Assembly (NCBI GenBank): GCA_902616855.1
Contig: CACMUL010000005.1
Span: 1-64,000, forward strand
Direction: 5' to 3'
Length of the DNA stretch: 64,000 nucleotides
DNA from: an uncultured Alphaproteobacteria bacterium
GTDB taxonomy: Bacteria; Pseudomonadota; Alphaproteobacteria; HIMB59
Below the pieces are notes generated by a model that had not been told where the DNA came from, did no database searches, and was given only the letters and a program-made list of their open reading frames with translations. A program made the position numbers and the translations under genes. Position 1 is the stretch's first letter, and each line of letters opens with the position of its first letter. This document shows positions 1 to 64,000 of the stretch, piece after piece.

Positions 1-62
1 TTTCAATAGATTGTCTATGAAAAAAAACAGAATAATGTATAAAAATAAACTTATTTAGCATT

Positions 63-3000
63 ATGAAACAAATTAAGAAAATATTAATTGCTAACAGAAG
101 TGAAATTGCAATTAGAATATCTCGTGCAGCAACTGAACTGGGCTTTAGGACAGTATCCATTTACTCGTACGAGGATCGTTTTGCATTGCACCGCTTCAAA
201 ACAGACGAAAGCTATCTTGTTGGATCAGGATTAGGTCCTATTCAGGCTTACCTAGATTACAAAGGTATCGTACAAATTGCTGTTAATTCAGGTTGTGATG
301 CCATCCATCCAGGATACGGCTTCTTATCTGAAAACCCAGAATTTGCTGATGAATGTGCAAAACATAATATTATTTTTGTTGGACCCTCTCCAAAGATTAT
401 GCGATCACTTGGAAATAAAGTAGAAGCTAAAAAAACTGCAGGCAAAGCTAAAGTACCAACCATACCTTCTACAGGACCCTTACCAAAAGATTTAAAACAA
501 TGTAAAGATCTTGCAAAAAAAATCGGTTATCCAATTATGCTCAAAGCATCCTGGGGTGGCGGCGGTCGTGGAATGCGAGTGATCAGAAAAGAAACAGAAT
601 TAGAAAATCAAATAAACACCGCTAGGAGAGAAGCTAAAAGTGCCTTTGGAAAAGATGATGTATTTTTTGAAAAGTTAATCGAGAAAGCTTTTCATGTTGA
701 AGTTCAGATAATTGGCGATACGCATGGCAATATAGTTCACCTTTTTGAAAGAGATTGTTCTCTTCAAAGACGACATCAAAAGGTAGTAGAAAGAGCTCCT
801 GCTGCCTACTTATCTGACAAAGAGAGAAATGAGATTTGTAACGCAGGTGTTAGAATAGGAAAACAAGTTAATTATTCATGTGCGGGAACTGTAGAGTTCT
901 TAATGGATGCTAAATCTAGAGATTTCTTTTTCATTGAAGTTAATCCAAGAGTTCAAGTAGAACACACTGTAACGGAAGAAATTACTGGTATTGATATAGT
1001 AAAAGCTCAGTTCCTCTTAGCAGCTGGTGCTAAAATTGGAGATGATATATGTGGTGTGCCAACTCAAAAAGACATTCATATGAAAGGACATGCTATCCAA
1101 TCAAGGGTTACAACAGAAGATGCCGCTAATGATTTTGCTCCAGATTACGGTAAAATTAATGTTTATAGATCTGCAAGTGGCTTGGGAATAAGACTAGATG
1201 CTGGAACTGCATCTACTGGTACGGTTATTACCCCTTATTATGACTCTCTTTTAGTCAAAGTAACTGCAAAAGGCCAAACTCCTATTGAAGCAAAGAGACG
1301 AATGAATAGAGCATTGAGTGAATTTCGCGTCAGAGGTGTAAAAACAAATATACCTTTTTTATTAAAGTTAATTAACCACAAAGGTTTCGATGTTTTCAAA
1401 TACCACACAAAATTTATAGATAGTGAAAAAAGTTTATATCAATTCTCTGGTCGAAAAGATAGGGCAACCAAAACATTAAACTTCTTAGCTGAGGTTATTG
1501 TCAACGGTAACCCAGAAGTCGCTAATAGACCAAAATTAAGAGAGACAACACCAGCAAAACTCTCAGATTATGGAATATCTAGATCAAAAAAAGCTCAAGA
1601 GACTGTCAATAAAACATATAAACAAATTTTAGATACTAATGGTCCATCTGCTGTTGCTGAGACTGTGCTAAAAGAAAAACAATTATTGATTACAGATACT
1701 ACCTTTAGAGACGCTCATCAATCTTTGATTGCAACTCGAATGAGAACACAAGATATGTTAGGCATAACTGACCTATATGAAGAAAGACTTAAAAATTTAT
1801 TCTCAGTTGAGTGTTGGGGTGGTGCAACTTTTGATGTTGCATTAAGATTTTTAAAAGAGGACCCATGGGAACGTCTAGAAAAGTTGCGTGAACAAATGCC
1901 CTCAGCCCTATTACAAATGTTATTCAGAGGATCGAATGCTCTTGGATATACAAACTATCCTGATAATGTTTTAAGAAGGTTTATACAACTTTCCGCTCAG
2001 TCTGGAATTGACGTATTTAGAATATTTGATGCACTAAACTGGATTGAAAATATGAGAGTCTCTATTGACGAAGTATTAAAATCTGGAAAAATCTGTGAAG
2101 CTTCTATTTGTTACTCTGGTGATTTATCGTCTCCTGCAGAGAAAAAATATACACTTGATTATTACTTAAAAATGGCGCAAAAACTTGAGAAAATGGGAGT
2201 TCACTTTCTTGCAATCAAAGATATGGCAGGTTTGTGTAAACCCAAGGCAGCAAAAATTTTATTCAAAGAATTAAAAAAAAGTATAAAAATTCCAATCCAT
2301 TTCCATACTCACGATACAAGTGGAAATGGTGTTGCAACATTGCTTAATGCCTCGGAAGCAGGGGTAGATATTGTTGACGTAGCAATTGACTCTTGGTCTG
2401 GCTTCACATCGCAACCTAGTTTTGGTGCAGTTTTAGAGTCCCTTGATGGCAATAAAAGAGATCCAAAAATTTCTTCTGCTGTTGTCAGGACTGCTGCAAA
2501 TTATTGGGAAGGTGTTAGAAAACAATACCAACCTTTCGAAAGCAAAACTCGCACTAGTATGTCAGAGGTATATTTACATCAGATGCCAGGTGGTCAATAC
2601 ACTAATCTAAGAGAGCAAGCAAGGTCAATGGGCATTACAGACGAGAGATGGCCAGAACTTGCATCAATGTATGCCGAAGTGAACAAAATATTTGGCGATG
2701 TAATTAAAGTTACACCTATATCTAAGGTTGTTGGTGATATGGCAATTTATATGTTGGCAAATAATATTCAAATTCAAGATGTTTTAGACCCTAAAAAGGA
2801 TGTTGGTTTTCCTGCATCAGTCATCGAATTCTTTAGTGGCCGATTAGGTCAACCATACAAAGGTTTCCCAAAAGCACTTCAAAAGAAAATTTTAAAAGGA
2901 AAAAAACCAATTAATTATAGATTTGGATCAAAGCTACCCTCATTAAAAATTAAAAATAGAACGAAGGAATTGGAAAAGAAGTATAGTGAGACTATTTCAG

Positions 3001-3527
3001 AGAAAGATACAATTTCACAAATATTTTTTCCTGAGGTTTTCGATGAGTATATAAAACACAAAAAGAAATTTGGTAATACTAGTGTTATCCCAACATCAAA
3101 CTATTTCTTTGGGATGAACACAGGGGAAGAGATATATGTTTCTATAGAACCTGGTAAAACACTTATAATAAGATATTTCACTTTAAGCGAGCCAAACGAA
3201 AAAGGTTACAGAACAGTATATTTTGAATTGAATGGCCAGGCCAGATCAGTTGACATAAAGGATAATTCTATTGCAGTTGACGATTTAGCTAAAGAAATTG
3301 CTGATCCTAGCAACAAAGATCATGTTGCGGCCCCAATACCCGGTTTACTTGTAGACGTTGCTGTTACTGAGGGAATAAAAGTGCCAAAGGGCGCTAAATT
3401 ATGCACTATTGAGGCCATGAAAATGGAAACAGTTATTTACGCAGACCAACCTGGAATAGTTGAGAGACTTTGCGTAAAAGCTGGCGAAAATATTGAGGCT
3501 CAGCAACTTTTATTAATTATAAAATAA
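63..3527 (+). CDS. pyc: Pyruvate carboxylase (biotin carboxylase, carboxyltransferase and C-terminal biotinyl domains)
   Basis: 1154 aa; N-terminal KILIANRSEIAIRI biotin carboxylase motif, TFRDAHQSLIATRMRT carboxyltransferase motif, C-terminal IEAMKMET biotinylation motif. Confidence 0.96.
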   Translation: MKQIKKILIANRSEIAIRISRAATELGFRTVSIYSYEDRFALHRFKTDESYLVGSGLGPIQAYLDYKGIVQIAVNSGCDAIHPGYGFLSENPEFADECAKHNIIFVGPSPKIMRSLGNKVEAKKTAGKAKVPTIPSTGPLPKDLKQCKDLAKKIGYPIMLKASWGGGGRGMRVIRKETELENQINTARREAKSAFGKDDVFFEKLIEKAFHVEVQIIGDTHGNIVHLFERDCSLQRRHQKVVERAPAAYLSDKERNEICNAGVRIGKQVNYSCAGTVEFLMDAKSRDFFFIEVNPRVQVEHTVTEEITGIDIVKAQFLLAAGAKIGDDICGVPTQKDIHMKGHAIQSRVTTEDAANDFAPDYGKINVYRSASGLGIRLDAGTASTGTVITPYYDSLLVKVTAKGQTPIEAKRRMNRALSEFRVRGVKTNIPFLLKLINHKGFDVFKYHTKFIDSEKSLYQFSGRKDRATKTLNFLAEVIVNGNPEVANRPKLRETTPAKLSDYGISRSKKAQETVNKTYKQILDTNGPSAVAETVLKEKQLLITDTTFRDAHQSLIATRMRTQDMLGITDLYEERLKNLFSVECWGGATFDVALRFLKEDPWERLEKLREQMPSALLQMLFRGSNALGYTNYPDNVLRRFIQLSAQSGIDVFRIFDALNWIENMRVSIDEVLKSGKICEASICYSGDLSSPAEKKYTLDYYLKMAQKLEKMGVHFLAIKDMAGLCKPKAAKILFKELKKSIKIPIHFHTHDTSGNGVATLLNASEAGVDIVDVAIDSWSGFTSQPSFGAVLESLDGNKRDPKISSAVVRTAANYWEGVRKQYQPFESKTRTSMSEVYLHQMPGGQYTNLREQARSMGITDERWPELASMYAEVNKIFGDVIKVTPISKVVGDMAIYMLANNIQIQDVLDPKKDVGFPASVIEFFSGRLGQPYKGFPKALQKKILKGKKPINYRFGSKLPSLKIKNRTKELEKKYSETISEKDTISQIFFPEVFDEYIKHKKKFGNTSVIPTSNYFFGMNTGEEIYVSIEPGKTLIIRYFTLSEPNEKGYRTVYFELNGQARSVDIKDNSIAVDDLAKEIADPSNKDHVAAPIPGLLVDVAVTEGIKVPKGAKLCTIEAMKMETVIYADQPGIVERLCVKAGENIEAQQLLLIIK

Positions 3528-3559
3528 TTTTTCTCTCAATAATATGATAACAATTTACC

Positions 3560-4498
3560 GTGGTTAAAAAGATTATAACTGCCAAACACAGAGGATTTTG
3601 TGCTGGAGTTGAGAGAGCCGTTGAAATGGTCGAAAAAAGCCTTTTGAAATATGGAGCTCCAGTTTATGTCCGTCATGAGATTGTTCATAATAAATTTGTT
3701 GTCAATAATTTGAGAGAAAAAGGCGTTGTATTTGTAGACTCGCTAGAAGAAATTCCTAAAAATACAAAACAACCAGTAATTTTTTCTGCACACGGTGTTG
3801 CAAAAAGAGTAATTAACAAAGCAAAAGATTATAATCTATTATTTTATGATGCCATCTGCCCATTAGTCAGTAAGATTCATAAAGAAATAATTCAATTAGA
3901 AAAAAACGAATATAAGATAATTATGATCGGCCATGAACATCACCCTGAAGTTGACGGGACAGCTGGACAGCTGAAGGATATTAGCAATTTAACTTTAGTT
4001 CAAAAAATTGAAGATGTTGAGAAACTATATTTTCCTTCAAATCAAAAACTTGCCTACATAACACAAACAACTTTATCGGTTTTTGATACACAAAGTATTG
4101 TTGATGCTTTAGAAAAAAAATTTCCATCAATTCTAGCTCCTAAAAAATCTGATATTTGCTATGCAACTTCAAATAGACAATTATCTGTACAAGAAATGTC
4201 TAAAAATGTTGATGCTTTTTATGTGATTGGTGCCCACAATAGCTCCAATTCAATTAGGCTAGTTGAAACTGCTAAAAGATTTGGTTGTAAACATAGTGAA
4301 CTAGTTGAAAATATAAACAACTTTGATTATTCAAATTTATCAGAATTTAATACCATAGGTTTGACAGCTAGTGCATCTGCTCCTGAAGAACAATTAAATT
4401 TATTCATTGATCAAATAAAAAAAGTTTACTCAATAGAAGTTTTAAATTTTAAAGAGGACGAAAACATCACCTTTAAAATACCTAATTTTCTCAATTAA
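3560..4498 (+). CDS. ispH: 4-hydroxy-3-methylbut-2-enyl diphosphate reductase
   Basis: 312 aa; AKHRGFCAGVERAVEMVE, FSAHGVAK and DAICPLVSKIHKE motifs of IspH; GTG start. Confidence 0.95.
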   Translation: MVKKIITAKHRGFCAGVERAVEMVEKSLLKYGAPVYVRHEIVHNKFVVNNLREKGVVFVDSLEEIPKNTKQPVIFSAHGVAKRVINKAKDYNLLFYDAICPLVSKIHKEIIQLEKNEYKIIMIGHEHHPEVDGTAGQLKDISNLTLVQKIEDVEKLYFPSNQKLAYITQTTLSVFDTQSIVDALEKKFPSILAPKKSDICYATSNRQLSVQEMSKNVDAFYVIGAHNSSNSIRLVETAKRFGCKHSELVENINNFDYSNLSEFNTIGLTASASAPEEQLNLFIDQIKKVYSIEVLNFKEDENITFKIPNFLN

Positions 4499-5306
4499 AT
4501 TTTCTTCTATAAAAGATATCTACTAAAGTCATATGGGGAAGAGTTAATGCTGCTAATCCAATAAACAGTGTCTTTATAAAAGACTCATCAAAAGAAAAAC
4601 TCTTATGAAGATAGATAATTGCTAAGCTGCCGCCAACCCACGTTAAGATAGTAAAAGAGATGGTAGTTATAGTTATAAATTTGTTATTTGATAGATATTT
4701 TGATGTATCTTTTAATATTGATTTAACATGTTTAAAAGTATGAATGAAACAAAAATAGATAGAAAATGCCACGAGCGGTTCTGTTAAAAATATTATCAAT
4801 AAAATAATAGACATTTCTAAAATCCCCCATCTTAATTTTGTAAATTTAATTGCCAAATATGCATATCTAATCAAAAGAAAAAAATAACAAATGTAAACAA
4901 TATACAGATATTCTTGAAATTGATTAAAAGATAGATTTGATAAAAAAGTAAATATCTCAAATGTATCGTTAGTGTGAAAAAAAATAATCCCAAATACAAT
5001 ATTTAAACCATGGGTTAAAGAAACTGACCATTTATATTTCTTCAAGCCTAGATAGGACCAATCACATAATCCAAAATGAACGATACTCATTAAAATGAAT
5101 AAAATTAAAGCAATTACGGAAAAGTAAATCCAAAATATAATCACTGCGGCAGAAATAATTAAATATAAGAATACAAATATAAAAAAATCTTTTCTTGTCT
5201 TATACCCTAACAGTGCAGCGACAGCTCCGTCAAATGAACCATGCGGCACACCTATAAATGACACCATGCAAAGAGCAAGTAAAGATATAAAGCTTAATTC
5301 ATACAT
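4491..5306 (-). CDS. blh: Brp/Blh-family beta-carotene 15,15'-dioxygenase (retinal formation)
   Basis: 271 aa polytopic membrane protein with GVPHGSFDGAVA motif; adjacent to crt genes and proteorhodopsin. Confidence 0.88.
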   Translation of the reverse strand: MYELSFISLLALCMVSFIGVPHGSFDGAVAALLGYKTRKDFFIFVFLYLIISAAVIIFWIYFSVIALILFILMSIVHFGLCDWSYLGLKKYKWSVSLTHGLNIVFGIIFFHTNDTFEIFTFLSNLSFNQFQEYLYIVYICYFFLLIRYAYLAIKFTKLRWGILEMSIILLIIFLTEPLVAFSIYFCFIHTFKHVKSILKDTSKYLSNNKFITITTISFTILTWVGGSLAIIYLHKSFSFDESFIKTLFIGLAALTLPHMTLVDIFYRRKFN

Positions 5307-6392
5307 TTAATTACGAATGGTGCTTAAGGCACTTTTTATAAATTTAATTTTTGGCATTGACATAATGACCTTTAATTTTGTTCGAAAACCAGCTATGCCC
5401 ATCATAAATGATGCAAATTCGTTGCCATTTAAATAGTAAGCCATATTAATAAAAACTTTTTCTGTTCCACTACTATTTTTCAGATAATTCACAAATACTT
5501 TATCCATCCATTTATCAAAATATGAGTGATGAGCTTTATTAATATTTTTAAAATTTAACATTATGTTTTTTAGAAAAAAGGAAAAAGCATACCCTGTTGA
5601 TATTTTGGTGGCACCACCTCTTGAACCGATATTAATATAATTTTCACTTGATTTGTTTTCAATATCATACATTGGCAACGCCCCTTTTTCTTCATCAACT
5701 ATTTTATATTCAGATAAATTTAATTTTGTCTCAATGTATTTTAATATCTGTTTCTGATACCAATCATCCTCTTGGATTTCCGAAGAAAAAACTGTTGACT
5801 CAACTAATATTTTATTTTCATCTATTGGTAAACAATACATAAAATGTAATCCCATTTTTTGTTCAACGCGAAAATCCATTAAGGTCACACTGTCACTATT
5901 CATTATTTGTTTAGTTTCTATTAGGTATCCAAAAAAATGCTGTTTTACTTTATCATTTTCTAATTTCGGTGTACGAGAGTCATAAATTTTCTTGGCAAAA
6001 ATTTTCTCACCATTCTCTAGCTTGATTTCATAGTATTCTTTTAAATTCGTGATATTTTGAACATTAAACTCTTTAATTGATAAGTTTTCTAAACCTTTTA
6101 AGCAATAATTTTTCCAATCTTGGTATCTTATAGTGCAATAAGGTAAATCCTTAGTTTCATGTTTTATATGATTATTAGTTAAATAAAAGTTCCAACAAAA
6201 CCATTTTTTTTGTGCAAGACTATCAAAATCTTTCATCCAATCTGTCAGCCAAAATGCAAAAAAATTATTTCTTTTGCTATGATAATTTTTATCAATGCCA
6301 ATTAAACTAACACTTGTTCCATTATACTTTAATTTTGCAGTAGCAAGGGCACTGGCACCCATGCCCAAAAATGCTACATCATATATTTTCAT
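5307..6392 (-). CDS. crtY: Lycopene beta-cyclase, CrtY type
   Basis: 361 aa; N-terminal dinucleotide-binding FLGMGASALA, cyclase-like IGSRGGATKISTGYAF segment; position in crt operon. Confidence 0.85.
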   Translation of the reverse strand: MKIYDVAFLGMGASALATAKLKYNGTSVSLIGIDKNYHSKRNNFFAFWLTDWMKDFDSLAQKKWFCWNFYLTNNHIKHETKDLPYCTIRYQDWKNYCLKGLENLSIKEFNVQNITNLKEYYEIKLENGEKIFAKKIYDSRTPKLENDKVKQHFFGYLIETKQIMNSDSVTLMDFRVEQKMGLHFMYCLPIDENKILVESTVFSSEIQEDDWYQKQILKYIETKLNLSEYKIVDEEKGALPMYDIENKSSENYINIGSRGGATKISTGYAFSFFLKNIMLNFKNINKAHHSYFDKWMDKVFVNYLKNSSGTEKVFINMAYYLNGNEFASFMMGIAGFRTKLKVIMSMPKIKFIKSALSTIRN

Positions 6393-7254
6393 TTTTAAAA
6401 GAGTCCCTAATTGGCTTGTAGGATTTAAAAATATTTTTTAAAAATAAAAATTCAGGTATAGAAATTATCGTAATCCATAACTTTTCTAATTTGTTTAAAT
6501 AAGTTCTTTCAAGATTGTACACATAACCACTACCTTTAATCTTTTCCCCAATCCCTTTGTAAATTTTTGCTGCAAAAAATATTGCTAGTCTGGTTCTAAG
6601 AGGAATAAATTTCATACCAGAAAAACCATTCGCATAGAATTTATCAGAGAGTTCAATTAAATTTTTAATGGATAATTCAATAAATTTTTTTTTTTGATCA
6701 TCTAACTTATTATCCATCAGGTCACTTATTGAGACTTGTCCTAACCATTCTTTTGGTAGATATAACCTATTCATTTTTGCATCCTCGTAAACATCTCTTG
6801 CAATATTTGTTAGTTGCATAGCAATTCCTAAATCAATAGCATGCTTTCTTGCTTCAGCGTCTTTGGTATTAATTATTGGTAACATCATCAAACCCACTGT
6901 TCCAGCAACCTTGTATGAGTAATCTATTAATTCTTTCTCATCTGTAACTCTGACGTTCTGCTGATCGCTGATCAAACCATCTATTAGATCCTTTAAAATA
7001 CTAAGGTTAATATTATTTTTTTTAAAAAAGATATTTATCTCAGAGCTCTCATTCTCTTTTATTTGATTAAATATATTTTTTATTTGAGAAGAGGTATCTA
7101 ACTTCGAATTATCTGCCACATCATCTAGATATCGACATATGCTATAGAGCCTTGAAGCTGCAATTCTATTTTTTTTGGGTAAAAAAAAACTTGCCCAATA
7201 AAAACTTTTACCTTCCGATTTAATGCTATAGGTATTTGTTTTAAATGATGTCAC
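6379..7254 (-). CDS. crtB: Phytoene synthase
   Basis: 291 aa; SFYWASFFLP, CRYLDDVADN and LTNIARDVYEDA(K)MNRLYLP motifs of trans-isoprenyl synthases. Confidence 0.93.
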   Translation of the reverse strand: MTSFKTNTYSIKSEGKSFYWASFFLPKKNRIAASRLYSICRYLDDVADNSKLDTSSQIKNIFNQIKENESSEINIFFKKNNINLSILKDLIDGLISDQQNVRVTDEKELIDYSYKVAGTVGLMMLPIINTKDAEARKHAIDLGIAMQLTNIARDVYEDAKMNRLYLPKEWLGQVSISDLMDNKLDDQKKKFIELSIKNLIELSDKFYANGFSGMKFIPLRTRLAIFFAAKIYKGIGEKIKGSGYVYNLERTYLNKLEKLWITIISIPEFLFLKNIFKSYKPIRDSFKNENI

Positions 7255-7255
7255 C

Positions 7256-8743
7256 TTAATGACTAACTTTGAAATCCTTAATTATAAGCTTCTCTATTAC
7301 CTTAGCAGAGCACAATACGCCAGGTATTCCGGCACCTGGATGTGATCCCGCAGCTGAAAAATATAAATTTGGTATTTTCTTATCTTTGTTGTGATAGCGA
7401 AACCATGCAGATTGAGAAAAGATTGGTGCCACGGAAAATCCAGCTCCATATTTTGATCTATAATCATTTTTAAAATCCTCAGGAGTCATCCAGAATTCTG
7501 CCTCAATGTTTTCTTTTAGTCCTGGCATAATAGTTTTATCTAGTGCTTCAACTATTCTATCCTTAAGTTTTGGACCCTCTGAATTCCATTGAACATTTCC
7601 TTGAAGATTAGGAACAGGGCATAAAACATAAAAACTATCACATCCTTCTGGTGCAAAAGTATCATCTGTTGCTGTTGGACGATGAAGATAAAGTGAAAAA
7701 TCCTCAGTCAAAATCTTTTTCTCAAAAATATCGTGAAGGAGCTCTTTATATCTTTCAGACATCCAAATAGTGTGGTGAGCGACATCAGAGAATTTTTTCT
7801 TCGATCCAAAAAAAAGAACATAAAGGCCCATAGAGTAATGTGTAAATTTCTTAGGTTTGAGAAGGCTATCCCTGGAGTATTCTGATGGTAACATTTCACT
7901 GTAAACTGTAGGGGGATCTGCATTACAAATCACAAGATCCGCAGGTATTTTTTTTCCGTTATTAAGCACCACGTTTTCTGCTTTACCATTTATAATGGTA
8001 ATTTGCTCTACATCGGTTTCTTTATTAATAGAAATACCCTGTCTTAACATTAAATTTTCTAACTCTCTCACAATTTTACCTGTGCCTCCCATGCAAAAGT
8101 ACACCCCCCACTTTCTTTCAAGATAGTGTATTAATGCATATATAGATGTTGTAGTGAACGGATTGCCCCCAACTAATAAAGGATGTATCGAAAATGCCTT
8201 ACGCAGATACTTATTTTTTAATTTACTATTTACCAATTGACTAACTGTTAAATAACTTTTGAGTTTTATTAACGATGGTATTTGCTTTGCCATTTCCCAA
8301 AAGGAAATAAATGGCTTGTCCGATAACTTTTCGAAACCTATCTCAAAAATATCTTTTGAAGTTTTTAATAATTTGTCATACCCATCAACATCATTTTCAT
8401 CAAATTTTCTTATTTCGTTATTTGTATCTTCGATAGATGGTCGATAATCAAAAGTTTTTCCGTTGTGAAAGTAAAATCTGTACCAAGGATCTAAGGATTT
8501 AAAATTTAAGTAATCTTTTAAGTTTTCACCAAATAATTCAAAAAGTTCTTCAAATAAAAAGGGCGCTGTTATAACAGTTGGTCCAGCATCGTGTCTGTAA
8601 CCATCTTTTTCGAAAACTCTCGCTCTTCCGCCAAGCATGTTAAGTCTCTCAATCAGCGTGACATCAAAACCAAGTTTTCTGCACCTTAAGGCAGCAGCTA
8701 GTCCTCCAAAGCCCCCACCAATAACTACAACTCTCTTACTCAA
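7256..8743 (-). CDS. crtI: Phytoene desaturase
   Basis: 495 aa; VVVIGGGFGGLAAALRCRKLGFDVTLIE FAD motif and C-terminal PGAGIPGVLCSAKV. Confidence 0.95.
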   Translation of the reverse strand: MSKRVVVIGGGFGGLAAALRCRKLGFDVTLIERLNMLGGRARVFEKDGYRHDAGPTVITAPFLFEELFELFGENLKDYLNFKSLDPWYRFYFHNGKTFDYRPSIEDTNNEIRKFDENDVDGYDKLLKTSKDIFEIGFEKLSDKPFISFWEMAKQIPSLIKLKSYLTVSQLVNSKLKNKYLRKAFSIHPLLVGGNPFTTTSIYALIHYLERKWGVYFCMGGTGKIVRELENLMLRQGISINKETDVEQITIINGKAENVVLNNGKKIPADLVICNADPPTVYSEMLPSEYSRDSLLKPKKFTHYSMGLYVLFFGSKKKFSDVAHHTIWMSERYKELLHDIFEKKILTEDFSLYLHRPTATDDTFAPEGCDSFYVLCPVPNLQGNVQWNSEGPKLKDRIVEALDKTIMPGLKENIEAEFWMTPEDFKNDYRSKYGAGFSVAPIFSQSAWFRYHNKDKKIPNLYFSAAGSHPGAGIPGVLCSAKVIEKLIIKDFKVSH

Positions 8744-8770
8744 GATAATTAAATTATATGAAATTTAGAC

Positions 8771-8803
8771 AAAAAAAAACCAGGCAAGTTATCCTTGCCT
8801 GGT
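8771..8803 (-). terminator. Intrinsic terminator downstream of proteorhodopsin
   Basis: Perfect 10-bp inverted repeat ACCAGGCAAG / CTTGCCTGGT (8779-8788 / 8794-8803), loop TTATC, followed on the minus strand by a run of about 9 T. Confidence 0.9.
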
Positions 8804-8825
8804 TTAAATAGGTTATAAAGCTTTA

Positions 8826-9593
8826 TTAAGCTTTTTTGCCTGAAGATGCTACAGCAGCAGCCCAAATAACTGCGACAAAAGCAATCTTATTCACAACATC
8901 AGCAACGTTATAGATAACGTTTAGAGTTACAGCATCAGCTCCTCCAGTTAAGTAACCGAAGAAATATCCTAATGGATAAATTGCCCATCCAACTGTAACG
9001 ATCCATCTCATTGTGTTGAAAGCTGTTTGAACAGCTGCAGGACATTTGTCAGCAGCAGCTTTACCAGCTTCACCAGCAAAAATTTCATATAAAATGTATG
9101 CCCAACCAGCTAGACCTACAATGAATCCTGCCCATGCGTTGATGAAGCCAGCTTCACCAGCATAACCAGCAACAAGCATCACTAAAGTACCGATTAACAG
9201 TCTCCAGAAAATACCAGCTGACACTGCAGCAACTGCAGCAAGGATAATGTAGAATTCAATCATCTGTAATGGAACAGTGATTAACCAGTCAACATATCTA
9301 TAAACAGTAGGTGTATCACCTGTTGTTACCCATACTTCTCTCATATAGAAGTAGTGTACTGCGGCAACTAGACAAACAAGACCACCAAGTGCAAGAGATG
9401 TCTTCCACTTACCTGATACGTTGTTAGTTTCTAGGAAAAAGAATGCAGTAGCGGCAACCATACACATTGAGATAACCCAAAAAGATATCCCAACAAAGTC
9501 GTCTGGCGCTAAGCCAACGCTTGCAGAAGCTATTCCTGGCAGTGCTACTAGAGCAGCTGTTGGGATAGCCATAGATTTTAAAAACTTAATCAT
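8826..9593 (-). CDS. Proteorhodopsin, predicted proton pump, blue-tuned (Q at the position equivalent to GPR L105)
   Basis: 255 aa; RYVDWLITVPLQMIEFY (D97/Q105/E108 equivalents), VHYFYMR (His75 equivalent), DVVNKIAFV (retinal Schiff-base Lys); SD AAGGAG upstream. Confidence 0.97.
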   Translation of the reverse strand: MIKFLKSMAIPTAALVALPGIASASVGLAPDDFVGISFWVISMCMVAATAFFFLETNNVSGKWKTSLALGGLVCLVAAVHYFYMREVWVTTGDTPTVYRYVDWLITVPLQMIEFYIILAAVAAVSAGIFWRLLIGTLVMLVAGYAGEAGFINAWAGFIVGLAGWAYILYEIFAGEAGKAAADKCPAAVQTAFNTMRWIVTVGWAIYPLGYFFGYLTGGADAVTLNVIYNVADVVNKIAFVAVIWAAAVASSGKKA

Positions 9594-9732
9594 TGAGTAC
9601 TCCTTTTCTTAAGTTCTAAAACTTATAACAGAATCCTAAATTTAAGGATTTGTTAATTTCAGGGGATTATAGGTATAAATTGCAAAAAAAAAATACCTAA
9701 TATGACTTTTATTAGTATATTTTGGGAGTATA

Positions 9733-9954
9733 GTGGGTAAAAAAATGGCTATTTTTCAAGATAGTGTACTGTTTAATGGGTTTTTATTCTTTTTATCCAC
9801 ACTATTGCTATGGATAATACTGAAATTCAATAAAAGCAACATAAATAACAAAAAAACTAAGAAAATCATTAATTTCTTTGTTTACCTTGTTTTTATAGGC
9901 GTAATTATATTCATTTTCGATAATCACACCTCTCATTACTTGGATAACTTGTAA
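9733..9954 (+). CDS. Small two-TM membrane protein, unknown function, upstream of crtE
   Basis: 73 aa hydrophobic ORF, GTG start or internal ATG at 9745; ends 5 nt before crtE. Confidence 0.6.
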   Translation: MGKKMAIFQDSVLFNGFLFFLSTLLLWIILKFNKSNINNKKTKKIINFFVYLVFIGVIIFIFDNHTSHYLDNL

Positions 9955-9958
9955 TTAA

Positions 9959-10858
9959 ATGAAAATAAGTGAAAACTTCGAGAAAAAGCAAATTAAATCA
10001 TTTTCTTTGAATTTTGATAAAAAACTTATTAGACACATACAAGAATTAAAGTCACCCGATAAACGAATTAAGAAGGCAATGATTTATTTTGCCAAAACTG
10101 GTGGAAAGAGGATTAGACCTTTCTTGCTTTGTCGAATGGGTTATTATTTAGATATTAGGCCGAATATATTAGATGACTTTGCCCTTTCTATAGAATGTGT
10201 TCACCTGCACTCATTAATTCACGATGATTTACCGTCTATGGATAACGATGACTATAGAAGGGGTAAATTAACTGTGCATAAAAAATTTGATGAGGCCACT
10301 GCTGTTTTAGCTGGAGATATGTTTCAAGTTTTGTCAGTAAAAACGCTAGCAGAGTCAAAAAATCTGTCTGATAATCAGAAAATTAAATCAATACAGATGC
10401 TTTCAAAAGCTAATGGTTTGGAGGGTTTAATTGCTGGACAATCCATGGATATTTACATGAAAAAAAATTCAACAATAAAGGATATAGAGACAATGCATCT
10501 TTTAAAAACAGGTGCATTGTTCAGTTTATGTTTCAACCTTCTTCTAACTGTAAAAAAATTAAATTTAAATAAAAAAAGAGAGCTAAAAAAAATTGGAGAT
10601 TCAATTGGAAAAATTTTTCAAGTTACTGATGATATGCTTGATAGATGGGGCAATGAGAAAAAAGTTGGAAAGAAAATTAAAAAAGACTCACAAAAAGCAA
10701 ATTTTGCATATAAGCTTAATCGTACTGAATGTATTAAGTATTTAAAACTAATTCAAAATAGAAATTACAAAGCAATGCAAAATTTCTTTAATAAAAAGAG
10801 GGAACCCTTGCTATATATGTCGAGTCTTGTTAATTTTATCGTTAATCGTATTAAATGA
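9959..10858 (+). CDS. crtE: Polyprenyl / geranylgeranyl diphosphate synthase
   Basis: 299 aa; HDDLPSMDNDDYRRG first Asp-rich motif and QVTDDMLD second Asp-rich motif. Confidence 0.9.
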   Translation: MKISENFEKKQIKSFSLNFDKKLIRHIQELKSPDKRIKKAMIYFAKTGGKRIRPFLLCRMGYYLDIRPNILDDFALSIECVHLHSLIHDDLPSMDNDDYRRGKLTVHKKFDEATAVLAGDMFQVLSVKTLAESKNLSDNQKIKSIQMLSKANGLEGLIAGQSMDIYMKKNSTIKDIETMHLLKTGALFSLCFNLLLTVKKLNLNKKRELKKIGDSIGKIFQVTDDMLDRWGNEKKVGKKIKKDSQKANFAYKLNRTECIKYLKLIQNRNYKAMQNFFNKKREPLLYMSSLVNFIVNRIK

Positions 10859-10895
10859 ATAATCATTTTTATAAATATGAAATAACACATAGCCA

Positions 10896-11369
10896 ATGAC
10901 AATAAATGAAAATGATTTAACGAATGCTCGTACTGCTTGGGGAGAGAGCATGATTGCAATTTCACAAGCTTATGAAAAAAAAGGTATTGATCAAGCTACT
11001 TTAGTTGCAAACGAAATGTTAGATAATCTTTATGGGTTTGAGTTAGGAGTAGTATTATTTAAACCAACTCTAAGTGGCGGTAATCAAACATTTCGATTAG
11101 ACAAAGAGGGTGCACTTTCATACTTTGTTGGAAATAACCCAAAGTACCCAACAGATAGTGGTTTTGGAATTAAAGATTGGCTCGAAGTCAAATCAGAAAC
11201 ATCATCTGTGTTTATAGATCAAAATGTAGCAATGTGGATGGGTTGGGTAACGTTGATAAACAAAGAAGGAACTTCTGTCAAAGTTGATAAGAGCTGGGGA
11301 TATAAAAAAACCGAAAATGACATATTAAAAATAGTTTTGCATCACTCTTCACTTCCTTATAAAGCTTGA
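10896..11369 (+). CDS. SnoaL/NTF2-like family protein
   Basis: 157 aa; AMWMGWV core and C-terminal IVLHHSSLPY, typical of a conserved SnoaL-like family. Confidence 0.6.
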   Translation: MTINENDLTNARTAWGESMIAISQAYEKKGIDQATLVANEMLDNLYGFELGVVLFKPTLSGGNQTFRLDKEGALSYFVGNNPKYPTDSGFGIKDWLEVKSETSSVFIDQNVAMWMGWVTLINKEGTSVKVDKSWGYKKTENDILKIVLHHSSLPYKA

Positions 11370-11450
11370 GTAACTATTTATTTTTAGAAAATCCGAAATT
11401 CATTTAACTTTTGTACATAAAGTAAGTTTTAAAATTCTTTTAATGTAACT

Positions 11451-11849
11451 TTAATTATCGTTAACTTTTACTATGTGCTCTATTGGTTTCCCCTTAATAG
11501 TAAACTGATCATGGAGATAGGAATGAACTGTAATTTTGATAGAGTTTTCTTTCAAATTAAAAAAACGTTGAGGTACGTGTACCCAGTCAGAATAAATTCT
11601 TGTGATTCTTATATCATTTATAAAAAGTTGCAAATATCCGGAGTTTGAAATATTTTCACCTCCAATTTCTGAGGGGTTTAAGTTGAAATTTTTTAAATCT
11701 ATAAAAATATTGTAACCATCAATTTTATCTTTGATGACTGTTAAATTAATTGAAGGGTAAGGTTTATCAGCATCTATCTTATTTCCTGGATGATGAGCAA
11801 AACAATTTATTGAGAAAAAAAATATAAATATCACATACTTAAATTTCAT
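11451..11849 (-). CDS. Secreted/periplasmic hypothetical protein
   Basis: 132 aa with N-terminal signal peptide (MKFKYVIFIFFFSINCFA); GYLQLFINDIRITRIYSDWVHVP segment. Confidence 0.55.
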   Translation of the reverse strand: MKFKYVIFIFFFSINCFAHHPGNKIDADKPYPSINLTVIKDKIDGYNIFIDLKNFNLNPSEIGGENISNSGYLQLFINDIRITRIYSDWVHVPQRFFNLKENSIKITVHSYLHDQFTIKGKPIEHIVKVNDN

Positions 11850-11890
11850 AACTAATAATTATAATATTTATTATTAAACTAATATCTAAC

Positions 11891-12310
11891 TTAAATATCA
11901 CTACACAAATCTTTTGAGTATGTTTCAATAAACAAATTCTTTTTAAAATTGTAAATCGTAATATTTATTATTGTTTTATCTACAGATTTGTTTTGTATAA
12001 AGACTCTGCAATTATCAGTGTTATATCTGTGGAATTCATAAACACTCTCAATTTTTGAAAAATCAACTTTTCCATATTTTAAAATTAAATCATTTAGCGA
12101 TTTATTTAAAAATAGTTCTACACCTTTGAAATGCTCAACAACTTCATTATTTTCCTCAACAATTTCCTCTACTTCAGGGGTATATATAATTTTAGGTACA
12201 GGCTCTGGTTTTATTACTTTCTCTTCTACATCAGTTATTTCACATCCTGTTGCTATAATCAGAAAAGAAATAAAAATAAAATATTTAGATAATTTAACTA
12301 AATTCATCAA
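11891..12310 (-). CDS. Putative lipoprotein of unknown function
   Basis: 139 aa; N-terminal hydrophobic stretch and lipobox-like IATGC. Confidence 0.5.
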   Translation of the reverse strand: MMNLVKLSKYFIFISFLIIATGCEITDVEEKVIKPEPVPKIIYTPEVEEIVEENNEVVEHFKGVELFLNKSLNDLILKYGKVDFSKIESVYEFHRYNTDNCRVFIQNKSVDKTIINITIYNFKKNLFIETYSKDLCSDI

Positions 12311-12433
12311 ACTCTTAAATCAATAAGAACACAAATTGCTCATGCAATTTCTATATTAAAAACAAAATAAGACAATCAAAACAAATCTCCTACATCCTTT
12401 TTTCATCTAAATATTTAGTTTATAATCTTCTTA

Positions 12434-13345
12434 GTGAGAATTAAATACGAGCAACCGTCTGTTTGTCATCAATCATATAAAAGTGTTCTAGGTCAAAGAC
12501 CAATTTGGGATTGGAGGCACGATAAGCTGTTATGGGTGGATATTTACGAAAATAAAATAATTGAAACAGATCAAGATAATAACGAAGAGCGTCACTATTC
12601 AGTACAAGACGGTGTGACCAATATTCTTTTACAAGATAATAAAAATTATATAATGAGTTCATACGACTCTCTTTATTCAATTCATCCCTCATTATCTAAA
12701 AAACAGCTTCTTAAAAAGATCAATTTTGAAAGTCCAAATAATAGGATTAATGATGCAGACATAGATTTAAATGGACAAATTTGGATATCAACGATGGATA
12801 TTCAGCAAAAGTTTCAGACTGGAAAAGTTATATGTCATGACTCCAATTTAAAACCAATTTACTCAGATAACTCCTATATTATTTCAAATGGACCAGTTTT
12901 TGACTACGAGAGAAACGTAGGTTATGTAACTGACTCTATAAAAAGAATTATTTATATTTTTTCTATTAATGATTTGTCAGGCAATGGAATAAATAAAAAA
13001 GTATTTCTTTCCATGAACAAAATCGATGGAAACCCAGATGGAATGACAGTTGATAAAAAGGGTAATTTATGGGTAGCAATGTGGGGAAGTGGCAAAGTTT
13101 GTTGTTTTGATAAAAAAGGCGCACTTAAATTAATTTTACAACTTCCTGTTTCAAAAGTAACAAGTTGCACATTTGGCGGGAAAAATCTCAATGAGCTTTT
13201 TATCACCACTGCATCAGTTGGTCTCAACGACATTGAAGCAGAAAGACAACCTCACGCAGGAAAACTATTTAAGTTTGTTACCCAAGAACAAGGTTATGCT
13301 TCAAATTGTTATAGATCTGAAAATATCCCCAATTTGTATCATTAA
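12434..13345 (+). CDS. SMP-30/gluconolactonase family protein
   Basis: 303 aa; NRINDADIDLNGQIWISTMD and NPDGMTVDKKGNLWVAMWGSGKV motifs; GTG start. Confidence 0.88.
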   Translation: MRIKYEQPSVCHQSYKSVLGQRPIWDWRHDKLLWVDIYENKIIETDQDNNEERHYSVQDGVTNILLQDNKNYIMSSYDSLYSIHPSLSKKQLLKKINFESPNNRINDADIDLNGQIWISTMDIQQKFQTGKVICHDSNLKPIYSDNSYIISNGPVFDYERNVGYVTDSIKRIIYIFSINDLSGNGINKKVFLSMNKIDGNPDGMTVDKKGNLWVAMWGSGKVCCFDKKGALKLILQLPVSKVTSCTFGGKNLNELFITTASVGLNDIEAERQPHAGKLFKFVTQEQGYASNCYRSENIPNLYH

Positions 13346-13347
13346 GT

Positions 13348-13566
13348 ATGAAATTCAATCAATCTCAGATTAGTGAAATAATTCAAATGGCTTGGGATGA
13401 TCAAACAGATTTTAGTCATATCAAAAAAATTTATGAAATTGATGAGGGTGATGTTAAAAAAATTATGAAAAAAAATATTAGACAAAAAAGTTATGAAATT
13501 TGGAGAAAGAGAATTTACCAAAGAAGTGCCCAAAAGACACAACTAAAAGGAAAAGATTATGTCTAA
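13348..13566 (+). CDS. TIGR03643/DUF2805-like small protein
   Basis: 72 aa; ISEIIQMAWDDQTDFSHIKKIYEIDEGDVKKIMK. Confidence 0.7.
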   Translation: MKFNQSQISEIIQMAWDDQTDFSHIKKIYEIDEGDVKKIMKKNIRQKSYEIWRKRIYQRSAQKTQLKGKDYV

Positions 13567-14023
13567 AGCGTTATTTGGAGCAGGATGTTTTTGGGGGCCT
13601 GAAAAAAAATTTTCTGAGATCAAAGGTGTGATTGAAACCCAAGTAGGTTACTCTCAAGGCTTAACAGATAAAACTTCATACGAAGAAGTTTGCAAAGGTA
13701 ATACAAACCATGCAGAAGTCGTTTTCTTAAAATTTGATGAAAATCTTATTTCATATACCAACCTTGTAGAGTTTTTTTATCAAATTCATGATCCAACAAC
13801 TTTAAATCAACAGGGCCCAGATCGAGGATCTCAATACCGATCATTGATAGGCTACTATGACGAAATTCAATGTGAAATAGCAAAGCAAATCACAGATAAG
13901 TTGAACGAAAGCCAATTTAATCAAAAAATTACTACGATTATAGAACCCGTAAAGAATTACTGTCCTGCTGAGGATTACCATCAAAAGTATATGGAAAAAA
14001 AATACTCTTTTTTAAATTTTTAA
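13559..14023 (+). CDS. msrA: Peptide-methionine (S)-S-oxide reductase
   Basis: 154 aa; GAGCFWGPEKKFSEIKGVIETQVGYSQG. Confidence 0.95.
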   Translation: MSKALFGAGCFWGPEKKFSEIKGVIETQVGYSQGLTDKTSYEEVCKGNTNHAEVVFLKFDENLISYTNLVEFFYQIHDPTTLNQQGPDRGSQYRSLIGYYDEIQCEIAKQITDKLNESQFNQKITTIIEPVKNYCPAEDYHQKYMEKKYSFLNF

Positions 14024-14027
14024 ATTT

Positions 14028-14681
14028 TTATATCGGAGAGTAGGGATAAATTATTTTTGGGAACTTATAATTAGATTTTTTCTTATAATGCTTTTTAATA
14101 AAATAATTTGATTTCAATTTTGTTGGCGAAATAATTTTATTTTTAATAAAGCTAAATTCAGAAATTTTTTTTATTTTTTCTAATCCATTTCCTATTAAAA
14201 AATAGTTTTGACTAAATATATCCACAAGATTTGAGTCAATTTTTAAAGTTTTTGTCTTTCCAATTAATCTCCCTGATGTATCAATCTGTTGAATAGCTAA
14301 ATCTTTTCTATTTGTGTCAATCACACACAAGACATTTTTAGTAAGTTTTTTGTTAATACCTAAAAAGAAATGCTCAAAGATAGAATAACCCACAATTTCT
14401 ACTTTATGATCTATAAAAAAGCCTTTCATAAGTGAGTGGCAATTTCTTATTGCTGTAAAGCGTGCTGGTCCATAATTTAGATGTAATTTTTTGATATGAT
14501 CAGCCTTTATTTTTGTTTTAGTTACTAAGTTTTGTAGCAATTCCGATAATATTTTTTCATGTCCATACTCACTTTTTACAGTTTTATCCCAAATGATTTT
14601 TTCATTTTTAAATAAAGTAATTGAACAGTATGATAAAGAGCTATCGATGCCGATTTCAAAATTTTTTACTTTACTGATCAT
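14028..14681 (-). CDS. tsaB: tRNA threonylcarbamoyladenosine biosynthesis protein TsaB-like
   Basis: 217 aa; IGIDSSLSYCSITLF N-terminus, LHLNYGPARFTAIRNCHSLMKGF. Confidence 0.8.
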   Translation of the reverse strand: MISKVKNFEIGIDSSLSYCSITLFKNEKIIWDKTVKSEYGHEKILSELLQNLVTKTKIKADHIKKLHLNYGPARFTAIRNCHSLMKGFFIDHKVEIVGYSIFEHFFLGINKKLTKNVLCVIDTNRKDLAIQQIDTSGRLIGKTKTLKIDSNLVDIFSQNYFLIGNGLEKIKKISEFSFIKNKIISPTKLKSNYFIKKHYKKKSNYKFPKIIYPYSPI

Positions 14682-15648
14682 TTTTGTGTCAAATTTTACT
14701 TTTCCAATTAGTACATCCTATGCAACTAGTGTGAATGATACAATTCCAAATAATATTCTAATGTATCATCGATTTGGTGAAAATAAGTATCCCTCAACAA
14801 ATATACGCGAAGAGCAATTAGTAAGTCATCTAGAGTATTTAAAGGATCAGGGGTTTAATTTTATTTTAGCTAGAGATCTTTTGTTTGATGATAAATTACA
14901 AAAAAAAACTATTTCAATAACTGTAGATGATGCTTATTTATCATTTTTTGAGGTGGGATTACCTATTTTTGAAAAGTATGAGATACCAGTCACTCTTTTT
15001 TTAAATACAGAAAACGTTGGTGGACAAAATTATATGAATTGGACTCAGCTTAAAAGTGTACTAAGTCGTGGTGTAGATATACAAAATCACACACACTCTC
15101 ATTCAAGTTTATCTAGTCTTAGTGAAATTGAAATTGTAAATGAAATAGAAAAATCTCAGGACCTTATTTTTGAAAATTTAGGTATTACTCCAAATTTATT
15201 TGCTTATCCTTTTGGTGAAAATAGTACTATAGCTCAAAAAGTAGTTTCTCAGTATTTTGATGCAGCATTTGGACAACATTCAGGTGCCTTTTCAATTAAT
15301 CAAAAATATTTTATTCCAAGATTCCCCCTAAATGAGAATTATGGATCTATTAATCGAATAAAAGATGCATCAAGTGTTTTACCTTTTAATAATGTGCTTA
15401 TTGAACCTGGCAACCCTTATCAAAGTGAGCCTATCATTAGATATGCTTTAGATTTTAACGAGGACTCTTCCAACATAAATTGTTTTATAAGTGATTTTCA
15501 AGGATCATTTAATCCAACTATTACAAATCTTAATAATAAGTTATTAGTTGAACTTAATCGTTTACCTGTAAAAGGTAGACTTAGGTTTAATTGCACAAAA
15601 GTTAATAATGGTATTTTCTGGTTTGGTTATCAGTACTTAGTTAATTAA
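14647..15648 (+). CDS. Polysaccharide deacetylase family protein, secreted
   Basis: Signal peptide MPISKFFTLLIIFVSNFTFPISTSYA; ITVDDAYLSF, HTHSHSSLS, FAYPFGENS NodB motifs; start set at 14647 rather than the ORF-track start 14593. Confidence 0.85.
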   Translation: MPISKFFTLLIIFVSNFTFPISTSYATSVNDTIPNNILMYHRFGENKYPSTNIREEQLVSHLEYLKDQGFNFILARDLLFDDKLQKKTISITVDDAYLSFFEVGLPIFEKYEIPVTLFLNTENVGGQNYMNWTQLKSVLSRGVDIQNHTHSHSSLSSLSEIEIVNEIEKSQDLIFENLGITPNLFAYPFGENSTIAQKVVSQYFDAAFGQHSGAFSINQKYFIPRFPLNENYGSINRIKDASSVLPFNNVLIEPGNPYQSEPIIRYALDFNEDSSNINCFISDFQGSFNPTITNLNNKLLVELNRLPVKGRLRFNCTKVNNGIFWFGYQYLVN

Positions 15649-16492
15649 ATTTAAATCGATCAAATTCTTGAAGATTATTTGTAGCAATGATTAGCTCTAA
15701 TTTATCGACGTATTTATCGCCGATTTCAGCATAAGCTGCTAAATATTTTACTTTCATACTAATAGGGTCTGTGTATTTTATGCGCTCATCTATTCGTCTA
15801 ATGACACGAAAATTGTAATAAGCTTGATGGGTATTAATATTAAACATATACGCCTCAACACTCTCTAATAAATTTTTAAATTTTAAAACTGCGTGAGTTT
15901 TATCTTCATCCCTGTCTTGAGGAATGATTCCTTTGTCCTCACTTGTAGTCCACTGACCATAAAGAGCATTACCCTCGGTTGCAAATCTAGACTGCCCCCA
16001 ACCACTTTCAATAATTGCTTGTCCAAGAGCTAGTGACACTGGAATAATATTAATACGTTGTTTGAGTTTTCTAAAAAGTTTTGTGTTAATTTCGCTATAA
16101 TCTAATTTATACTTTTTTGATAATCTAATAATCTCGTCAGTTTCGTTTTTGTTTAATTCTTTCCTCGCAAATTTTTTTTCTATATTAATTACCATTCTTC
16201 GTTCTTGCATGATTGAAGTATTCGTATTGTAAATCAATGGTAGTGTTACGAGGTAAAATAGTTTTTTCTTTGTTGGAACATCTTGTATTTCTGAAAAATC
16301 ATCTGGTAATTCTGATATTATAGGAAGATGACCAATATTTTCTTGCGTTAAAATTTCAGGAATAAAATTATTTTTTTTATAATATTTATTTAAATCAACC
16401 CAATTATGAAATTCTCCTGCGTTAAGAGATGAATTTAATAAAAATCCAAAAAAAAAAAGTAAAAGACTAGACTTCAACGGGTCGTACTTCAC
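15641..16492 (-). CDS. bax: Bax-like glucosaminidase domain protein
   Basis: 283 aa; signal peptide; LALGQAIIESGWGQSRFATEGNALYGQWT. Confidence 0.85.
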   Translation of the reverse strand: MKYDPLKSSLLLFFFGFLLNSSLNAGEFHNWVDLNKYYKKNNFIPEILTQENIGHLPIISELPDDFSEIQDVPTKKKLFYLVTLPLIYNTNTSIMQERRMVINIEKKFARKELNKNETDEIIRLSKKYKLDYSEINTKLFRKLKQRINIIPVSLALGQAIIESGWGQSRFATEGNALYGQWTTSEDKGIIPQDRDEDKTHAVLKFKNLLESVEAYMFNINTHQAYYNFRVIRRIDERIKYTDPISMKVKYLAAYAEIGDKYVDKLELIIATNNLQEFDRFKFN

Positions 16493-17024
16493 GGACTTCA
16501 GGAATATAATGCTTTAGCATATTTTCAATTCCCATTTTTAAAGTTGCCGTTGAACTTGGACATCCCTGACAGGCCCCTTGCATTTGTAGAAATACAACTC
16601 CTTCATTATATTTGTCAAATATGATATCTCCACCGTCCATAGCAACAGCTGGTCTTACTTTACTATCTAGAAGTTCTTTGATCTTTTTTACAACATCACT
16701 GTCGTTCTCATCAATTGTATGTCCAGTTGATGCAGATTGCTCTGAGATAATAGGTTTGTTCATTGTAAAGTGCTCAATGATACAACCCAAAATTGCAGGT
16801 TTCATAAGCGTCCAATCATTATCTTTGCCTTTGGTTATAGTGATAAAGTCAGACCCAAAAAAAACACCCTCAACACCTTTAATATTGAACAAGTTCATTG
16901 CCAAAGGTGAATTTGAGGCAGACTCTTGGTTTTGATAGAACATAGTTCCGTCTTTCATGACCTCTTTACCTGGCAAAAACTTTAAGGTTGCAGGGTTAGG
17001 CGTTGGTTCAGTCTGTACGAACAT
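16467..17024 (-). CDS. nfuA: NfuA/NifU-like Fe-S scaffold (Nfu N-domain + NifU C-domain)
   Basis: 185 aa; MFVQTEPTPNPATLKFLPG and MQGACQGCPSSTATLKMGIENML. Confidence 0.93.
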   Translation of the reverse strand: MFVQTEPTPNPATLKFLPGKEVMKDGTMFYQNQESASNSPLAMNLFNIKGVEGVFFGSDFITITKGKDNDWTLMKPAILGCIIEHFTMNKPIISEQSASTGHTIDENDSDVVKKIKELLDSKVRPAVAMDGGDIIFDKYNEGVVFLQMQGACQGCPSSTATLKMGIENMLKHYIPEVREVRPVEV

Positions 17025-17069
17025 TGCTAATAATATGTCTATAAAATTGGAAATTTCAAGCCAAAGTGT

Positions 17070-18080
17070 CTATCTAAAACCGACTATCTTATAGACTTCT
17101 TTGAGAATTGGGCCTGCAATTGTGGATGCTTTTTCGCTACCCATATCTAGGACTTTATTTAATTCGTCTTTATTATTGAGAAGATTTAATATCTCGGTTC
17201 TAATTGGTCCTATGACTTGAATTAATTTGTCTGCAAGGTCATTTTTAAGTTTTGAGTATTCCTTGCCAGCATAACTTACTAGAGTATTTTCAATACTTTC
17301 ATTTGAACAAGCAGATAAAATATTGATTAAGTTTAAGCATTCAGGTTTATTTTGTAATTGATCCTTGTCATCAGGAATAAGGTCTGAGTCAGACTTAGCC
17401 TTTTTTATTTTTGAACTTATATCATCATCACTATCAGTTAATAAAATTCTAGAAAATTCAGATGCATCAGATTTTGACATCTTTTTAGTTCCATCTCGAA
17501 GGCTCATTACTCTTGTCGCATTACCATAAATAAGTGGTTCTGGCAGTGGAAAGAAGTCTACTTTAAAATCATTATTAAATTTTTGTGCAATGTCTCTTGA
17601 CAGTTCTAAATGTTGTTTTTGATCATCACCCACTGGAACATGTGTTGCAAGGTAAGCAAGAATATCTGCAGCCATTAAGTTTGGATAAACCATTAAACCA
17701 ACACTTACGTTTTCTTTATTCTTTCCAGCTTTATCTTTAAATTGTGTCATTCTATTAAGCCAACCAATTCGACTGACACAATTAAATACCCAAGCAAGCT
17801 GAGAGTGTTCTGCTACACTTGATTGTTGAAAAATAATTTGTTTTTTATAGTCCACTCCTGCTGCAATAAACGATGCTAATACCTCAAGTGTGTTTGAGCG
17901 AAGTTCAGCTGGATTTTGCTCAACAGTAATGGCGTGTTGGTCTACAACACAATAAATACATTCAAATTCTTTTTGAAGCCCTACAAAGTTTTTTATGGCA
18001 CCAAGATAGTTACCTAAATGCAGGGTTCCTGTTGGTTGAACACCAGAAAAAACTCTTTTTTGGAAACTGCTCATATTCAA
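17070..18080 (-). CDS. trpS: Tryptophanyl-tRNA synthetase
   Basis: 336 aa; SGVQPTGTLHLGNYLGAIKN and KMSKSD motifs. Confidence 0.96.
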   Translation of the reverse strand: MNMSSFQKRVFSGVQPTGTLHLGNYLGAIKNFVGLQKEFECIYCVVDQHAITVEQNPAELRSNTLEVLASFIAAGVDYKKQIIFQQSSVAEHSQLAWVFNCVSRIGWLNRMTQFKDKAGKNKENVSVGLMVYPNLMAADILAYLATHVPVGDDQKQHLELSRDIAQKFNNDFKVDFFPLPEPLIYGNATRVMSLRDGTKKMSKSDASEFSRILLTDSDDDISSKIKKAKSDSDLIPDDKDQLQNKPECLNLINILSACSNESIENTLVSYAGKEYSKLKNDLADKLIQVIGPIRTEILNLLNNKDELNKVLDMGSEKASTIAGPILKEVYKIVGFR

Positions 18081-18149
18081 ATATTATTAAAATTGATATC
18101 AGAATTATCTAATAATATCGAGGGACTAAAATTGACTAACATAAAAAAC

Positions 18150-20702
18150 CTAAAAAATAGACATCAAATCCTTTTCAATTGATTTGAGTAATTTTTCATC
18201 TTTGATTTTTTGGTTATTGCTATTCGTTAATTGAAAAATATCGAAAACCTTTTCCCCGTATGTGGAAATTTTTGCTGATTGGACACTTATTTGTTTGTCA
18301 TGAAATACTCCTAAAATATCCATTAATAATCCAGGCCTATCGCCAGATAATATTTGAAAAGTAGTGACTTGCTTACTCATATCGTTATCAATTGTAATTT
18401 GAGGATTTACAGCAAGTTTTTGTAGACCTTTGGTAAATGACCGTAAGGGTTTAAAATCTTTTTGATCAAGAGCACTCATTACATGTTTAGCTGCTCTTTT
18501 TTGTTCGCTTAAATCTAAAACACCTTTATTCAAAAAATTGGTTACCCAAAACACATCAATTACTTGATTGTTATTTAAAGATATTATTCTAGAACTAAGA
18601 ATATTCGATTGAGAGTGTGTAAACCCCGAAACAATATCTTTTAAAATTCCTGGTCTATTTTTACTTGTGACAACAACAGCACTATATTCTTTATTTTCAT
18701 AATTAAGAAAATTTACAGAGTTAATAACCTTTGCTTTTTTATTTCTTTGGTAAATTTTAAAAATATCGACGATCATTCTTGATGAAAAGGCTTCCCAGAA
18801 TTGATTTGGAAATTCATTTATCGAATTTTTTATAAACTTTTTTAAATTAACATCAGATTTTTGTAATACTGATTTCTTTAAAGATACTTGAACAGAAGTA
18901 GAATAAGTTTTTGTGTCTAGACCTCTTTGCAGAAAATCTCTTGCATTATAAAATAAACTTCTAAGCAGGCTTATTCTCCATTCGTTTAGAACATTTGGTC
19001 CGACAGAGGCAATGTCACATAAAGTAAAAAGAAACAATGAGTTTATTTTTTCTTCTGTGTTTGCAATAGAAGTAAATTTAGCAATTGCCTCAGGACTTTG
19101 AGTGTCATTTTTAAAAGCTGTATCGCTCATTGCTAAATGATTTTCAACTAACCACAATGTCAATTCTTTCACTTCTTCTGATACAGGAAGTCTTTTTAGG
19201 ACCTTTTTGGTCAACTCTGTTCCATAAACAGAATGATTTTTTGGCCCCTTCTTTCCAATGTCATGAAATAGTAAAGCGATGTGAAGGGCTTCTCTTGAGG
19301 ATAACCTGCTATATATTTCATTATAAAAGGATTTTTGTCTTAGCTCATTTAGGTTGTGCAGTGTTAATAATAAGTGTTCGTCGGTGGTGTAGTGATGATA
19401 AATATCAAACTGCACTTGTCCCCAAACTCTGCCAAACTCAGGAAATATTTCGCTAAATAGCTGGGTATCATTAAAATCATGAAGGGCCTGTATAGGATTT
19501 TTTTTGGAGACGACAATATTTAAAAATGATTGGAGGTGCTGTTTATCTGTGGTTTTTTTTAAAACTTTTCTTTTTTCCTCGACGGTCTTTAAAAAGCGAG
19601 GATGAATGAGTAAATTATGTTCCAAGGATTTTTCAAAGACGTTTGCCCATTTTAGTTGAAGGTTTTTAGCGGTATTATTTTTTAAATTCAGAAAACCTTT
19701 TTCAATTATAAATTCTTTTTCTAATGATTTAGTTTTAGTGGGTTTTCTTTTATAAATTGTTTTGATTATTAAATCCTCTGGAAGCTTTGAATAAAAGGCT
19801 CTTAAGAGAGAATTAATTTTTGCAACATTCACAAACAAATCTTTCATAAAAATCTCCACTCCTTTTTCCTTCTTTTTATCTTTGTAAGAGAGTTTTTTTG
19901 AAACTTTTAATTGATTTTCAATAGATAGAACATCACCTTTGCTTTCGTTAAATAAATGAATAAATGCTCGAATGGTTAAGAGAAATTTCCAAGCATTCTT
20001 TAATTCTTTAATTTCCTCTTTGGTATAGATATTAACAGACGTTAAGTCTTCTAATTTATAAATGTTAAACATAAAGATCGATACCCACAGTATGGTATGA
20101 ATATCTCTAAGACCCCCAATACCCTCTTTGATATTCGGCTCTAAATTACTTTTAATTCCTATTCGATAGTCATGTCTTTCAACCAACTCTATAAGCTTTA
20201 ATTCGCTGAGCTTTAGGGGATTTTGTTTTCCAATTAAAATCTTAATGGACCGAACAAACTCACCGTATTGAATTTCATCACCAATGATAAATCGACTCTC
20301 AACAAATTTTGTAATTGTTTTTATATCTTTCTTAGAGTCGATTAATGCCTGTTTAATTGTTAAGAAAGATATTCCAACTTCTAATCCAATATCCCACAGT
20401 GTATTATTTAATTGAGTAATAAAATCTCTTATATTTTTATTAGATTTTTTATAAATAAATAGTAAGTCAACATCACTTTTTGGTGACAAGTCATGTCTGC
20501 CGTACCCACCTACAGCGATTAAAGAGAAATCTTCTATTGGATAAATATTATAAATTCCTTTAACTATTTCTTTTACAACTGTATCCACAAGATCTGTATG
20601 ATTTTTATTAAAATAGAAGCCATCATTAGTTGATGCTAATTTTTGAAATAATTTAACCTTATTTGATTGATACTTCTTTTTTATTTGAGAGATATCTTTC
20701 AT
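18150..20702 (-). CDS. glnD: PII uridylyltransferase / uridylyl-removing enzyme
   Basis: NTase GGYGRHDLSPKSDVDLLF, HD domain LLFHDIGKK, C-terminal ACT repeats; start taken as MKDISQ at 20702 rather than ORF-track 20741. Confidence 0.94.
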   Translation of the reverse strand: MKDISQIKKKYQSNKVKLFQKLASTNDGFYFNKNHTDLVDTVVKEIVKGIYNIYPIEDFSLIAVGGYGRHDLSPKSDVDLLFIYKKSNKNIRDFITQLNNTLWDIGLEVGISFLTIKQALIDSKKDIKTITKFVESRFIIGDEIQYGEFVRSIKILIGKQNPLKLSELKLIELVERHDYRIGIKSNLEPNIKEGIGGLRDIHTILWVSIFMFNIYKLEDLTSVNIYTKEEIKELKNAWKFLLTIRAFIHLFNESKGDVLSIENQLKVSKKLSYKDKKKEKGVEIFMKDLFVNVAKINSLLRAFYSKLPEDLIIKTIYKRKPTKTKSLEKEFIIEKGFLNLKNNTAKNLQLKWANVFEKSLEHNLLIHPRFLKTVEEKRKVLKKTTDKQHLQSFLNIVVSKKNPIQALHDFNDTQLFSEIFPEFGRVWGQVQFDIYHHYTTDEHLLLTLHNLNELRQKSFYNEIYSRLSSREALHIALLFHDIGKKGPKNHSVYGTELTKKVLKRLPVSEEVKELTLWLVENHLAMSDTAFKNDTQSPEAIAKFTSIANTEEKINSLFLFTLCDIASVGPNVLNEWRISLLRSLFYNARDFLQRGLDTKTYSTSVQVSLKKSVLQKSDVNLKKFIKNSINEFPNQFWEAFSSRMIVDIFKIYQRNKKAKVINSVNFLNYENKEYSAVVVTSKNRPGILKDIVSGFTHSQSNILSSRIISLNNNQVIDVFWVTNFLNKGVLDLSEQKRAAKHVMSALDQKDFKPLRSFTKGLQKLAVNPQITIDNDMSKQVTTFQILSGDRPGLLMDILGVFHDKQISVQSAKISTYGEKVFDIFQLTNSNNQKIKDEKLLKSIEKDLMSIF

Positions 20703-20717
20703 TAATAAAACTTTAAC
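20700..20717 (+). promoter_or_regulatory. Candidate PhoB box in glnD / hypothetical divergent intergenic region
   Basis: CATTAAT-AAAA-CTTTAAC; identical 17-mer TTAATAAAACTTTAACA at 20702-20718 is also found upstream of pstS and plcP. Confidence 0.6.
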
Positions 20718-20751
20718 ATTGTATATATGTAATGGTCTCAAGAATCAATTT

Positions 20752-21606
20752 ATGTCATCAATAACTGTTTCAGACGTAATTAGTACTATTCTTCGAGGGC
20801 TGAGAGATGTTTATTTTTTGATTAGCTTATATGAATCTACCTCATCAAATAAAAAAAAAATAATCTGTTACCCTAGAAGGCCTTTGAATCCACTTTATAC
20901 TTTAGCTAAAGTTAGATGGGGCTTGCCAGTTAGGTTTACGTCCTCCCCAGAACTAGCTGACATAGAATTATATTTTTATGACAAAACTAATAGTAACTAC
21001 CAAGTCTCTGGAAATCCAAAAAAAATAGTAATAAATAAAAATTGCACTGACATCAGTAAATCTAATGTTGATAAAGTTTTCTTAGAGATTTTTGGTTATT
21101 CTCTGAGCTTAGATCCAAAAAACTTTCATGGTTCAATTTTAGAAAAATCAGAGCAAAATGCAAAACATGACGGGAAGATTATAAATAGTTCTTCGTTAGG
21201 ATTTAAAATTTATAAAAATAAGGTTTACCAAAAATTAATTAATAATATTTATAACGAATTTGCTATCGATTATAGGGTCGTATGGGTTAAAGATGAAATT
21301 GTATTAGCTTACGTGAAATTTGCTCAAAAAGAATATCGCTTTAAATCTAAAACTGTTTATTCAAAAATAGTCTCAATTTGTTCTTTATTTGAAAATGAAG
21401 AGATTAGTTTAATAAATGAATTTTGTAAAAAATTTAAACTAGATTTTGGGGAGTTAGACATTTTAAGAGATAGGGATACGAAAAAAATTTACATTGTTGA
21501 TGTCAATAAAACTGCTTGGGGTCCGCCAGATAAGATTTCACTTGAGGATGGAAAAAAAGCTATTGCACTTATTAATGACAAGTTTAGAAAAAGCTATTTA
21601 ATCTAA
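20752..21606 (+). CDS. Uncharacterised protein, possibly ATP-grasp-like
   Basis: Start MSSITVSD at 20752; C-terminal LDFGELDILRDRDTKKIYIVDVNKTAWGPPD resembles ATP-grasp metal-binding segments. Confidence 0.6.
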   Translation: MSSITVSDVISTILRGLRDVYFLISLYESTSSNKKKIICYPRRPLNPLYTLAKVRWGLPVRFTSSPELADIELYFYDKTNSNYQVSGNPKKIVINKNCTDISKSNVDKVFLEIFGYSLSLDPKNFHGSILEKSEQNAKHDGKIINSSSLGFKIYKNKVYQKLINNIYNEFAIDYRVVWVKDEIVLAYVKFAQKEYRFKSKTVYSKIVSICSLFENEEISLINEFCKKFKLDFGELDILRDRDTKKIYIVDVNKTAWGPPDKISLEDGKKAIALINDKFRKSYLI

Positions 21607-21608
21607 CC

Positions 21609-21630
21609 CTCCCTATTAATTTAGAGAGGG
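21609..21630. terminator. Possible bidirectional terminator hairpin between convergent genes
   Basis: ACCCTC...GAGGGT inverted repeat between the convergent ends of the 20752 and 21645 genes. Confidence 0.4.
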
Positions 21631-21644
21631 TAAAATAAATATTA

Positions 21645-23204
21645 CTAATCAATTATAACTTCGTAAATAGCAGTTGAACCCGAAAGTTCATAGGCTCCAA
21701 TCAATAAAGGAGTTCCTTTTCTGACATGATAAAGTGGAGGTGTCTTGTCGGCAGGTATAAAAACTAATGATTCAGGAGATATGTCACCACCAGTTTGGTT
21801 TGTACCATCTCCAAAAAAGTTTCTACCATTAAAATATCCAAGAAATTTTGGTTTTACCATACCAGTAATATCGTACATCATGATACCGCCCTGTCTTTCA
21901 AGACCTACAAAAGCTATTGTTCTTCCATCAATTTCTCCAACTGTAAGAGCCTCTGGCTCTGCACCTTTATCGTCACTTCTGTCATCAAAAGATCCCGCAT
22001 CCTCATTCCAGTTAAAAAAACCTGAAAACGCTGTTCTAACAGCAATATCATTACCGCTATCATAAATAATTTGTCCAGTATTACCGTCTAAAATTGAAAA
22101 AGATCTTCCACCGTAGGTATAGATTTCTTCATAAAAACCGTCACCATCAGCATCTCCCATAGTAGTAGTTGTTTTTAACCTACCGAGATTTGATTTTTTT
22201 TGTAGCTCTGAGGCATTAGGAAAGACTGAAGGGTCTAAAGTTAAATCAGCGACCCTTACCTCTTCTGAGAATCCATCGTAATCTTTTGCATCTCCCTCAT
22301 TAGCCATTAAAACATAATCATACATTTCACCATTAATCTCTTTACTGACAACTACCATGGTGTCTGGTTGATACATTCCTTTAACCGGCCAAGGCTGTAT
22401 ATTAACTCTGTTATCCTTATTCGAAGCATCAAGAGCGGACTGAGACCAATCTTTATAGCCTAAACCAAAGTAATCAGTAACTATGCCCAAACTAATATCT
22501 ATCTTTGCAATAACGTTATTTTCTTGAAGAGCTACATAAGCTCTTTTAGAGTCACCGCTAACTGCTATAAACTCTGGTTCAGCATCATACAAAAAAGATG
22601 ATCCAGGTTTTACAATTCTGCCACCCTCTGGAGCCCCATTGTAATAAAAGTTTATATTTCTGATTTTATCTTCACTAGGGCCAACAAACCATTTGTTTAA
22701 ATCAATAATTGAAACAGATCCTTTGGGATCAACAGTGTAGTCATCATTTGGCTCACCCTCATTGGCGACCAATGCATATTTCCCATCCGGAGTAAATACA
22801 ACATTATCAGGCAGCGCACCTACTGAGTACCCAAAAGCCAATTTTAATGTATTAAGATTATAGAACAAAACAGCACCATTGTCTTGTTTGTCTTCTGCCT
22901 CGATTGCTAAAGCAAGCAAACCTGCTTGTTCTGAAACAGCAACACTGTTTATTCCACCAACACCTGCTCTTGGTTTGATTGAAATTAATTTTTCTGTATA
23001 TGGTAATCTTGTAATATCTAAAACATCTATAGATTTTGTTAGATTGTTTGTTACAAATATTCTGTTTCTTTGAGAGTCGTAAGCTAAAATTTCTGATCCA
23101 CCTTCGTCCCATGAAAAAGTTGAATAGCCTGAGATTTTATTAAGTTCCAATGCATTTACATTGAAAAAAACAAAGCTTAAAAGCATTGATAATAATAATT
23201 TCAT
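21645..23204 (-). CDS. Choice-of-anchor I family beta-propeller protein, secreted
   Basis: Signal peptide MKLLLSMLLSFVFFNVNA; VANEGEPNDDYTVDPKGSVSIIDL, MANEGDAKDYDGFSEEVRVADL, TIAFVGLERQGGIMMYDIT. Confidence 0.85.
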   Translation of the reverse strand: MKLLLSMLLSFVFFNVNALELNKISGYSTFSWDEGGSEILAYDSQRNRIFVTNNLTKSIDVLDITRLPYTEKLISIKPRAGVGGINSVAVSEQAGLLALAIEAEDKQDNGAVLFYNLNTLKLAFGYSVGALPDNVVFTPDGKYALVANEGEPNDDYTVDPKGSVSIIDLNKWFVGPSEDKIRNINFYYNGAPEGGRIVKPGSSFLYDAEPEFIAVSGDSKRAYVALQENNVIAKIDISLGIVTDYFGLGYKDWSQSALDASNKDNRVNIQPWPVKGMYQPDTMVVVSKEINGEMYDYVLMANEGDAKDYDGFSEEVRVADLTLDPSVFPNASELQKKSNLGRLKTTTTMGDADGDGFYEEIYTYGGRSFSILDGNTGQIIYDSGNDIAVRTAFSGFFNWNEDAGSFDDRSDDKGAEPEALTVGEIDGRTIAFVGLERQGGIMMYDITGMVKPKFLGYFNGRNFFGDGTNQTGGDISPESLVFIPADKTPPLYHVRKGTPLLIGAYELSGSTAIYEVIID

Positions 23205-23280
23205 TATTTTTTCTCCAAATACCAAAGAATATTAGATTTATTGATTATGTAATTTTAATTAAAAAAATATTAATCTAATA

Positions 23281-24741
23281 TTAAAATTTTCTAATTAGGT
23301 TATAAAGCTGTTCAGTTTTGCCTGATTTTGGTACTTTTTGAATAGACGAAACCTTTTTTTGCTCTGCCAATGTTAAAGATTTAAGATCAAGCTGTTTTAA
23401 TAAAAAAGAAGAACCCTTAGTTATAGAGTATAAAAAATTTAATACACACCCAATCTGATAAGCTAACTTTTTTTCGTCACTTGATAAATAAGATAAATAG
23501 GTACTTAATTCTTTTTCAATAACCCTTTGGTCTAAGATATTTTTCGTGTGCCTTAAATACACTAAATATGCAATAAATACTTTTTCTGATTGTTCTATTC
23601 CTACTAGAGGACTATTTAATATTAGGTTGAATGCATAAGAAGCTCTAATTTTGGCTGTTTGCTCCCATCCCAAATCTGAAATAATACATGAGAGTTTTAT
23701 TACTCTCAGCTGGTTAGAGGACATTTTTAAATTTATAAATTTTAAATAAACATTTTTAATCCAAGCAAAAGTCTTTTTATTAAATATTAAAAAACGACAT
23801 CTACTTTTAGCTATTAATTCTAAAGAAATTTCAGTTGGATCTAAAAGCCTTTGCTTTTTGGGAAGATTTTCGTAAATGAAACCCTCTCTAATCCCGTATC
23901 TTGGATAAATAAACTGCTCGCAGTTTGATAATTTTAACACCTTGTCCAATACTTCTATTGCAATATGAATATGTTTTATTCTGTCGACAGAAATTTTCGG
24001 AATTTTTTGTAGATCATCAATCTCAATTTTTTGTAATTCTGATTTTAATTCATAAAAATTTTTCCGAGAGATACTCAAGTTATGTATTTCATTAAAGGGC
24101 AATTTATTAAAATAAATATAACATCTTGCAATTGTCCTAAATGCTCCACCAATTAAATAGAAGATTTTTTGATTTTTATGTTTTGAATTTATTTCTTTGT
24201 TAATTTTTTTATGCTCTTTATGTTCTTTAGTGAAGTTTAATATACCCAAAGGAAAAGAAGATATATTTTTAATTTTATGTGGTGTTATTTGTGCTAATTC
24301 AAGACTACCACCTCCCATATCAATAATGGTCCCATTGGCCCTAGGTATTGCAGAACGAACACCTAGTGTGGCATAGGAGGCCTCTTGTCTTCCAGATAAA
24401 GTTAAAACTTTTCCCTTAAAAACTTTTTGTATCTTATTTGTAATTTGTTTTTTGTTAGAAGCATTTCGAATTGCTGCAGTACACAAAGCGACAGAATGGT
24501 TAGGTTTTATTTCTTCAATTATTGAGTTAAAAAAAATTATTGAGTTGATACATTTTTTTTCAGCTTCTTTGCTGATCAATTTTGTTTTTGGAAGGTATTC
24601 ACCTAACCCACAAAAAAATTTTTTATTATAGAGCACATCAGGGCTTCTCATATTGCCCCTAAATACACACAATCTTACTGAATTTGACCCTATATCTATT
24701 ACTGCAATAGAATCTTTTTTATTAAGCATATTATATTGCAT
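23281..24741 (-). CDS. ppx: Exopolyphosphatase (Ppx/GppA family)
   Basis: 486 aa; IAVIDIGSNSVRLCVF, ATLGVRSAIPRANGTIIDMGGGSLEL. Confidence 0.92.
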   Translation of the reverse strand: MQYNMLNKKDSIAVIDIGSNSVRLCVFRGNMRSPDVLYNKKFFCGLGEYLPKTKLISKEAEKKCINSIIFFNSIIEEIKPNHSVALCTAAIRNASNKKQITNKIQKVFKGKVLTLSGRQEASYATLGVRSAIPRANGTIIDMGGGSLELAQITPHKIKNISSFPLGILNFTKEHKEHKKINKEINSKHKNQKIFYLIGGAFRTIARCYIYFNKLPFNEIHNLSISRKNFYELKSELQKIEIDDLQKIPKISVDRIKHIHIAIEVLDKVLKLSNCEQFIYPRYGIREGFIYENLPKKQRLLDPTEISLELIAKSRCRFLIFNKKTFAWIKNVYLKFINLKMSSNQLRVIKLSCIISDLGWEQTAKIRASYAFNLILNSPLVGIEQSEKVFIAYLVYLRHTKNILDQRVIEKELSTYLSYLSSDEKKLAYQIGCVLNFLYSITKGSSFLLKQLDLKSLTLAEQKKVSSIQKVPKSGKTEQLYNLIRKF

Positions 24742-24752
24742 ATATTTAACAG

Positions 24753-25262
24753 ATGATTGAAAAAAAACTATTTTTATTACGTCACGCTAAATCCTCTTGG
24801 AAAAATTTAGAATTAGACGATCATGAAAGACCATTATCTGAGAGGGGGATTTTTAGTTGCCAAGTAATGGCAACGCATATTTTTAAAAAACTAAATTTTA
24901 AAGATATCTCAATTTTTTCATCGAATTCAAAAAGAACACAAGAGACATGCAAAAAAATATTTAAAAACTCAATTAAAGTTAATTTTGAAAGTGAACTATA
25001 TACTTTCAACTTTAACGATTTAATTAAATGGATAAAAAAAATTAAAATTAACAAAAATTTAATGATAGTAGGTCACAATCCAGCTTTGATTGATTTAATT
25101 AACTATATTGCAAAAGATAAAATAATAAAATTTCCAACATGTGCATTTTGCGAGATTAATCTATATATTAATTCCTGGAGTGAGATAAATAAAAATACTG
25201 GTGAAATTAAAGAACTACAATTAGTAAAAAGACTTAAAAGTTATTATTACAAGAATGAATAA
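24753..25262 (+). CDS. sixA: SixA-like phosphohistidine phosphatase (histidine phosphatase superfamily)
   Basis: 169 aa; LFLLRHAKSSWKN RHG-type motif, MIVGHNPALIDL. Confidence 0.88.
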   Translation: MIEKKLFLLRHAKSSWKNLELDDHERPLSERGIFSCQVMATHIFKKLNFKDISIFSSNSKRTQETCKKIFKNSIKVNFESELYTFNFNDLIKWIKKIKINKNLMIVGHNPALIDLINYIAKDKIIKFPTCAFCEINLYINSWSEINKNTGEIKELQLVKRLKSYYYKNE

Positions 25263-27339
25263 GTATTTTAATAGAGAAATATCCTGGCTAAAATTTAATG
25301 AGAGAGTAAATGAATTATCCTATGATAAAAACGTCCCAATTTTAGAACGACTAAATTTTATAAGTATTGCTGCATCAAACTTAGATGAATTTTTTTCAGT
25401 AAGAGTGGCTGGATTAATTGAACAGTTAAAACTCACTCCTAATAAAAAAAGTTTTGATGGAATGAAGATTGAGGATCAAATTAAAATTGTTGACTCATTA
25501 ACAAGAGGTTTGATTAAAAGGCAAAATGAATCGTATGGTCAAATTGAAAAAGAATTAAAAAAAAATAAAATCTATATTTTAAGAGATAAGTTTTTAAAAA
25601 AACATTTGTCCCACATAAAAAATTATTATTTGAATGAAATTATTTCGATTCTGACACCAATTACAGTTGATAGCACACACCCTTTGCCCTTTATACCAAA
25701 TTTAAGTTTGTGTCTTATCGCTAAAATTAAAAATAAAAAATCAAAAAAAGAATTTATCTCAGTTATGAGAGTATCAGATTTAAAACAACGCTTTCTTAAA
25801 ATTATTGATAAACAGGGTATTTATTTTTATCCCGTAGAGTCAATAATTAACAATTATGTTGGGGATGTATTCCATGATTTTGATGTTATTGATACAAATC
25901 TATTTCGCGTAATAAGGGACAGTGATTTAGAGGTTTTGGAGGAGGCAGACGATCTTATCAGAGAGTTTAAAAAACTTGTCAGGGAAAGAAAAAGAGGACA
26001 GGTAATCAGATTAGATGTTCAAAAAAGTCTTAATAATAATTTTAAATCATTCATCATTAACGAGTTGAATGTATCTGAAAATGAAATTTTTGAATACGAA
26101 GATCTACTGGGGTTCGACCAATTATCAGAAGTCTTTGGAAATATAAAAAACAAGAATTTAAATTATAAAAAATTTAAACCTCGTTTCCCACAACGAATAA
26201 ATGATTTTGGTGGTGATTGTTTTGCAGCAATCAAAAAAAAGGATTTAGTTATACACCACCCGTTTGAGTCTTTTAATGTTGTTGTTAGTTTTTTAGATCA
26301 AGCATCAAACGACAAAAACGTTGTGGCAATTAAGCAAACTTTGTATCGTACTAGCGATCAATCGCCAATCATTGATGCACTCATTCGTGCTGCTGATGCT
26401 GGTAAATCTGTAACAGCAGTTGTTGAGTTAAAAGCAAGGTTTGATGAAGAAAAAAATCTACAGTGGGCATCAAATTTGGAAAAAGCTGGAGTTCAAGTAG
26501 TGTATGGTTTTTTAAATCTAAAAATTCATGCAAAAGTTTCCTTAGTTACTAGAAGAGAAAAAAAAAATTTAGTCCATTACGTTCACTATGGTACTGGTAA
26601 CTATCATCCTCAAACAGCAAAGGTTTATACAGATCTATCATTTTTTACTTGTAATAAAGATCTAGCATCTGATGCTATAAAATTATTTCATTATATGAGT
26701 AGTTACAACATGGCAAAAGATTTTAAACGAATATCTTTCTCTCCATATAACTTAAGACAAAAACTCTTCGAAAATATTGACTACGAAATAGGTTTATCAA
26801 AAATTAAAAAGCCAGCTAACATATGGATCAAGATGAATAATTTAGTTGATCAAGAAATAATTAACAAACTTTATGAAGCATCTCAAGCAGGTGTGAAAAT
26901 TACTTGTTTAATTAGAGGTATCTGCTGCTTAGTTCCTGGTGTTAAAGGAATGTCAGAAAACATAGAAGTTAAAAGTATTGTAGGAAGATTTTTAGAGCAT
27001 TCACGTGTAGTTTGTTTCGGAAAAGGCAATAAACTACCCAGTAAAAAAGCAAAAATTTATATTTCATCTGCTGACTGGATGACTAGAAATTTTGACAGGC
27101 GCGTGGAAACATTAGTTCCTATCGATAACAAAACTGTTCACGAACAAATTTTATATCAAATTATGTACACTGCCATTAACGATAATCAAAATGCTTGGGT
27201 GCTCGACTCAGATGGAGATTATCAAAAAATAAACTCTAAACTAAAAATAGACTCACATAAATATTTTATGACTAACCCTAGTCTCTCAGGGAGAGGCACT
27301 GCTGCCAAAAAGGTCTATAAAAAAATAGAAAAACAATAA
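25255..27339 (+). CDS. ppk: Polyphosphate kinase 1
   Basis: 694 aa; NREISWLKFNERV, AIKQTLYRTSDQSPI, LKIHAKVSLVTR, VHYGTGNYHPQTAKVYTDLS. Confidence 0.96.
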   Translation: MNKYFNREISWLKFNERVNELSYDKNVPILERLNFISIAASNLDEFFSVRVAGLIEQLKLTPNKKSFDGMKIEDQIKIVDSLTRGLIKRQNESYGQIEKELKKNKIYILRDKFLKKHLSHIKNYYLNEIISILTPITVDSTHPLPFIPNLSLCLIAKIKNKKSKKEFISVMRVSDLKQRFLKIIDKQGIYFYPVESIINNYVGDVFHDFDVIDTNLFRVIRDSDLEVLEEADDLIREFKKLVRERKRGQVIRLDVQKSLNNNFKSFIINELNVSENEIFEYEDLLGFDQLSEVFGNIKNKNLNYKKFKPRFPQRINDFGGDCFAAIKKKDLVIHHPFESFNVVVSFLDQASNDKNVVAIKQTLYRTSDQSPIIDALIRAADAGKSVTAVVELKARFDEEKNLQWASNLEKAGVQVVYGFLNLKIHAKVSLVTRREKKNLVHYVHYGTGNYHPQTAKVYTDLSFFTCNKDLASDAIKLFHYMSSYNMAKDFKRISFSPYNLRQKLFENIDYEIGLSKIKKPANIWIKMNNLVDQEIINKLYEASQAGVKITCLIRGICCLVPGVKGMSENIEVKSIVGRFLEHSRVVCFGKGNKLPSKKAKIYISSADWMTRNFDRRVETLVPIDNKTVHEQILYQIMYTAINDNQNAWVLDSDGDYQKINSKLKIDSHKYFMTNPSLSGRGTAAKKVYKKIEKQ

Positions 27340-27340
27340 A

Positions 27341-28606
27341 ATGTTATTTGTATTTTCTATTGCTGTTCTCTCATTAAACTTATTTTTGTTTTTTAGTACT
27401 TCAATTAATATTTTTTTAATATCACTTATTTCGCAGAGTTTAGTTTATTTCATTTCTTATTATTTCTTTGAAAACTATCTTGAAAAAAAAACTTTTAACC
27501 TAAGAAAATCTGACAATATGTTATTTACAAAAGTCCGAAATATTTTAGAAGAGACTCTTTTAGACAAAGAAAGACGCATCGAGATAAATGATAAGCAAAG
27601 TTTGGAATATCAAGATATTCTTAATTCCTTAGATCTCTCAATAGTTATTATTGATTATGATTATAATATCATATTCGTTAACAATACTTTCAAAGAGACA
27701 TTTAATTTAGAAAATGCAGATAATCTTAAAATAGGTTTAAGAGATTTATCTTTGTCTGAAAATCTAAGTAGCGCACTTAAAAGTAAATCAAAAAAGAATT
27801 TTGAGTGGAATAGATTAATACCAAATGACCGATATTACGACGTTATAGGATTTCCTATTAATGATTTTTTTTGCGTTGCTTTTAAAGACATTTCTGAAAT
27901 TAAAAATCTTGAGATGGTAAGAACTGACTTCGTAGCTAATGTCAGTCACGAATTAAAAACTCCTCTCTCTTCAATAATAGGGTATTTAGAAACACTTTTA
28001 ACTGTTGACGATGAAAAAAATAGAAAAAAATTTATTTCAATTATTCAAGATCAGTCAAATCGAATGAACTCTTTGATTGATGATCTATTAAGTTTAAGTT
28101 CCATCGAGAATAAGAAAACTAATGAGAATGACCAATTTTGTAATTTATTAAATACTGTTAAAATTGGAATAAAATCTTTGGAATCAAAAATTTTAAAGAA
28201 AAACATAAATGTTGATATTAATTTAGACCAATCTCTTTTAGTCGGATGCCCTCATGAAGAATTTATTCAAGTGGTTGTCAATATCGTTAACAACGCTGTT
28301 AAATATTCAAAAGATGGTGCTAAAATTTTTATTAATGCTCGTGAAAAAATGAATACCAGTACTATGACTGAATATGTCGAAATTTCCTTCAAAGATAATG
28401 GCATAGGCATTGCAGAAGAGCACATCTCAAGGCTTACCGAGAGATTTTACAGAGTGGACAGTGCGCGATCCAAAGAGGTTGGTGGTACTGGATTAGGCCT
28501 TTCAATTGTGAAACATATTTTGAATAAAAACATGGGTTTTATTGACATAAAAAGTGAAGTTGGAAAAGGCTCAGAGTTTTTAATCACAATTCCAAAGCAT
28601 GCTTAA
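27341..28606 (+). CDS. phoR: Phosphate regulon sensor histidine kinase
   Basis: 421 aa; TM N-terminus, DFVANVSHELKTPLSSIIGYLETL H-box, GTGLGLSIVKHIL ATPase; directly before pstS. Confidence 0.92.
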   Translation: MLFVFSIAVLSLNLFLFFSTSINIFLISLISQSLVYFISYYFFENYLEKKTFNLRKSDNMLFTKVRNILEETLLDKERRIEINDKQSLEYQDILNSLDLSIVIIDYDYNIIFVNNTFKETFNLENADNLKIGLRDLSLSENLSSALKSKSKKNFEWNRLIPNDRYYDVIGFPINDFFCVAFKDISEIKNLEMVRTDFVANVSHELKTPLSSIIGYLETLLTVDDEKNRKKFISIIQDQSNRMNSLIDDLLSLSSIENKKTNENDQFCNLLNTVKIGIKSLESKILKKNINVDINLDQSLLVGCPHEEFIQVVVNIVNNAVKYSKDGAKIFINAREKMNTSTMTEYVEISFKDNGIGIAEEHISRLTERFYRVDSARSKEVGGTGLGLSIVKHILNKNMGFIDIKSEVGKGSEFLITIPKHA

Positions 28607-28629
28607 TAAAACTTTAACATATTTGTAAC
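28601..28629 (+). promoter_or_regulatory. Candidate PhoB box(es) upstream of pstS
   Basis: 7-4-7 direct repeats GCTTAAT-AAAA-CTTTAAC and CTTTAAC-ATAT-TTGTAAC, 11-nt period, between phoR and pstS. Confidence 0.75.
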
Positions 28630-28690
28630 ATAAGATTTATTTCTAACGGATATTTTTAGCTCAATTTAAACAACATAAAGGAACTTAACT

Positions 28691-29767
28691 ATGAAAAAAT
28701 CTATGTTAACTTTTCTTGCTTTAGCAGTAAGCGTGCTTTTCTCTGCTGAAACTTTTGCAAGAGATCAAATCAATATTGTTGGCTCATCAACAGTATACCC
28801 ATATGGAACAGTAAACGCACAAAGACTCGGCGAGTCAGGTTTTAAAACCCCCACTTACAACCCAATTGGAACTGGTGGTGGAATGAAAGCATTTTGTGCT
28901 GGTGTGGGAGTTGAATTTCCAGATATTACTGGAGCGTCACGACCAATGAAATCTAAAGAAGCTAAATTATGTCTTGAAGCCGGTGTAACAAACGTTATTG
29001 AAGTGATGTGGGCTAATGACGGTATTACTTTTTCTCACTCCAATGAAGCAGAACCTTTTTCTCTAACAAGAGAAGAAATTTTTACAGCTATGGCTGCAAA
29101 AGTTGTTGTTGATGGTGAAGTGGTCGAAAATCCATATCAAACTTGGAACGAAATTAACCCAAGCCTTCCAGCATATAAAATTGAAGTATTAGTAGCTCCT
29201 CCAACCTCAGGAACAAGAGATGCATTTGATGGTAAAGTAATGGAAGCTGGATGTACATTAGAAGCAGTAACTGGCAGTGACGATGGATGTACTGATTACA
29301 GAGAAGATGGAAAAATCATCGAGATGGGTGAGAATGACACTCTTATTGTTCAAAAACTAGTTGAGGATCCAGAACGTTTTGGTTACTTTGGTTATTCCTA
29401 TCTAAAAGACAACGGAGATAAATTACAACCATCTACTGTTGAGGGAGTAATACCATCTGCTGAATCCATTGCCACTTATGAGTATCCAATGGCAAGACCT
29501 CTTTTCATATACTTAAAAGCAGATCACATCGGGGTTGTACCTGGCATTCAGGAGTTTGCACAAATGATGGTAAGTGATGAAGCAATTGGTGATAACGGTT
29601 ACCTAACAAAAATTGGTGCTGCACCTATGGTACCAGACCTTATCAATAGAGTAAGAAACGTTACTGACAACTTAGATGCAATGGGATTTGATATTGCAGC
29701 ATGTGCTGAAGCAAAACACCCATTAAAAGATGCTGGTTACGCTTTTTCAAGCGGACTTTGTAAGTAA
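28691..29767 (+). CDS. pstS: Phosphate ABC transporter, periplasmic substrate-binding protein
   Basis: 358 aa; signal peptide; INIVGSSTVYPYGTVNAQRLG, TSGTRDAF. Confidence 0.96.
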   Translation: MKKSMLTFLALAVSVLFSAETFARDQINIVGSSTVYPYGTVNAQRLGESGFKTPTYNPIGTGGGMKAFCAGVGVEFPDITGASRPMKSKEAKLCLEAGVTNVIEVMWANDGITFSHSNEAEPFSLTREEIFTAMAAKVVVDGEVVENPYQTWNEINPSLPAYKIEVLVAPPTSGTRDAFDGKVMEAGCTLEAVTGSDDGCTDYREDGKIIEMGENDTLIVQKLVEDPERFGYFGYSYLKDNGDKLQPSTVEGVIPSAESIATYEYPMARPLFIYLKADHIGVVPGIQEFAQMMVSDEAIGDNGYLTKIGAAPMVPDLINRVRNVTDNLDAMGFDIAACAEAKHPLKDAGYAFSSGLCK

Positions 29768-29789
29768 GCATTAATTAATTATCTTATTT

Positions 29790-29815
29790 TTAGGGGCAAG
29801 ATTTCTTGCCCCTAA
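29790..29815 (+). other. Strong hairpin in pstS-pstC intergenic region, possible RNA-stabilising or attenuating element
   Basis: Perfect 11-bp inverted repeat TTAGGGGCAAG-ATTT-CTTGCCCCTAA, no T-tract after it. Confidence 0.85.
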
Positions 29816-29847
29816 GACAAATTCAGTTTATAGAGGAATAGGACAGT

Positions 29848-31284
29848 ATGCTTTATTTATCACTTGTTTTAGTTTTTATACTTTCTTATTCTTTTTACTT
29901 CTATGGTAAAAAAAGAGCATTAAGCCTAAAATTTAAAAAAAATGAAAATCTTTCCTCTCTTCCAGATTATTATGGATATTACGTTGTACTTTTAGTTTTT
30001 TTTCCAGCAATAATTATTTGGTTCTTTTTACTTATTTTTAAATCAAACTTTCAAGAGATGTTTGTAATGTCCCCTGTGTTATTTCCAGATGTCGCTACAT
30101 GGAGCTCTGGAAAATTCGGTTTAGTTATGAATAAGATTAGCAACCTATCTATGATTGTTAATTTATCAGAAATTGATTTGACCGTAGGCGATAAATCAAT
30201 TTTAAAAATGGCCAGTGAGAGTGAGATAATTGCAGCAAAAAATTTAGCAAATTTTGACAAGATCTACGGATGGTCGAATTTAACTCTATTTATTATTCTA
30301 CCTGTGCTTTTAGGATTTTTGGCTACGAAATCAATATCAGGAAAACTAAATGCACAGCCAATTGTTGAGAAAATAATTTCATATGTTATCAAGGGCAGTT
30401 CTTATATTGCAATATTCATTACTTTTGGAATCTTCTTTTCTCTTGTTTTCGAGGCCATTAATTTTTTTCGGTACGTAAATTTTATAGACTTTTTCTTTAA
30501 TACGGCATGGAATCCCAATAGAGCTTTTGTTATCAATGCATCAGAAGGCTTCGATCAAGAGGCTTTAAAAGAGGCTTTTGGTTTTGTACCTTTGCTTACC
30601 GGAACGCTTTTAATTGCATCTGTTGCCATGTTAGTCGCTGTTCCTTTAGGACTGCTAACAGCAATTTATTTAGCAGAGTATGCGTCATCAAAAGTAAGAG
30701 ATATAGCTAAACCAATAATTGAAATTCTTGCTGGCATACCCACAGTTGTTTATGGATTTTTTGCTGCTTTATCACTGGCGCCTTTCATAAAAGATGTCGG
30801 TGAAGGTGTTGGATTACCGGTGTCCGCTGAAAGTGCTCTAGCTGCAGGTTTAGCTATGGGCGTCATGATCATCCCTTTTGTTTCCTCTCTTAGTGACGAT
30901 GTCATAAAAGCAGTTCCTCAATCTTTAAGAGAGGGTTCTTATGCAATTGGAGCAACTAAATCAGAAACTATTAAAAAAGTAATTTTACCAGCAGCTCTAG
31001 CTGGAATAATGGGCTCATTTTTATTAGCTATATCTAGGGCAATAGGTGAGACAATGATTGTCGTTATGGCCGCCAGCCTAAGAGCAAATCTTACTTTTAA
31101 TCCCTTGGAGCCAGCGACTACAATAACAACACAGATTGTTACAAGTTTGATAGGAGATGTCGAGTTTGATAATCCAAAAACCTTAGTTGCTTTTGCTTTA
31201 GGCCTAACTTTATTTGTAATGACATTAATTCTTAATATTGCTGCTATAACAATAGTAAAAAAGTACAGAGAAAAATATGAGTAG
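29848..31284 (+). CDS. pstC: Phosphate ABC transporter permease PstC
   Basis: 478 aa; EILAGIPTVVYGFFAAL, EGSYAIGATKSETIKKVILPAA. Confidence 0.95.
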   Translation: MLYLSLVLVFILSYSFYFYGKKRALSLKFKKNENLSSLPDYYGYYVVLLVFFPAIIIWFFLLIFKSNFQEMFVMSPVLFPDVATWSSGKFGLVMNKISNLSMIVNLSEIDLTVGDKSILKMASESEIIAAKNLANFDKIYGWSNLTLFIILPVLLGFLATKSISGKLNAQPIVEKIISYVIKGSSYIAIFITFGIFFSLVFEAINFFRYVNFIDFFFNTAWNPNRAFVINASEGFDQEALKEAFGFVPLLTGTLLIASVAMLVAVPLGLLTAIYLAEYASSKVRDIAKPIIEILAGIPTVVYGFFAALSLAPFIKDVGEGVGLPVSAESALAAGLAMGVMIIPFVSSLSDDVIKAVPQSLREGSYAIGATKSETIKKVILPAALAGIMGSFLLAISRAIGETMIVVMAASLRANLTFNPLEPATTITTQIVTSLIGDVEFDNPKTLVAFALGLTLFVMTLILNIAAITIVKKYREKYE

Positions 31285-32527
31285 TTTAGAAAAGAGACTT
31301 GCAGCAGAGAAACGTTTCAAATTTTATGGAATGTTTGCGATGACTCTCTCTTTGTTTTTCGTGCTTATTTTAATGTATAAAATTTTTTCTACCGGCAGTG
31401 GTGCTTTTGTTAGAACAACTATTAATGCTGATGTTTATTTTGACCCAAATTTTATAGAGGTTTCTAGTAACTCCTCCAAAAAAGAAATAATGAAAGCATC
31501 TTATGTTGATCTTGCTGATCAAGTGATTAACCAAAACCATCCTGGATTAGATGAAGAAAATTTTATTAAAGTCAGAGAAATGTACACAAGAAAATTTGAT
31601 TATCAGCTGAGAGATTATATTGCAAACAATCCAAATGTAATTGGAAAAACTGTCAATTTAGATATATCTGCCTCATCAGATCTTGACCAAATTGTCAAAG
31701 GAAACTATCCAAGAAATGTTCCCGAAGCACAACGAAAAATAAATGATTATCAACTTTCTATCTTAGACTCTTTAGACTCCAAAGGTAAAATGTCTAAGAC
31801 ATTCAATTTTTGGTTTTTCACAAATGGAGACTCAAGAGATCCAGAAACAGCCGGAATACTTGGAGCACTTATGGGGTCTTTTTATGCTTTATTGATCTGT
31901 TTTAGTTTTGCTTTTCCAATCGGACTTTTGGCTTCTGTGTACTTAGAGGAATTTGTTAAACCAGGAAAAATAACTGACATTATTGAAGTAAATATAAATA
32001 ACCTTGCGGCGGTTCCCTCTATTGTTTACGGACTTTTAGGCTTAGGTATGCTAATTGGAGTTTTTGGGATGCCATATCAAGTCCCTTTAGTTGGAGGATT
32101 AGTTTTAGGTTTTATGACTTTACCAACAATTATTATAGCATCTAGGGCATCGCTCAGAGGCGTCCCCCCTTCAATTAGAGAGGGAGCACTTGCTGTGGGG
32201 GCTACTAAAATGCAAACTGTATTTCATCATGTAATCCCTTTATCTTTGCCAGGTACTCTTACTGGAACAATTATTGGAATGGCACAAGCTTTGGGTGAGA
32301 CGGCCCCTTTATTATTGATAGGTATGGTTGCTTTTGTGATGGAAATACCGGGAGGGGCATTCGACCCTGCCACTGGTCTTCCTTCACAAATATATCTATG
32401 GTCTGAGAGCGCTGAAAGAGGTTTCCTCGAAAAAACATCTGCAGGAATAATGCTACTTTTATCTTTTTTGATTATAATGAATACTGTGGCAGTGTTGGTA
32501 AGAAGAAAATTGGAGGTGAAATGGTAG
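31277..32527 (+). CDS. pstA: Phosphate ABC transporter permease PstA
   Basis: 416 aa; [44 protein letters not shown]. Confidence 0.95.
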
Positions 32528-33297
32528 ATCAAAACAGCAATTATGCTTTGCAAACAAGTGAGGTATATGTCCACTATGGAAAAAAAATGGCAATCAATAA
32601 CGTTGCTCTTAATTTTCCAAAAAATGAAGTAACTTCTCTTATAGGACCCTCAGGTTGTGGTAAGTCGACATTTTTGCGATGTTTAAACCGTATGAATGAT
32701 GTAATAGATATTTGTAATGTTAAAGGTAAGTTTTTGTTGAATGGCAATGTTGATATATATAGCCCTGATATACAGGTAGAAACTCTTCGCGAAAAAGTTG
32801 GAATGGTTTTTCAAAAACCCAATCCTTTTCCAAAAACTATTTATGAAAATGTTGCCTACGGACCAAAAATTCATGGTATTGCTTCTTCTCAAAATGAATT
32901 AGATGAAATAGTAAAAGACTCACTTCACAGAGCGGGTCTTTATGAAGAGGTAAAAGATAGAATGGATGATATTGCTACCGGTTTATCAGGAGGACAACAG
33001 CAAAGATTGTGCATTGCAAGAGCGATTGCTATAAGACCGGAAATCATTTTGATGGACGAACCTTGTTCTGCATTAGATCCAATAGCAACCGCAAAAATAG
33101 AAGATTTAATTAACGAATTGAAAGAAAATTACACAATTATTATAGTAACTCATTCTATGTCTCAAGCATCACGAGTATCATCTAAAACTGCGTTTTTTCA
33201 TTTAGGTAACCTTGTCGAATATGGAGAAACTGGTAAGATATTTACAAAACCTGATAAAGAACAAACAAATGACTACATAACTGGAAGGTTTGGTTAA
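32521..33297 (+). CDS. pstB: Phosphate ABC transporter ATP-binding protein
   Basis: 258 aa; [48 protein letters not shown]. Confidence 0.97.
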
Positions 33298-33982
33298 AAT
33301 GGAAACAGCACACACAGATAAAAACTTTGAACAAAAGTTAAATCATCTTACAGATAATTTAATTAAAATGAGTAATATTGTTGAGAAACAAATTGAAATT
33401 GCAGTAAATGTTATTAAATCTAAAGACTCATCTGATGCACAGACAACACAGAATCTTGATGAACAAGTTGATGAAGTGGAAAGAGATGTTAGGGATTTAA
33501 GTTTCGAAATTATGACTTTACATAGACCCGTTGCCAGTGATTTAAGACTAGTTTTCACTGCCCTCAAAGTTTCAAAAGAGCTTGAGAGAATGGGAGATCA
33601 CTCTAGAAATTTAGCAAAAAGAGCTATTTCAATTTCTTCTTCATTTGACGAGGATTTAACGGACCAAATGCATAATTTAGGTAAAGGTGTCCAAAAAATG
33701 GTTAATCAAACACTTGAGAGTTTTTTTAAAAAAGATGAGGTACAGGCAAGGATCTCATGGAATCAAGATGCAGAAATTGACAGGCAGTACAAATCTTTAT
33801 TATCTGATTTAATAGAAAGAATGCACAATAAAGAAACAAGTGTTGTTGATGAAGGCACTAAGCCAATTTTAATTGCAAAGTCCTTAGAAAGAATAGGTGA
33901 TCATGCTACTAACATAGCTGAAGAGGTCATTTTTAACATTACAGGTCATTATATTGATTTAAAAAAATCTGATTTTGAATGA
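33290..33982 (+). CDS. phoU: Phosphate transport system regulator PhoU
   Basis: 230 aa; [48 protein letters not shown]. Confidence 0.95.
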
Positions 33983-34668
33983 CAGACAAGATTTTAGTTG
34001 TAGAGGATGAAAAACCAATTTCAGAATTAATTGGATTTCATTTAGAACAACAAAACTACCAAATAAAATTTTCATACGACGGAGAATCTGCTATTCAAGA
34101 GATCGAACATTGGCTGCCTGACTTAATTTTATTAGATTGGATGCTGCCAAATATATCGGGCATTGAAGTTTTAAAGAGAATTAAAAGAAAAGATAATTTA
34201 AAAAAAATTCCAATTATAATGTTAACAGCTAAAGGTCAAGAGGATGATAAAATTAGAGGTTTTGAATTAGGTGTAGAGGATTATGTAACCAAACCTTTTC
34301 TTCCAAGTGAGATTCTCGCTAGAATTAAATCATTACTTAAAAGAACAAAATCAAGAGAAGAGAACGACTCACTCAAGTTTCATGATATTAACATTAATCT
34401 TACCAACAGAAGGGTAACAAGGGGTGAGAGAAAGTTAAATTTAGGACCGACTGAATTTAATCTTTTAAAATTTTTTATTGAAAATAAAGGTAGAGTCTAT
34501 TCTAGGCAGCAACTATTGGATAATGTTTGGTTAAATGACGCTTACGTTGAACCCAGAACAGTTGATGTTCACATAAGAAGACTCAGAAAAGAGCTGAATT
34601 TAACAGGAGAAAAAGATTTCATTCGAACAGTTAGATCCGCTGGCTACTCTATCGACTCAGAAAATTAA
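33979..34668 (+). CDS. phoB: Phosphate regulon response regulator PhoB
   Basis: 229 aa; receiver domain with DLILLDWMLPN, winged-helix C-terminus VDVHIRRLRKEL; last regulator of the pst operon. Confidence 0.94.
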   Translation: MTDKILVVEDEKPISELIGFHLEQQNYQIKFSYDGESAIQEIEHWLPDLILLDWMLPNISGIEVLKRIKRKDNLKKIPIIMLTAKGQEDDKIRGFELGVEDYVTKPFLPSEILARIKSLLKRTKSREENDSLKFHDININLTNRRVTRGERKLNLGPTEFNLLKFFIENKGRVYSRQQLLDNVWLNDAYVEPRTVDVHIRRLRKELNLTGEKDFIRTVRSAGYSIDSEN

Positions 34669-34669
34669 A

Positions 34670-35140
34670 ATGATTAAAATTCTTGTACTTTGTACAGGTA
34701 ACTCTTGTCGATCAATTATGACAGAGGGGCTTTTAAACCATTATGGTAAAGACTTTTTTAATGCTTATAGTGCAGGAAGCCACCCTGCAGGATATGTACA
34801 TCCATTAAGTATCAAAACATTAGAAAAAAATAAAATTTTCCTAGACAATTTTAAAAGTCAATCATGGGATGATTTTTCAGATATTAATTTTGATTTGGTT
34901 ATTACTGTGTGTGATAACGCAGCTGGAGAAACTTGCCCCGTGTATCTCAAAAATACATTAAAGGCACATTGGGGTGTAGCTGATCCTGCAAAATTTAAAG
35001 GCACTGAAGAGGAAGCTGAGATAGAATTTTTAAAAGTATTCAATGTTCTTAAAAAAAGATGTCTTGCACTAGTTCAAAATTATAAGCAAAACAACTTATT
35101 AAATATCGATCAAATAAAAGAAATTGGAAATTTAATCTAA
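34670..35140 (+). CDS. arsC: Arsenate reductase (low-MW phosphatase-like ArsC)
   Basis: 156 aa; ILVLCTGNSCRSIMTEGLLN, VITVCDNAAGETCPVY, HWGVADPAKFKGTEEE. Confidence 0.9.
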   Translation: MIKILVLCTGNSCRSIMTEGLLNHYGKDFFNAYSAGSHPAGYVHPLSIKTLEKNKIFLDNFKSQSWDDFSDINFDLVITVCDNAAGETCPVYLKNTLKAHWGVADPAKFKGTEEEAEIEFLKVFNVLKKRCLALVQNYKQNNLLNIDQIKEIGNLI

Positions 35141-35158
35141 ATTTAACTTTAATTTAAT
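35141..35158 (+). promoter_or_regulatory. Candidate PhoB box upstream of structured RNA
   Basis: Direct repeat ATTTAAC-TTTA-ATTTAAT (7-4-7), same architecture as the pstS and plcP boxes; -10-like TATTTT at 35168-35173. Confidence 0.45.
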
Positions 35159-35178
35159 ATAAATGATTATTTTATTAG

Positions 35179-35254
35179 GTGGAAGATTGGCATTTCCCCT
35201 GTGACTGAAACATAGACCTCCTCTACTTGTAGAAAAATCATGTCAATCTTCCCA
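35179..35254 (+). ncRNA. Candidate structured RNA (three-way-junction fold), strand not certain
   Basis: Closing helix GGAAGATTGGCAT (35181-35193) / ATGTCAATCTTCC (35240-35252), 13 bp with one G-U; internal hairpins CTGTG/CATAG and TCTAC/GTAGA; single-stranded CCTCC. Confidence 0.5.
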
Positions 35255-35256
35255 AA

Positions 35257-35604
35257 TTAATTAAATAAACCTAAGATTAAAACTATTCCATAGGCTGTTA
35301 GAGATAAAAAAATTGCAGCAGAGCCCAAATCTTTAGCTTTTTTTATTTTGTTTGACTTATCCATAGTAATTTTATCACAGGTATATTCTATTGCAGTGTT
35401 TAGAGCCTCAATACTAAGTATGAGCAAAGGTAAAATTATTAGCCAAAGTGTGAACAAAAGAGCTGGTTGAAAAATTACAATGTATAGAGCAGACAAGGGA
35501 AACAATAATAGCTCTCTTCTTGCTGCTTTTTCTTGAAGGAGAATTTTTAGGCCTCCAATTGAACACCAAAAAGCATCTACTATATTTTTATTTTTAAAAT
35601 CCAT
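35257..35604 (-). CDS. dgkA: Diacylglycerol kinase, DgkA type
   Basis: 115 aa, three TM; EKAARRELLLFP, SIEALNTAIEYTCDKI. Confidence 0.9.
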   Translation of the reverse strand: MDFKNKNIVDAFWCSIGGLKILLQEKAARRELLLFPLSALYIVIFQPALLFTLWLIILPLLILSIEALNTAIEYTCDKITMDKSNKIKKAKDLGSAAIFLSLTAYGIVLILGLFN

Positions 35605-35621
35605 ATCTGAAGTTTAACTAC

Positions 35622-36140
35622 TTATGTGAAGTTTTTGTTAAATCTTGACTTTTTATTTTCAATTAACCTTTTTTTAACTCTCCATCTAAGATTGCTTCGG
35701 ACAATATATCCAATACAGTTTTGAGACCCACATCGACACGGGTGATCCTCGAAACAAAACATGTCATATCCATAGTCGTAGGACAGCTCCTCGCCTTTCT
35801 TAATATCTTTAATTGCGCTAATCCATATTTTTCCTTTGATGATATCAGTTTCACAATTAGGGTTGCAGGAATGATTAATATATTTTGCTAAATTCCATGT
35901 TACTTTTCCATTGATGTCGTATTTTTGATTCAGTGTAAAAATGTAAACAGACCCGACTGTTTTAGCCCTTTTGTTTGCCTCTATGTGAACATCAGCAATC
36001 TTGTCGGATTGAGCTTTAGTTATCTTTAACCCGCGATATTCAATGATTCTAGTGCCAGCACAGATATCAGCTTTTGCAAAAAGACCAGATGCATGAATTT
36101 TAGAATTTTTTCTAATATAAAGCTTTTGTGAAGAGCCCAT
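35622..36140 (-). CDS. SET-domain protein (putative protein-lysine methyltransferase) with post-SET Cys motif
   Basis: 172 aa; KIHASGLFAKADICAGTRIIEYRG, YINHSCNPNCET, GEELSYDYGYDMF, CRCGSQNCIGYI. Confidence 0.9.
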   Translation of the reverse strand: MGSSQKLYIRKNSKIHASGLFAKADICAGTRIIEYRGLKITKAQSDKIADVHIEANKRAKTVGSVYIFTLNQKYDINGKVTWNLAKYINHSCNPNCETDIIKGKIWISAIKDIKKGEELSYDYGYDMFCFEDHPCRCGSQNCIGYIVRSNLRWRVKKRLIENKKSRFNKNFT

Positions 36141-36156
36141 TTAATAAAACTTTAAC
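36139..36156 (+). promoter_or_regulatory. Candidate PhoB box upstream of plcP-like gene
   Basis: ATTTAAT-AAAA-CTTTAAC; 17-mer TTAATAAAACTTTAACA (36141-36157) identical to the pstS upstream copy; -10-like TACTAT 36166-36171. Confidence 0.65.
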
Positions 36157-36202
36157 AATCCTCAATACTATCAATCGTAGATATATCTATTTTTTAGATT
36201 CT

Positions 36203-36991
36203 ATGCAAATCAAAAAACATCGATCCATATTCATTTCAGACATTCATATTGGCATACGTGCTTCAAAAGTAAAGGAGCTCTTACACTTTTTAAAATATAA
36301 TGATTGTGATCATCTTTATTTACTTGGAGATATCATAGACGGATGGCGTCTAAAAAAAAATTGGTTTTGGAATCCTGATTTTAATACTTTCATACAAAAA
36401 GTTTTACGAAAAGCACGCTCAGGTACCAAAGTCTATTATATACCTGGAAACCATGATGAAGTTTTTTCAGATTATTGTGGTTTTTCATTTGCAAACATTA
36501 AAGTTCGAAAAAATAGAATTCATACAACAGCGAACAATAAAAGACTTCTCTTAATGCATGGGCATGAATTTGATGGAATAGTTCTAAATTCAAAATGGTT
36601 AGCAAAGATAGGTGCCGTCCTTTATGACTACTCTGTTTGGTTTAATAATATTTTAAATTTCTGTCGAAGAAAACTTGGTCTTTCGTATTGGTCTTTATCA
36701 GGATATTTAAAAACACGAGTAAAAGATGCTCAACGATATATTGAAAATTTTGAAAATGCATGTCTTGAGAGAATAAAAAAAAATAATTGTGATGGAATTG
36801 TTTGTGGTCATATTCACCATCCCCAAATAAAAAAAATTGGTGATAAGACATATCATAATCTAGGAGATTGGGTAGATAGCTGTAGTGCAATGGTTGAGGA
36901 CTTTAAAGGCAACTTGGAGTTAGTCTTTTGGAATGAAAAAAAAATCCAGTCTTTAGAAAAACAAACTCTTAATAAGGTATCTGCAGCTTGA
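36203..36991 (+). CDS. plcP: PlcP-like metallophosphoesterase (phospholipase C of phosphate-starvation lipid remodelling; LpxH-like superfamily)
   Basis: FISDIHIG, LLGDIIDGW, IPGNHDE, MHGHEFD, GHIHHP metallophosphoesterase motifs; followed by translationally coupled Agt-like glycosyltransferase; start set at internal ATG 36203. Confidence 0.82.
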   Translation: MQIKKHRSIFISDIHIGIRASKVKELLHFLKYNDCDHLYLLGDIIDGWRLKKNWFWNPDFNTFIQKVLRKARSGTKVYYIPGNHDEVFSDYCGFSFANIKVRKNRIHTTANNKRLLLMHGHEFDGIVLNSKWLAKIGAVLYDYSVWFNNILNFCRRKLGLSYWSLSGYLKTRVKDAQRYIENFENACLERIKKNNCDGIVCGHIHHPQIKKIGDKTYHNLGDWVDSCSAMVEDFKGNLELVFWNEKKIQSLEKQTLNKVSAA

Positions 36992-37980
36992 AATTATTAT
37001 TAGTAACAGATGCATGGAAACCTCAGGTAAACGGCGTCGTCCGTTCTTATCTGAATACCATACCGGAATTGGAAAAAATGGGTATGCAGGTAGAGGTAAT
37101 ACACCCTGAGTTATTTAAAGTTCGCTTTGGCCTTCCTTCGTATAATGAGATTAAAGTTGTGATTACTCGCAAAAAAACATTGAAAAATATGATGGATCAG
37201 ATCAATCCTGATCATATTCACATTGCTACAGAGGGGCCCCTAGGTTTTTTGGCCAGAAAAATATGTCTTTCAGAAAAAATTATTTTTACAACTTCATTTC
37301 ATACTCGTTTCCCTGAGTATATTCAACAACGTATAAAAATACCTGCAAGTTTCTTTTATTTCTTCATAAAGCATTTTCACAATAAAGCGAAAAAAGTTCT
37401 TGTTCCTACCCCATCCATGCAGGCTGAATTAATAAATATGAATTTTAAAAATACCGTTGTTTGGTCAAGAGGTGTCGATCATCAAAAATTTGGCAACTAT
37501 CAAAAATTAGACTTAGGCCCAGGACCAATATTTTCTTATATCGGTCGAGTGGCTACTGAAAAAAATATTCAAGCTTTTTTAGATTTAGATTTAGAAGGTA
37601 CTAAAGTTGTCGTTGGCGATGGACCACAGTTAAATAAACTAAAAAAAAAATATACAGATATAAAATTTGTTGGTTACCAGTTTGGCCAGAATTTAGTGAA
37701 TTACTATGCTAGTTCAGATGTAATGGTTTTCCCTAGCAAGACTGATACCTTTGGAAATGTGGTAACTGAGGCAAATGCAACCGGCACACCAGTCGCTGCT
37801 TATGATGTAACAGGTCCTAAAGATATTATTGTTAATGGGGTCAACGGTTTTATTGGTGATAACTTAAAAGATAATGTTTTGAATTGTTTGACTATCGATC
37901 GAAAAAAATGTCAAGAATATACAAAAAAATTTAACTGGTATGAGTGTTCCAAGGTTTTTTATGATAATATTGTGGCTTGA
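36988..37980 (+). CDS. agt: GT4-family glycosyltransferase, Agt-like (DAG glycosyltransferase candidate)
   Basis: 330 aa; TDAWKPQVNGVVRS, TSFHTRFPEY, FPSKTDTFGNVVTEANATGTPV; TTG start in TTGA overlap with plcP stop. Confidence 0.8.
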   Translation: MKLLLVTDAWKPQVNGVVRSYLNTIPELEKMGMQVEVIHPELFKVRFGLPSYNEIKVVITRKKTLKNMMDQINPDHIHIATEGPLGFLARKICLSEKIIFTTSFHTRFPEYIQQRIKIPASFFYFFIKHFHNKAKKVLVPTPSMQAELINMNFKNTVVWSRGVDHQKFGNYQKLDLGPGPIFSYIGRVATEKNIQAFLDLDLEGTKVVVGDGPQLNKLKKKYTDIKFVGYQFGQNLVNYYASSDVMVFPSKTDTFGNVVTEANATGTPVAAYDVTGPKDIIVNGVNGFIGDNLKDNVLNCLTIDRKKCQEYTKKFNWYECSKVFYDNIVA

Positions 37981-38456
37981 ACTTTACACATACTCTATCT
38001 GATTCTAAAAATTGGATTATCAATCATAAAGACCAACTAGAGATTAATTGGAGTGAAAAAGATATTGAACTTCACCTCAATAAAGAAACAAGTTTTAATA
38101 TTTATCTTCTAGATCAAACTAACGTCAAAGGTGCTTTGATAGGACATTTTTTATATCAAGATCAAAAGGTCAGTGAATTTGAAATTTTACATATTGCTGT
38201 TTTGCCTGAATTTAGAAACCAAGGGTTGGGAAGAATGATTTTAGAAGAGCTTGAAAAACAACTCAAAAGTACTGGAAAATCATTTAAAATCTTTCTGGAA
38301 GCGAGTGCTATTAATAATTTTGCTATTAAACTTTATGAAAAATTAGGCTATAAAGCCTACAATGAAAGAAAAAACTATTACCGGAGTAAGTCTATAAACG
38401 CTCCAAATACGCAAGACGCAATTTTGTTTGCAAAATCCCTTAATGCCATCAAATAA
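37977..38456 (+). CDS. rimI: Ribosomal protein S18-alanine N-acetyltransferase-like GNAT
   Basis: 159 aa; EILHIAVLPEFRNQGLGRMILEELE GNAT motif; TTG start overlapping agt stop. Confidence 0.8.
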   Translation: MNFTHTLSDSKNWIINHKDQLEINWSEKDIELHLNKETSFNIYLLDQTNVKGALIGHFLYQDQKVSEFEILHIAVLPEFRNQGLGRMILEELEKQLKSTGKSFKIFLEASAINNFAIKLYEKLGYKAYNERKNYYRSKSINAPNTQDAILFAKSLNAIK

Positions 38457-39756
38457 GAAATTTTATATTAGAACATTTGGTTGTCAGATGAATGTTTATG
38501 ACTCTGATAAAATGAAAGATATTTTTCTATCTCATAATATCAATCAAACAGATGACTTTCAAAATGCAGACTATGTAGTTTTAAATACTTGCCACATCCG
38601 TGAAAAGGCAACAGAAAAAACATTTTCAGATTTAGGAAAAATTCATAAAAAAGGAAAAGAAGACCAAAAAGTTATTGTTGCTGGTTGTGTAGCTCAAGCT
38701 GAAGGTGAATTAATTCAAAAAAGGGCACCTTACGTGGACTTAGTGATCGGACCACAATCCATTCAGTCATTAAATAAATTTTTAGATAAAAATAATTTAC
38801 CTAAGACATCTATCACTGAATTTGATGTGAATGAAAAATTTGACACGCTCAATCATATTAAAACGAATACGTCGAATAAATCTGCATTTGTGACTATTCA
38901 AGAAGGTTGTGATAAGTTTTGTCATTTCTGCGTTGTTCCCTATACAAGAGGATCAGAATATTCAAGAACAGTTAAGGAAATCTCTGATGAGGTTAAATCT
39001 TTAATTGATCAGGGGGTGGTGGAATTCACACTTTTAGGTCAAAATGTTAATGCCTATCATGGTTTAGATACTCAAGGTCAATCAAATAATCTAGCATCTC
39101 TTATTAACAGTATTAGTTTAATAGATGGAGTTGAAAGAATTACTTATTCTACAAGTCACCCTGTGAATATGACTGATGACTTAATTTCCCTTCATGGTGA
39201 AAACTCAAAACTTATGCCCTATCTTCACCTTCCTGTTCAATCAGGTTCTGACAAAGTTTTAAAATTAATGAACAGAAAACATACTAGGGATTATTATTTT
39301 GAAATCATCGAAAAGGTTAGAAAAGTAAAACCCGATATAGCACTTTCTTCCGATTTTATTATTGGTTTTCCTGGAGAAACAGACAAAGATTTTGAAGACA
39401 CAATCGATCTAATTGAAAGAGTTAAATACATGAATTCTTACTCTTTTAAGTATAGCCCAAGACCAGGTACGCCTGCGGCTGATCGTGAAGAAATAGATCA
39501 AGTAATTCTCGACGAGCGTTTAAAGATCACACAAGATTTACTCAATGAACAACAAATTGAATACAACAACCAGTTTGTAAAAAAGACAGTGCAAGTATTA
39601 ATTGATGGTGCTGGTAAACACACAGGACAAATCAAAGGCAAGTCACAATTTAATCAAAGTGTAGCCCTGCAGGGAGATAAAGAAATAATAGGTCAAATAA
39701 TTCCTGTGCAAATCAAAGAGGTTTTAACACACTCATTATTAGGAGAAAAAATTTAG
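38443..39756 (+). CDS. miaB: tRNA-2-methylthio-N6-dimethylallyladenosine synthase
   Basis: IRTFGCQMNVYDSDKM, EGCDKFCHFCVVPYTRG radical SAM motif; start at internal ATG 38443. Confidence 0.96.
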   Translation: MPSNKKFYIRTFGCQMNVYDSDKMKDIFLSHNINQTDDFQNADYVVLNTCHIREKATEKTFSDLGKIHKKGKEDQKVIVAGCVAQAEGELIQKRAPYVDLVIGPQSIQSLNKFLDKNNLPKTSITEFDVNEKFDTLNHIKTNTSNKSAFVTIQEGCDKFCHFCVVPYTRGSEYSRTVKEISDEVKSLIDQGVVEFTLLGQNVNAYHGLDTQGQSNNLASLINSISLIDGVERITYSTSHPVNMTDDLISLHGENSKLMPYLHLPVQSGSDKVLKLMNRKHTRDYYFEIIEKVRKVKPDIALSSDFIIGFPGETDKDFEDTIDLIERVKYMNSYSFKYSPRPGTPAADREEIDQVILDERLKITQDLLNEQQIEYNNQFVKKTVQVLIDGAGKHTGQIKGKSQFNQSVALQGDKEIIGQIIPVQIKEVLTHSLLGEKI

Positions 39757-40713
39757 TTGAGTCCTGTAAATTTTTCTTCCCATCAAAAACAACTCGAGTT
39801 TGAGGATAATCAATTTCTATCAAGCCTATTTGGTTACCACGATAAAAATTTAAAGGTCTTAGAGAATAAATTTAAAGTAAAGCTATATACAAGAGGCAAC
39901 CTTTTATCTATAAAAGGTAATAGAGATCCAGTTGAAAAAGCCTACTTTATTATCCAAGGCTTATATCAAAAATTGAAGAACAACGATATTTCTGCAGAAG
40001 AAATAGAAAACAATATTGATTTAGCAAAACCTACATATATCAAAGAACAAATCGAACAAGATCAGAAATTTCAAATCAATACAAAATTAAAAACAATTTA
40101 TCCCAAGACTAAAAACCAAGAGCTCTTTTTAAAAGAAATGAGATCAAAAGATGTCGTTTTTGCTGTTGGTCCAGCGGGAACAGGAAAAACTTACTTAGCT
40201 GTTGCATATGCAGTTAGTCTTTTTGTAGAAGGTAAAATTAATCGATTAATATTATCAAGACCAGCAGTTGAAGCGGGTGAACGATTAGGTTTTTTACCTG
40301 GAGATATGAAAGAGAAAATTGACCCTTATTTACGACCACTTTACGATGCCTTGTATGAGATGATGCCAGGTGAGGAAATTGACCGAAAAATGGTAAATAA
40401 TTTAATAGAAATAGCTCCTCTTGCCTTTATGAGAGGAAGAACATTAAATAAATCTTTTATAATTTTAGATGAAGCACAAAACACCTTATCGACACAGATG
40501 AAAATGTTCTTAACTAGATTAGGGCAAAACTCAAAAATGGTTATCACGGGAGATTTAAGTCAAAAAGATTTACCCGATAATGCAAAAAGTGGAATGCAGG
40601 ATGCAATGGAAAAATTAGAAAAAGTTAAAGACATCGGGTTTGTTCATTTAAATAGTAGTGATGTATGTAGACACACACTAGTAGAAAAAATAATTAATGC
40701 TTACGATAAGTAA
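39757..40713 (+). CDS. phoH: PhoH-like ATPase
   Basis: 318 aa; AVGPAGTGKTYLAVAYAV, LSRPAVEAGERLGFLPGD, FIILDEAQNT; TTG start. Confidence 0.94.
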   Translation: MSPVNFSSHQKQLEFEDNQFLSSLFGYHDKNLKVLENKFKVKLYTRGNLLSIKGNRDPVEKAYFIIQGLYQKLKNNDISAEEIENNIDLAKPTYIKEQIEQDQKFQINTKLKTIYPKTKNQELFLKEMRSKDVVFAVGPAGTGKTYLAVAYAVSLFVEGKINRLILSRPAVEAGERLGFLPGDMKEKIDPYLRPLYDALYEMMPGEEIDRKMVNNLIEIAPLAFMRGRTLNKSFIILDEAQNTLSTQMKMFLTRLGQNSKMVITGDLSQKDLPDNAKSGMQDAMEKLEKVKDIGFVHLNSSDVCRHTLVEKIINAYDK

Positions 40714-40715
40714 TT

Positions 40716-41165
40716 TTGAGGATTAGTAATAAAAAATTTGTGATTGAGATAATTGGAGACAAGAATTTAGAGCAATTTCTAAAATCCTCCAAAGAAAAGT
40801 TAAAAAAGTTGTCAGAATATTTTCAAACAATCCACCAAGCTGATCATCAAACGCAACTGACAATAAAAATAGTTTCTAATGAAGAAATTAAAAGCATGAA
40901 TAAAAAATTTAAAAATAAAAATAAAATAACTGATGTGTTATCTTTCCCCGACGGAGACTTTTCTGGTGATATTGCTATTGCAGATAGTTATATTTTAAAT
41001 CGCAATAAAAAAATTAATGAACAAAACTTTTTTATGCTAGTGAGTCATGGATTACATCATTTATTTGGTTATCATCACTACGATAAACAATCGAGAAGTA
41101 ATATGAGATTTTTAGAAAACACACTGATGAAATTATTAGGTTTAAAAAAAGTACATGAAAATTAA
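40716..41165 (+). CDS. ybeY: Endoribonuclease YbeY
   Basis: 149 aa; DVLSFPDGDFSGDIAIA, VSHGLHHLFGYHHYD; TTG start. Confidence 0.92.
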   Translation: MRISNKKFVIEIIGDKNLEQFLKSSKEKLKKLSEYFQTIHQADHQTQLTIKIVSNEEIKSMNKKFKNKNKITDVLSFPDGDFSGDIAIADSYILNRNKKINEQNFFMLVSHGLHHLFGYHHYDKQSRSNMRFLENTLMKLLGLKKVHEN

Positions 41166-41982
41166 AAAAAATTTAGCGATTAAATTAGTCAAAGAACTGA
41201 TTCAAGACGAGAATTTCAAAAAAGATATTATTGATCTTATCTCAGCGACTTCAGATAGTTCAGGGATTGCCAAGAATGAAGAAAAAAAAATCTTTAATAA
41301 TCTTTTAAAGGTTCACAAAAAAACTGTTGATGATGTAATGGTTCCAAGAGGTGAAATAATTTTTATTGATCAAAATATTGATAAAGAAAACATCATTAAA
41401 ATTATTAATAAAGAAGCTCACTCAAGAATGCCCGTTGTAAAAAAAGACTTAGAACATTGCTTGGGAATGGTTCATATCAAGGATTTATTCAAGAAAATCA
41501 ACAATAAGTCCTTTAATATTAAGAGTTTATTGAGAGAGGTCATTTATATTCCCTCCGCTACACCTGTTTTTAATCTTCTTCAAAAAATGAAAAAACAAAA
41601 CATCCATTTAGCAATTGTCATGGATGAATTTAATAGCGTTACTGGTTTGGTTACCATCGAAGACTTAGTGGAAGAAATAGTAGGTGAGATTGAAGACGAA
41701 CACGATAAGGATGAAGCACCGATGTTTCGACAAAAAAACAATAATATAATTATGGATGCTGCAATGCTTGTTGATGATTTTGAAAGAGAATTTGATGTCA
41801 ATATACCAGATGATTTAAAAGAGGATGTAGGAACTATAGGCGGTATCATATTTAATATAGCTGGTCGTATACCAAAGAAAAAAGAAAAATTTACAATAAA
41901 TAAAAAATTATCTTTCACCATTCACAAGGTATCAACAAGAAAAATTCTTGAAGTTGTGGTTAGTGGTGTCAAATCTCAATAA
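41155..41982 (+). CDS. corC: CBS / CorC-HlyC domain protein
   Basis: 275 aa; VDDVMVPRGEI, MDEFNSVTGLVTIEDLVEEIVGEI. Confidence 0.9.
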   Translation: MKIKKNLAIKLVKELIQDENFKKDIIDLISATSDSSGIAKNEEKKIFNNLLKVHKKTVDDVMVPRGEIIFIDQNIDKENIIKIINKEAHSRMPVVKKDLEHCLGMVHIKDLFKKINNKSFNIKSLLREVIYIPSATPVFNLLQKMKKQNIHLAIVMDEFNSVTGLVTIEDLVEEIVGEIEDEHDKDEAPMFRQKNNNIIMDAAMLVDDFEREFDVNIPDDLKEDVGTIGGIIFNIAGRIPKKKEKFTINKKLSFTIHKVSTRKILEVVVSGVKSQ

Positions 41983-43462
41983 TCTACTACCCTATCTCTC
42001 TAGGCCAATAAGCTTAATAATTATTTTTTCTATTGTTTATGTATTTTCTCTTCCTCCATTTGGAGTATCTGTTTTCTATTACTTATCATTTTCAATCATT
42101 TTTTATAATATTCTAACTAATGATAATTTTTCGAAAAAATATATATTTTATTTTTTCTTATTTACTCAAATAATTACATTAAGTTGGATTACACAGTCCT
42201 TTTACTCAGGAGGTTTTGGATATTTATTCTTAGGTATTATTTTAGTAGGCGCACTCTCTTTATTTATTGCATTCTTACATTATTCAGCAACAATTCTAAT
42301 CCTAGTTACATTTAAAAAAAAATTACTACAGATTTTCTTATTACCACTAGGTTTATCTATAATAGAAATACTAAAGGAATTTATTTTTGGAGGCTTCCCT
42401 TGGAATCCTAGTGCAATCATATATTACAAAAATATTTGGATCTTAAAATCACTACCATTTTTTGGTGTTTATGGTTTGGGATTAGTTGCCCATTTGATTG
42501 TGGGTTTAATTATTTATTTTCTCTATTACAAAAAAAAAGTTGTAATTTTTAGTTTGTCATCAGTACTTGTTTTAATTTATGCATTTGGTTTTTTTGAAAA
42601 TAATACTGAGAGAAAAACAAACAATGAAACTCTAAACATTCTTTTAATTCAACCTAATCTCTATGAGTCATTAGTAGAATTTGACGTTCTAAGAAATCTT
42701 GAAATATATGAAAAATTAACCCTAGAAGCTCTCACAAATTCTCCAAAAACAGATTTAATTATTTGGCCTGAAGGCTCTTTACCTATTGATTTAAATAATA
42801 GGGAAGGACTTCTTACTAGATTATCCTCTTTAATTAACGAGGATCAAAAAATCATAGTTGGATCGAGCGCTATTGAGGAAAACCAATTATTTAATCGTCT
42901 ATATATCATTGATCATCAAGGAAAGACCATTGATTTTTACGATAAGCAAAAGTTGGTTCTGTTTGGAGAATACATACCCTTTGTTAAACCTATTTTAAGC
43001 AAATTTTTAAATTTAGGAATGAACTATACTCCTGGAACTGATCAAAAAATCTTAAAATTACCAAAAAATATAAATGCTGTTCCAATGATTTGTTTTGAGT
43101 CTATTTTTAATTATAAATCAATTAATACTGAGGTTTGTAATGCAGATATGGTGATACAAATTTCAAATGACTCTTGGTTCGGTAAATGGTACGGACCACA
43201 TCAGCATCTGGCTAACTCTCTTCTAAGAAGTGTTGAATTCCAAAAACCTCTCATAAGATCAACTCCTTCAGGTATTACATCTGTTGTTGATTACTCGGGC
43301 AAAATTATTGAGACTATTCCAACAAACAAAAAAGGTTATCTTTATTATCAACATCCAATTAATAAATATAAATCAAATTGTTCATCAACTTTATTTTCAG
43401 TAAGTCTTTTGATTTTTTTAATATTTCTACTTAGTTTTTTATATGTTCGAATCAAAAAATAA
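41948..43462 (+). CDS. lnt: Apolipoprotein N-acyltransferase
   Basis: 504 aa; TM N-terminus; IIWPEGSLPI, FGEYIPF, MICFESIF, NDSWFGKWYGPHQHLA. Confidence 0.93.
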   Translation: MKLWLVVSNLNNLLPYLSRPISLIIIFSIVYVFSLPPFGVSVFYYLSFSIIFYNILTNDNFSKKYIFYFFLFTQIITLSWITQSFYSGGFGYLFLGIILVGALSLFIAFLHYSATILILVTFKKKLLQIFLLPLGLSIIEILKEFIFGGFPWNPSAIIYYKNIWILKSLPFFGVYGLGLVAHLIVGLIIYFLYYKKKVVIFSLSSVLVLIYAFGFFENNTERKTNNETLNILLIQPNLYESLVEFDVLRNLEIYEKLTLEALTNSPKTDLIIWPEGSLPIDLNNREGLLTRLSSLINEDQKIIVGSSAIEENQLFNRLYIIDHQGKTIDFYDKQKLVLFGEYIPFVKPILSKFLNLGMNYTPGTDQKILKLPKNINAVPMICFESIFNYKSINTEVCNADMVIQISNDSWFGKWYGPHQHLANSLLRSVEFQKPLIRSTPSGITSVVDYSGKIIETIPTNKKGYLYYQHPINKYKSNCSSTLFSVSLLIFLIFLLSFLYVRIKK

Positions 43463-44087
43463 ATACTTTGGTAGAAAAAAAGGAAAGTCATTTGTAAGAC
43501 TCGAGCAATACTCAAAATTTCTTAAAGAACCAAATAAAATATTATTTAATAAAATCAAAACACCAAGAATTTTAGAAATTGGAATTGGTGATGGAGAAAA
43601 AATCAGTGAAGATGCAAAACTATATTCAAAAATAAACTTTATTGGTTGTGATATTTTTGCTGATGGAGTTTTAAGAGCTATCAGGAACTCTGTTGATGAT
43701 AATTTGAAAAATCTTCAAGTCTTTCATTTAAATATTCAAGATCTTTTACCATTCATACCAAACAATTATCTTCAGGAGATAAGAATATACTTTCCAGATC
43801 CGTGGCCAAAAAATAAGCATAAAAAAAGGCGCACTGTTAATAAACTCCTTGTAAAAGATCTCACAAAAAAACTAAAAAAAAAAGGAGTTATTCGTTTTGC
43901 TACTGATCATGGTGACTATTTTATTGAAGCTTTGGCTTTGATGAAAAAGTTCAAATACACCATGCCAGATATTAGCCCTAAATGTTGGAAATATAGTGAT
44001 TCCAACGCTTTACACACCAAATTTGAGAAAAAAGCCTTAGACAAAAATCATAAATTATTCTATTTTAGCGTTCTTAAAAATTATTAA
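43443..44087 (+). CDS. trmB: tRNA (guanine-N7-)-methyltransferase
   Basis: 214 aa; LEIGIGDGEKI, IRIYFPDPWPKNKHKKRR. Confidence 0.95.
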   Translation: MFESKNKYFGRKKGKSFVRLEQYSKFLKEPNKILFNKIKTPRILEIGIGDGEKISEDAKLYSKINFIGCDIFADGVLRAIRNSVDDNLKNLQVFHLNIQDLLPFIPNNYLQEIRIYFPDPWPKNKHKKRRTVNKLLVKDLTKKLKKKGVIRFATDHGDYFIEALALMKKFKYTMPDISPKCWKYSDSNALHTKFEKKALDKNHKLFYFSVLKNY

Positions 44088-44099
44088 CCAACGATGAGG

Positions 44100-44125
44100 A
44101 GGTGGGTTATCCCGCCTTTTTTTTT
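44100..44125 (+). terminator. Intrinsic terminator/attenuator immediately upstream of nusA
   Basis: AGGTGGG-TTAT-CCCGCCT followed by a run of T; ends about 15 nt before the nusA start. Confidence 0.85.
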
Positions 44126-44139
44126 AACTAGAAAAGATA

Positions 44140-45642
44140 ATGCTAAATAACACAGAAATATTAAAAGTTGCCGAAGTCGTCTCACAAGAGAAGGGCATCG
44201 AAATGGATATAGTAATGGAGGCTCTTGAGGAGTCTTTTGAAATTATTGGAAAATCAAAATACGGAATGGACAATAACATCAAAGCATCTATTGACCGTCT
44301 TACAGGAAATATAAGTTTATCTCATATTAAAGATGTGGTTGAAAAAATTGATCCTGTTTTGCAGGCAAATCAAATTTTATTAGATCATGCTAAAAAATAT
44401 GATGCTGATACTGAAATTGGAAAACAAATAACAATTCCTTTACCATCCGTAAACTTTGGAAGAGTTACAGCCAATATGGCAAGGCAAGTTATTTACTCTA
44501 GAGTTAGAGAAGCTGAAAAAAGAAGACAATTTAATGATTTCAAAGATCGCGTCGGAGAAGTTTTGTCGGGTATTGTTAAAAGAATTGAATTTGGAAATAT
44601 TATTGTTGATCTTGGTAAGGCCGAAGGATTTTTGAGAAAAGATGAACTCATTCCAAGAGAGAATTTTAAAAATGGTGATCGTATTAGAGCTTATTTCTTC
44701 GATATAAAAGAAGAAGCCAAAGGACACCAAATTTTTCTTTCAAGAACTCACCCTCAATTTATGGCAAAATTATTTGAACAGGAAGTACCTGAAATATATG
44801 AGGGTCAAATAGAAATTTTATCTGTTGCAAGAGATCCAGGTAGTAGAGGAAAGATTACAGTTCGTGCAAACGATAAGTCCATCGACCCAGTTGGGGCATG
44901 CGTAGGTATGAGAGGTTCTAGAGTACAGGCTATTGTTAATGAATTACAAGGTGAAAAAATCGATATCGTAAATTGGTCAGAGCTAAAGTCGATGTATGTT
45001 CAAAATGCCATTGCGCCCGCGCAAGTCGCAAAAGTTAATGAATTTGAAGACTCAAATAGAGTAGAGATAGTCTTACCTGAGGATCAGTTAAGTATTGCTA
45101 TTGGTAGAAGAGGTCAAAATGTAAAATTAGCTTCAATACTTACTAATCTTGAAATTGATATACTAACTGAAAAAGAAGACGCAGAAAGAAGACAAGAGGA
45201 ATTTAAAAAAATCACTTCTCTTTTCGCTGAAAAACTTGATCTCGAAGATATGATTGCACAATTATTGGCGGTCGAGGGATACACAAGTATTGAAAAAATT
45301 GCTAATGCCTCTATCCAAGATATAGAAAAAATTGAAGGATTTGATAATGAGCTTGCCGCCGAGATATATGCTCGTGCCACACAGTATATGGAAAACGAGA
45401 AGGCAGAACTTGAGAAATTAATTCAATCTTCGAAGCTAGATGATTACGTCAAAGGAATTTCAGAGTTTGATAATAAAATTTTAGCTACATTGATTGAGAA
45501 CAATATTTTTTCACGTCAAGATCTTGCAGATTTAGCAACTGATGAATTAGTGGGTAGAGACGGCATACTACAAAAAAGAGTTGAAAAATCTGCTGCAGAA
45601 AAAATTATTATGGATGCTAGGGAGATTTATCTTAATAGCTAA
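44140..45642 (+). CDS. nusA: Transcription termination/antitermination factor NusA
   Basis: 500 aa; S1/KH region GACVGMRGSRVQAIVNELQGEKIDIV, IGRRGQNVKLAS. Confidence 0.96.
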   Translation: MLNNTEILKVAEVVSQEKGIEMDIVMEALEESFEIIGKSKYGMDNNIKASIDRLTGNISLSHIKDVVEKIDPVLQANQILLDHAKKYDADTEIGKQITIPLPSVNFGRVTANMARQVIYSRVREAEKRRQFNDFKDRVGEVLSGIVKRIEFGNIIVDLGKAEGFLRKDELIPRENFKNGDRIRAYFFDIKEEAKGHQIFLSRTHPQFMAKLFEQEVPEIYEGQIEILSVARDPGSRGKITVRANDKSIDPVGACVGMRGSRVQAIVNELQGEKIDIVNWSELKSMYVQNAIAPAQVAKVNEFEDSNRVEIVLPEDQLSIAIGRRGQNVKLASILTNLEIDILTEKEDAERRQEEFKKITSLFAEKLDLEDMIAQLLAVEGYTSIEKIANASIQDIEKIEGFDNELAAEIYARATQYMENEKAELEKLIQSSKLDDYVKGISEFDNKILATLIENNIFSRQDLADLATDELVGRDGILQKRVEKSAAEKIIMDAREIYLNS

Positions 45643-45648
45643 TTTTGA

Positions 45649-47661
45649 ATGACAAAAGAGACAAAGAACACAAATACATCTTCGGCTAAACCCTCTACGC
45701 CTACCTCTACAACATCCGCACCTCCCAGAAAAAAACTGACTCTCAATACAACAGCATTTCAAAAAAAACTTTCTTCTATTTCAGTTAATAATCTTTTAGA
45801 TGAAGAACCAGACTACGAAAAAATGCCCAGTCTTGCAAAGACTAAAAGAAATAGAGAAAAACAAAAAACAAAATTTAAACCAAATTTAACTAGCTCTCAA
45901 AAAATTGTCCGTGAAGTTGACATACCTGTAAAAATTTCTGTGCAGGAATTAGCAAGTAGAATGTCAGAAAAAACAGGTGATGTTGTAAAAGCTCTTATGA
46001 AAAGTGGAATTATGGCTACTGCTAATCAATACATAGATGGAGACACTGCAGAACTTATAGTTACAGAATTAGGTCATACACCGAAAAGAGAAGAGGCGAT
46101 CAGTTTAAAAGATGAAATTGCAAATCACCAAAAAACAAAAATATCCAAAATTTTACCCAGACCTCCAATTGTTACTGTGATGGGCCATGTTGATCACGGT
46201 AAAACATCTCTGTTGGATGCACTAAGAAATACAAATGTAACTTCAAAAGAGTCTGGTGGAATTACTCAACATATTGGTGCGTATCAAATTCAACATAAAA
46301 ACAATCCTATTACTTTTTTGGATACACCTGGTCATGCAGCTTTCTCAAATATTCGCTCTAGGGGAGCAAATTTAACAGATCTTGTTGTATTAGTAGTTGC
46401 TGCTAACGATAGTGTTAAACCTCAAACAATTGAAGCAATTTCTCATGCCAAAGCAGCAAAAGTTCCTATTGTTCTTGCAATTAATAAAATGGACTTACCA
46501 GATGTTGACCCAAGCATTGTTAGAAATGATTTGTTAACTCACGAGGTAGTTGTAGAAAGCTACAGTGGAGATGTATTAGAAACTGAAATATCTGCAATTA
46601 AAAAAACAAATCTAGAAAAATTATTAGATAACATTTTATTACAAGTAGAAATTCTAGATCTTAACGTCGAACATAACAAACTCGCTGAAGCGATTGTAGT
46701 TGAGTCTAAAATAGAAACAGGAAAAGGACCTGTTGCAACAGTAATTGTAAAAAATGGAACATTTAAAGAAGGCGATCATTTTACTTGTGGTTCGTCTTAT
46801 GGAAGAGTTAGAGCTTTACTTGATGAAAATGGTAGCAGAATTAAATCAGCTAGCCCAGGCATGCCGATTGAAGTGTTGGGTTTTGACTCAGTGCCACAAG
46901 CAGGTGATACAGTTTATGTTATGCCAAATGAGGATATTGCAAAAGATATTACAGAAAAAGTAAAAGAACAAAAAAAATTAGAAAATACAGAGGCAGTTAA
47001 AAAATCATCACTAGAGGAAATGATGGCTAATGTATCAAAGGGAGATATGAAAAAACTTCCAATCATTGTCAAAGCAGATGTTCAAGGATCTCTTGAAGCA
47101 ATAGTTTCCTCACTAGAAAAAGTTGGCAATGAAGAAGTTAAAATCAATGTCGTCCATAACGCTATTGGTGCAATTAATGAAAGTGATGTAAGCTTAGCAA
47201 ATTCTGCACAAGGGCTAGTAATTGGTTTTAACATCAGAGCTATCCCACAAGCCCGAACAATTGCAAAACGTGATAAAGTAGATATACGATATTATTCAAT
47301 TATTTATGAATTAATTGATGATATGAAAAAAATGCTCTCTGGTCTTCTCACTCCAGACACTAAAGAGGAAATTATTGGTCATGCCGAGGTTCGTGATACT
47401 TTCAAATCCTCAAAGTTTGGTACAATTGCAGGCTGCTTTGTTACTGACGGTATAGTCCAAAATTCTGCTAAAATCAGGCTTGTTAGAGAAGGTAAAATCA
47501 TACATGAAGGAGAAGTTGGAACCCTTAAGCGTTTTAAAGATGATGTCAAAGAGGTTAGAGAAAACTATGAGTGTGGTATTTCATTCAAAGATTATTCAGA
47601 TATTTTGGAAAAAGATGAAATTGAATTTTATGTAACTAAGGAAGTTCAAAAAGAATTATAG
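45649..47661 (+). CDS. infB: Translation initiation factor IF-2
   Basis: 670 aa; PIVTVMGHVDHGKTSLLDALR, FLDTPGHAAFSNIRSRGA. Confidence 0.97.
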   Translation: MTKETKNTNTSSAKPSTPTSTTSAPPRKKLTLNTTAFQKKLSSISVNNLLDEEPDYEKMPSLAKTKRNREKQKTKFKPNLTSSQKIVREVDIPVKISVQELASRMSEKTGDVVKALMKSGIMATANQYIDGDTAELIVTELGHTPKREEAISLKDEIANHQKTKISKILPRPPIVTVMGHVDHGKTSLLDALRNTNVTSKESGGITQHIGAYQIQHKNNPITFLDTPGHAAFSNIRSRGANLTDLVVLVVAANDSVKPQTIEAISHAKAAKVPIVLAINKMDLPDVDPSIVRNDLLTHEVVVESYSGDVLETEISAIKKTNLEKLLDNILLQVEILDLNVEHNKLAEAIVVESKIETGKGPVATVIVKNGTFKEGDHFTCGSSYGRVRALLDENGSRIKSASPGMPIEVLGFDSVPQAGDTVYVMPNEDIAKDITEKVKEQKKLENTEAVKKSSLEEMMANVSKGDMKKLPIIVKADVQGSLEAIVSSLEKVGNEEVKINVVHNAIGAINESDVSLANSAQGLVIGFNIRAIPQARTIAKRDKVDIRYYSIIYELIDDMKKMLSGLLTPDTKEEIIGHAEVRDTFKSSKFGTIAGCFVTDGIVQNSAKIRLVREGKIIHEGEVGTLKRFKDDVKEVRENYECGISFKDYSDILEKDEIEFYVTKEVQKEL

Positions 47662-47662
47662 T

Positions 47663-48007
47663 GTGGACAATAAGCCAAGTTTTCGAACCAAAAAAGTTGA
47701 ACTTTCAATTAAAAGGCTTGTCTCTGAATATCTCGTAACTCAAAAAGATTATCTTTTAAAATTTCCAACAGTTCGTTTCGAAATAACTGAAGTAAGAGTA
47801 AGCAAAGATTTAAGATTTGCAAAAATTTATCTTATTCATAATATTTCAGAGGAGGATTTTAAAGAATTTAATAAACTTTATCTGAGAGAAATACAAAGTT
47901 TAATCGCAAGAACTCTTACAAGTAAATATACTCCAAAAATATCTTTAATTTTTGATGAATCTTTTCAAGAGTCTTTAAAAGTACAATCACTTCTAGATAA
48001 ATTATAG
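47663..48007 (+). CDS. rbfA: Ribosome-binding factor A
   Basis: 114 aa; VSKDLRFAKIYLI; position between infB and truB; GTG start. Confidence 0.88.
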   Translation: MDNKPSFRTKKVELSIKRLVSEYLVTQKDYLLKFPTVRFEITEVRVSKDLRFAKIYLIHNISEEDFKEFNKLYLREIQSLIARTLTSKYTPKISLIFDESFQESLKVQSLLDKL

Positions 48008-48010
48008 ATC

Positions 48011-48709
48011 TTGGTAAAAGAAAACTTTCACAGTGATGGATGGTTATTAATAAATAAACCACAGGGCATAGAGTCATTTGGAGTTATTAGAAAATTAAAA
48101 TTTCGTTATTCGTTTAAAAAAATTGGCTTTGCTGGAACTCTGGACCCTTTAGCTTCTGGTTTATTATTAGTAGGTATTAATAAAGCTACGAAGAAAATAC
48201 CAAATATACATCAAGAAAAAAAAAGTTATGAGGTTGAAATACGATTTGGTGCTTCAACAAATACTTTAGACTCAGAGGGTAGATTCTTTAAAATGGAGTC
48301 GTCCTCGCATAATATAAATGAAAGAGTTTCACATTTAAAAAAGTTCATAGGAACATATCAACAAAAAATACCAGACTTTTCTGCGCACAAATTAAATGGT
48401 AAAAATTTTTATGAACTCGCTAGAGATAATAAAGCTATAGAAGATCGTCATAAAAAAGTATCAGTTCAAAGTTTAAAAATTCTATCTTCAAATAACTCAA
48501 AAATGAGGGTTGAGTTGAATTGCCATTCAGGGTTTTATGTGAGGGCATTCGCAGAGGAATTTGCAAATTCCCTAGGTGATATAGCTTACGCAAGTATGAT
48601 TAAAAGATTGAAAATAGGGACTTTTGATATAAATCAAGCTATTCCATATGAAAAAATCCTTGATTTCTCAAGTATAAATGATTTACATACCAATCTGATT
48701 TCCATTTGA
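48011..48709 (+). CDS. truB: tRNA pseudouridine(55) synthase
   Basis: 232 aa; GWLLINKPQGIESFGVIRKLK, KIGFAGTLDPLASGLL; TTG start. Confidence 0.95.
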   Translation: MVKENFHSDGWLLINKPQGIESFGVIRKLKFRYSFKKIGFAGTLDPLASGLLLVGINKATKKIPNIHQEKKSYEVEIRFGASTNTLDSEGRFFKMESSSHNINERVSHLKKFIGTYQQKIPDFSAHKLNGKNFYELARDNKAIEDRHKKVSVQSLKILSSNNSKMRVELNCHSGFYVRAFAEEFANSLGDIAYASMIKRLKIGTFDINQAIPYEKILDFSSINDLHTNLISI

Positions 48710-48757
48710 ACTGGGCGACATCCTGGTCAGATGATGTTTACTTTGAAAGGAGTATTG

Positions 48758-49012
48758 ATGTCGGAAATACAAATAAACGATATAGCTCGTGCTGATAATG
48801 ACACTGGTTCACCAGAGTCCCAAATTTTTTTTCTCACAAAAAAAATTAATCTGTTAACAGAACATATCAAAATCCATAAGAAAGATTTTCATTCTCGAAG
48901 AGGTCTGCTGATGATGGTTGGTAAAAGAAATAGATTGATGGCGTATTTAAAGAAGAGGAATGTAGGAAAGTACACAGAAGTAGCAGATAAACTAAAGCTA
49001 AGAAAAAAATAA
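48758..49012 (+). CDS. rpsO: Ribosomal protein S15
   Basis: [59 protein letters not shown] upstream of ATG 48758. Confidence 0.96.
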
Positions 49013-49041
49013 TTTTTAATTAGCTATAAAGAAAGAGGAAG

Positions 49042-51105
49042 ATGAAAATAGAACATAAATTTGAGTTGGGTAACCAACAAATTACACTAGAAACAAATCG
49101 AATTGCAAAACAAGCAGATGCATCTGTGGTTGTAACCTGCGGTGAAACAATGGTTATGGCTAATATTTGTGCAGCAAAAACACAAAAACCTGATATTGAT
49201 TTTTTCCCATTAACAGTTAACTATCAGGAAAAATACTATGCCTCTGGTAAAATACCCGGAGGTTTTTTTAAGAGAGAGGCTAGACCGACTGAAAGAGAAA
49301 CATTAACAAGTCGTTTAATTGATAGACCTATTAGGCCTCTATTTCACAAAAACTTTAAAAATGAAACTCAAGTAACATTAACAGTCTTATCATACGATAG
49401 CGTTGTCGATCCTGATATTATTGCTATGTACGCAACTGGCGCAGCATTAGCTATTTCAGGCCTTCCTGTGGCAGGTACTTTGGGTTCTGCTAGAGTTGGA
49501 TATATAGACGGACAACTAGTAGCAAATCCTACTATCCAGGATATGGAAAATTCTGAACTAGATTTAGTAGTGGCTGGAACAGAAGAGGGTGTTTTGATGG
49601 TGGAGTCCGAAGCCCAAGAACTCTCTGAGAGTACTATGCTTGAGGCAGTAATGTTTGGACATAATTTTTATCAAACATTTATTAAAGAAGTTCAAAACTT
49701 TGCAAGCAAAACAGAAATTAAGACTTTTGAAGTCCCAAGCTTACCTGATTTTTATGAAGGATTGCAAAAAGATATTGCAAGTAAAATCTCTGAACCAATT
49801 CGTGAAGCATACGGTTTAGTTGACAAGCAAGAGCGAAGTCAAAAACTGACAGAGATTAGATCTTCTATTGTTGATAATGTAGAGGATGATCAGATTTTAG
49901 CTGCTACAACAATCATTAAAGACATAGAAAAAGATGTAGTAAGAGGCGATATTATTAAAAATAAAAGCCGTATTGACGGAAGAAAATTAGATGAAGTAAG
50001 AAAAATTACATGTGAATTAGACATTCTTCCTCGAGCTCATGGTTCAAGTCTTTTTACTCGTGGAGAAACTCAAGCATTAGTTGTGACTACACTAGGAACG
50101 GGAGATGATGAGCAAATGATTGACTCTCTTGATCCAATGCATAAACAACACTTTATGTTGCATTATAATTTTCCTCCTTACTCTGTAGGAGAAGTAGGAA
50201 GAGTAGGAGCGACTGGTAGAAGAGAAATTGGTCATGGAAAACTAGCTTGGCGTGCAGTTCATCCAATGTTACCAAAAAAAGAGGACTTCCCATACACACT
50301 AAGATTAGTATCCGAGATAACTGAGTCTAATGGTTCCAGTTCTATGGCTACGGTATGTGGTTCATCTCTTGCTTTGATGGCAGCAGGTGTACCAATTAAA
50401 AAACATATTGGTGGTATAGCAATGGGTCTAATCAAAGAGGGTGAGGACTTTGTAGTGCTTAGTGATATCCTAGGAGATGAAGATCACTTAGGTGATATGG
50501 ACTTTAAAGTTGCCGGTACTATGGATGGTATTACTTCTCTTCAAATGGATATTAAGATTACCAGTATTACTAAAGAGATTATGGAAATTGCTTTAAATCA
50601 AGCATCAGGAGGAAGAAAACATATTATTGGTGTTATGTCGGATTCCTTACCAGAAGCTCGAACAAAATTTTCAAAACATGCTCCTCAAGTAATCTCTATC
50701 ACTATTGATAAAGCTAAGATTAAAGACGTTATTGGTTCAGGTGGCAAGGTAATTAAAAACATAGTCGAAGTCTCTGGGGCAAAACTAGAGGTCAACGATG
50801 ATGGAATTGTAAAAATTGCTTCCAGTAATGAAGAGTCAATTAATAAAGCTAAGCAAATGGTTGAAGACATTGTTGCGGAACCAGAAGTTGGCAAAGTTTA
50901 TACTGGCAAAGTTGTTAAAATTGTTGAGTTTGGTGCCTTTGTAAACTTTATGGGTGCTAGAGACGGATTACTTCATGTCTCACAAATTTCACAAAAAAGG
51001 GTCGAGAATGTCTCTGATGTTTTATCTGAGGGACAAGAAGTTCAAGTCAAAGTACTTGATGTTGATCGTGCGGGTAAAGTAAAACTTAGCATGAAAGAAG
51101 TATAA
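49042..51105 (+). CDS. pnp: Polyribonucleotide nucleotidyltransferase
   Basis: 687 aa; [23 protein letters not shown] domain and C-terminal S1 domain. Confidence 0.97.
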
Positions 51106-51121
51106 AAATAATTTATAAACC

Positions 51122-51150
51122 AACGCAGATAATTTTTAATTATTTGCGTT
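51122..51150. terminator. Hairpin between convergent pnp and mtnA
   Basis: AACGCAGATAAT-TTTTA-ATTATTTGCGTT inverted repeat (one G-U); no clear T-tract. Confidence 0.5.
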
Positions 51151-51203
51151 GCTAACCCTCACTATATAAATTTAGATATTCTAGTTATTAAACCAAAGTA
51201 AAA

Positions 51204-52283
51204 TTAATTTTTAAGTAATAAACTAATCTCACTTTTATCTGCTTTACAGATACCTTTTTCAGTAATCAATCCAGTGATATATTTGCTTGGAGTTATGTCA
51301 AAAGCTAAATTCAAACATTTGCTCTCTTGAGGGTAAATTAAAATATTTTTTAAATTACCATCATTATCTATACCGTTAATATGGGACAATTCTTTATTAT
51401 TTCGTTCCTCAATTGGAATATCTTTATAATTGTCAATTTCCCAATCTATTGTTGAGCTAGGTAGCGCAACATAGAAAGGTATTGAGTTATCATAAGCAGC
51501 AAGCGCTTTTAGATAAGTTCCAATTTTATTACATACATCTCCGGTATGTAATGTTCTATCTGATCCAACTATACACATATCGACAAAGCCTTTTTGCATC
51601 AAAATGCCCCCGGTGTTATCAGTAATAATAGTATTAGATATCTTTTCGTTATTTAATTCAAAAGAAGTTAAATTTGCACCTTGATTTCTTGGTCTAGTTT
51701 CATCAACCCAAATATGTAACGGAATTCCGGCTTTATTGGCATGATAGATTGGAGATGTTGCCGTTCCCCAATCAATAGTCGCTAACCAACCTGCATTACA
51801 GTGTGTCAAAATATTTACAGTATCCTTTTTATATTTATATATTTCATCAATAATTTTAAGACCATGCATACCTATATTTTCACAAAAATTTATGTCTTCT
51901 TTTATTATTTCTTGTGCTTCTTGAATTGCCACTTCAAATAGATTTGATGAGTCAACATTTGATAATTTGTTAATCATTCGACGAACAGCCCACTCTAAGT
52001 TGATTGCTGTTGGTCTAGTTTTAATTAGCTCAGAGCCTTTTTGTGTTATGAAGTCTAAATCTTTATTCTCTTTAGCAGCTAATGTTATTCCAAAAGCAGC
52101 GGCACCACCAATTAAAGGAGCACCTCTTACTTCCATTGTAAATATCGCATTAATCATCTCATCTGCATTATGAATATCCTTAACAATAAACTCATGCGGA
52201 AGTTTTGTTTGATCTATGATTTTTACAGATAAATTATCTTCATCATACCAAATTGTTTGATAGTTTTTATCTCCTATCCTCAA
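51204..52283 (-). CDS. mtnA: S-methyl-5-thioribose-1-phosphate isomerase
   Basis: 359 aa; MEVRGAPLIGGAAAFGI, NILTHCNAGWLATIDWGTA, GSDRTLHTGDVCNKIGTY. Confidence 0.93.
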   Translation of the reverse strand: MRIGDKNYQTIWYDEDNLSVKIIDQTKLPHEFIVKDIHNADEMINAIFTMEVRGAPLIGGAAAFGITLAAKENKDLDFITQKGSELIKTRPTAINLEWAVRRMINKLSNVDSSNLFEVAIQEAQEIIKEDINFCENIGMHGLKIIDEIYKYKKDTVNILTHCNAGWLATIDWGTATSPIYHANKAGIPLHIWVDETRPRNQGANLTSFELNNEKISNTIITDNTGGILMQKGFVDMCIVGSDRTLHTGDVCNKIGTYLKALAAYDNSIPFYVALPSSTIDWEIDNYKDIPIEERNNKELSHINGIDNDGNLKNILIYPQESKCLNLAFDITPSKYITGLITEKGICKADKSEISLLLKN

Positions 52284-53150
52284 TTATAAAACCCTACCAG
52301 CAACATTTTTTAATTTATCTTTGGTTTTTTTTGATCTTTTTTCAGGTGCCGTAATAATTGCAAAATCAAGACAATTGTTCGTTGGGTCCTGTGCATCGAT
52401 GAATTTTTCAAAATCTAAAATTAAGTTCTTTACAACTTTTTTAGCATTTGAACTATTTTGTGAGAGTGTTTCAATAATTTGTTTTACATCAACGTTATCG
52501 TGATCGGGATGCCAACAATCAAAATCTGTTATCATAGAAATTGAAGCATATCTAATTTCAGCTTCTCTTGCTAATTTGGCTTCTGGCATATTAGTCATTC
52601 CAATTACATCGGCACCCCAAGATCTGTAAAGATTAGACTCAGCAAGAGTAGAAAATTGGGGACCTTCCATTACAAGATAAGTAGCTCCTCTCTTATATTT
52701 GATATTTTCAGATTTGATGCTCTCTTCACAAGCATTCATGAGACCTTCGGAGGTTGGTTTTGCCATAGATACGTGAGCCACGATATCTTCATCAAAAAAT
52801 GTTTTATTTCTTGCAAAAGTTCTATCGATGAATTGGTCAACAATAACAAACATTCCAGGTTCAAGACCCTCTCTTAGAGAACCAACTGCAGATATGGAAA
52901 CGATATCAGTTACCCCAAGTTGTTTTAATGCATCAATATTAGCTCTGAAGTTAATTTTTGTTGGAGATATAAAGTGACCTCTCCCATGTCTTGGGAGGAA
53001 TATAACCTCCTTTGATTTAAATAAAGCTTTTGTTAACTCATCAGAGGGGTACCCCCATGGAGTTTTTATTTTTAAAGACTCAACATTAGACAGTCCTTCA
53101 ATATTGTATAAACCACTTCCTCCAATAATTGCTAACTTATTTTTTAGCAT
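52284..53150 (-). CDS. mtnP: S-methyl-5'-thioadenosine phosphorylase
   Basis: 288 aa; LAIIGGSGLYNIEGL, FLPRHGRGH, MEGPQFSTLAES, GMTNMPEAKLAREAEI. Confidence 0.93.
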   Translation of the reverse strand: MLKNKLAIIGGSGLYNIEGLSNVESLKIKTPWGYPSDELTKALFKSKEVIFLPRHGRGHFISPTKINFRANIDALKQLGVTDIVSISAVGSLREGLEPGMFVIVDQFIDRTFARNKTFFDEDIVAHVSMAKPTSEGLMNACEESIKSENIKYKRGATYLVMEGPQFSTLAESNLYRSWGADVIGMTNMPEAKLAREAEIRYASISMITDFDCWHPDHDNVDVKQIIETLSQNSSNAKKVVKNLILDFEKFIDAQDPTNNCLDFAIITAPEKRSKKTKDKLKNVAGRVL

Positions 53151-53217
53151 TTAAAAAAACTTACTACTCATCACAAAATTAATATGACACAGTCCTAATA
53201 GAAAAAGAATATTCTAA

Positions 53218-53994
53218 TCATAGTTCTTGTACACTCATCCCAACTTTATTGTAACCGTTATCAACATACAAAATTTCTCCAGTTACTCCTTTAGATAAAT
53301 CACTCATTAAATAAACTGATGACTTCCCAATATCTGCCAACGATAATGGTTTTTTAATGGGAGAGTTCTCAATTGTATAATTATAAATTTTTCTTGATTT
53401 GTTTATAACAGCTCCTGCCAAGGTTCTCATTGGGCCAGCTGAAATAGCATTAACCCTAATTCCCCTGTCACCCATATCAACAGCAAGATACTTTATAGAA
53501 GTTTCCAATGCAGCTTTGGCAACACCCATTACGTTATAACTTTGCATATATCTTGAAGATCCATAATAAGTAAGGGCCATGATTGATGCACCATCATTCA
53601 TTTTTGGAGAAAGCATCCTCACCATTTCAGTTAATGAGTATGCAGAAATATGCAGTGTCCTAAGAAAATTTTCTCTAGTGGTATTTAAATATTTACCTGA
53701 TAGTTCATTCTTATCTGAATAGGCAACGGCATGAACAAAAAAATCAATTTTTCCTTTAATTCCATCACAAACATTTTCGAGAGAAGATGTGTCAGATACA
53801 TCACAAGGCATAATTCCTAAGCAGTTAATTTTCTCAGATAGGGGCTCAACTCTTTTTTTTATTGAGTCATTTTGATATGTCAAATACATAGTCGCACCTT
53901 CGTCGCTCAAGGACTTTGCAATACCCCATGCAATCGAATGATCATTGGCTATACCAACAACCAATCCTTTTTTGCCTTCTAAAATTTTACTCAT
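53218..53994 (-). CDS. fabI: Enoyl-[acyl-carrier-protein] reductase [NADH]
   Basis: 258 aa; [44 protein letters not shown]. Confidence 0.95.
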
Positions 53995-55204
53995 TAAAGA
54001 CAGTTAGATAGATAGATGCGTTTGTTCCACCGAAACCAAAACTATTTGATAGTATAGAATTAATTTTAATATCATTTTTATTCTCTAAGAGAATGTTCAT
54101 TCCTTTAGCCTTTTCATCTAAGTTTGAAATATTGGCCGATTCAACCAAAAAATCATTCTCCATCATTAAAAGAGAGTAGACAGCTTCTTGTACACCAGTT
54201 GCACCTAGTGAGTGACCCGTTAGTGATTTAGTAGAACTTGTTGGAGGGATATTATCACCAAAAACTTCTCTTATACCTTGTAATTCAATCATGTCTCCGA
54301 CAGGTGTTGATGTTCCATGAGCGTTAATATAATCAACAGGCCTACCCTGTGTTGCCATCTGCATACACCGAACTGCTCCTTCTCCAGACGGTTGAACCAT
54401 GTCATATCCATCTGAAGTCTGACCGAAACCTTGAATTTCTGCAACAATATTGGCCCCTCTTGCTTTTGCACTATCAAGGCTTTCAACTACTAAAACACCA
54501 GCTCCACCCCCAATAACAAACCCATCTCTTGAAGCATCATAAGCACGAGAAGCAACTTCTGGCGTTTCATTATATTTACTTGATAAAGCACCCATGGCAT
54601 CAAATAAAATTGACATTGTCCAATGAGTTTCTTCACCACCTCCGGCAAAAACAATCTCTTGTTGCCCGTGTCTAATGAGATCATAAGCATTGCCAATGCA
54701 GTGCAAACTCGTAGAGCACGCTGAACTAATGGAGTAATTTACACCTTTAATTTTAAAAGGAGTTGCTAAAGTAGCAGAATTTCCTGATGCCATTGTTCTT
54801 GTAACCATATAAGGTCCAATTTTTTTAACACCTTTTTCTCTTGCTATGTCAAATGCTTGTTGTAATTGAAATGTTGAAGGTCCACCTGATCCCATCACTA
54901 ACCCAGTATTAACATTAGATATAAGTTCCTCATCAAGACCTGAATGTTCGATTGCCTCTTTCATTGCTATATAATTATAAGCGGCCCCTTCTCCCATAAA
55001 ACGCAAAATTTTTCGATCTACATTTTCCTCTATATTTATTTTAGGTTTTCCATGTACATGACTTCTCATTCCAAGTTCTTCATATTCCTTACAATGACTA
55101 ATCCCAGATTTCACGTCTCTTAAGCTTTGTAAAACCTCTTTTTTATTATCTCCTATACAAGAAACTATACCGTATCCAGTAACAACAACTCTTTTATTAC
55201 TCAT
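53987..55204 (-). CDS. fabB: 3-oxoacyl-[acyl-carrier-protein] synthase I
   Basis: 405 aa; [44 protein letters not shown]; follows fabA. Confidence 0.94.
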
Positions 55205-55712
55205 TGAATAAACCCACTCTTAAATCATTGGCATGGTAAATTATTTTTTCTTTGTGAATTATCTGTCCATCTCCATAACCTATTGATAACCCTTTTTTAT
55301 TTAAAGATTTTTTTAAACTAACTTTATATTTTATTAATTCTTTGTCTGGTTTTATTTCTTCTACAAATTTTATTTCCCCAACACCCAAAGCACGACCTTT
55401 CCCAGGATACCCAAGCCAACCTAGATAAAAACCCAACATTTGCCATAAAGCGTCAAGACCCAAACATCCGGGCATAATTGGATCACCCAAGAAATGACAT
55501 TTAAAGAACCATAAATCTGCATTTATATCCAGTTCAGCAGTTATTTCCCCTTTCCCATGTACCCCGCCATCTTTATTGACATTAGTGATGCGATCAAACA
55601 TAAGCATAGGAGGTGCTGGTAGTTGGGCATTTCCCTTTCCAAATAAATTTCCTTTACCACATTCAATTATTTCTTCGTAACTATAACTAGATTGAGGTGT
55701 AAATGTATTCAT
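55197..55712 (-). CDS. fabA: 3-hydroxydecanoyl-[acyl-carrier-protein] dehydratase
   Basis: 171 aa; [45 protein letters not shown]. Confidence 0.96.
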
Positions 55713-55713
55713 A

Positions 55714-56484
55714 TTAATGAGGACAATCTTTATTTGTTAATTGTAGTTTGTTTATGTCCGAAGTCAAAAGGTCTATCAAATTGATTTCACTTTTCAGTTG
55801 AGTTTTAATTTTTGCAAGGGCAAATATAATTTTCATACAAGCAAAACTAGTAACAAATCCTGCAACTGGACCTATCATTGCGCTGTTAAGACAACGGTGA
55901 TTCTGATCAACTTTAGGAAATAGACACTCAAAACATAATGGATTATTTTCTTCATTGTTTTGTGCAAAGTATATGCCCTCTGAAGAGTTAATTGATATGG
56001 ATACAAATGAGATCTTATTTGCTTTAGAATATTTTGAAGAAAAAATTTTATTCTGATGATTATCCGTGCAATCAAATATTAAATCAAAATTATTATTTGG
56101 ATTTTCTTTTATGAAAGACTCAAAATTTAAAGAATGCTCTTTTATTATTGTTGAGTCATTTATATTTTTAAGTTTATGTTTTGAAGTATTTGATTTAGAT
56201 TTACCAACATCATCTTTATCGTAATTAATTTGACGATGTAAATTTGACTTCTCTATAATATCATAATCAATAAGGTGAATCTCACCAATCCCAGCACGAA
56301 CAAGATATTGTGATGCAACAGTTCCCAGAGCACCTAAGCCAATTATACAAATTTTTTTCTTAGAGATATTTAGTTGCCCCTCTTCATTTATCCCAGGAAC
56401 TAAAATTTGTCTTCCAAACTCTTCAATCAGTTTTTCACTTTGTTCCTGTTGATCCAAAACCACCACTACCCCTCTCGCTTTCAC
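55714..56484 (-). CDS. ThiF/MoeB/HesA-family E1-like adenylyltransferase
   Basis: 256 aa; CIIGLGALGTVASQYLVRAGIGEIHLIDYD; CFECLF...C metal-binding Cys; true start likely internal because it overlaps dut. Confidence 0.85.
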   Translation of the reverse strand: MKARGVVVVLDQQEQSEKLIEEFGRQILVPGINEEGQLNISKKKICIIGLGALGTVASQYLVRAGIGEIHLIDYDIIEKSNLHRQINYDKDDVGKSKSNTSKHKLKNINDSTIIKEHSLNFESFIKENPNNNFDLIFDCTDNHQNKIFSSKYSKANKISFVSISINSSEGIYFAQNNEENNPLCFECLFPKVDQNHRCLNSAMIGPVAGFVTSFACMKIIFALAKIKTQLKSEINLIDLLTSDINKLQLTNKDCPH

Positions 56485-56923
56485 TTAAATGACTTACTAG
56501 TTCAAAATTAACCTTTTCATATTTTGTCACAACCATTTGTGCAATCCTCATTTTATCTTCAATTTCAAACATTTTTGATCCATGATTTATTAAAATCACT
56601 TTTATTTCACCTCGATAGTCAGCATCTATAGTTCCTGGGCTGTTAAGAACAGTAATAAAGTTTTTCACAGCCAGTCCACTTCGAGGTCTAATTTGAACTT
56701 CTAACCCATTTGGAATTTCAAAAAATAAACCAGTTCCAATTAGTTTTGATTCTTTTGGTAGTATGCTAACTTTTCCATTAGGTAAGTAAGCTCTAATATC
56801 CATTCCGGCACTAGATGATGTCTCATAAGTTGGAAGGATAACATTATCATTTATTTTTTTTACTTTTATACAAACCACTCTAATTATCTCTATTACTAAT
56901 ATATTTGACAATTTTATTTGCAA
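56435..56923 (-). CDS. dut: dUTP diphosphatase
   Basis: 162 aa; TSSSAGMDIRAYLP, RPRSGLAVKNFITVLNSPGTIDADYRGEI, RGSGGFGSTG. Confidence 0.95.
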   Translation of the reverse strand: MQIKLSNILVIEIIRVVCIKVKKINDNVILPTYETSSSAGMDIRAYLPNGKVSILPKESKLIGTGLFFEIPNGLEVQIRPRSGLAVKNFITVLNSPGTIDADYRGEIKVILINHGSKMFEIEDKMRIAQMVVTKYEKVNFELVSHLSESERGSGGFGSTGTK

Positions 56924-57518
56924 AAATTGTTTTAGTTACATTTCCTAAATTTAAAAAGTCACCTGATCTTCCAATTAAAATACCATTATTATGCTTCGAA
57001 TTAAAAATTTTATCTTCTGCTGTTGGAAAGTTCAAAACTAGATAATCACAATTTTTGGAAAGCAATTTTTTTTTTGCATTTTGAAATACATCATTTGTTT
57101 CATAAGCAAATCCGACTGTAACCTTAGGTTTATATTTTCCAAATGACATTGATCTTAAAATATCAGGGTTATTGATTAACTTTAAAGACATTCTATTTTT
57201 TTTCTTAATTTTCAGTTTATTATATCTTTTAGCTTTATAATCACTAACTGCAGCATTAAAAATTCCTAAGTCGATAGACTTATATTTTTTTGCTTCTTTT
57301 AACATTTCATCTGCTGTAGGAGTGAAGATAAATTTAACATTTTTTGAAACTATTTGTTTTGTTTGAAGATATCCATGTAAACAGATAACTTTATAATTAA
57401 ATTTTAATAGGCTTTTTATTAAAGCTATTCCTTGCCGACCTGATGACTCATTTGATATATATCTTACTGGATCTATATACTCTCGAGTGCACCCAATAGT
57501 TATTAATGCGTGTTTCAA
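56880..57518 (-). CDS. coaB: Phosphopantothenate-cysteine ligase domain (CoaB half of CoaBC)
   Basis: 212 aa; ALITIGCTREYIDPVRYISNESSGRQG, GFAYETNDVFQNAKKKL; TTG start directly after the CoaC stop. Confidence 0.88.
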   Translation of the reverse strand: MKHALITIGCTREYIDPVRYISNESSGRQGIALIKSLLKFNYKVICLHGYLQTKQIVSKNVKFIFTPTADEMLKEAKKYKSIDLGIFNAAVSDYKAKRYNKLKIKKKNRMSLKLINNPDILRSMSFGKYKPKVTVGFAYETNDVFQNAKKKLLSKNCDYLVLNFPTAEDKIFNSKHNNGILIGRSGDFLNLGNVTKTIFANKIVKYISNRDN

Positions 57519-58037
57519 TTACTTAAGTTGACTAATTATTTCAGTAGGATCAACTAATCGACCACTACCATACTCACCACAAGCTAAAGATCCATCATCT
57601 GGGCCAATAAAATGATGGCCAATATTCTTTAAATAGTCCACATTGTCTTGAATAATTTGATTAGCCCACATTTCTTTATTCATTGCAGGTGCAAAATATA
57701 TAGGTTTGTTTGCAGCAATCATACATGTTAGAGCTAGGTCATCACAAAAACCTTTTGCAAATTTTGAAATTATATTAGCTGTCGCAGGGTAAACAATAAT
57801 ATGAGTATTATCTCGTGCTAATTTTATGTGACCAATTTTTTTTTCCATATCCAAATCAAAAAGCTCTGAATACACTGGCTTATTGGAAATTGTTTCAAGT
57901 AGTAGTTTAGAAATAAACTCATAAGTGTTTTTTGTTGCAATAACTTCATATTCAATGGCTTTTTTTTGGCACTCACGAATTAGATCTAGAGATTTATAAC
58001 AGCCAACACTCCCCGTTATTATTATTAAAATTTTCAT
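57519..58037 (-). CDS. coaC: Phosphopantothenoylcysteine decarboxylase domain (CoaC half of CoaBC)
   Basis: 172 aa; ITGSVGCYKSLDLIRECQK, YPATANIISKFAKGFCDDL, FAPAMNKEMW, GSLACGEYGSGRL. Confidence 0.9.
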   Translation of the reverse strand: MKILIIITGSVGCYKSLDLIRECQKKAIEYEVIATKNTYEFISKLLLETISNKPVYSELFDLDMEKKIGHIKLARDNTHIIVYPATANIISKFAKGFCDDLALTCMIAANKPIYFAPAMNKEMWANQIIQDNVDYLKNIGHHFIGPDDGSLACGEYGSGRLVDPTEIISQLK

Positions 58038-58735
58038 TTTTTCTGCACTATATATATGCTGTTAGCTCCAGAAATGAAATCAATAGTTTTAATATGAGAA
58101 AAACCTGTATTTATCAGTTCTTTAAGAAGGTTATTTTGATTAGGAAAAGAAATAATACTGTCAGCTAAGTATTTATAACTATGTCTATCATTGGAGATGA
58201 TGCTACCGGTAAAAGGTAAAATATATTTTAAAAAGTTTTGGTATGGACTTTTTAATAAATCTCTTTTTGGAATACCAAATTCCATAATAAAAAAATATCC
58301 ATTTCTTTTAAGACATCTATAAATCTCAGAAAAACCATTTTTTCGATTATTAAAATTTCTTACACCATAAGTACATGTTATAATTTGAAAAAAATTTTTT
58401 TTATAAGGCAAATTTTCTGCATAACCAACTTCGTAATTAATTTTTTTAGAACTATTTTTTTTTTTGGATATATTGTGCATTTCGGAAACAGGATCTAAAG
58501 CATAAAGATTTTTTGAAATAGGAAGCAAATTAAAGATATCTCCACTACCGCTAGCAATGTCTAAAATTTTCTCATTATCGGTATAATTTGATAATACAAG
58601 GTCAACAAAATATTTTTTCCAAAGTCTATGTATTCCAAGACTCATAATATCGTTCATTAAATCATATTTTGCATGAGATACATTTTCAAAAATATCTGTA
58701 ATATTATAATTATTTGAATTATTTTTAGTTATCAT
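58034..58735 (-). CDS. ubiE: Ubiquinone/menaquinone biosynthesis C-methyltransferase
   Basis: VSHAKYDLMNDIMSLGIHRLWKKYFV, ILDIASGSGDIF; start taken as MITKNN at 58735. Confidence 0.92.
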   Translation of the reverse strand: MITKNNSNNYNITDIFENVSHAKYDLMNDIMSLGIHRLWKKYFVDLVLSNYTDNEKILDIASGSGDIFNLLPISKNLYALDPVSEMHNISKKKNSSKKINYEVGYAENLPYKKNFFQIITCTYGVRNFNNRKNGFSEIYRCLKRNGYFFIMEFGIPKRDLLKSPYQNFLKYILPFTGSIISNDRHSYKYLADSIISFPNQNNLLKELINTGFSHIKTIDFISGANSIYIVQKK

Positions 58736-59552
58736 GCCTGAATTACCTGAAGTAGAAACCACAATAAGATATTTAAAGTCAAAAGTTAAAGGAAAAAAAA
58801 TTATTTCTATAAATAGGTCACAAAAAAAACTAAGGAAAAATTTAAACTTTCAAGATCTTGAGCAAATATCACAGAAAAAAATTATATCTGTTGAACGTTT
58901 TGCAAAATACATAATCATAGGATTAGACAATGAAAATTATGTAATTATTCACTTGGGAATGAGCGGTCGATTAAAGTTTTATTTAAACGAGAATTATAAA
59001 AAAGAAAAACATGACCATGTTGTTTTACAATTTAACAAATTTAAAATTATTTATAATGATCCTCGTAGGTTTGGCATGTTTTTTAGGCTTAAAGATTCAA
59101 AAGAAGTTAAATTTTTTTTTAATAACTACGGCTCTGATTTACTGACTAACAAGGTTAATTTAGATGAGGTGTATAACAAATTTATTAAGAAAAAAATCTC
59201 TTTAAAACAAGCTTTACTTGATCAAAGTTTAATTGTGGGTATTGGAAACATATACGCTAATGAAGCTCTTTTTCATTCAAAGTTAAACCCTCAAAGGCTA
59301 ACTTACACTCTTAAAAAAGCAGAAATATCTCAATTATTAAGCTCTTGTAAATTTGTATTGAAACTATCTTTAAAAAATGGTGGCTCTTCAATAAATGATT
59401 ATAAATCCCCAGATGGAACCCTCGGAAGTTTTCAGAGTTTATTTAAGGTCTATCAAAAGAAACATGTAATATACAAAAAAAAGACTTATAAAATAAAAAA
59501 AATCATCCAAAATGGGCGTTCGACTTTTTTTTCGCCTGCTTTACAAAAATAA
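58734..59552 (+). CDS. mutM: Formamidopyrimidine-DNA glycosylase, lacking zinc-finger cysteines
   Basis: 272 aa; MPELPEVETT catalytic N-terminus, GMSGRLKF, GIGNIYANEALF, NGGSSINDY; C-terminus has no Cys. Confidence 0.95.
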   Translation: MPELPEVETTIRYLKSKVKGKKIISINRSQKKLRKNLNFQDLEQISQKKIISVERFAKYIIIGLDNENYVIIHLGMSGRLKFYLNENYKKEKHDHVVLQFNKFKIIYNDPRRFGMFFRLKDSKEVKFFFNNYGSDLLTNKVNLDEVYNKFIKKKISLKQALLDQSLIVGIGNIYANEALFHSKLNPQRLTYTLKKAEISQLLSSCKFVLKLSLKNGGSSINDYKSPDGTLGSFQSLFKVYQKKHVIYKKKTYKIKKIIQNGRSTFFSPALQK

Positions 59553-59557
59553 AAAAA

Positions 59558-59602
59558 TGTGTATAAGTTATTAACGCTTTTAGACGAACAACCTGTTAAT
59601 AA
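59558..59602. promoter_or_regulatory. Possible DnaA-box pair near the dnaA region
   Basis: TGTGTATAA (59558-59566) is an exact reverse complement of TTATNCACA; TGTTAATAA (59594-59602) is a one-mismatch relative, same orientation. Confidence 0.35.
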
Positions 59603-59611
59603 TAATTTTAT

Positions 59612-59878
59612 ATGCCACAACATAAATCAGCAAAAAAAAGACTTCGACAGTCTGACAGAAAAAAAACAGTTAACAAAGCTGTGAAATCAAATGTTTCAAC
59701 TCAACTAAAGGCAATTGATAAACTCATTAAAGATAAAAAGGTAGAGGAATCAATGGCGAAACTAAAAGTAGTTATGTCTGTACTGCATAAATCTACTAAA
59801 AAGAAAATCATGCACCTCAATAAGGCATCTAGAACCATCTCAAAACTACAAAAAGACATAACCGCAATTTCAAAATAA
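59612..59878 (+). CDS. rpsT: Ribosomal protein S20
   Basis: 88 aa; MPQHKSAKKRLRQSDRKKTVNKAVKS, HLNKASRTISKLQKDI. Confidence 0.94.
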   Translation: MPQHKSAKKRLRQSDRKKTVNKAVKSNVSTQLKAIDKLIKDKKVEESMAKLKVVMSVLHKSTKKKIMHLNKASRTISKLQKDITAISK

Positions 59879-59953
59879 TTTTTTTTTTCAAGCAATTTTT
59901 TTTAAAAAAAACATTTTTTTTATTCTTCTTTTTTTAATTTTCATGCTTAAATA

Positions 59954-61351
59954 GTGCATCTTTTAGAGGAAGGAATTAAGTTAGTGGAAGACGAAAAGCA
60001 TCAAGGTGGCATAGATGTGTCCTGGCCGAAGATCACATCCGAATTAAAAAAATCACTTGATAAAGATACCTTCCAAAACTGGATTAAACCGATTTATTTT
60101 GAGTCTTTAATTGACACTTCTCTTACTCTCTCAGTTCCAACCAGGTTTTTACGTGATTGGATCATAAAAAATTATGCTTCTGTTATTAAAAAAGCTTATA
60201 TGGACCAAGGTCATAGCATTGATAAATTAGCTATAATCGTCAAAGAAAATAATAATCGAATTATTCCTGGCACAGAAGTCATCTATGAAGATAAAGATGA
60301 TGACGAAGACACATATTATGATGATATTTCTGCACCATTAGATCCAAAATTTACTTTTGATAATTTTATTGTTGGTAAACCCAACGAGTTAGCATATGCA
60401 GCAGCTCAACGTGTAGCACAATCAGAAGTTGTAAGCTTTAATCCATTATTTTTGTATGGTGGTGTTGGATTAGGAAAAACACATTTAATGCATGCAGTTG
60501 CCTGGAATATAAAAAAAAGAAATCCTAAAAAAAATGTTGTCTATTTAACAGCTGAAAAATTCATGTATCAGTTTATTAAGGCTTTAAGATTTAAAAATAT
60601 CATGAGTTTTAAAGAACAATTCAGATCAGTAGACGTTTTAATGATTGATGATGTGCAATTTATTATTGGTAAAGATAACACACAGGAAGAATTCTTTCAT
60701 ACTTTCAATACTTTAATTGACAAAAAAAGACAAATTATTATTTCAGCTGATAAATCCCCTGCTGATCTTGATGGATTAGAGGACAGATTAAAGTCCAGAT
60801 TAGGCTGGGGATTAGTAGCTGATATACATCCCTTAACTTATGAATTACGATTAGGTATTCTGCAGGCTAAAGCTGAACATAAATCACTAAATCTAAAACA
60901 AGAAGTAATGGAATTTTTAGCAAATAAGATCACAAATAATGTTAGAGAAATGGAAGGCGCCTTGAATAGATTAGCAGTTCATGCTTCAATTCAGGACTCA
61001 GAAATATCTGTTGACCTAGTAAAAGATGTTTTAAAAGACTTACTCAGGACTAATTCAAGAAAAATTACAATTGATGAAATTCAAAAGAAAGTTGTTGAGC
61101 ATTACAACATTAAACTTTCAGATATGCATTCACCGAGAAGATCAAGGTCTGTGGCGCGTCCAAGACAAGTTGCAATGTATTTAGCTAAGTCAATCACCAC
61201 AAGATCTTTACCTGAAATTGGTAGAAAATTTGGTGGCAGAGATCATACCACTGTTATTCATGCTATTAAAACTATCGAAGAAATTATGGTAAATGATCCT
61301 AACCTAGCAGAAGATATTGAACTTTTGACTAGAATATTGCAAACTTCTTAA
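59954..61351 (+). CDS. dnaA: Chromosomal replication initiator protein DnaA
   Basis: 465 aa; LYGGVGLGKTHLMHAVAW, DVLMIDDVQFI, GGRDHTTVIHAIKTIE; GTG start. Confidence 0.97.
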   Translation: MHLLEEGIKLVEDEKHQGGIDVSWPKITSELKKSLDKDTFQNWIKPIYFESLIDTSLTLSVPTRFLRDWIIKNYASVIKKAYMDQGHSIDKLAIIVKENNNRIIPGTEVIYEDKDDDEDTYYDDISAPLDPKFTFDNFIVGKPNELAYAAAQRVAQSEVVSFNPLFLYGGVGLGKTHLMHAVAWNIKKRNPKKNVVYLTAEKFMYQFIKALRFKNIMSFKEQFRSVDVLMIDDVQFIIGKDNTQEEFFHTFNTLIDKKRQIIISADKSPADLDGLEDRLKSRLGWGLVADIHPLTYELRLGILQAKAEHKSLNLKQEVMEFLANKITNNVREMEGALNRLAVHASIQDSEISVDLVKDVLKDLLRTNSRKITIDEIQKKVVEHYNIKLSDMHSPRRSRSVARPRQVAMYLAKSITTRSLPEIGRKFGGRDHTTVIHAIKTIEEIMVNDPNLAEDIELLTRILQTS

Positions 61352-62461
61352 ATGGATTTTAGAGTAAGTCGAGAGGCTTTTTTAAGAGTCTTAACTCACG
61401 TTAGTTCAATTGTTGACAGTAGATCTACAATTCCAATTCTCTCTAACATTTATATAAAATGTGATAATAACCAAGTAGAAATTAGATCAACAGATATGGA
61501 TATTTCTATTAGAGAATTCGTATCAACCGACTCTTCAAAAAATGGCGAAGCAACGGTAAATTCAAGAATTTTAACTGATATAATTCGTAAGACAAAAAAA
61601 AACTCTATTGTAAAATGTAAATTAGAGGGTAATAGATTAATAATAAATTCTGATAACTCAGTCTTTGAGTTAAATGCATTAACTGCAGATGAATTCCCAA
61701 AATTTGTTCCTTTAGAACAAACAAATTCATTCGAATTAACAATCTCTCAGATAAAAAGGCTTTTTAATAAAACTAAATTTGCTATATCTGCTGAAGAGAC
61801 GAGATACTACCTAAATGGCATATACTTCCATACTGTTACTAACGGACCAAAGTCAACTTTGAGGTGTGTTGCTACTGACGGCCATAGACTTGCTAAAACA
61901 GAGTTAGATTTAACAAATGTCATAAATATATCTGGGATTATACTTCCCAGAAAATTTATACTTCAATTAGACCGTATTTTAGCTGATTTTGAAGGTAAGG
62001 TTAAAATAATATGTACTGATACTCAAGTGAGTCTAGAAGCAGATAATTTCATTATAATAAGTAAACTAATAGATGGAACATTTCCAGATTATGAAAAAGT
62101 TATACCTGTATCTAATGACAAATTATTACAAGTTGAGGCAGAGCCTTTTTTTAATGCCATTGATAGGGTTTCGACTGTTAATCAAGACAAAACACCAACA
62201 GTTAAGTTACAATTTGAAAATAATAGCATCAAGATAATGGCCACAAGCACTGACAGCAACAAAGGCGATGAAGAGGTTGCAGCAAGTTACGCTGCCGATG
62301 GTCTTGAAATACTTTTTAATTCAAAATATATATTGGATTTACAAGATGTTGTTGAAGGAGACACTTTGATTTTAGAGTTACTAAATCAATCATCACCAGT
62401 AATAGTAAAGGACCCTAAAGATACAACAAGTTTATTTATTTTAATGCCTATGAGGGTTTAA
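61352..62461 (+). CDS. dnaN: DNA polymerase III beta subunit
   Basis: 369 aa; STIPILSNIYIKC, ATDGHRLAKTE, C-terminal ILMPMRV. Confidence 0.96.
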   Translation: MDFRVSREAFLRVLTHVSSIVDSRSTIPILSNIYIKCDNNQVEIRSTDMDISIREFVSTDSSKNGEATVNSRILTDIIRKTKKNSIVKCKLEGNRLIINSDNSVFELNALTADEFPKFVPLEQTNSFELTISQIKRLFNKTKFAISAEETRYYLNGIYFHTVTNGPKSTLRCVATDGHRLAKTELDLTNVINISGIILPRKFILQLDRILADFEGKVKIICTDTQVSLEADNFIIISKLIDGTFPDYEKVIPVSNDKLLQVEAEPFFNAIDRVSTVNQDKTPTVKLQFENNSIKIMATSTDSNKGDEEVAASYAADGLEILFNSKYILDLQDVVEGDTLILELLNQSSPVIVKDPKDTTSLFILMPMRV

Positions 62462-63529
62462 TTGCCCCCACCATTAAAGGGTATACAGCTATCGAACTAT
62501 AGAAATTTCATCAACAAAAAAGAAATTTTTAACTTTGATCATACTTTGTTTAAAGGAAAGAATGCTGTTGGCAAAACAAACCTATTAGAGTCTATAAGTT
62601 TTTTAAGTCCTGGCACAGGTTTTAGAAAAGACGTGATACAAAATTTTATTTTTAAGAAACAGGAAAAGTTAGAAGCTTCTATGACCTTTGATTTTATTCA
62701 CGAGGATTTAGAAAATCATTTAACTATTATATTGGGTAATAAAGATGAAAGATGGACAAAACAATATTTTTTAAACGATAAAAAAATACAACAGCAAAAA
62801 CTTTTAGATATTTTTCAATTATTTTGGCTAACAGAAACAGATAAAGTTTATTTTATCAAGGATGCCCAGTATCAAAGAAATACTATCAATCGAATAATTT
62901 GTTATTTTGATTCAAAGTTATTTGGTTTTCTAAGCAAATATACAATTTTAAGAAGAGAAAAAAGAAGAATATTACAATCTTCTCAAGATATTTCATGGCT
63001 AGTTTCACTGGATAAACAACTGATTGACATAGGAAGAGCAATTATTGAGATTAAAAAAAAATTCCTTTCTGAATACCAAAATTTCCTATCAAGTAACAAT
63101 AAACTATTTTTTGACTTTGAAATTAAGCCAAGTTTTGGCCTTATAGAGACAGAGAGTTTTTTAGAAAAATTTCAAAAAGATCTCTCTGATGAGAATCAAT
63201 GGCCAAATGATCATAAACTTCAATCACAACATGATCCAAAAAAATCAGTTTTTGAAATTTCACACAATCAAAAAAATATTTCTCAGCTATCTTCTGCTCA
63301 ATCTAAAATGTTAATATTAAGCCTTCTTCTCAGTTGTGCAAAATTTCTAAATCGTAACAAGATTACTATTTTTTTAATTGATGAAATATTTGATAACTTT
63401 GATATGATGAACGTTAATAAAGTTATTCAATACTGTGCAGAAAATAAATTTCAGACTTTCTTTTCAACCACTGATAACTTCACACTTCAAGGGAATATAG
63501 ATAACTTAGATATTAAAGAAATATTTTAA
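62462..63529 (+). CDS. recF: DNA replication and repair protein RecF
   Basis: 355 aa; [58 protein letters not shown] start. Confidence 0.9.
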
Positions 63530-64000
63530 TGACAGACCAATATACAGCATCCTCGATAAAAGTTTTAAAAGGCTTAGAGGCAGTCAGAAAAAGACCAGGT
63601 ATGTACATTGGTGATACAGATGATGGCACAGGTTTGCATCACATGGTTTACGAGGTACTTGATAACTCTATTGACGAGGCTTTAGGAGGTTATTGTGACA
63701 GTATTCAATTAATAATTAATAAAGATGGGTCAGCAACAATATCAGACAATGGTAGAGGTATTCCAGTTGACCAGCACAAAACTGAAAAAGTCCCAGCAGC
63801 TGAGGTGATTATGACCCAACTACATGCAGGTGGTAAATTTGACCAAAATAGCTATAAAATCTCCGGTGGTCTTCATGGAGTTGGTGTTTCTGTTGTGAAT
63901 GCCTTATCAGAAAGACTATCTTTAACAATTCGCAGAAATGGCAAAATTCATACGATGGAATTTAAAGATGGTGTTACAACAAAAAAATTAAAAGAGATCG
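63529..64000 (+). CDS. gyrB: DNA gyrase subunit B, partial (runs off window)
   Basis: Translation from ATG 63529: [51 protein letters not shown]. Confidence 0.95.

Follow-up and report, generated by a model that had tools for sequence, protein, structure and literature searches.

In the 64,000-nucleotide stretch of DNA analysed here (the window), which comes from the abundant ocean lineage HIMB59, 116 bases separate the stop codon of arsC (35138-35140) from that of the convergent gene dgkA (35257), which raises the question of what occupies them. The gene order around this interval is sixA, ppk, phoR, pstSCAB, phoU, phoB, a low-molecular-weight (LMW) phosphatase/ArsC-like gene, dgkA, a gene for a SET protein and an LpxH-like gene; 'arsC' is a label of convenience for the LMW phosphatase/ArsC-like gene, whose product matched the LMWPc family and scored below the curated cut-offs for arsenate reductase. 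By its gene order, the window carries the flexible phosphate island published for HIMB59, and the passages of that account drawn on here describe movement of the island between species and an association with low-phosphate waters (Molina-Pardines et al. 2023; PMC10734472). A text search of the main text of that paper returned no promoter, and the same passages name no RNA element (PMC10734472). Near position 36370, close to the LpxH-like gene, the identity of two other loci (L010 and L014) to the window dropped sharply, from ~98% to ~77%, and this is likely to be a recombination boundary of the island.

A sequence-only reading of the window had proposed that the interval after arsC holds a Pho-controlled, structured small RNA. 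Our preferred explanation, to which we assign a probability of about 0.6, is that the element encodes a small RNA, activated by PhoB, whose anti-Shine-Dalgarno loop would lower transporter synthesis in phosphate starvation. The features on which this rests are collected in Table 1.

Table 1. Features of the element downstream of arsC (window coordinates)
Feature	Position	Strand	Sequence	Basis or remark
Pho box	35141..35162	+	ATTTAACTTTA and ATTTAATATAA	Two 11-nt repeats; pstS-trained matrix
-10-like hexamer	35168..35173	+	TATTTT	Same offset in three lineages
Proposed small RNA	35181..35252	+		5' end placed near 35181, 3' end at or beyond 35252; covariance models R1/R2 and stable fold
Helix 5' arm	35181..35193	+	GGAAGAUUGGCAU	13-bp helix
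Helix 3' arm	35240..35252	+	AUGUCAAUCUUCC	Two columns change on both sides
Conserved loop segment	35215..35230	+	GACCUCCUCUACUUGU	CCUCC core at 35217-35221

A conserved helix between arsC and dgkA

The interval is closed by a helix of 13 pairs (12 Watson-Crick and one G-U), as had been noted from the letters, which encloses a 46-nt loop and ends 4 nt from the dgkA stop codon. The minimum-energy fold of the + strand (-24.6 kcal/mol, z = -3.75) was as stable in none of 200 shuffles; the fold of the - strand was no better than chance (z = -1.15), which goes against an earlier caveat that the structure might belong to the other strand. Among the 775 CCTCC sites in 857 kb of the window's own genome (G000), the stem around the CCTCC of the element was the strongest (-17.8 kcal/mol), and stems of that strength occurred twice in 20 shuffled copies of the genome, giving ~0.1 expected per genome.

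When homologues were aligned on the helix, 93.8% of the cells were paired, compared with at most 49% when the partner was slid by 1-3 columns. The compensatory substitutions that had been suggested as a check were found at two pairs, columns 10-70 (U-A to C-G) and 14-66 (C-G to A-U), and this covariation alone is not significant, as 156 of 500 shuffles of the five sequences reached the same number of both-sided pairs; only three diverged lineages were available for comparison. All of the wobble pairs (position 10 in the window; positions 6, 10 and 13 in G025) are G-U on the + strand and would be A-C on the other, which favours the + strand. The kept helix, the two pairs changed on both sides and the strand of the wobbles bear out the proposal of a structured RNA on the + strand.

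Less was conserved inside the loop. The two inner hairpins predicted earlier (CUGUG/CAUAG and UCUAC/GUAGA) both formed in the minimum-energy fold of the window; both are lost in the variant G030 (L010) and neither forms in the minimum-energy folds of G025 and G005, and they have no conserved role. The window had no Rfam match at the gathering threshold, a permissive scan returned chance hits only, and the suggested comparison with known elements therefore matched none.

As the sequence-only reading had cautioned, no U-tract follows the helix in the window, and the same was true of G005; the window also lacks a predicted terminator, that is, the GC-rich hairpin with U-tract that would end an independent small RNA gene. 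Only in G025 is the helix followed by CCUUUUU. With no terminator after the helix, a transcript from the window could enter dgkA in antisense, and the hairpin might be the 5' end of a Pho-driven antisense RNA to this convergent gene. We consider this improbable, as the gene downstream differs between lineages (dgkA in the window but an aquaporin-like gene in both G025 and G005), the U-tract of G025 precedes that gene, and the conserved loop would be left unexplained.

Distribution and promoter architecture

Covariance models (R1/R2) detected the element in 28 of the 52 HIMB59-family genomes (26 of the 52 by DNA search), each of the 28 having a single confident copy that adjoined arsC and shared its strand. 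The remaining 111 genomes of the order yielded no copy, and neither did a class-wide sample beyond the HIMB59 family. Hits in a sister family (f2) looked spurious, with 18 of 20 examined regions lying in a conserved methionyl-tRNA formyltransferase-like gene and two in other ORFs, and two HIMB59-family hits (L110 and L111) appeared to sit in coding sequence. A repeat or mobile element was rejected on the grounds that there is one copy per genome and no other comparable match in the window's own genome. Movement of the island between species accounts for the near identity of 25 of the copies; of the other three, that of G030 is a variant, and those of G005 and G025 have diverged (ArsC identity to the window of 67% and 62%, respectively). 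Presence of the element coincided with one type of PhoB: it occurred in 28/28 genomes with a PhoB at least 79% identical, versus 0/7 with a PhoB 56-62% identical and 0/17 with no PhoB match.

In all three lineages the element lies on the arsC strand ~40 nt downstream of the arsC stop codon, as would be expected of a 3' UTR element of a pstSCAB-phoU-phoB-arsC mRNA, in which the hairpin would protect or end the message, or be cut out of it, without a promoter of its own. The phosphate operon upstream would then bring phosphate control anyway, and 3'-UTR-derived small RNAs are known in Alphaproteobacteria (PMC10253847). We nevertheless think this reading rather unlikely: five genomes (G001, G003, G004, G006 and G007) have an orthologous arsC that ends without the element, a U-tract is absent on either strand in two of the three lineages, and the reading predicts neither a conserved CCUCC loop nor a Pho box and -10 hexamer at fixed spacing before the helix.

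The direct repeat ATTTAAC-TTTA-ATTTAAT (7-4-7, with an 11-nt period; 35141-35158) and the TATTTT hexamer described in the earlier reading are present where it had placed them. Repeat and hexamer alone are unremarkable, given that the window contains 50 loose matches and chance would give 42.7 +/- 7.3 at the 70% A+T of the genome. The Pho box is given weight because of the comparison between the three helix-anchored lineages, and not on account of the repeat alone. A matrix for which pstS Pho boxes from five lineages were the sole training set (two copies of the consensus YTTTMAYATTT) found its best site at one position in all three lineages, with 18 nt between the end of the site and the helix, namely ATTTAACTTTAATTTAATATAA in the window (p = 1.6e-4 per position), TTTTCATATTTTTTTCACATGC in G025 (8e-6) and ACTTCATTTGTATTTAACAATA in G005 (3.3e-3), the last being a weak box. 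The -10-like hexamers (TATTTT in the window, TATAAT in G025 and TAAAAT in G005) each lie 7 nt upstream of the helix. The joint Pho score of 23.4 was reached by 0 of 20,000 shuffles (maximum 5.7) and TAnnnT at one common offset by 1 of 5,000, values that overstate independence since the shuffles ignore common descent.

The spacing from box to helix is kept even though the sequence of the spacer differs between lineages, and the gap between Pho box and hexamer is 5 nt at the element and 4 nt at pstS. Across 15 kb of the island in G025, only two overlapping pstS sites outscored the Pho box of the element. In four genomes that lack the element, the DNA following arsC gave Pho scores of -2.2 to 5.4, the highest being a mediocre Pho-box-like match in G007. 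By computation, the Pho box thus stands at promoter spacing, as in a Pho regulon member, and the agreement of the three lineages argues for the Pho control that had been proposed. Elsewhere in the window, a Pho-box-like site at 23265-23286 (- strand) precedes a 526-aa ORF by 39 nt; this ORF has a signal-peptide-like start and may encode the alkaline phosphatase of the island. G025 has a similar site.

The CCUCC loop and its potential targets

ACCUCC (35216-35221) is unpaired in the window fold, in agreement with the earlier prediction, and every lineage has CCUCC, for the most part unpaired. The probability that CCUCC is unpaired was 0.79-1.0 in most variants, and the lowest values were 0.54 at two bases (L015) and 0.7 at one base (G005). 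The loop segment containing the motif reads UUCCUCCUUUACUUGU in G005 and ACUCCUCCUCUUUGC in G025. In G030, 13 changes fall within 70 nt (35193-35262), compared with ~1.5% elsewhere in the shared island (Poisson 1e-10); the helix still pairs despite these changes, and the 16-nt loop segment is unchanged while 10 other loop positions changed (p = 0.007). We read the cluster as either a short recombination tract or fast evolution of the loop. As a conserved, unpaired CCUCC is the complement of the Shine-Dalgarno core, it suggests that the loop acts by blocking ribosome binding, in keeping with the anti-Shine-Dalgarno-like character first ascribed to it.

Read on the - strand, the same motif is AGGAGG with a nearby ATG (AGGAGGTCTATG), at 3 nt in the window and 5 nt in G005, where a short peptide might start. 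This small ORF was rejected because relatives do not preserve its start codon: L016-type genomes have AGG in place of the ATG, and a start codon is absent there in L010 and G025. With the wobble pairs also favouring the + strand, we regard a role for the - strand as very improbable.

Use of Shine-Dalgarno sites seems rare in G000, in which 665 of the 799 ORFs of a simple scan lacked a match. AGGAGG at the proper distance was found at 20 genes (in a scan of 76% of the assembly, 857 kb), some of which must be chance, as permuted motifs gave 3-16 genes. Solute-binding proteins (by Pfam) made up 9 of these 20 but 0 of 40 random control genes limited in size to 220-600 aa (Fisher p = 1.1e-5). The enrichment defines mRNAs that such a loop could reach by predicted pairing, and the likely targets are the AGGAGG mRNAs of solute-binding proteins. 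Searches for extended complementarity in four genomes gave matches to the long loop motif that were not clearly above a reversed control, and no convincing target site. Within the operon, pstB was rejected as a target, since G025 does not retain the GGAGG site of this gene; pstS has a weak site only (AAAGGA). Many alphaproteobacterial small RNAs of this kind, though not all, use Hfq. No match to Hfq was found in five HIMB59-family genomes, among them that of G001, a single-contig relative of the same genus as the window (1,410,127 bp), so that the RNA would act without Hfq or with another protein.

The runner-up of the CCTCC stem scan was an intergenic hairpin on contig C4 of G000 (L192:5325-5378, - strand), AAAACUAGCUCC-[AACCUUAUUCCUAUCCUUACUUAUUCCUCC]-GGRGCUAGUUUU, which is a candidate sibling. 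Its sequence hardly varies across the HIMB59 family, unlike the diverging flanks, and strong matches were obtained in ~40 of the 52 family genomes, G001 included; many genomes have a -10-like TATAAA, a short U-run follows the stem, and Rfam gave no match above threshold. Its loop is CU-rich and anti-Shine-Dalgarno-like, and UCCU(y)UACUUrUU is common to it and the Pho element.

Related RNAs and a proposed role in phosphate starvation

The cuckoo RNAs/alpha-r14, such as NfeR1 of Sinorhizobium and the CcsR RNAs of Rhodobacter, are alphaproteobacterial hairpins with variable stems in which a loop anti-Shine-Dalgarno motif is unpaired, and their predicted targets are mostly transporter mRNAs; cuckoo RNAs comprise several hairpins that each carry CCUCCUCCC, and CcsR lies downstream of a DUF1127 gene (PMC10746234, PMC7143759, PMC3927594). 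The element likewise has its anti-Shine-Dalgarno motif unpaired in the loop. It differs in being one long hairpin with one motif, a 46-nt loop, CCUCCUYU and a Pho box, in lacking the CCUCCUCCC motif, its loops reading CCUCCUCUA, CCUCCUCUU and CCUCCUUUA, and, unlike CcsR, in lying between arsC and dgkA and not after a DUF1127 gene. AbcR RNAs are related to Rfam suhB and bind Hfq. These RNAs (alpha-r15) have CU-rich anti-Shine-Dalgarno motifs aimed at transporter mRNAs (PMC7143759), a likeness to the element, whereas the element has another architecture, no Rfam match and a host family in which Hfq was not found in the five genomes searched. SisA-D of Caulobacter crescentus are siblings that share an anti-Shine-Dalgarno-type 10-mer under different promoters (PMC12559287), and by description the HIMB59 family seems to resemble this in having one hairpin RNA of sigma70 type and another of Pho type. 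The element is a good candidate for a PhoB-activated small RNA of a known kind but of a new family and with a new arrangement.

As a PhoB-activated small RNA, it would work as follows. When phosphate is scarce, PhoB would bind the Pho box and drive a transcript starting near 35181, which would fold into a single hairpin of 13 bp and leave CCUCCUCUACUUGU unpaired in the large loop. The loop would pair with the Shine-Dalgarno sites of other mRNAs, and ribosome binding would be blocked. Since strong AGGAGG sites are rare and occur mainly at genes for periplasmic solute-binding proteins and at some catabolic genes, the RNA would probably reduce, while phosphate is short, the costly production of transporters for other nutrients; PstS, with its weak site, should escape. 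More tentatively, and with some doubt, the element and its sibling may form a two-RNA translational switch, in which a core sigma70-type hairpin RNA and a mobile, PhoB-activated hairpin RNA of the island, sharing the loop UCCU(y)UACUUrUU with CCUCC, would act on the small number of mRNAs that have a strong Shine-Dalgarno site, mostly those of solute-binding proteins.

If the preferred explanation is true, the element would connect the translation of uptake proteins for other nutrients with phosphate starvation, in a cell that is streamlined and has few regulators. Should the switch of two RNAs also exist, the Shine-Dalgarno site itself would mark the switchable mRNAs of this Hfq-less, streamlined and Shine-Dalgarno-poor cell.
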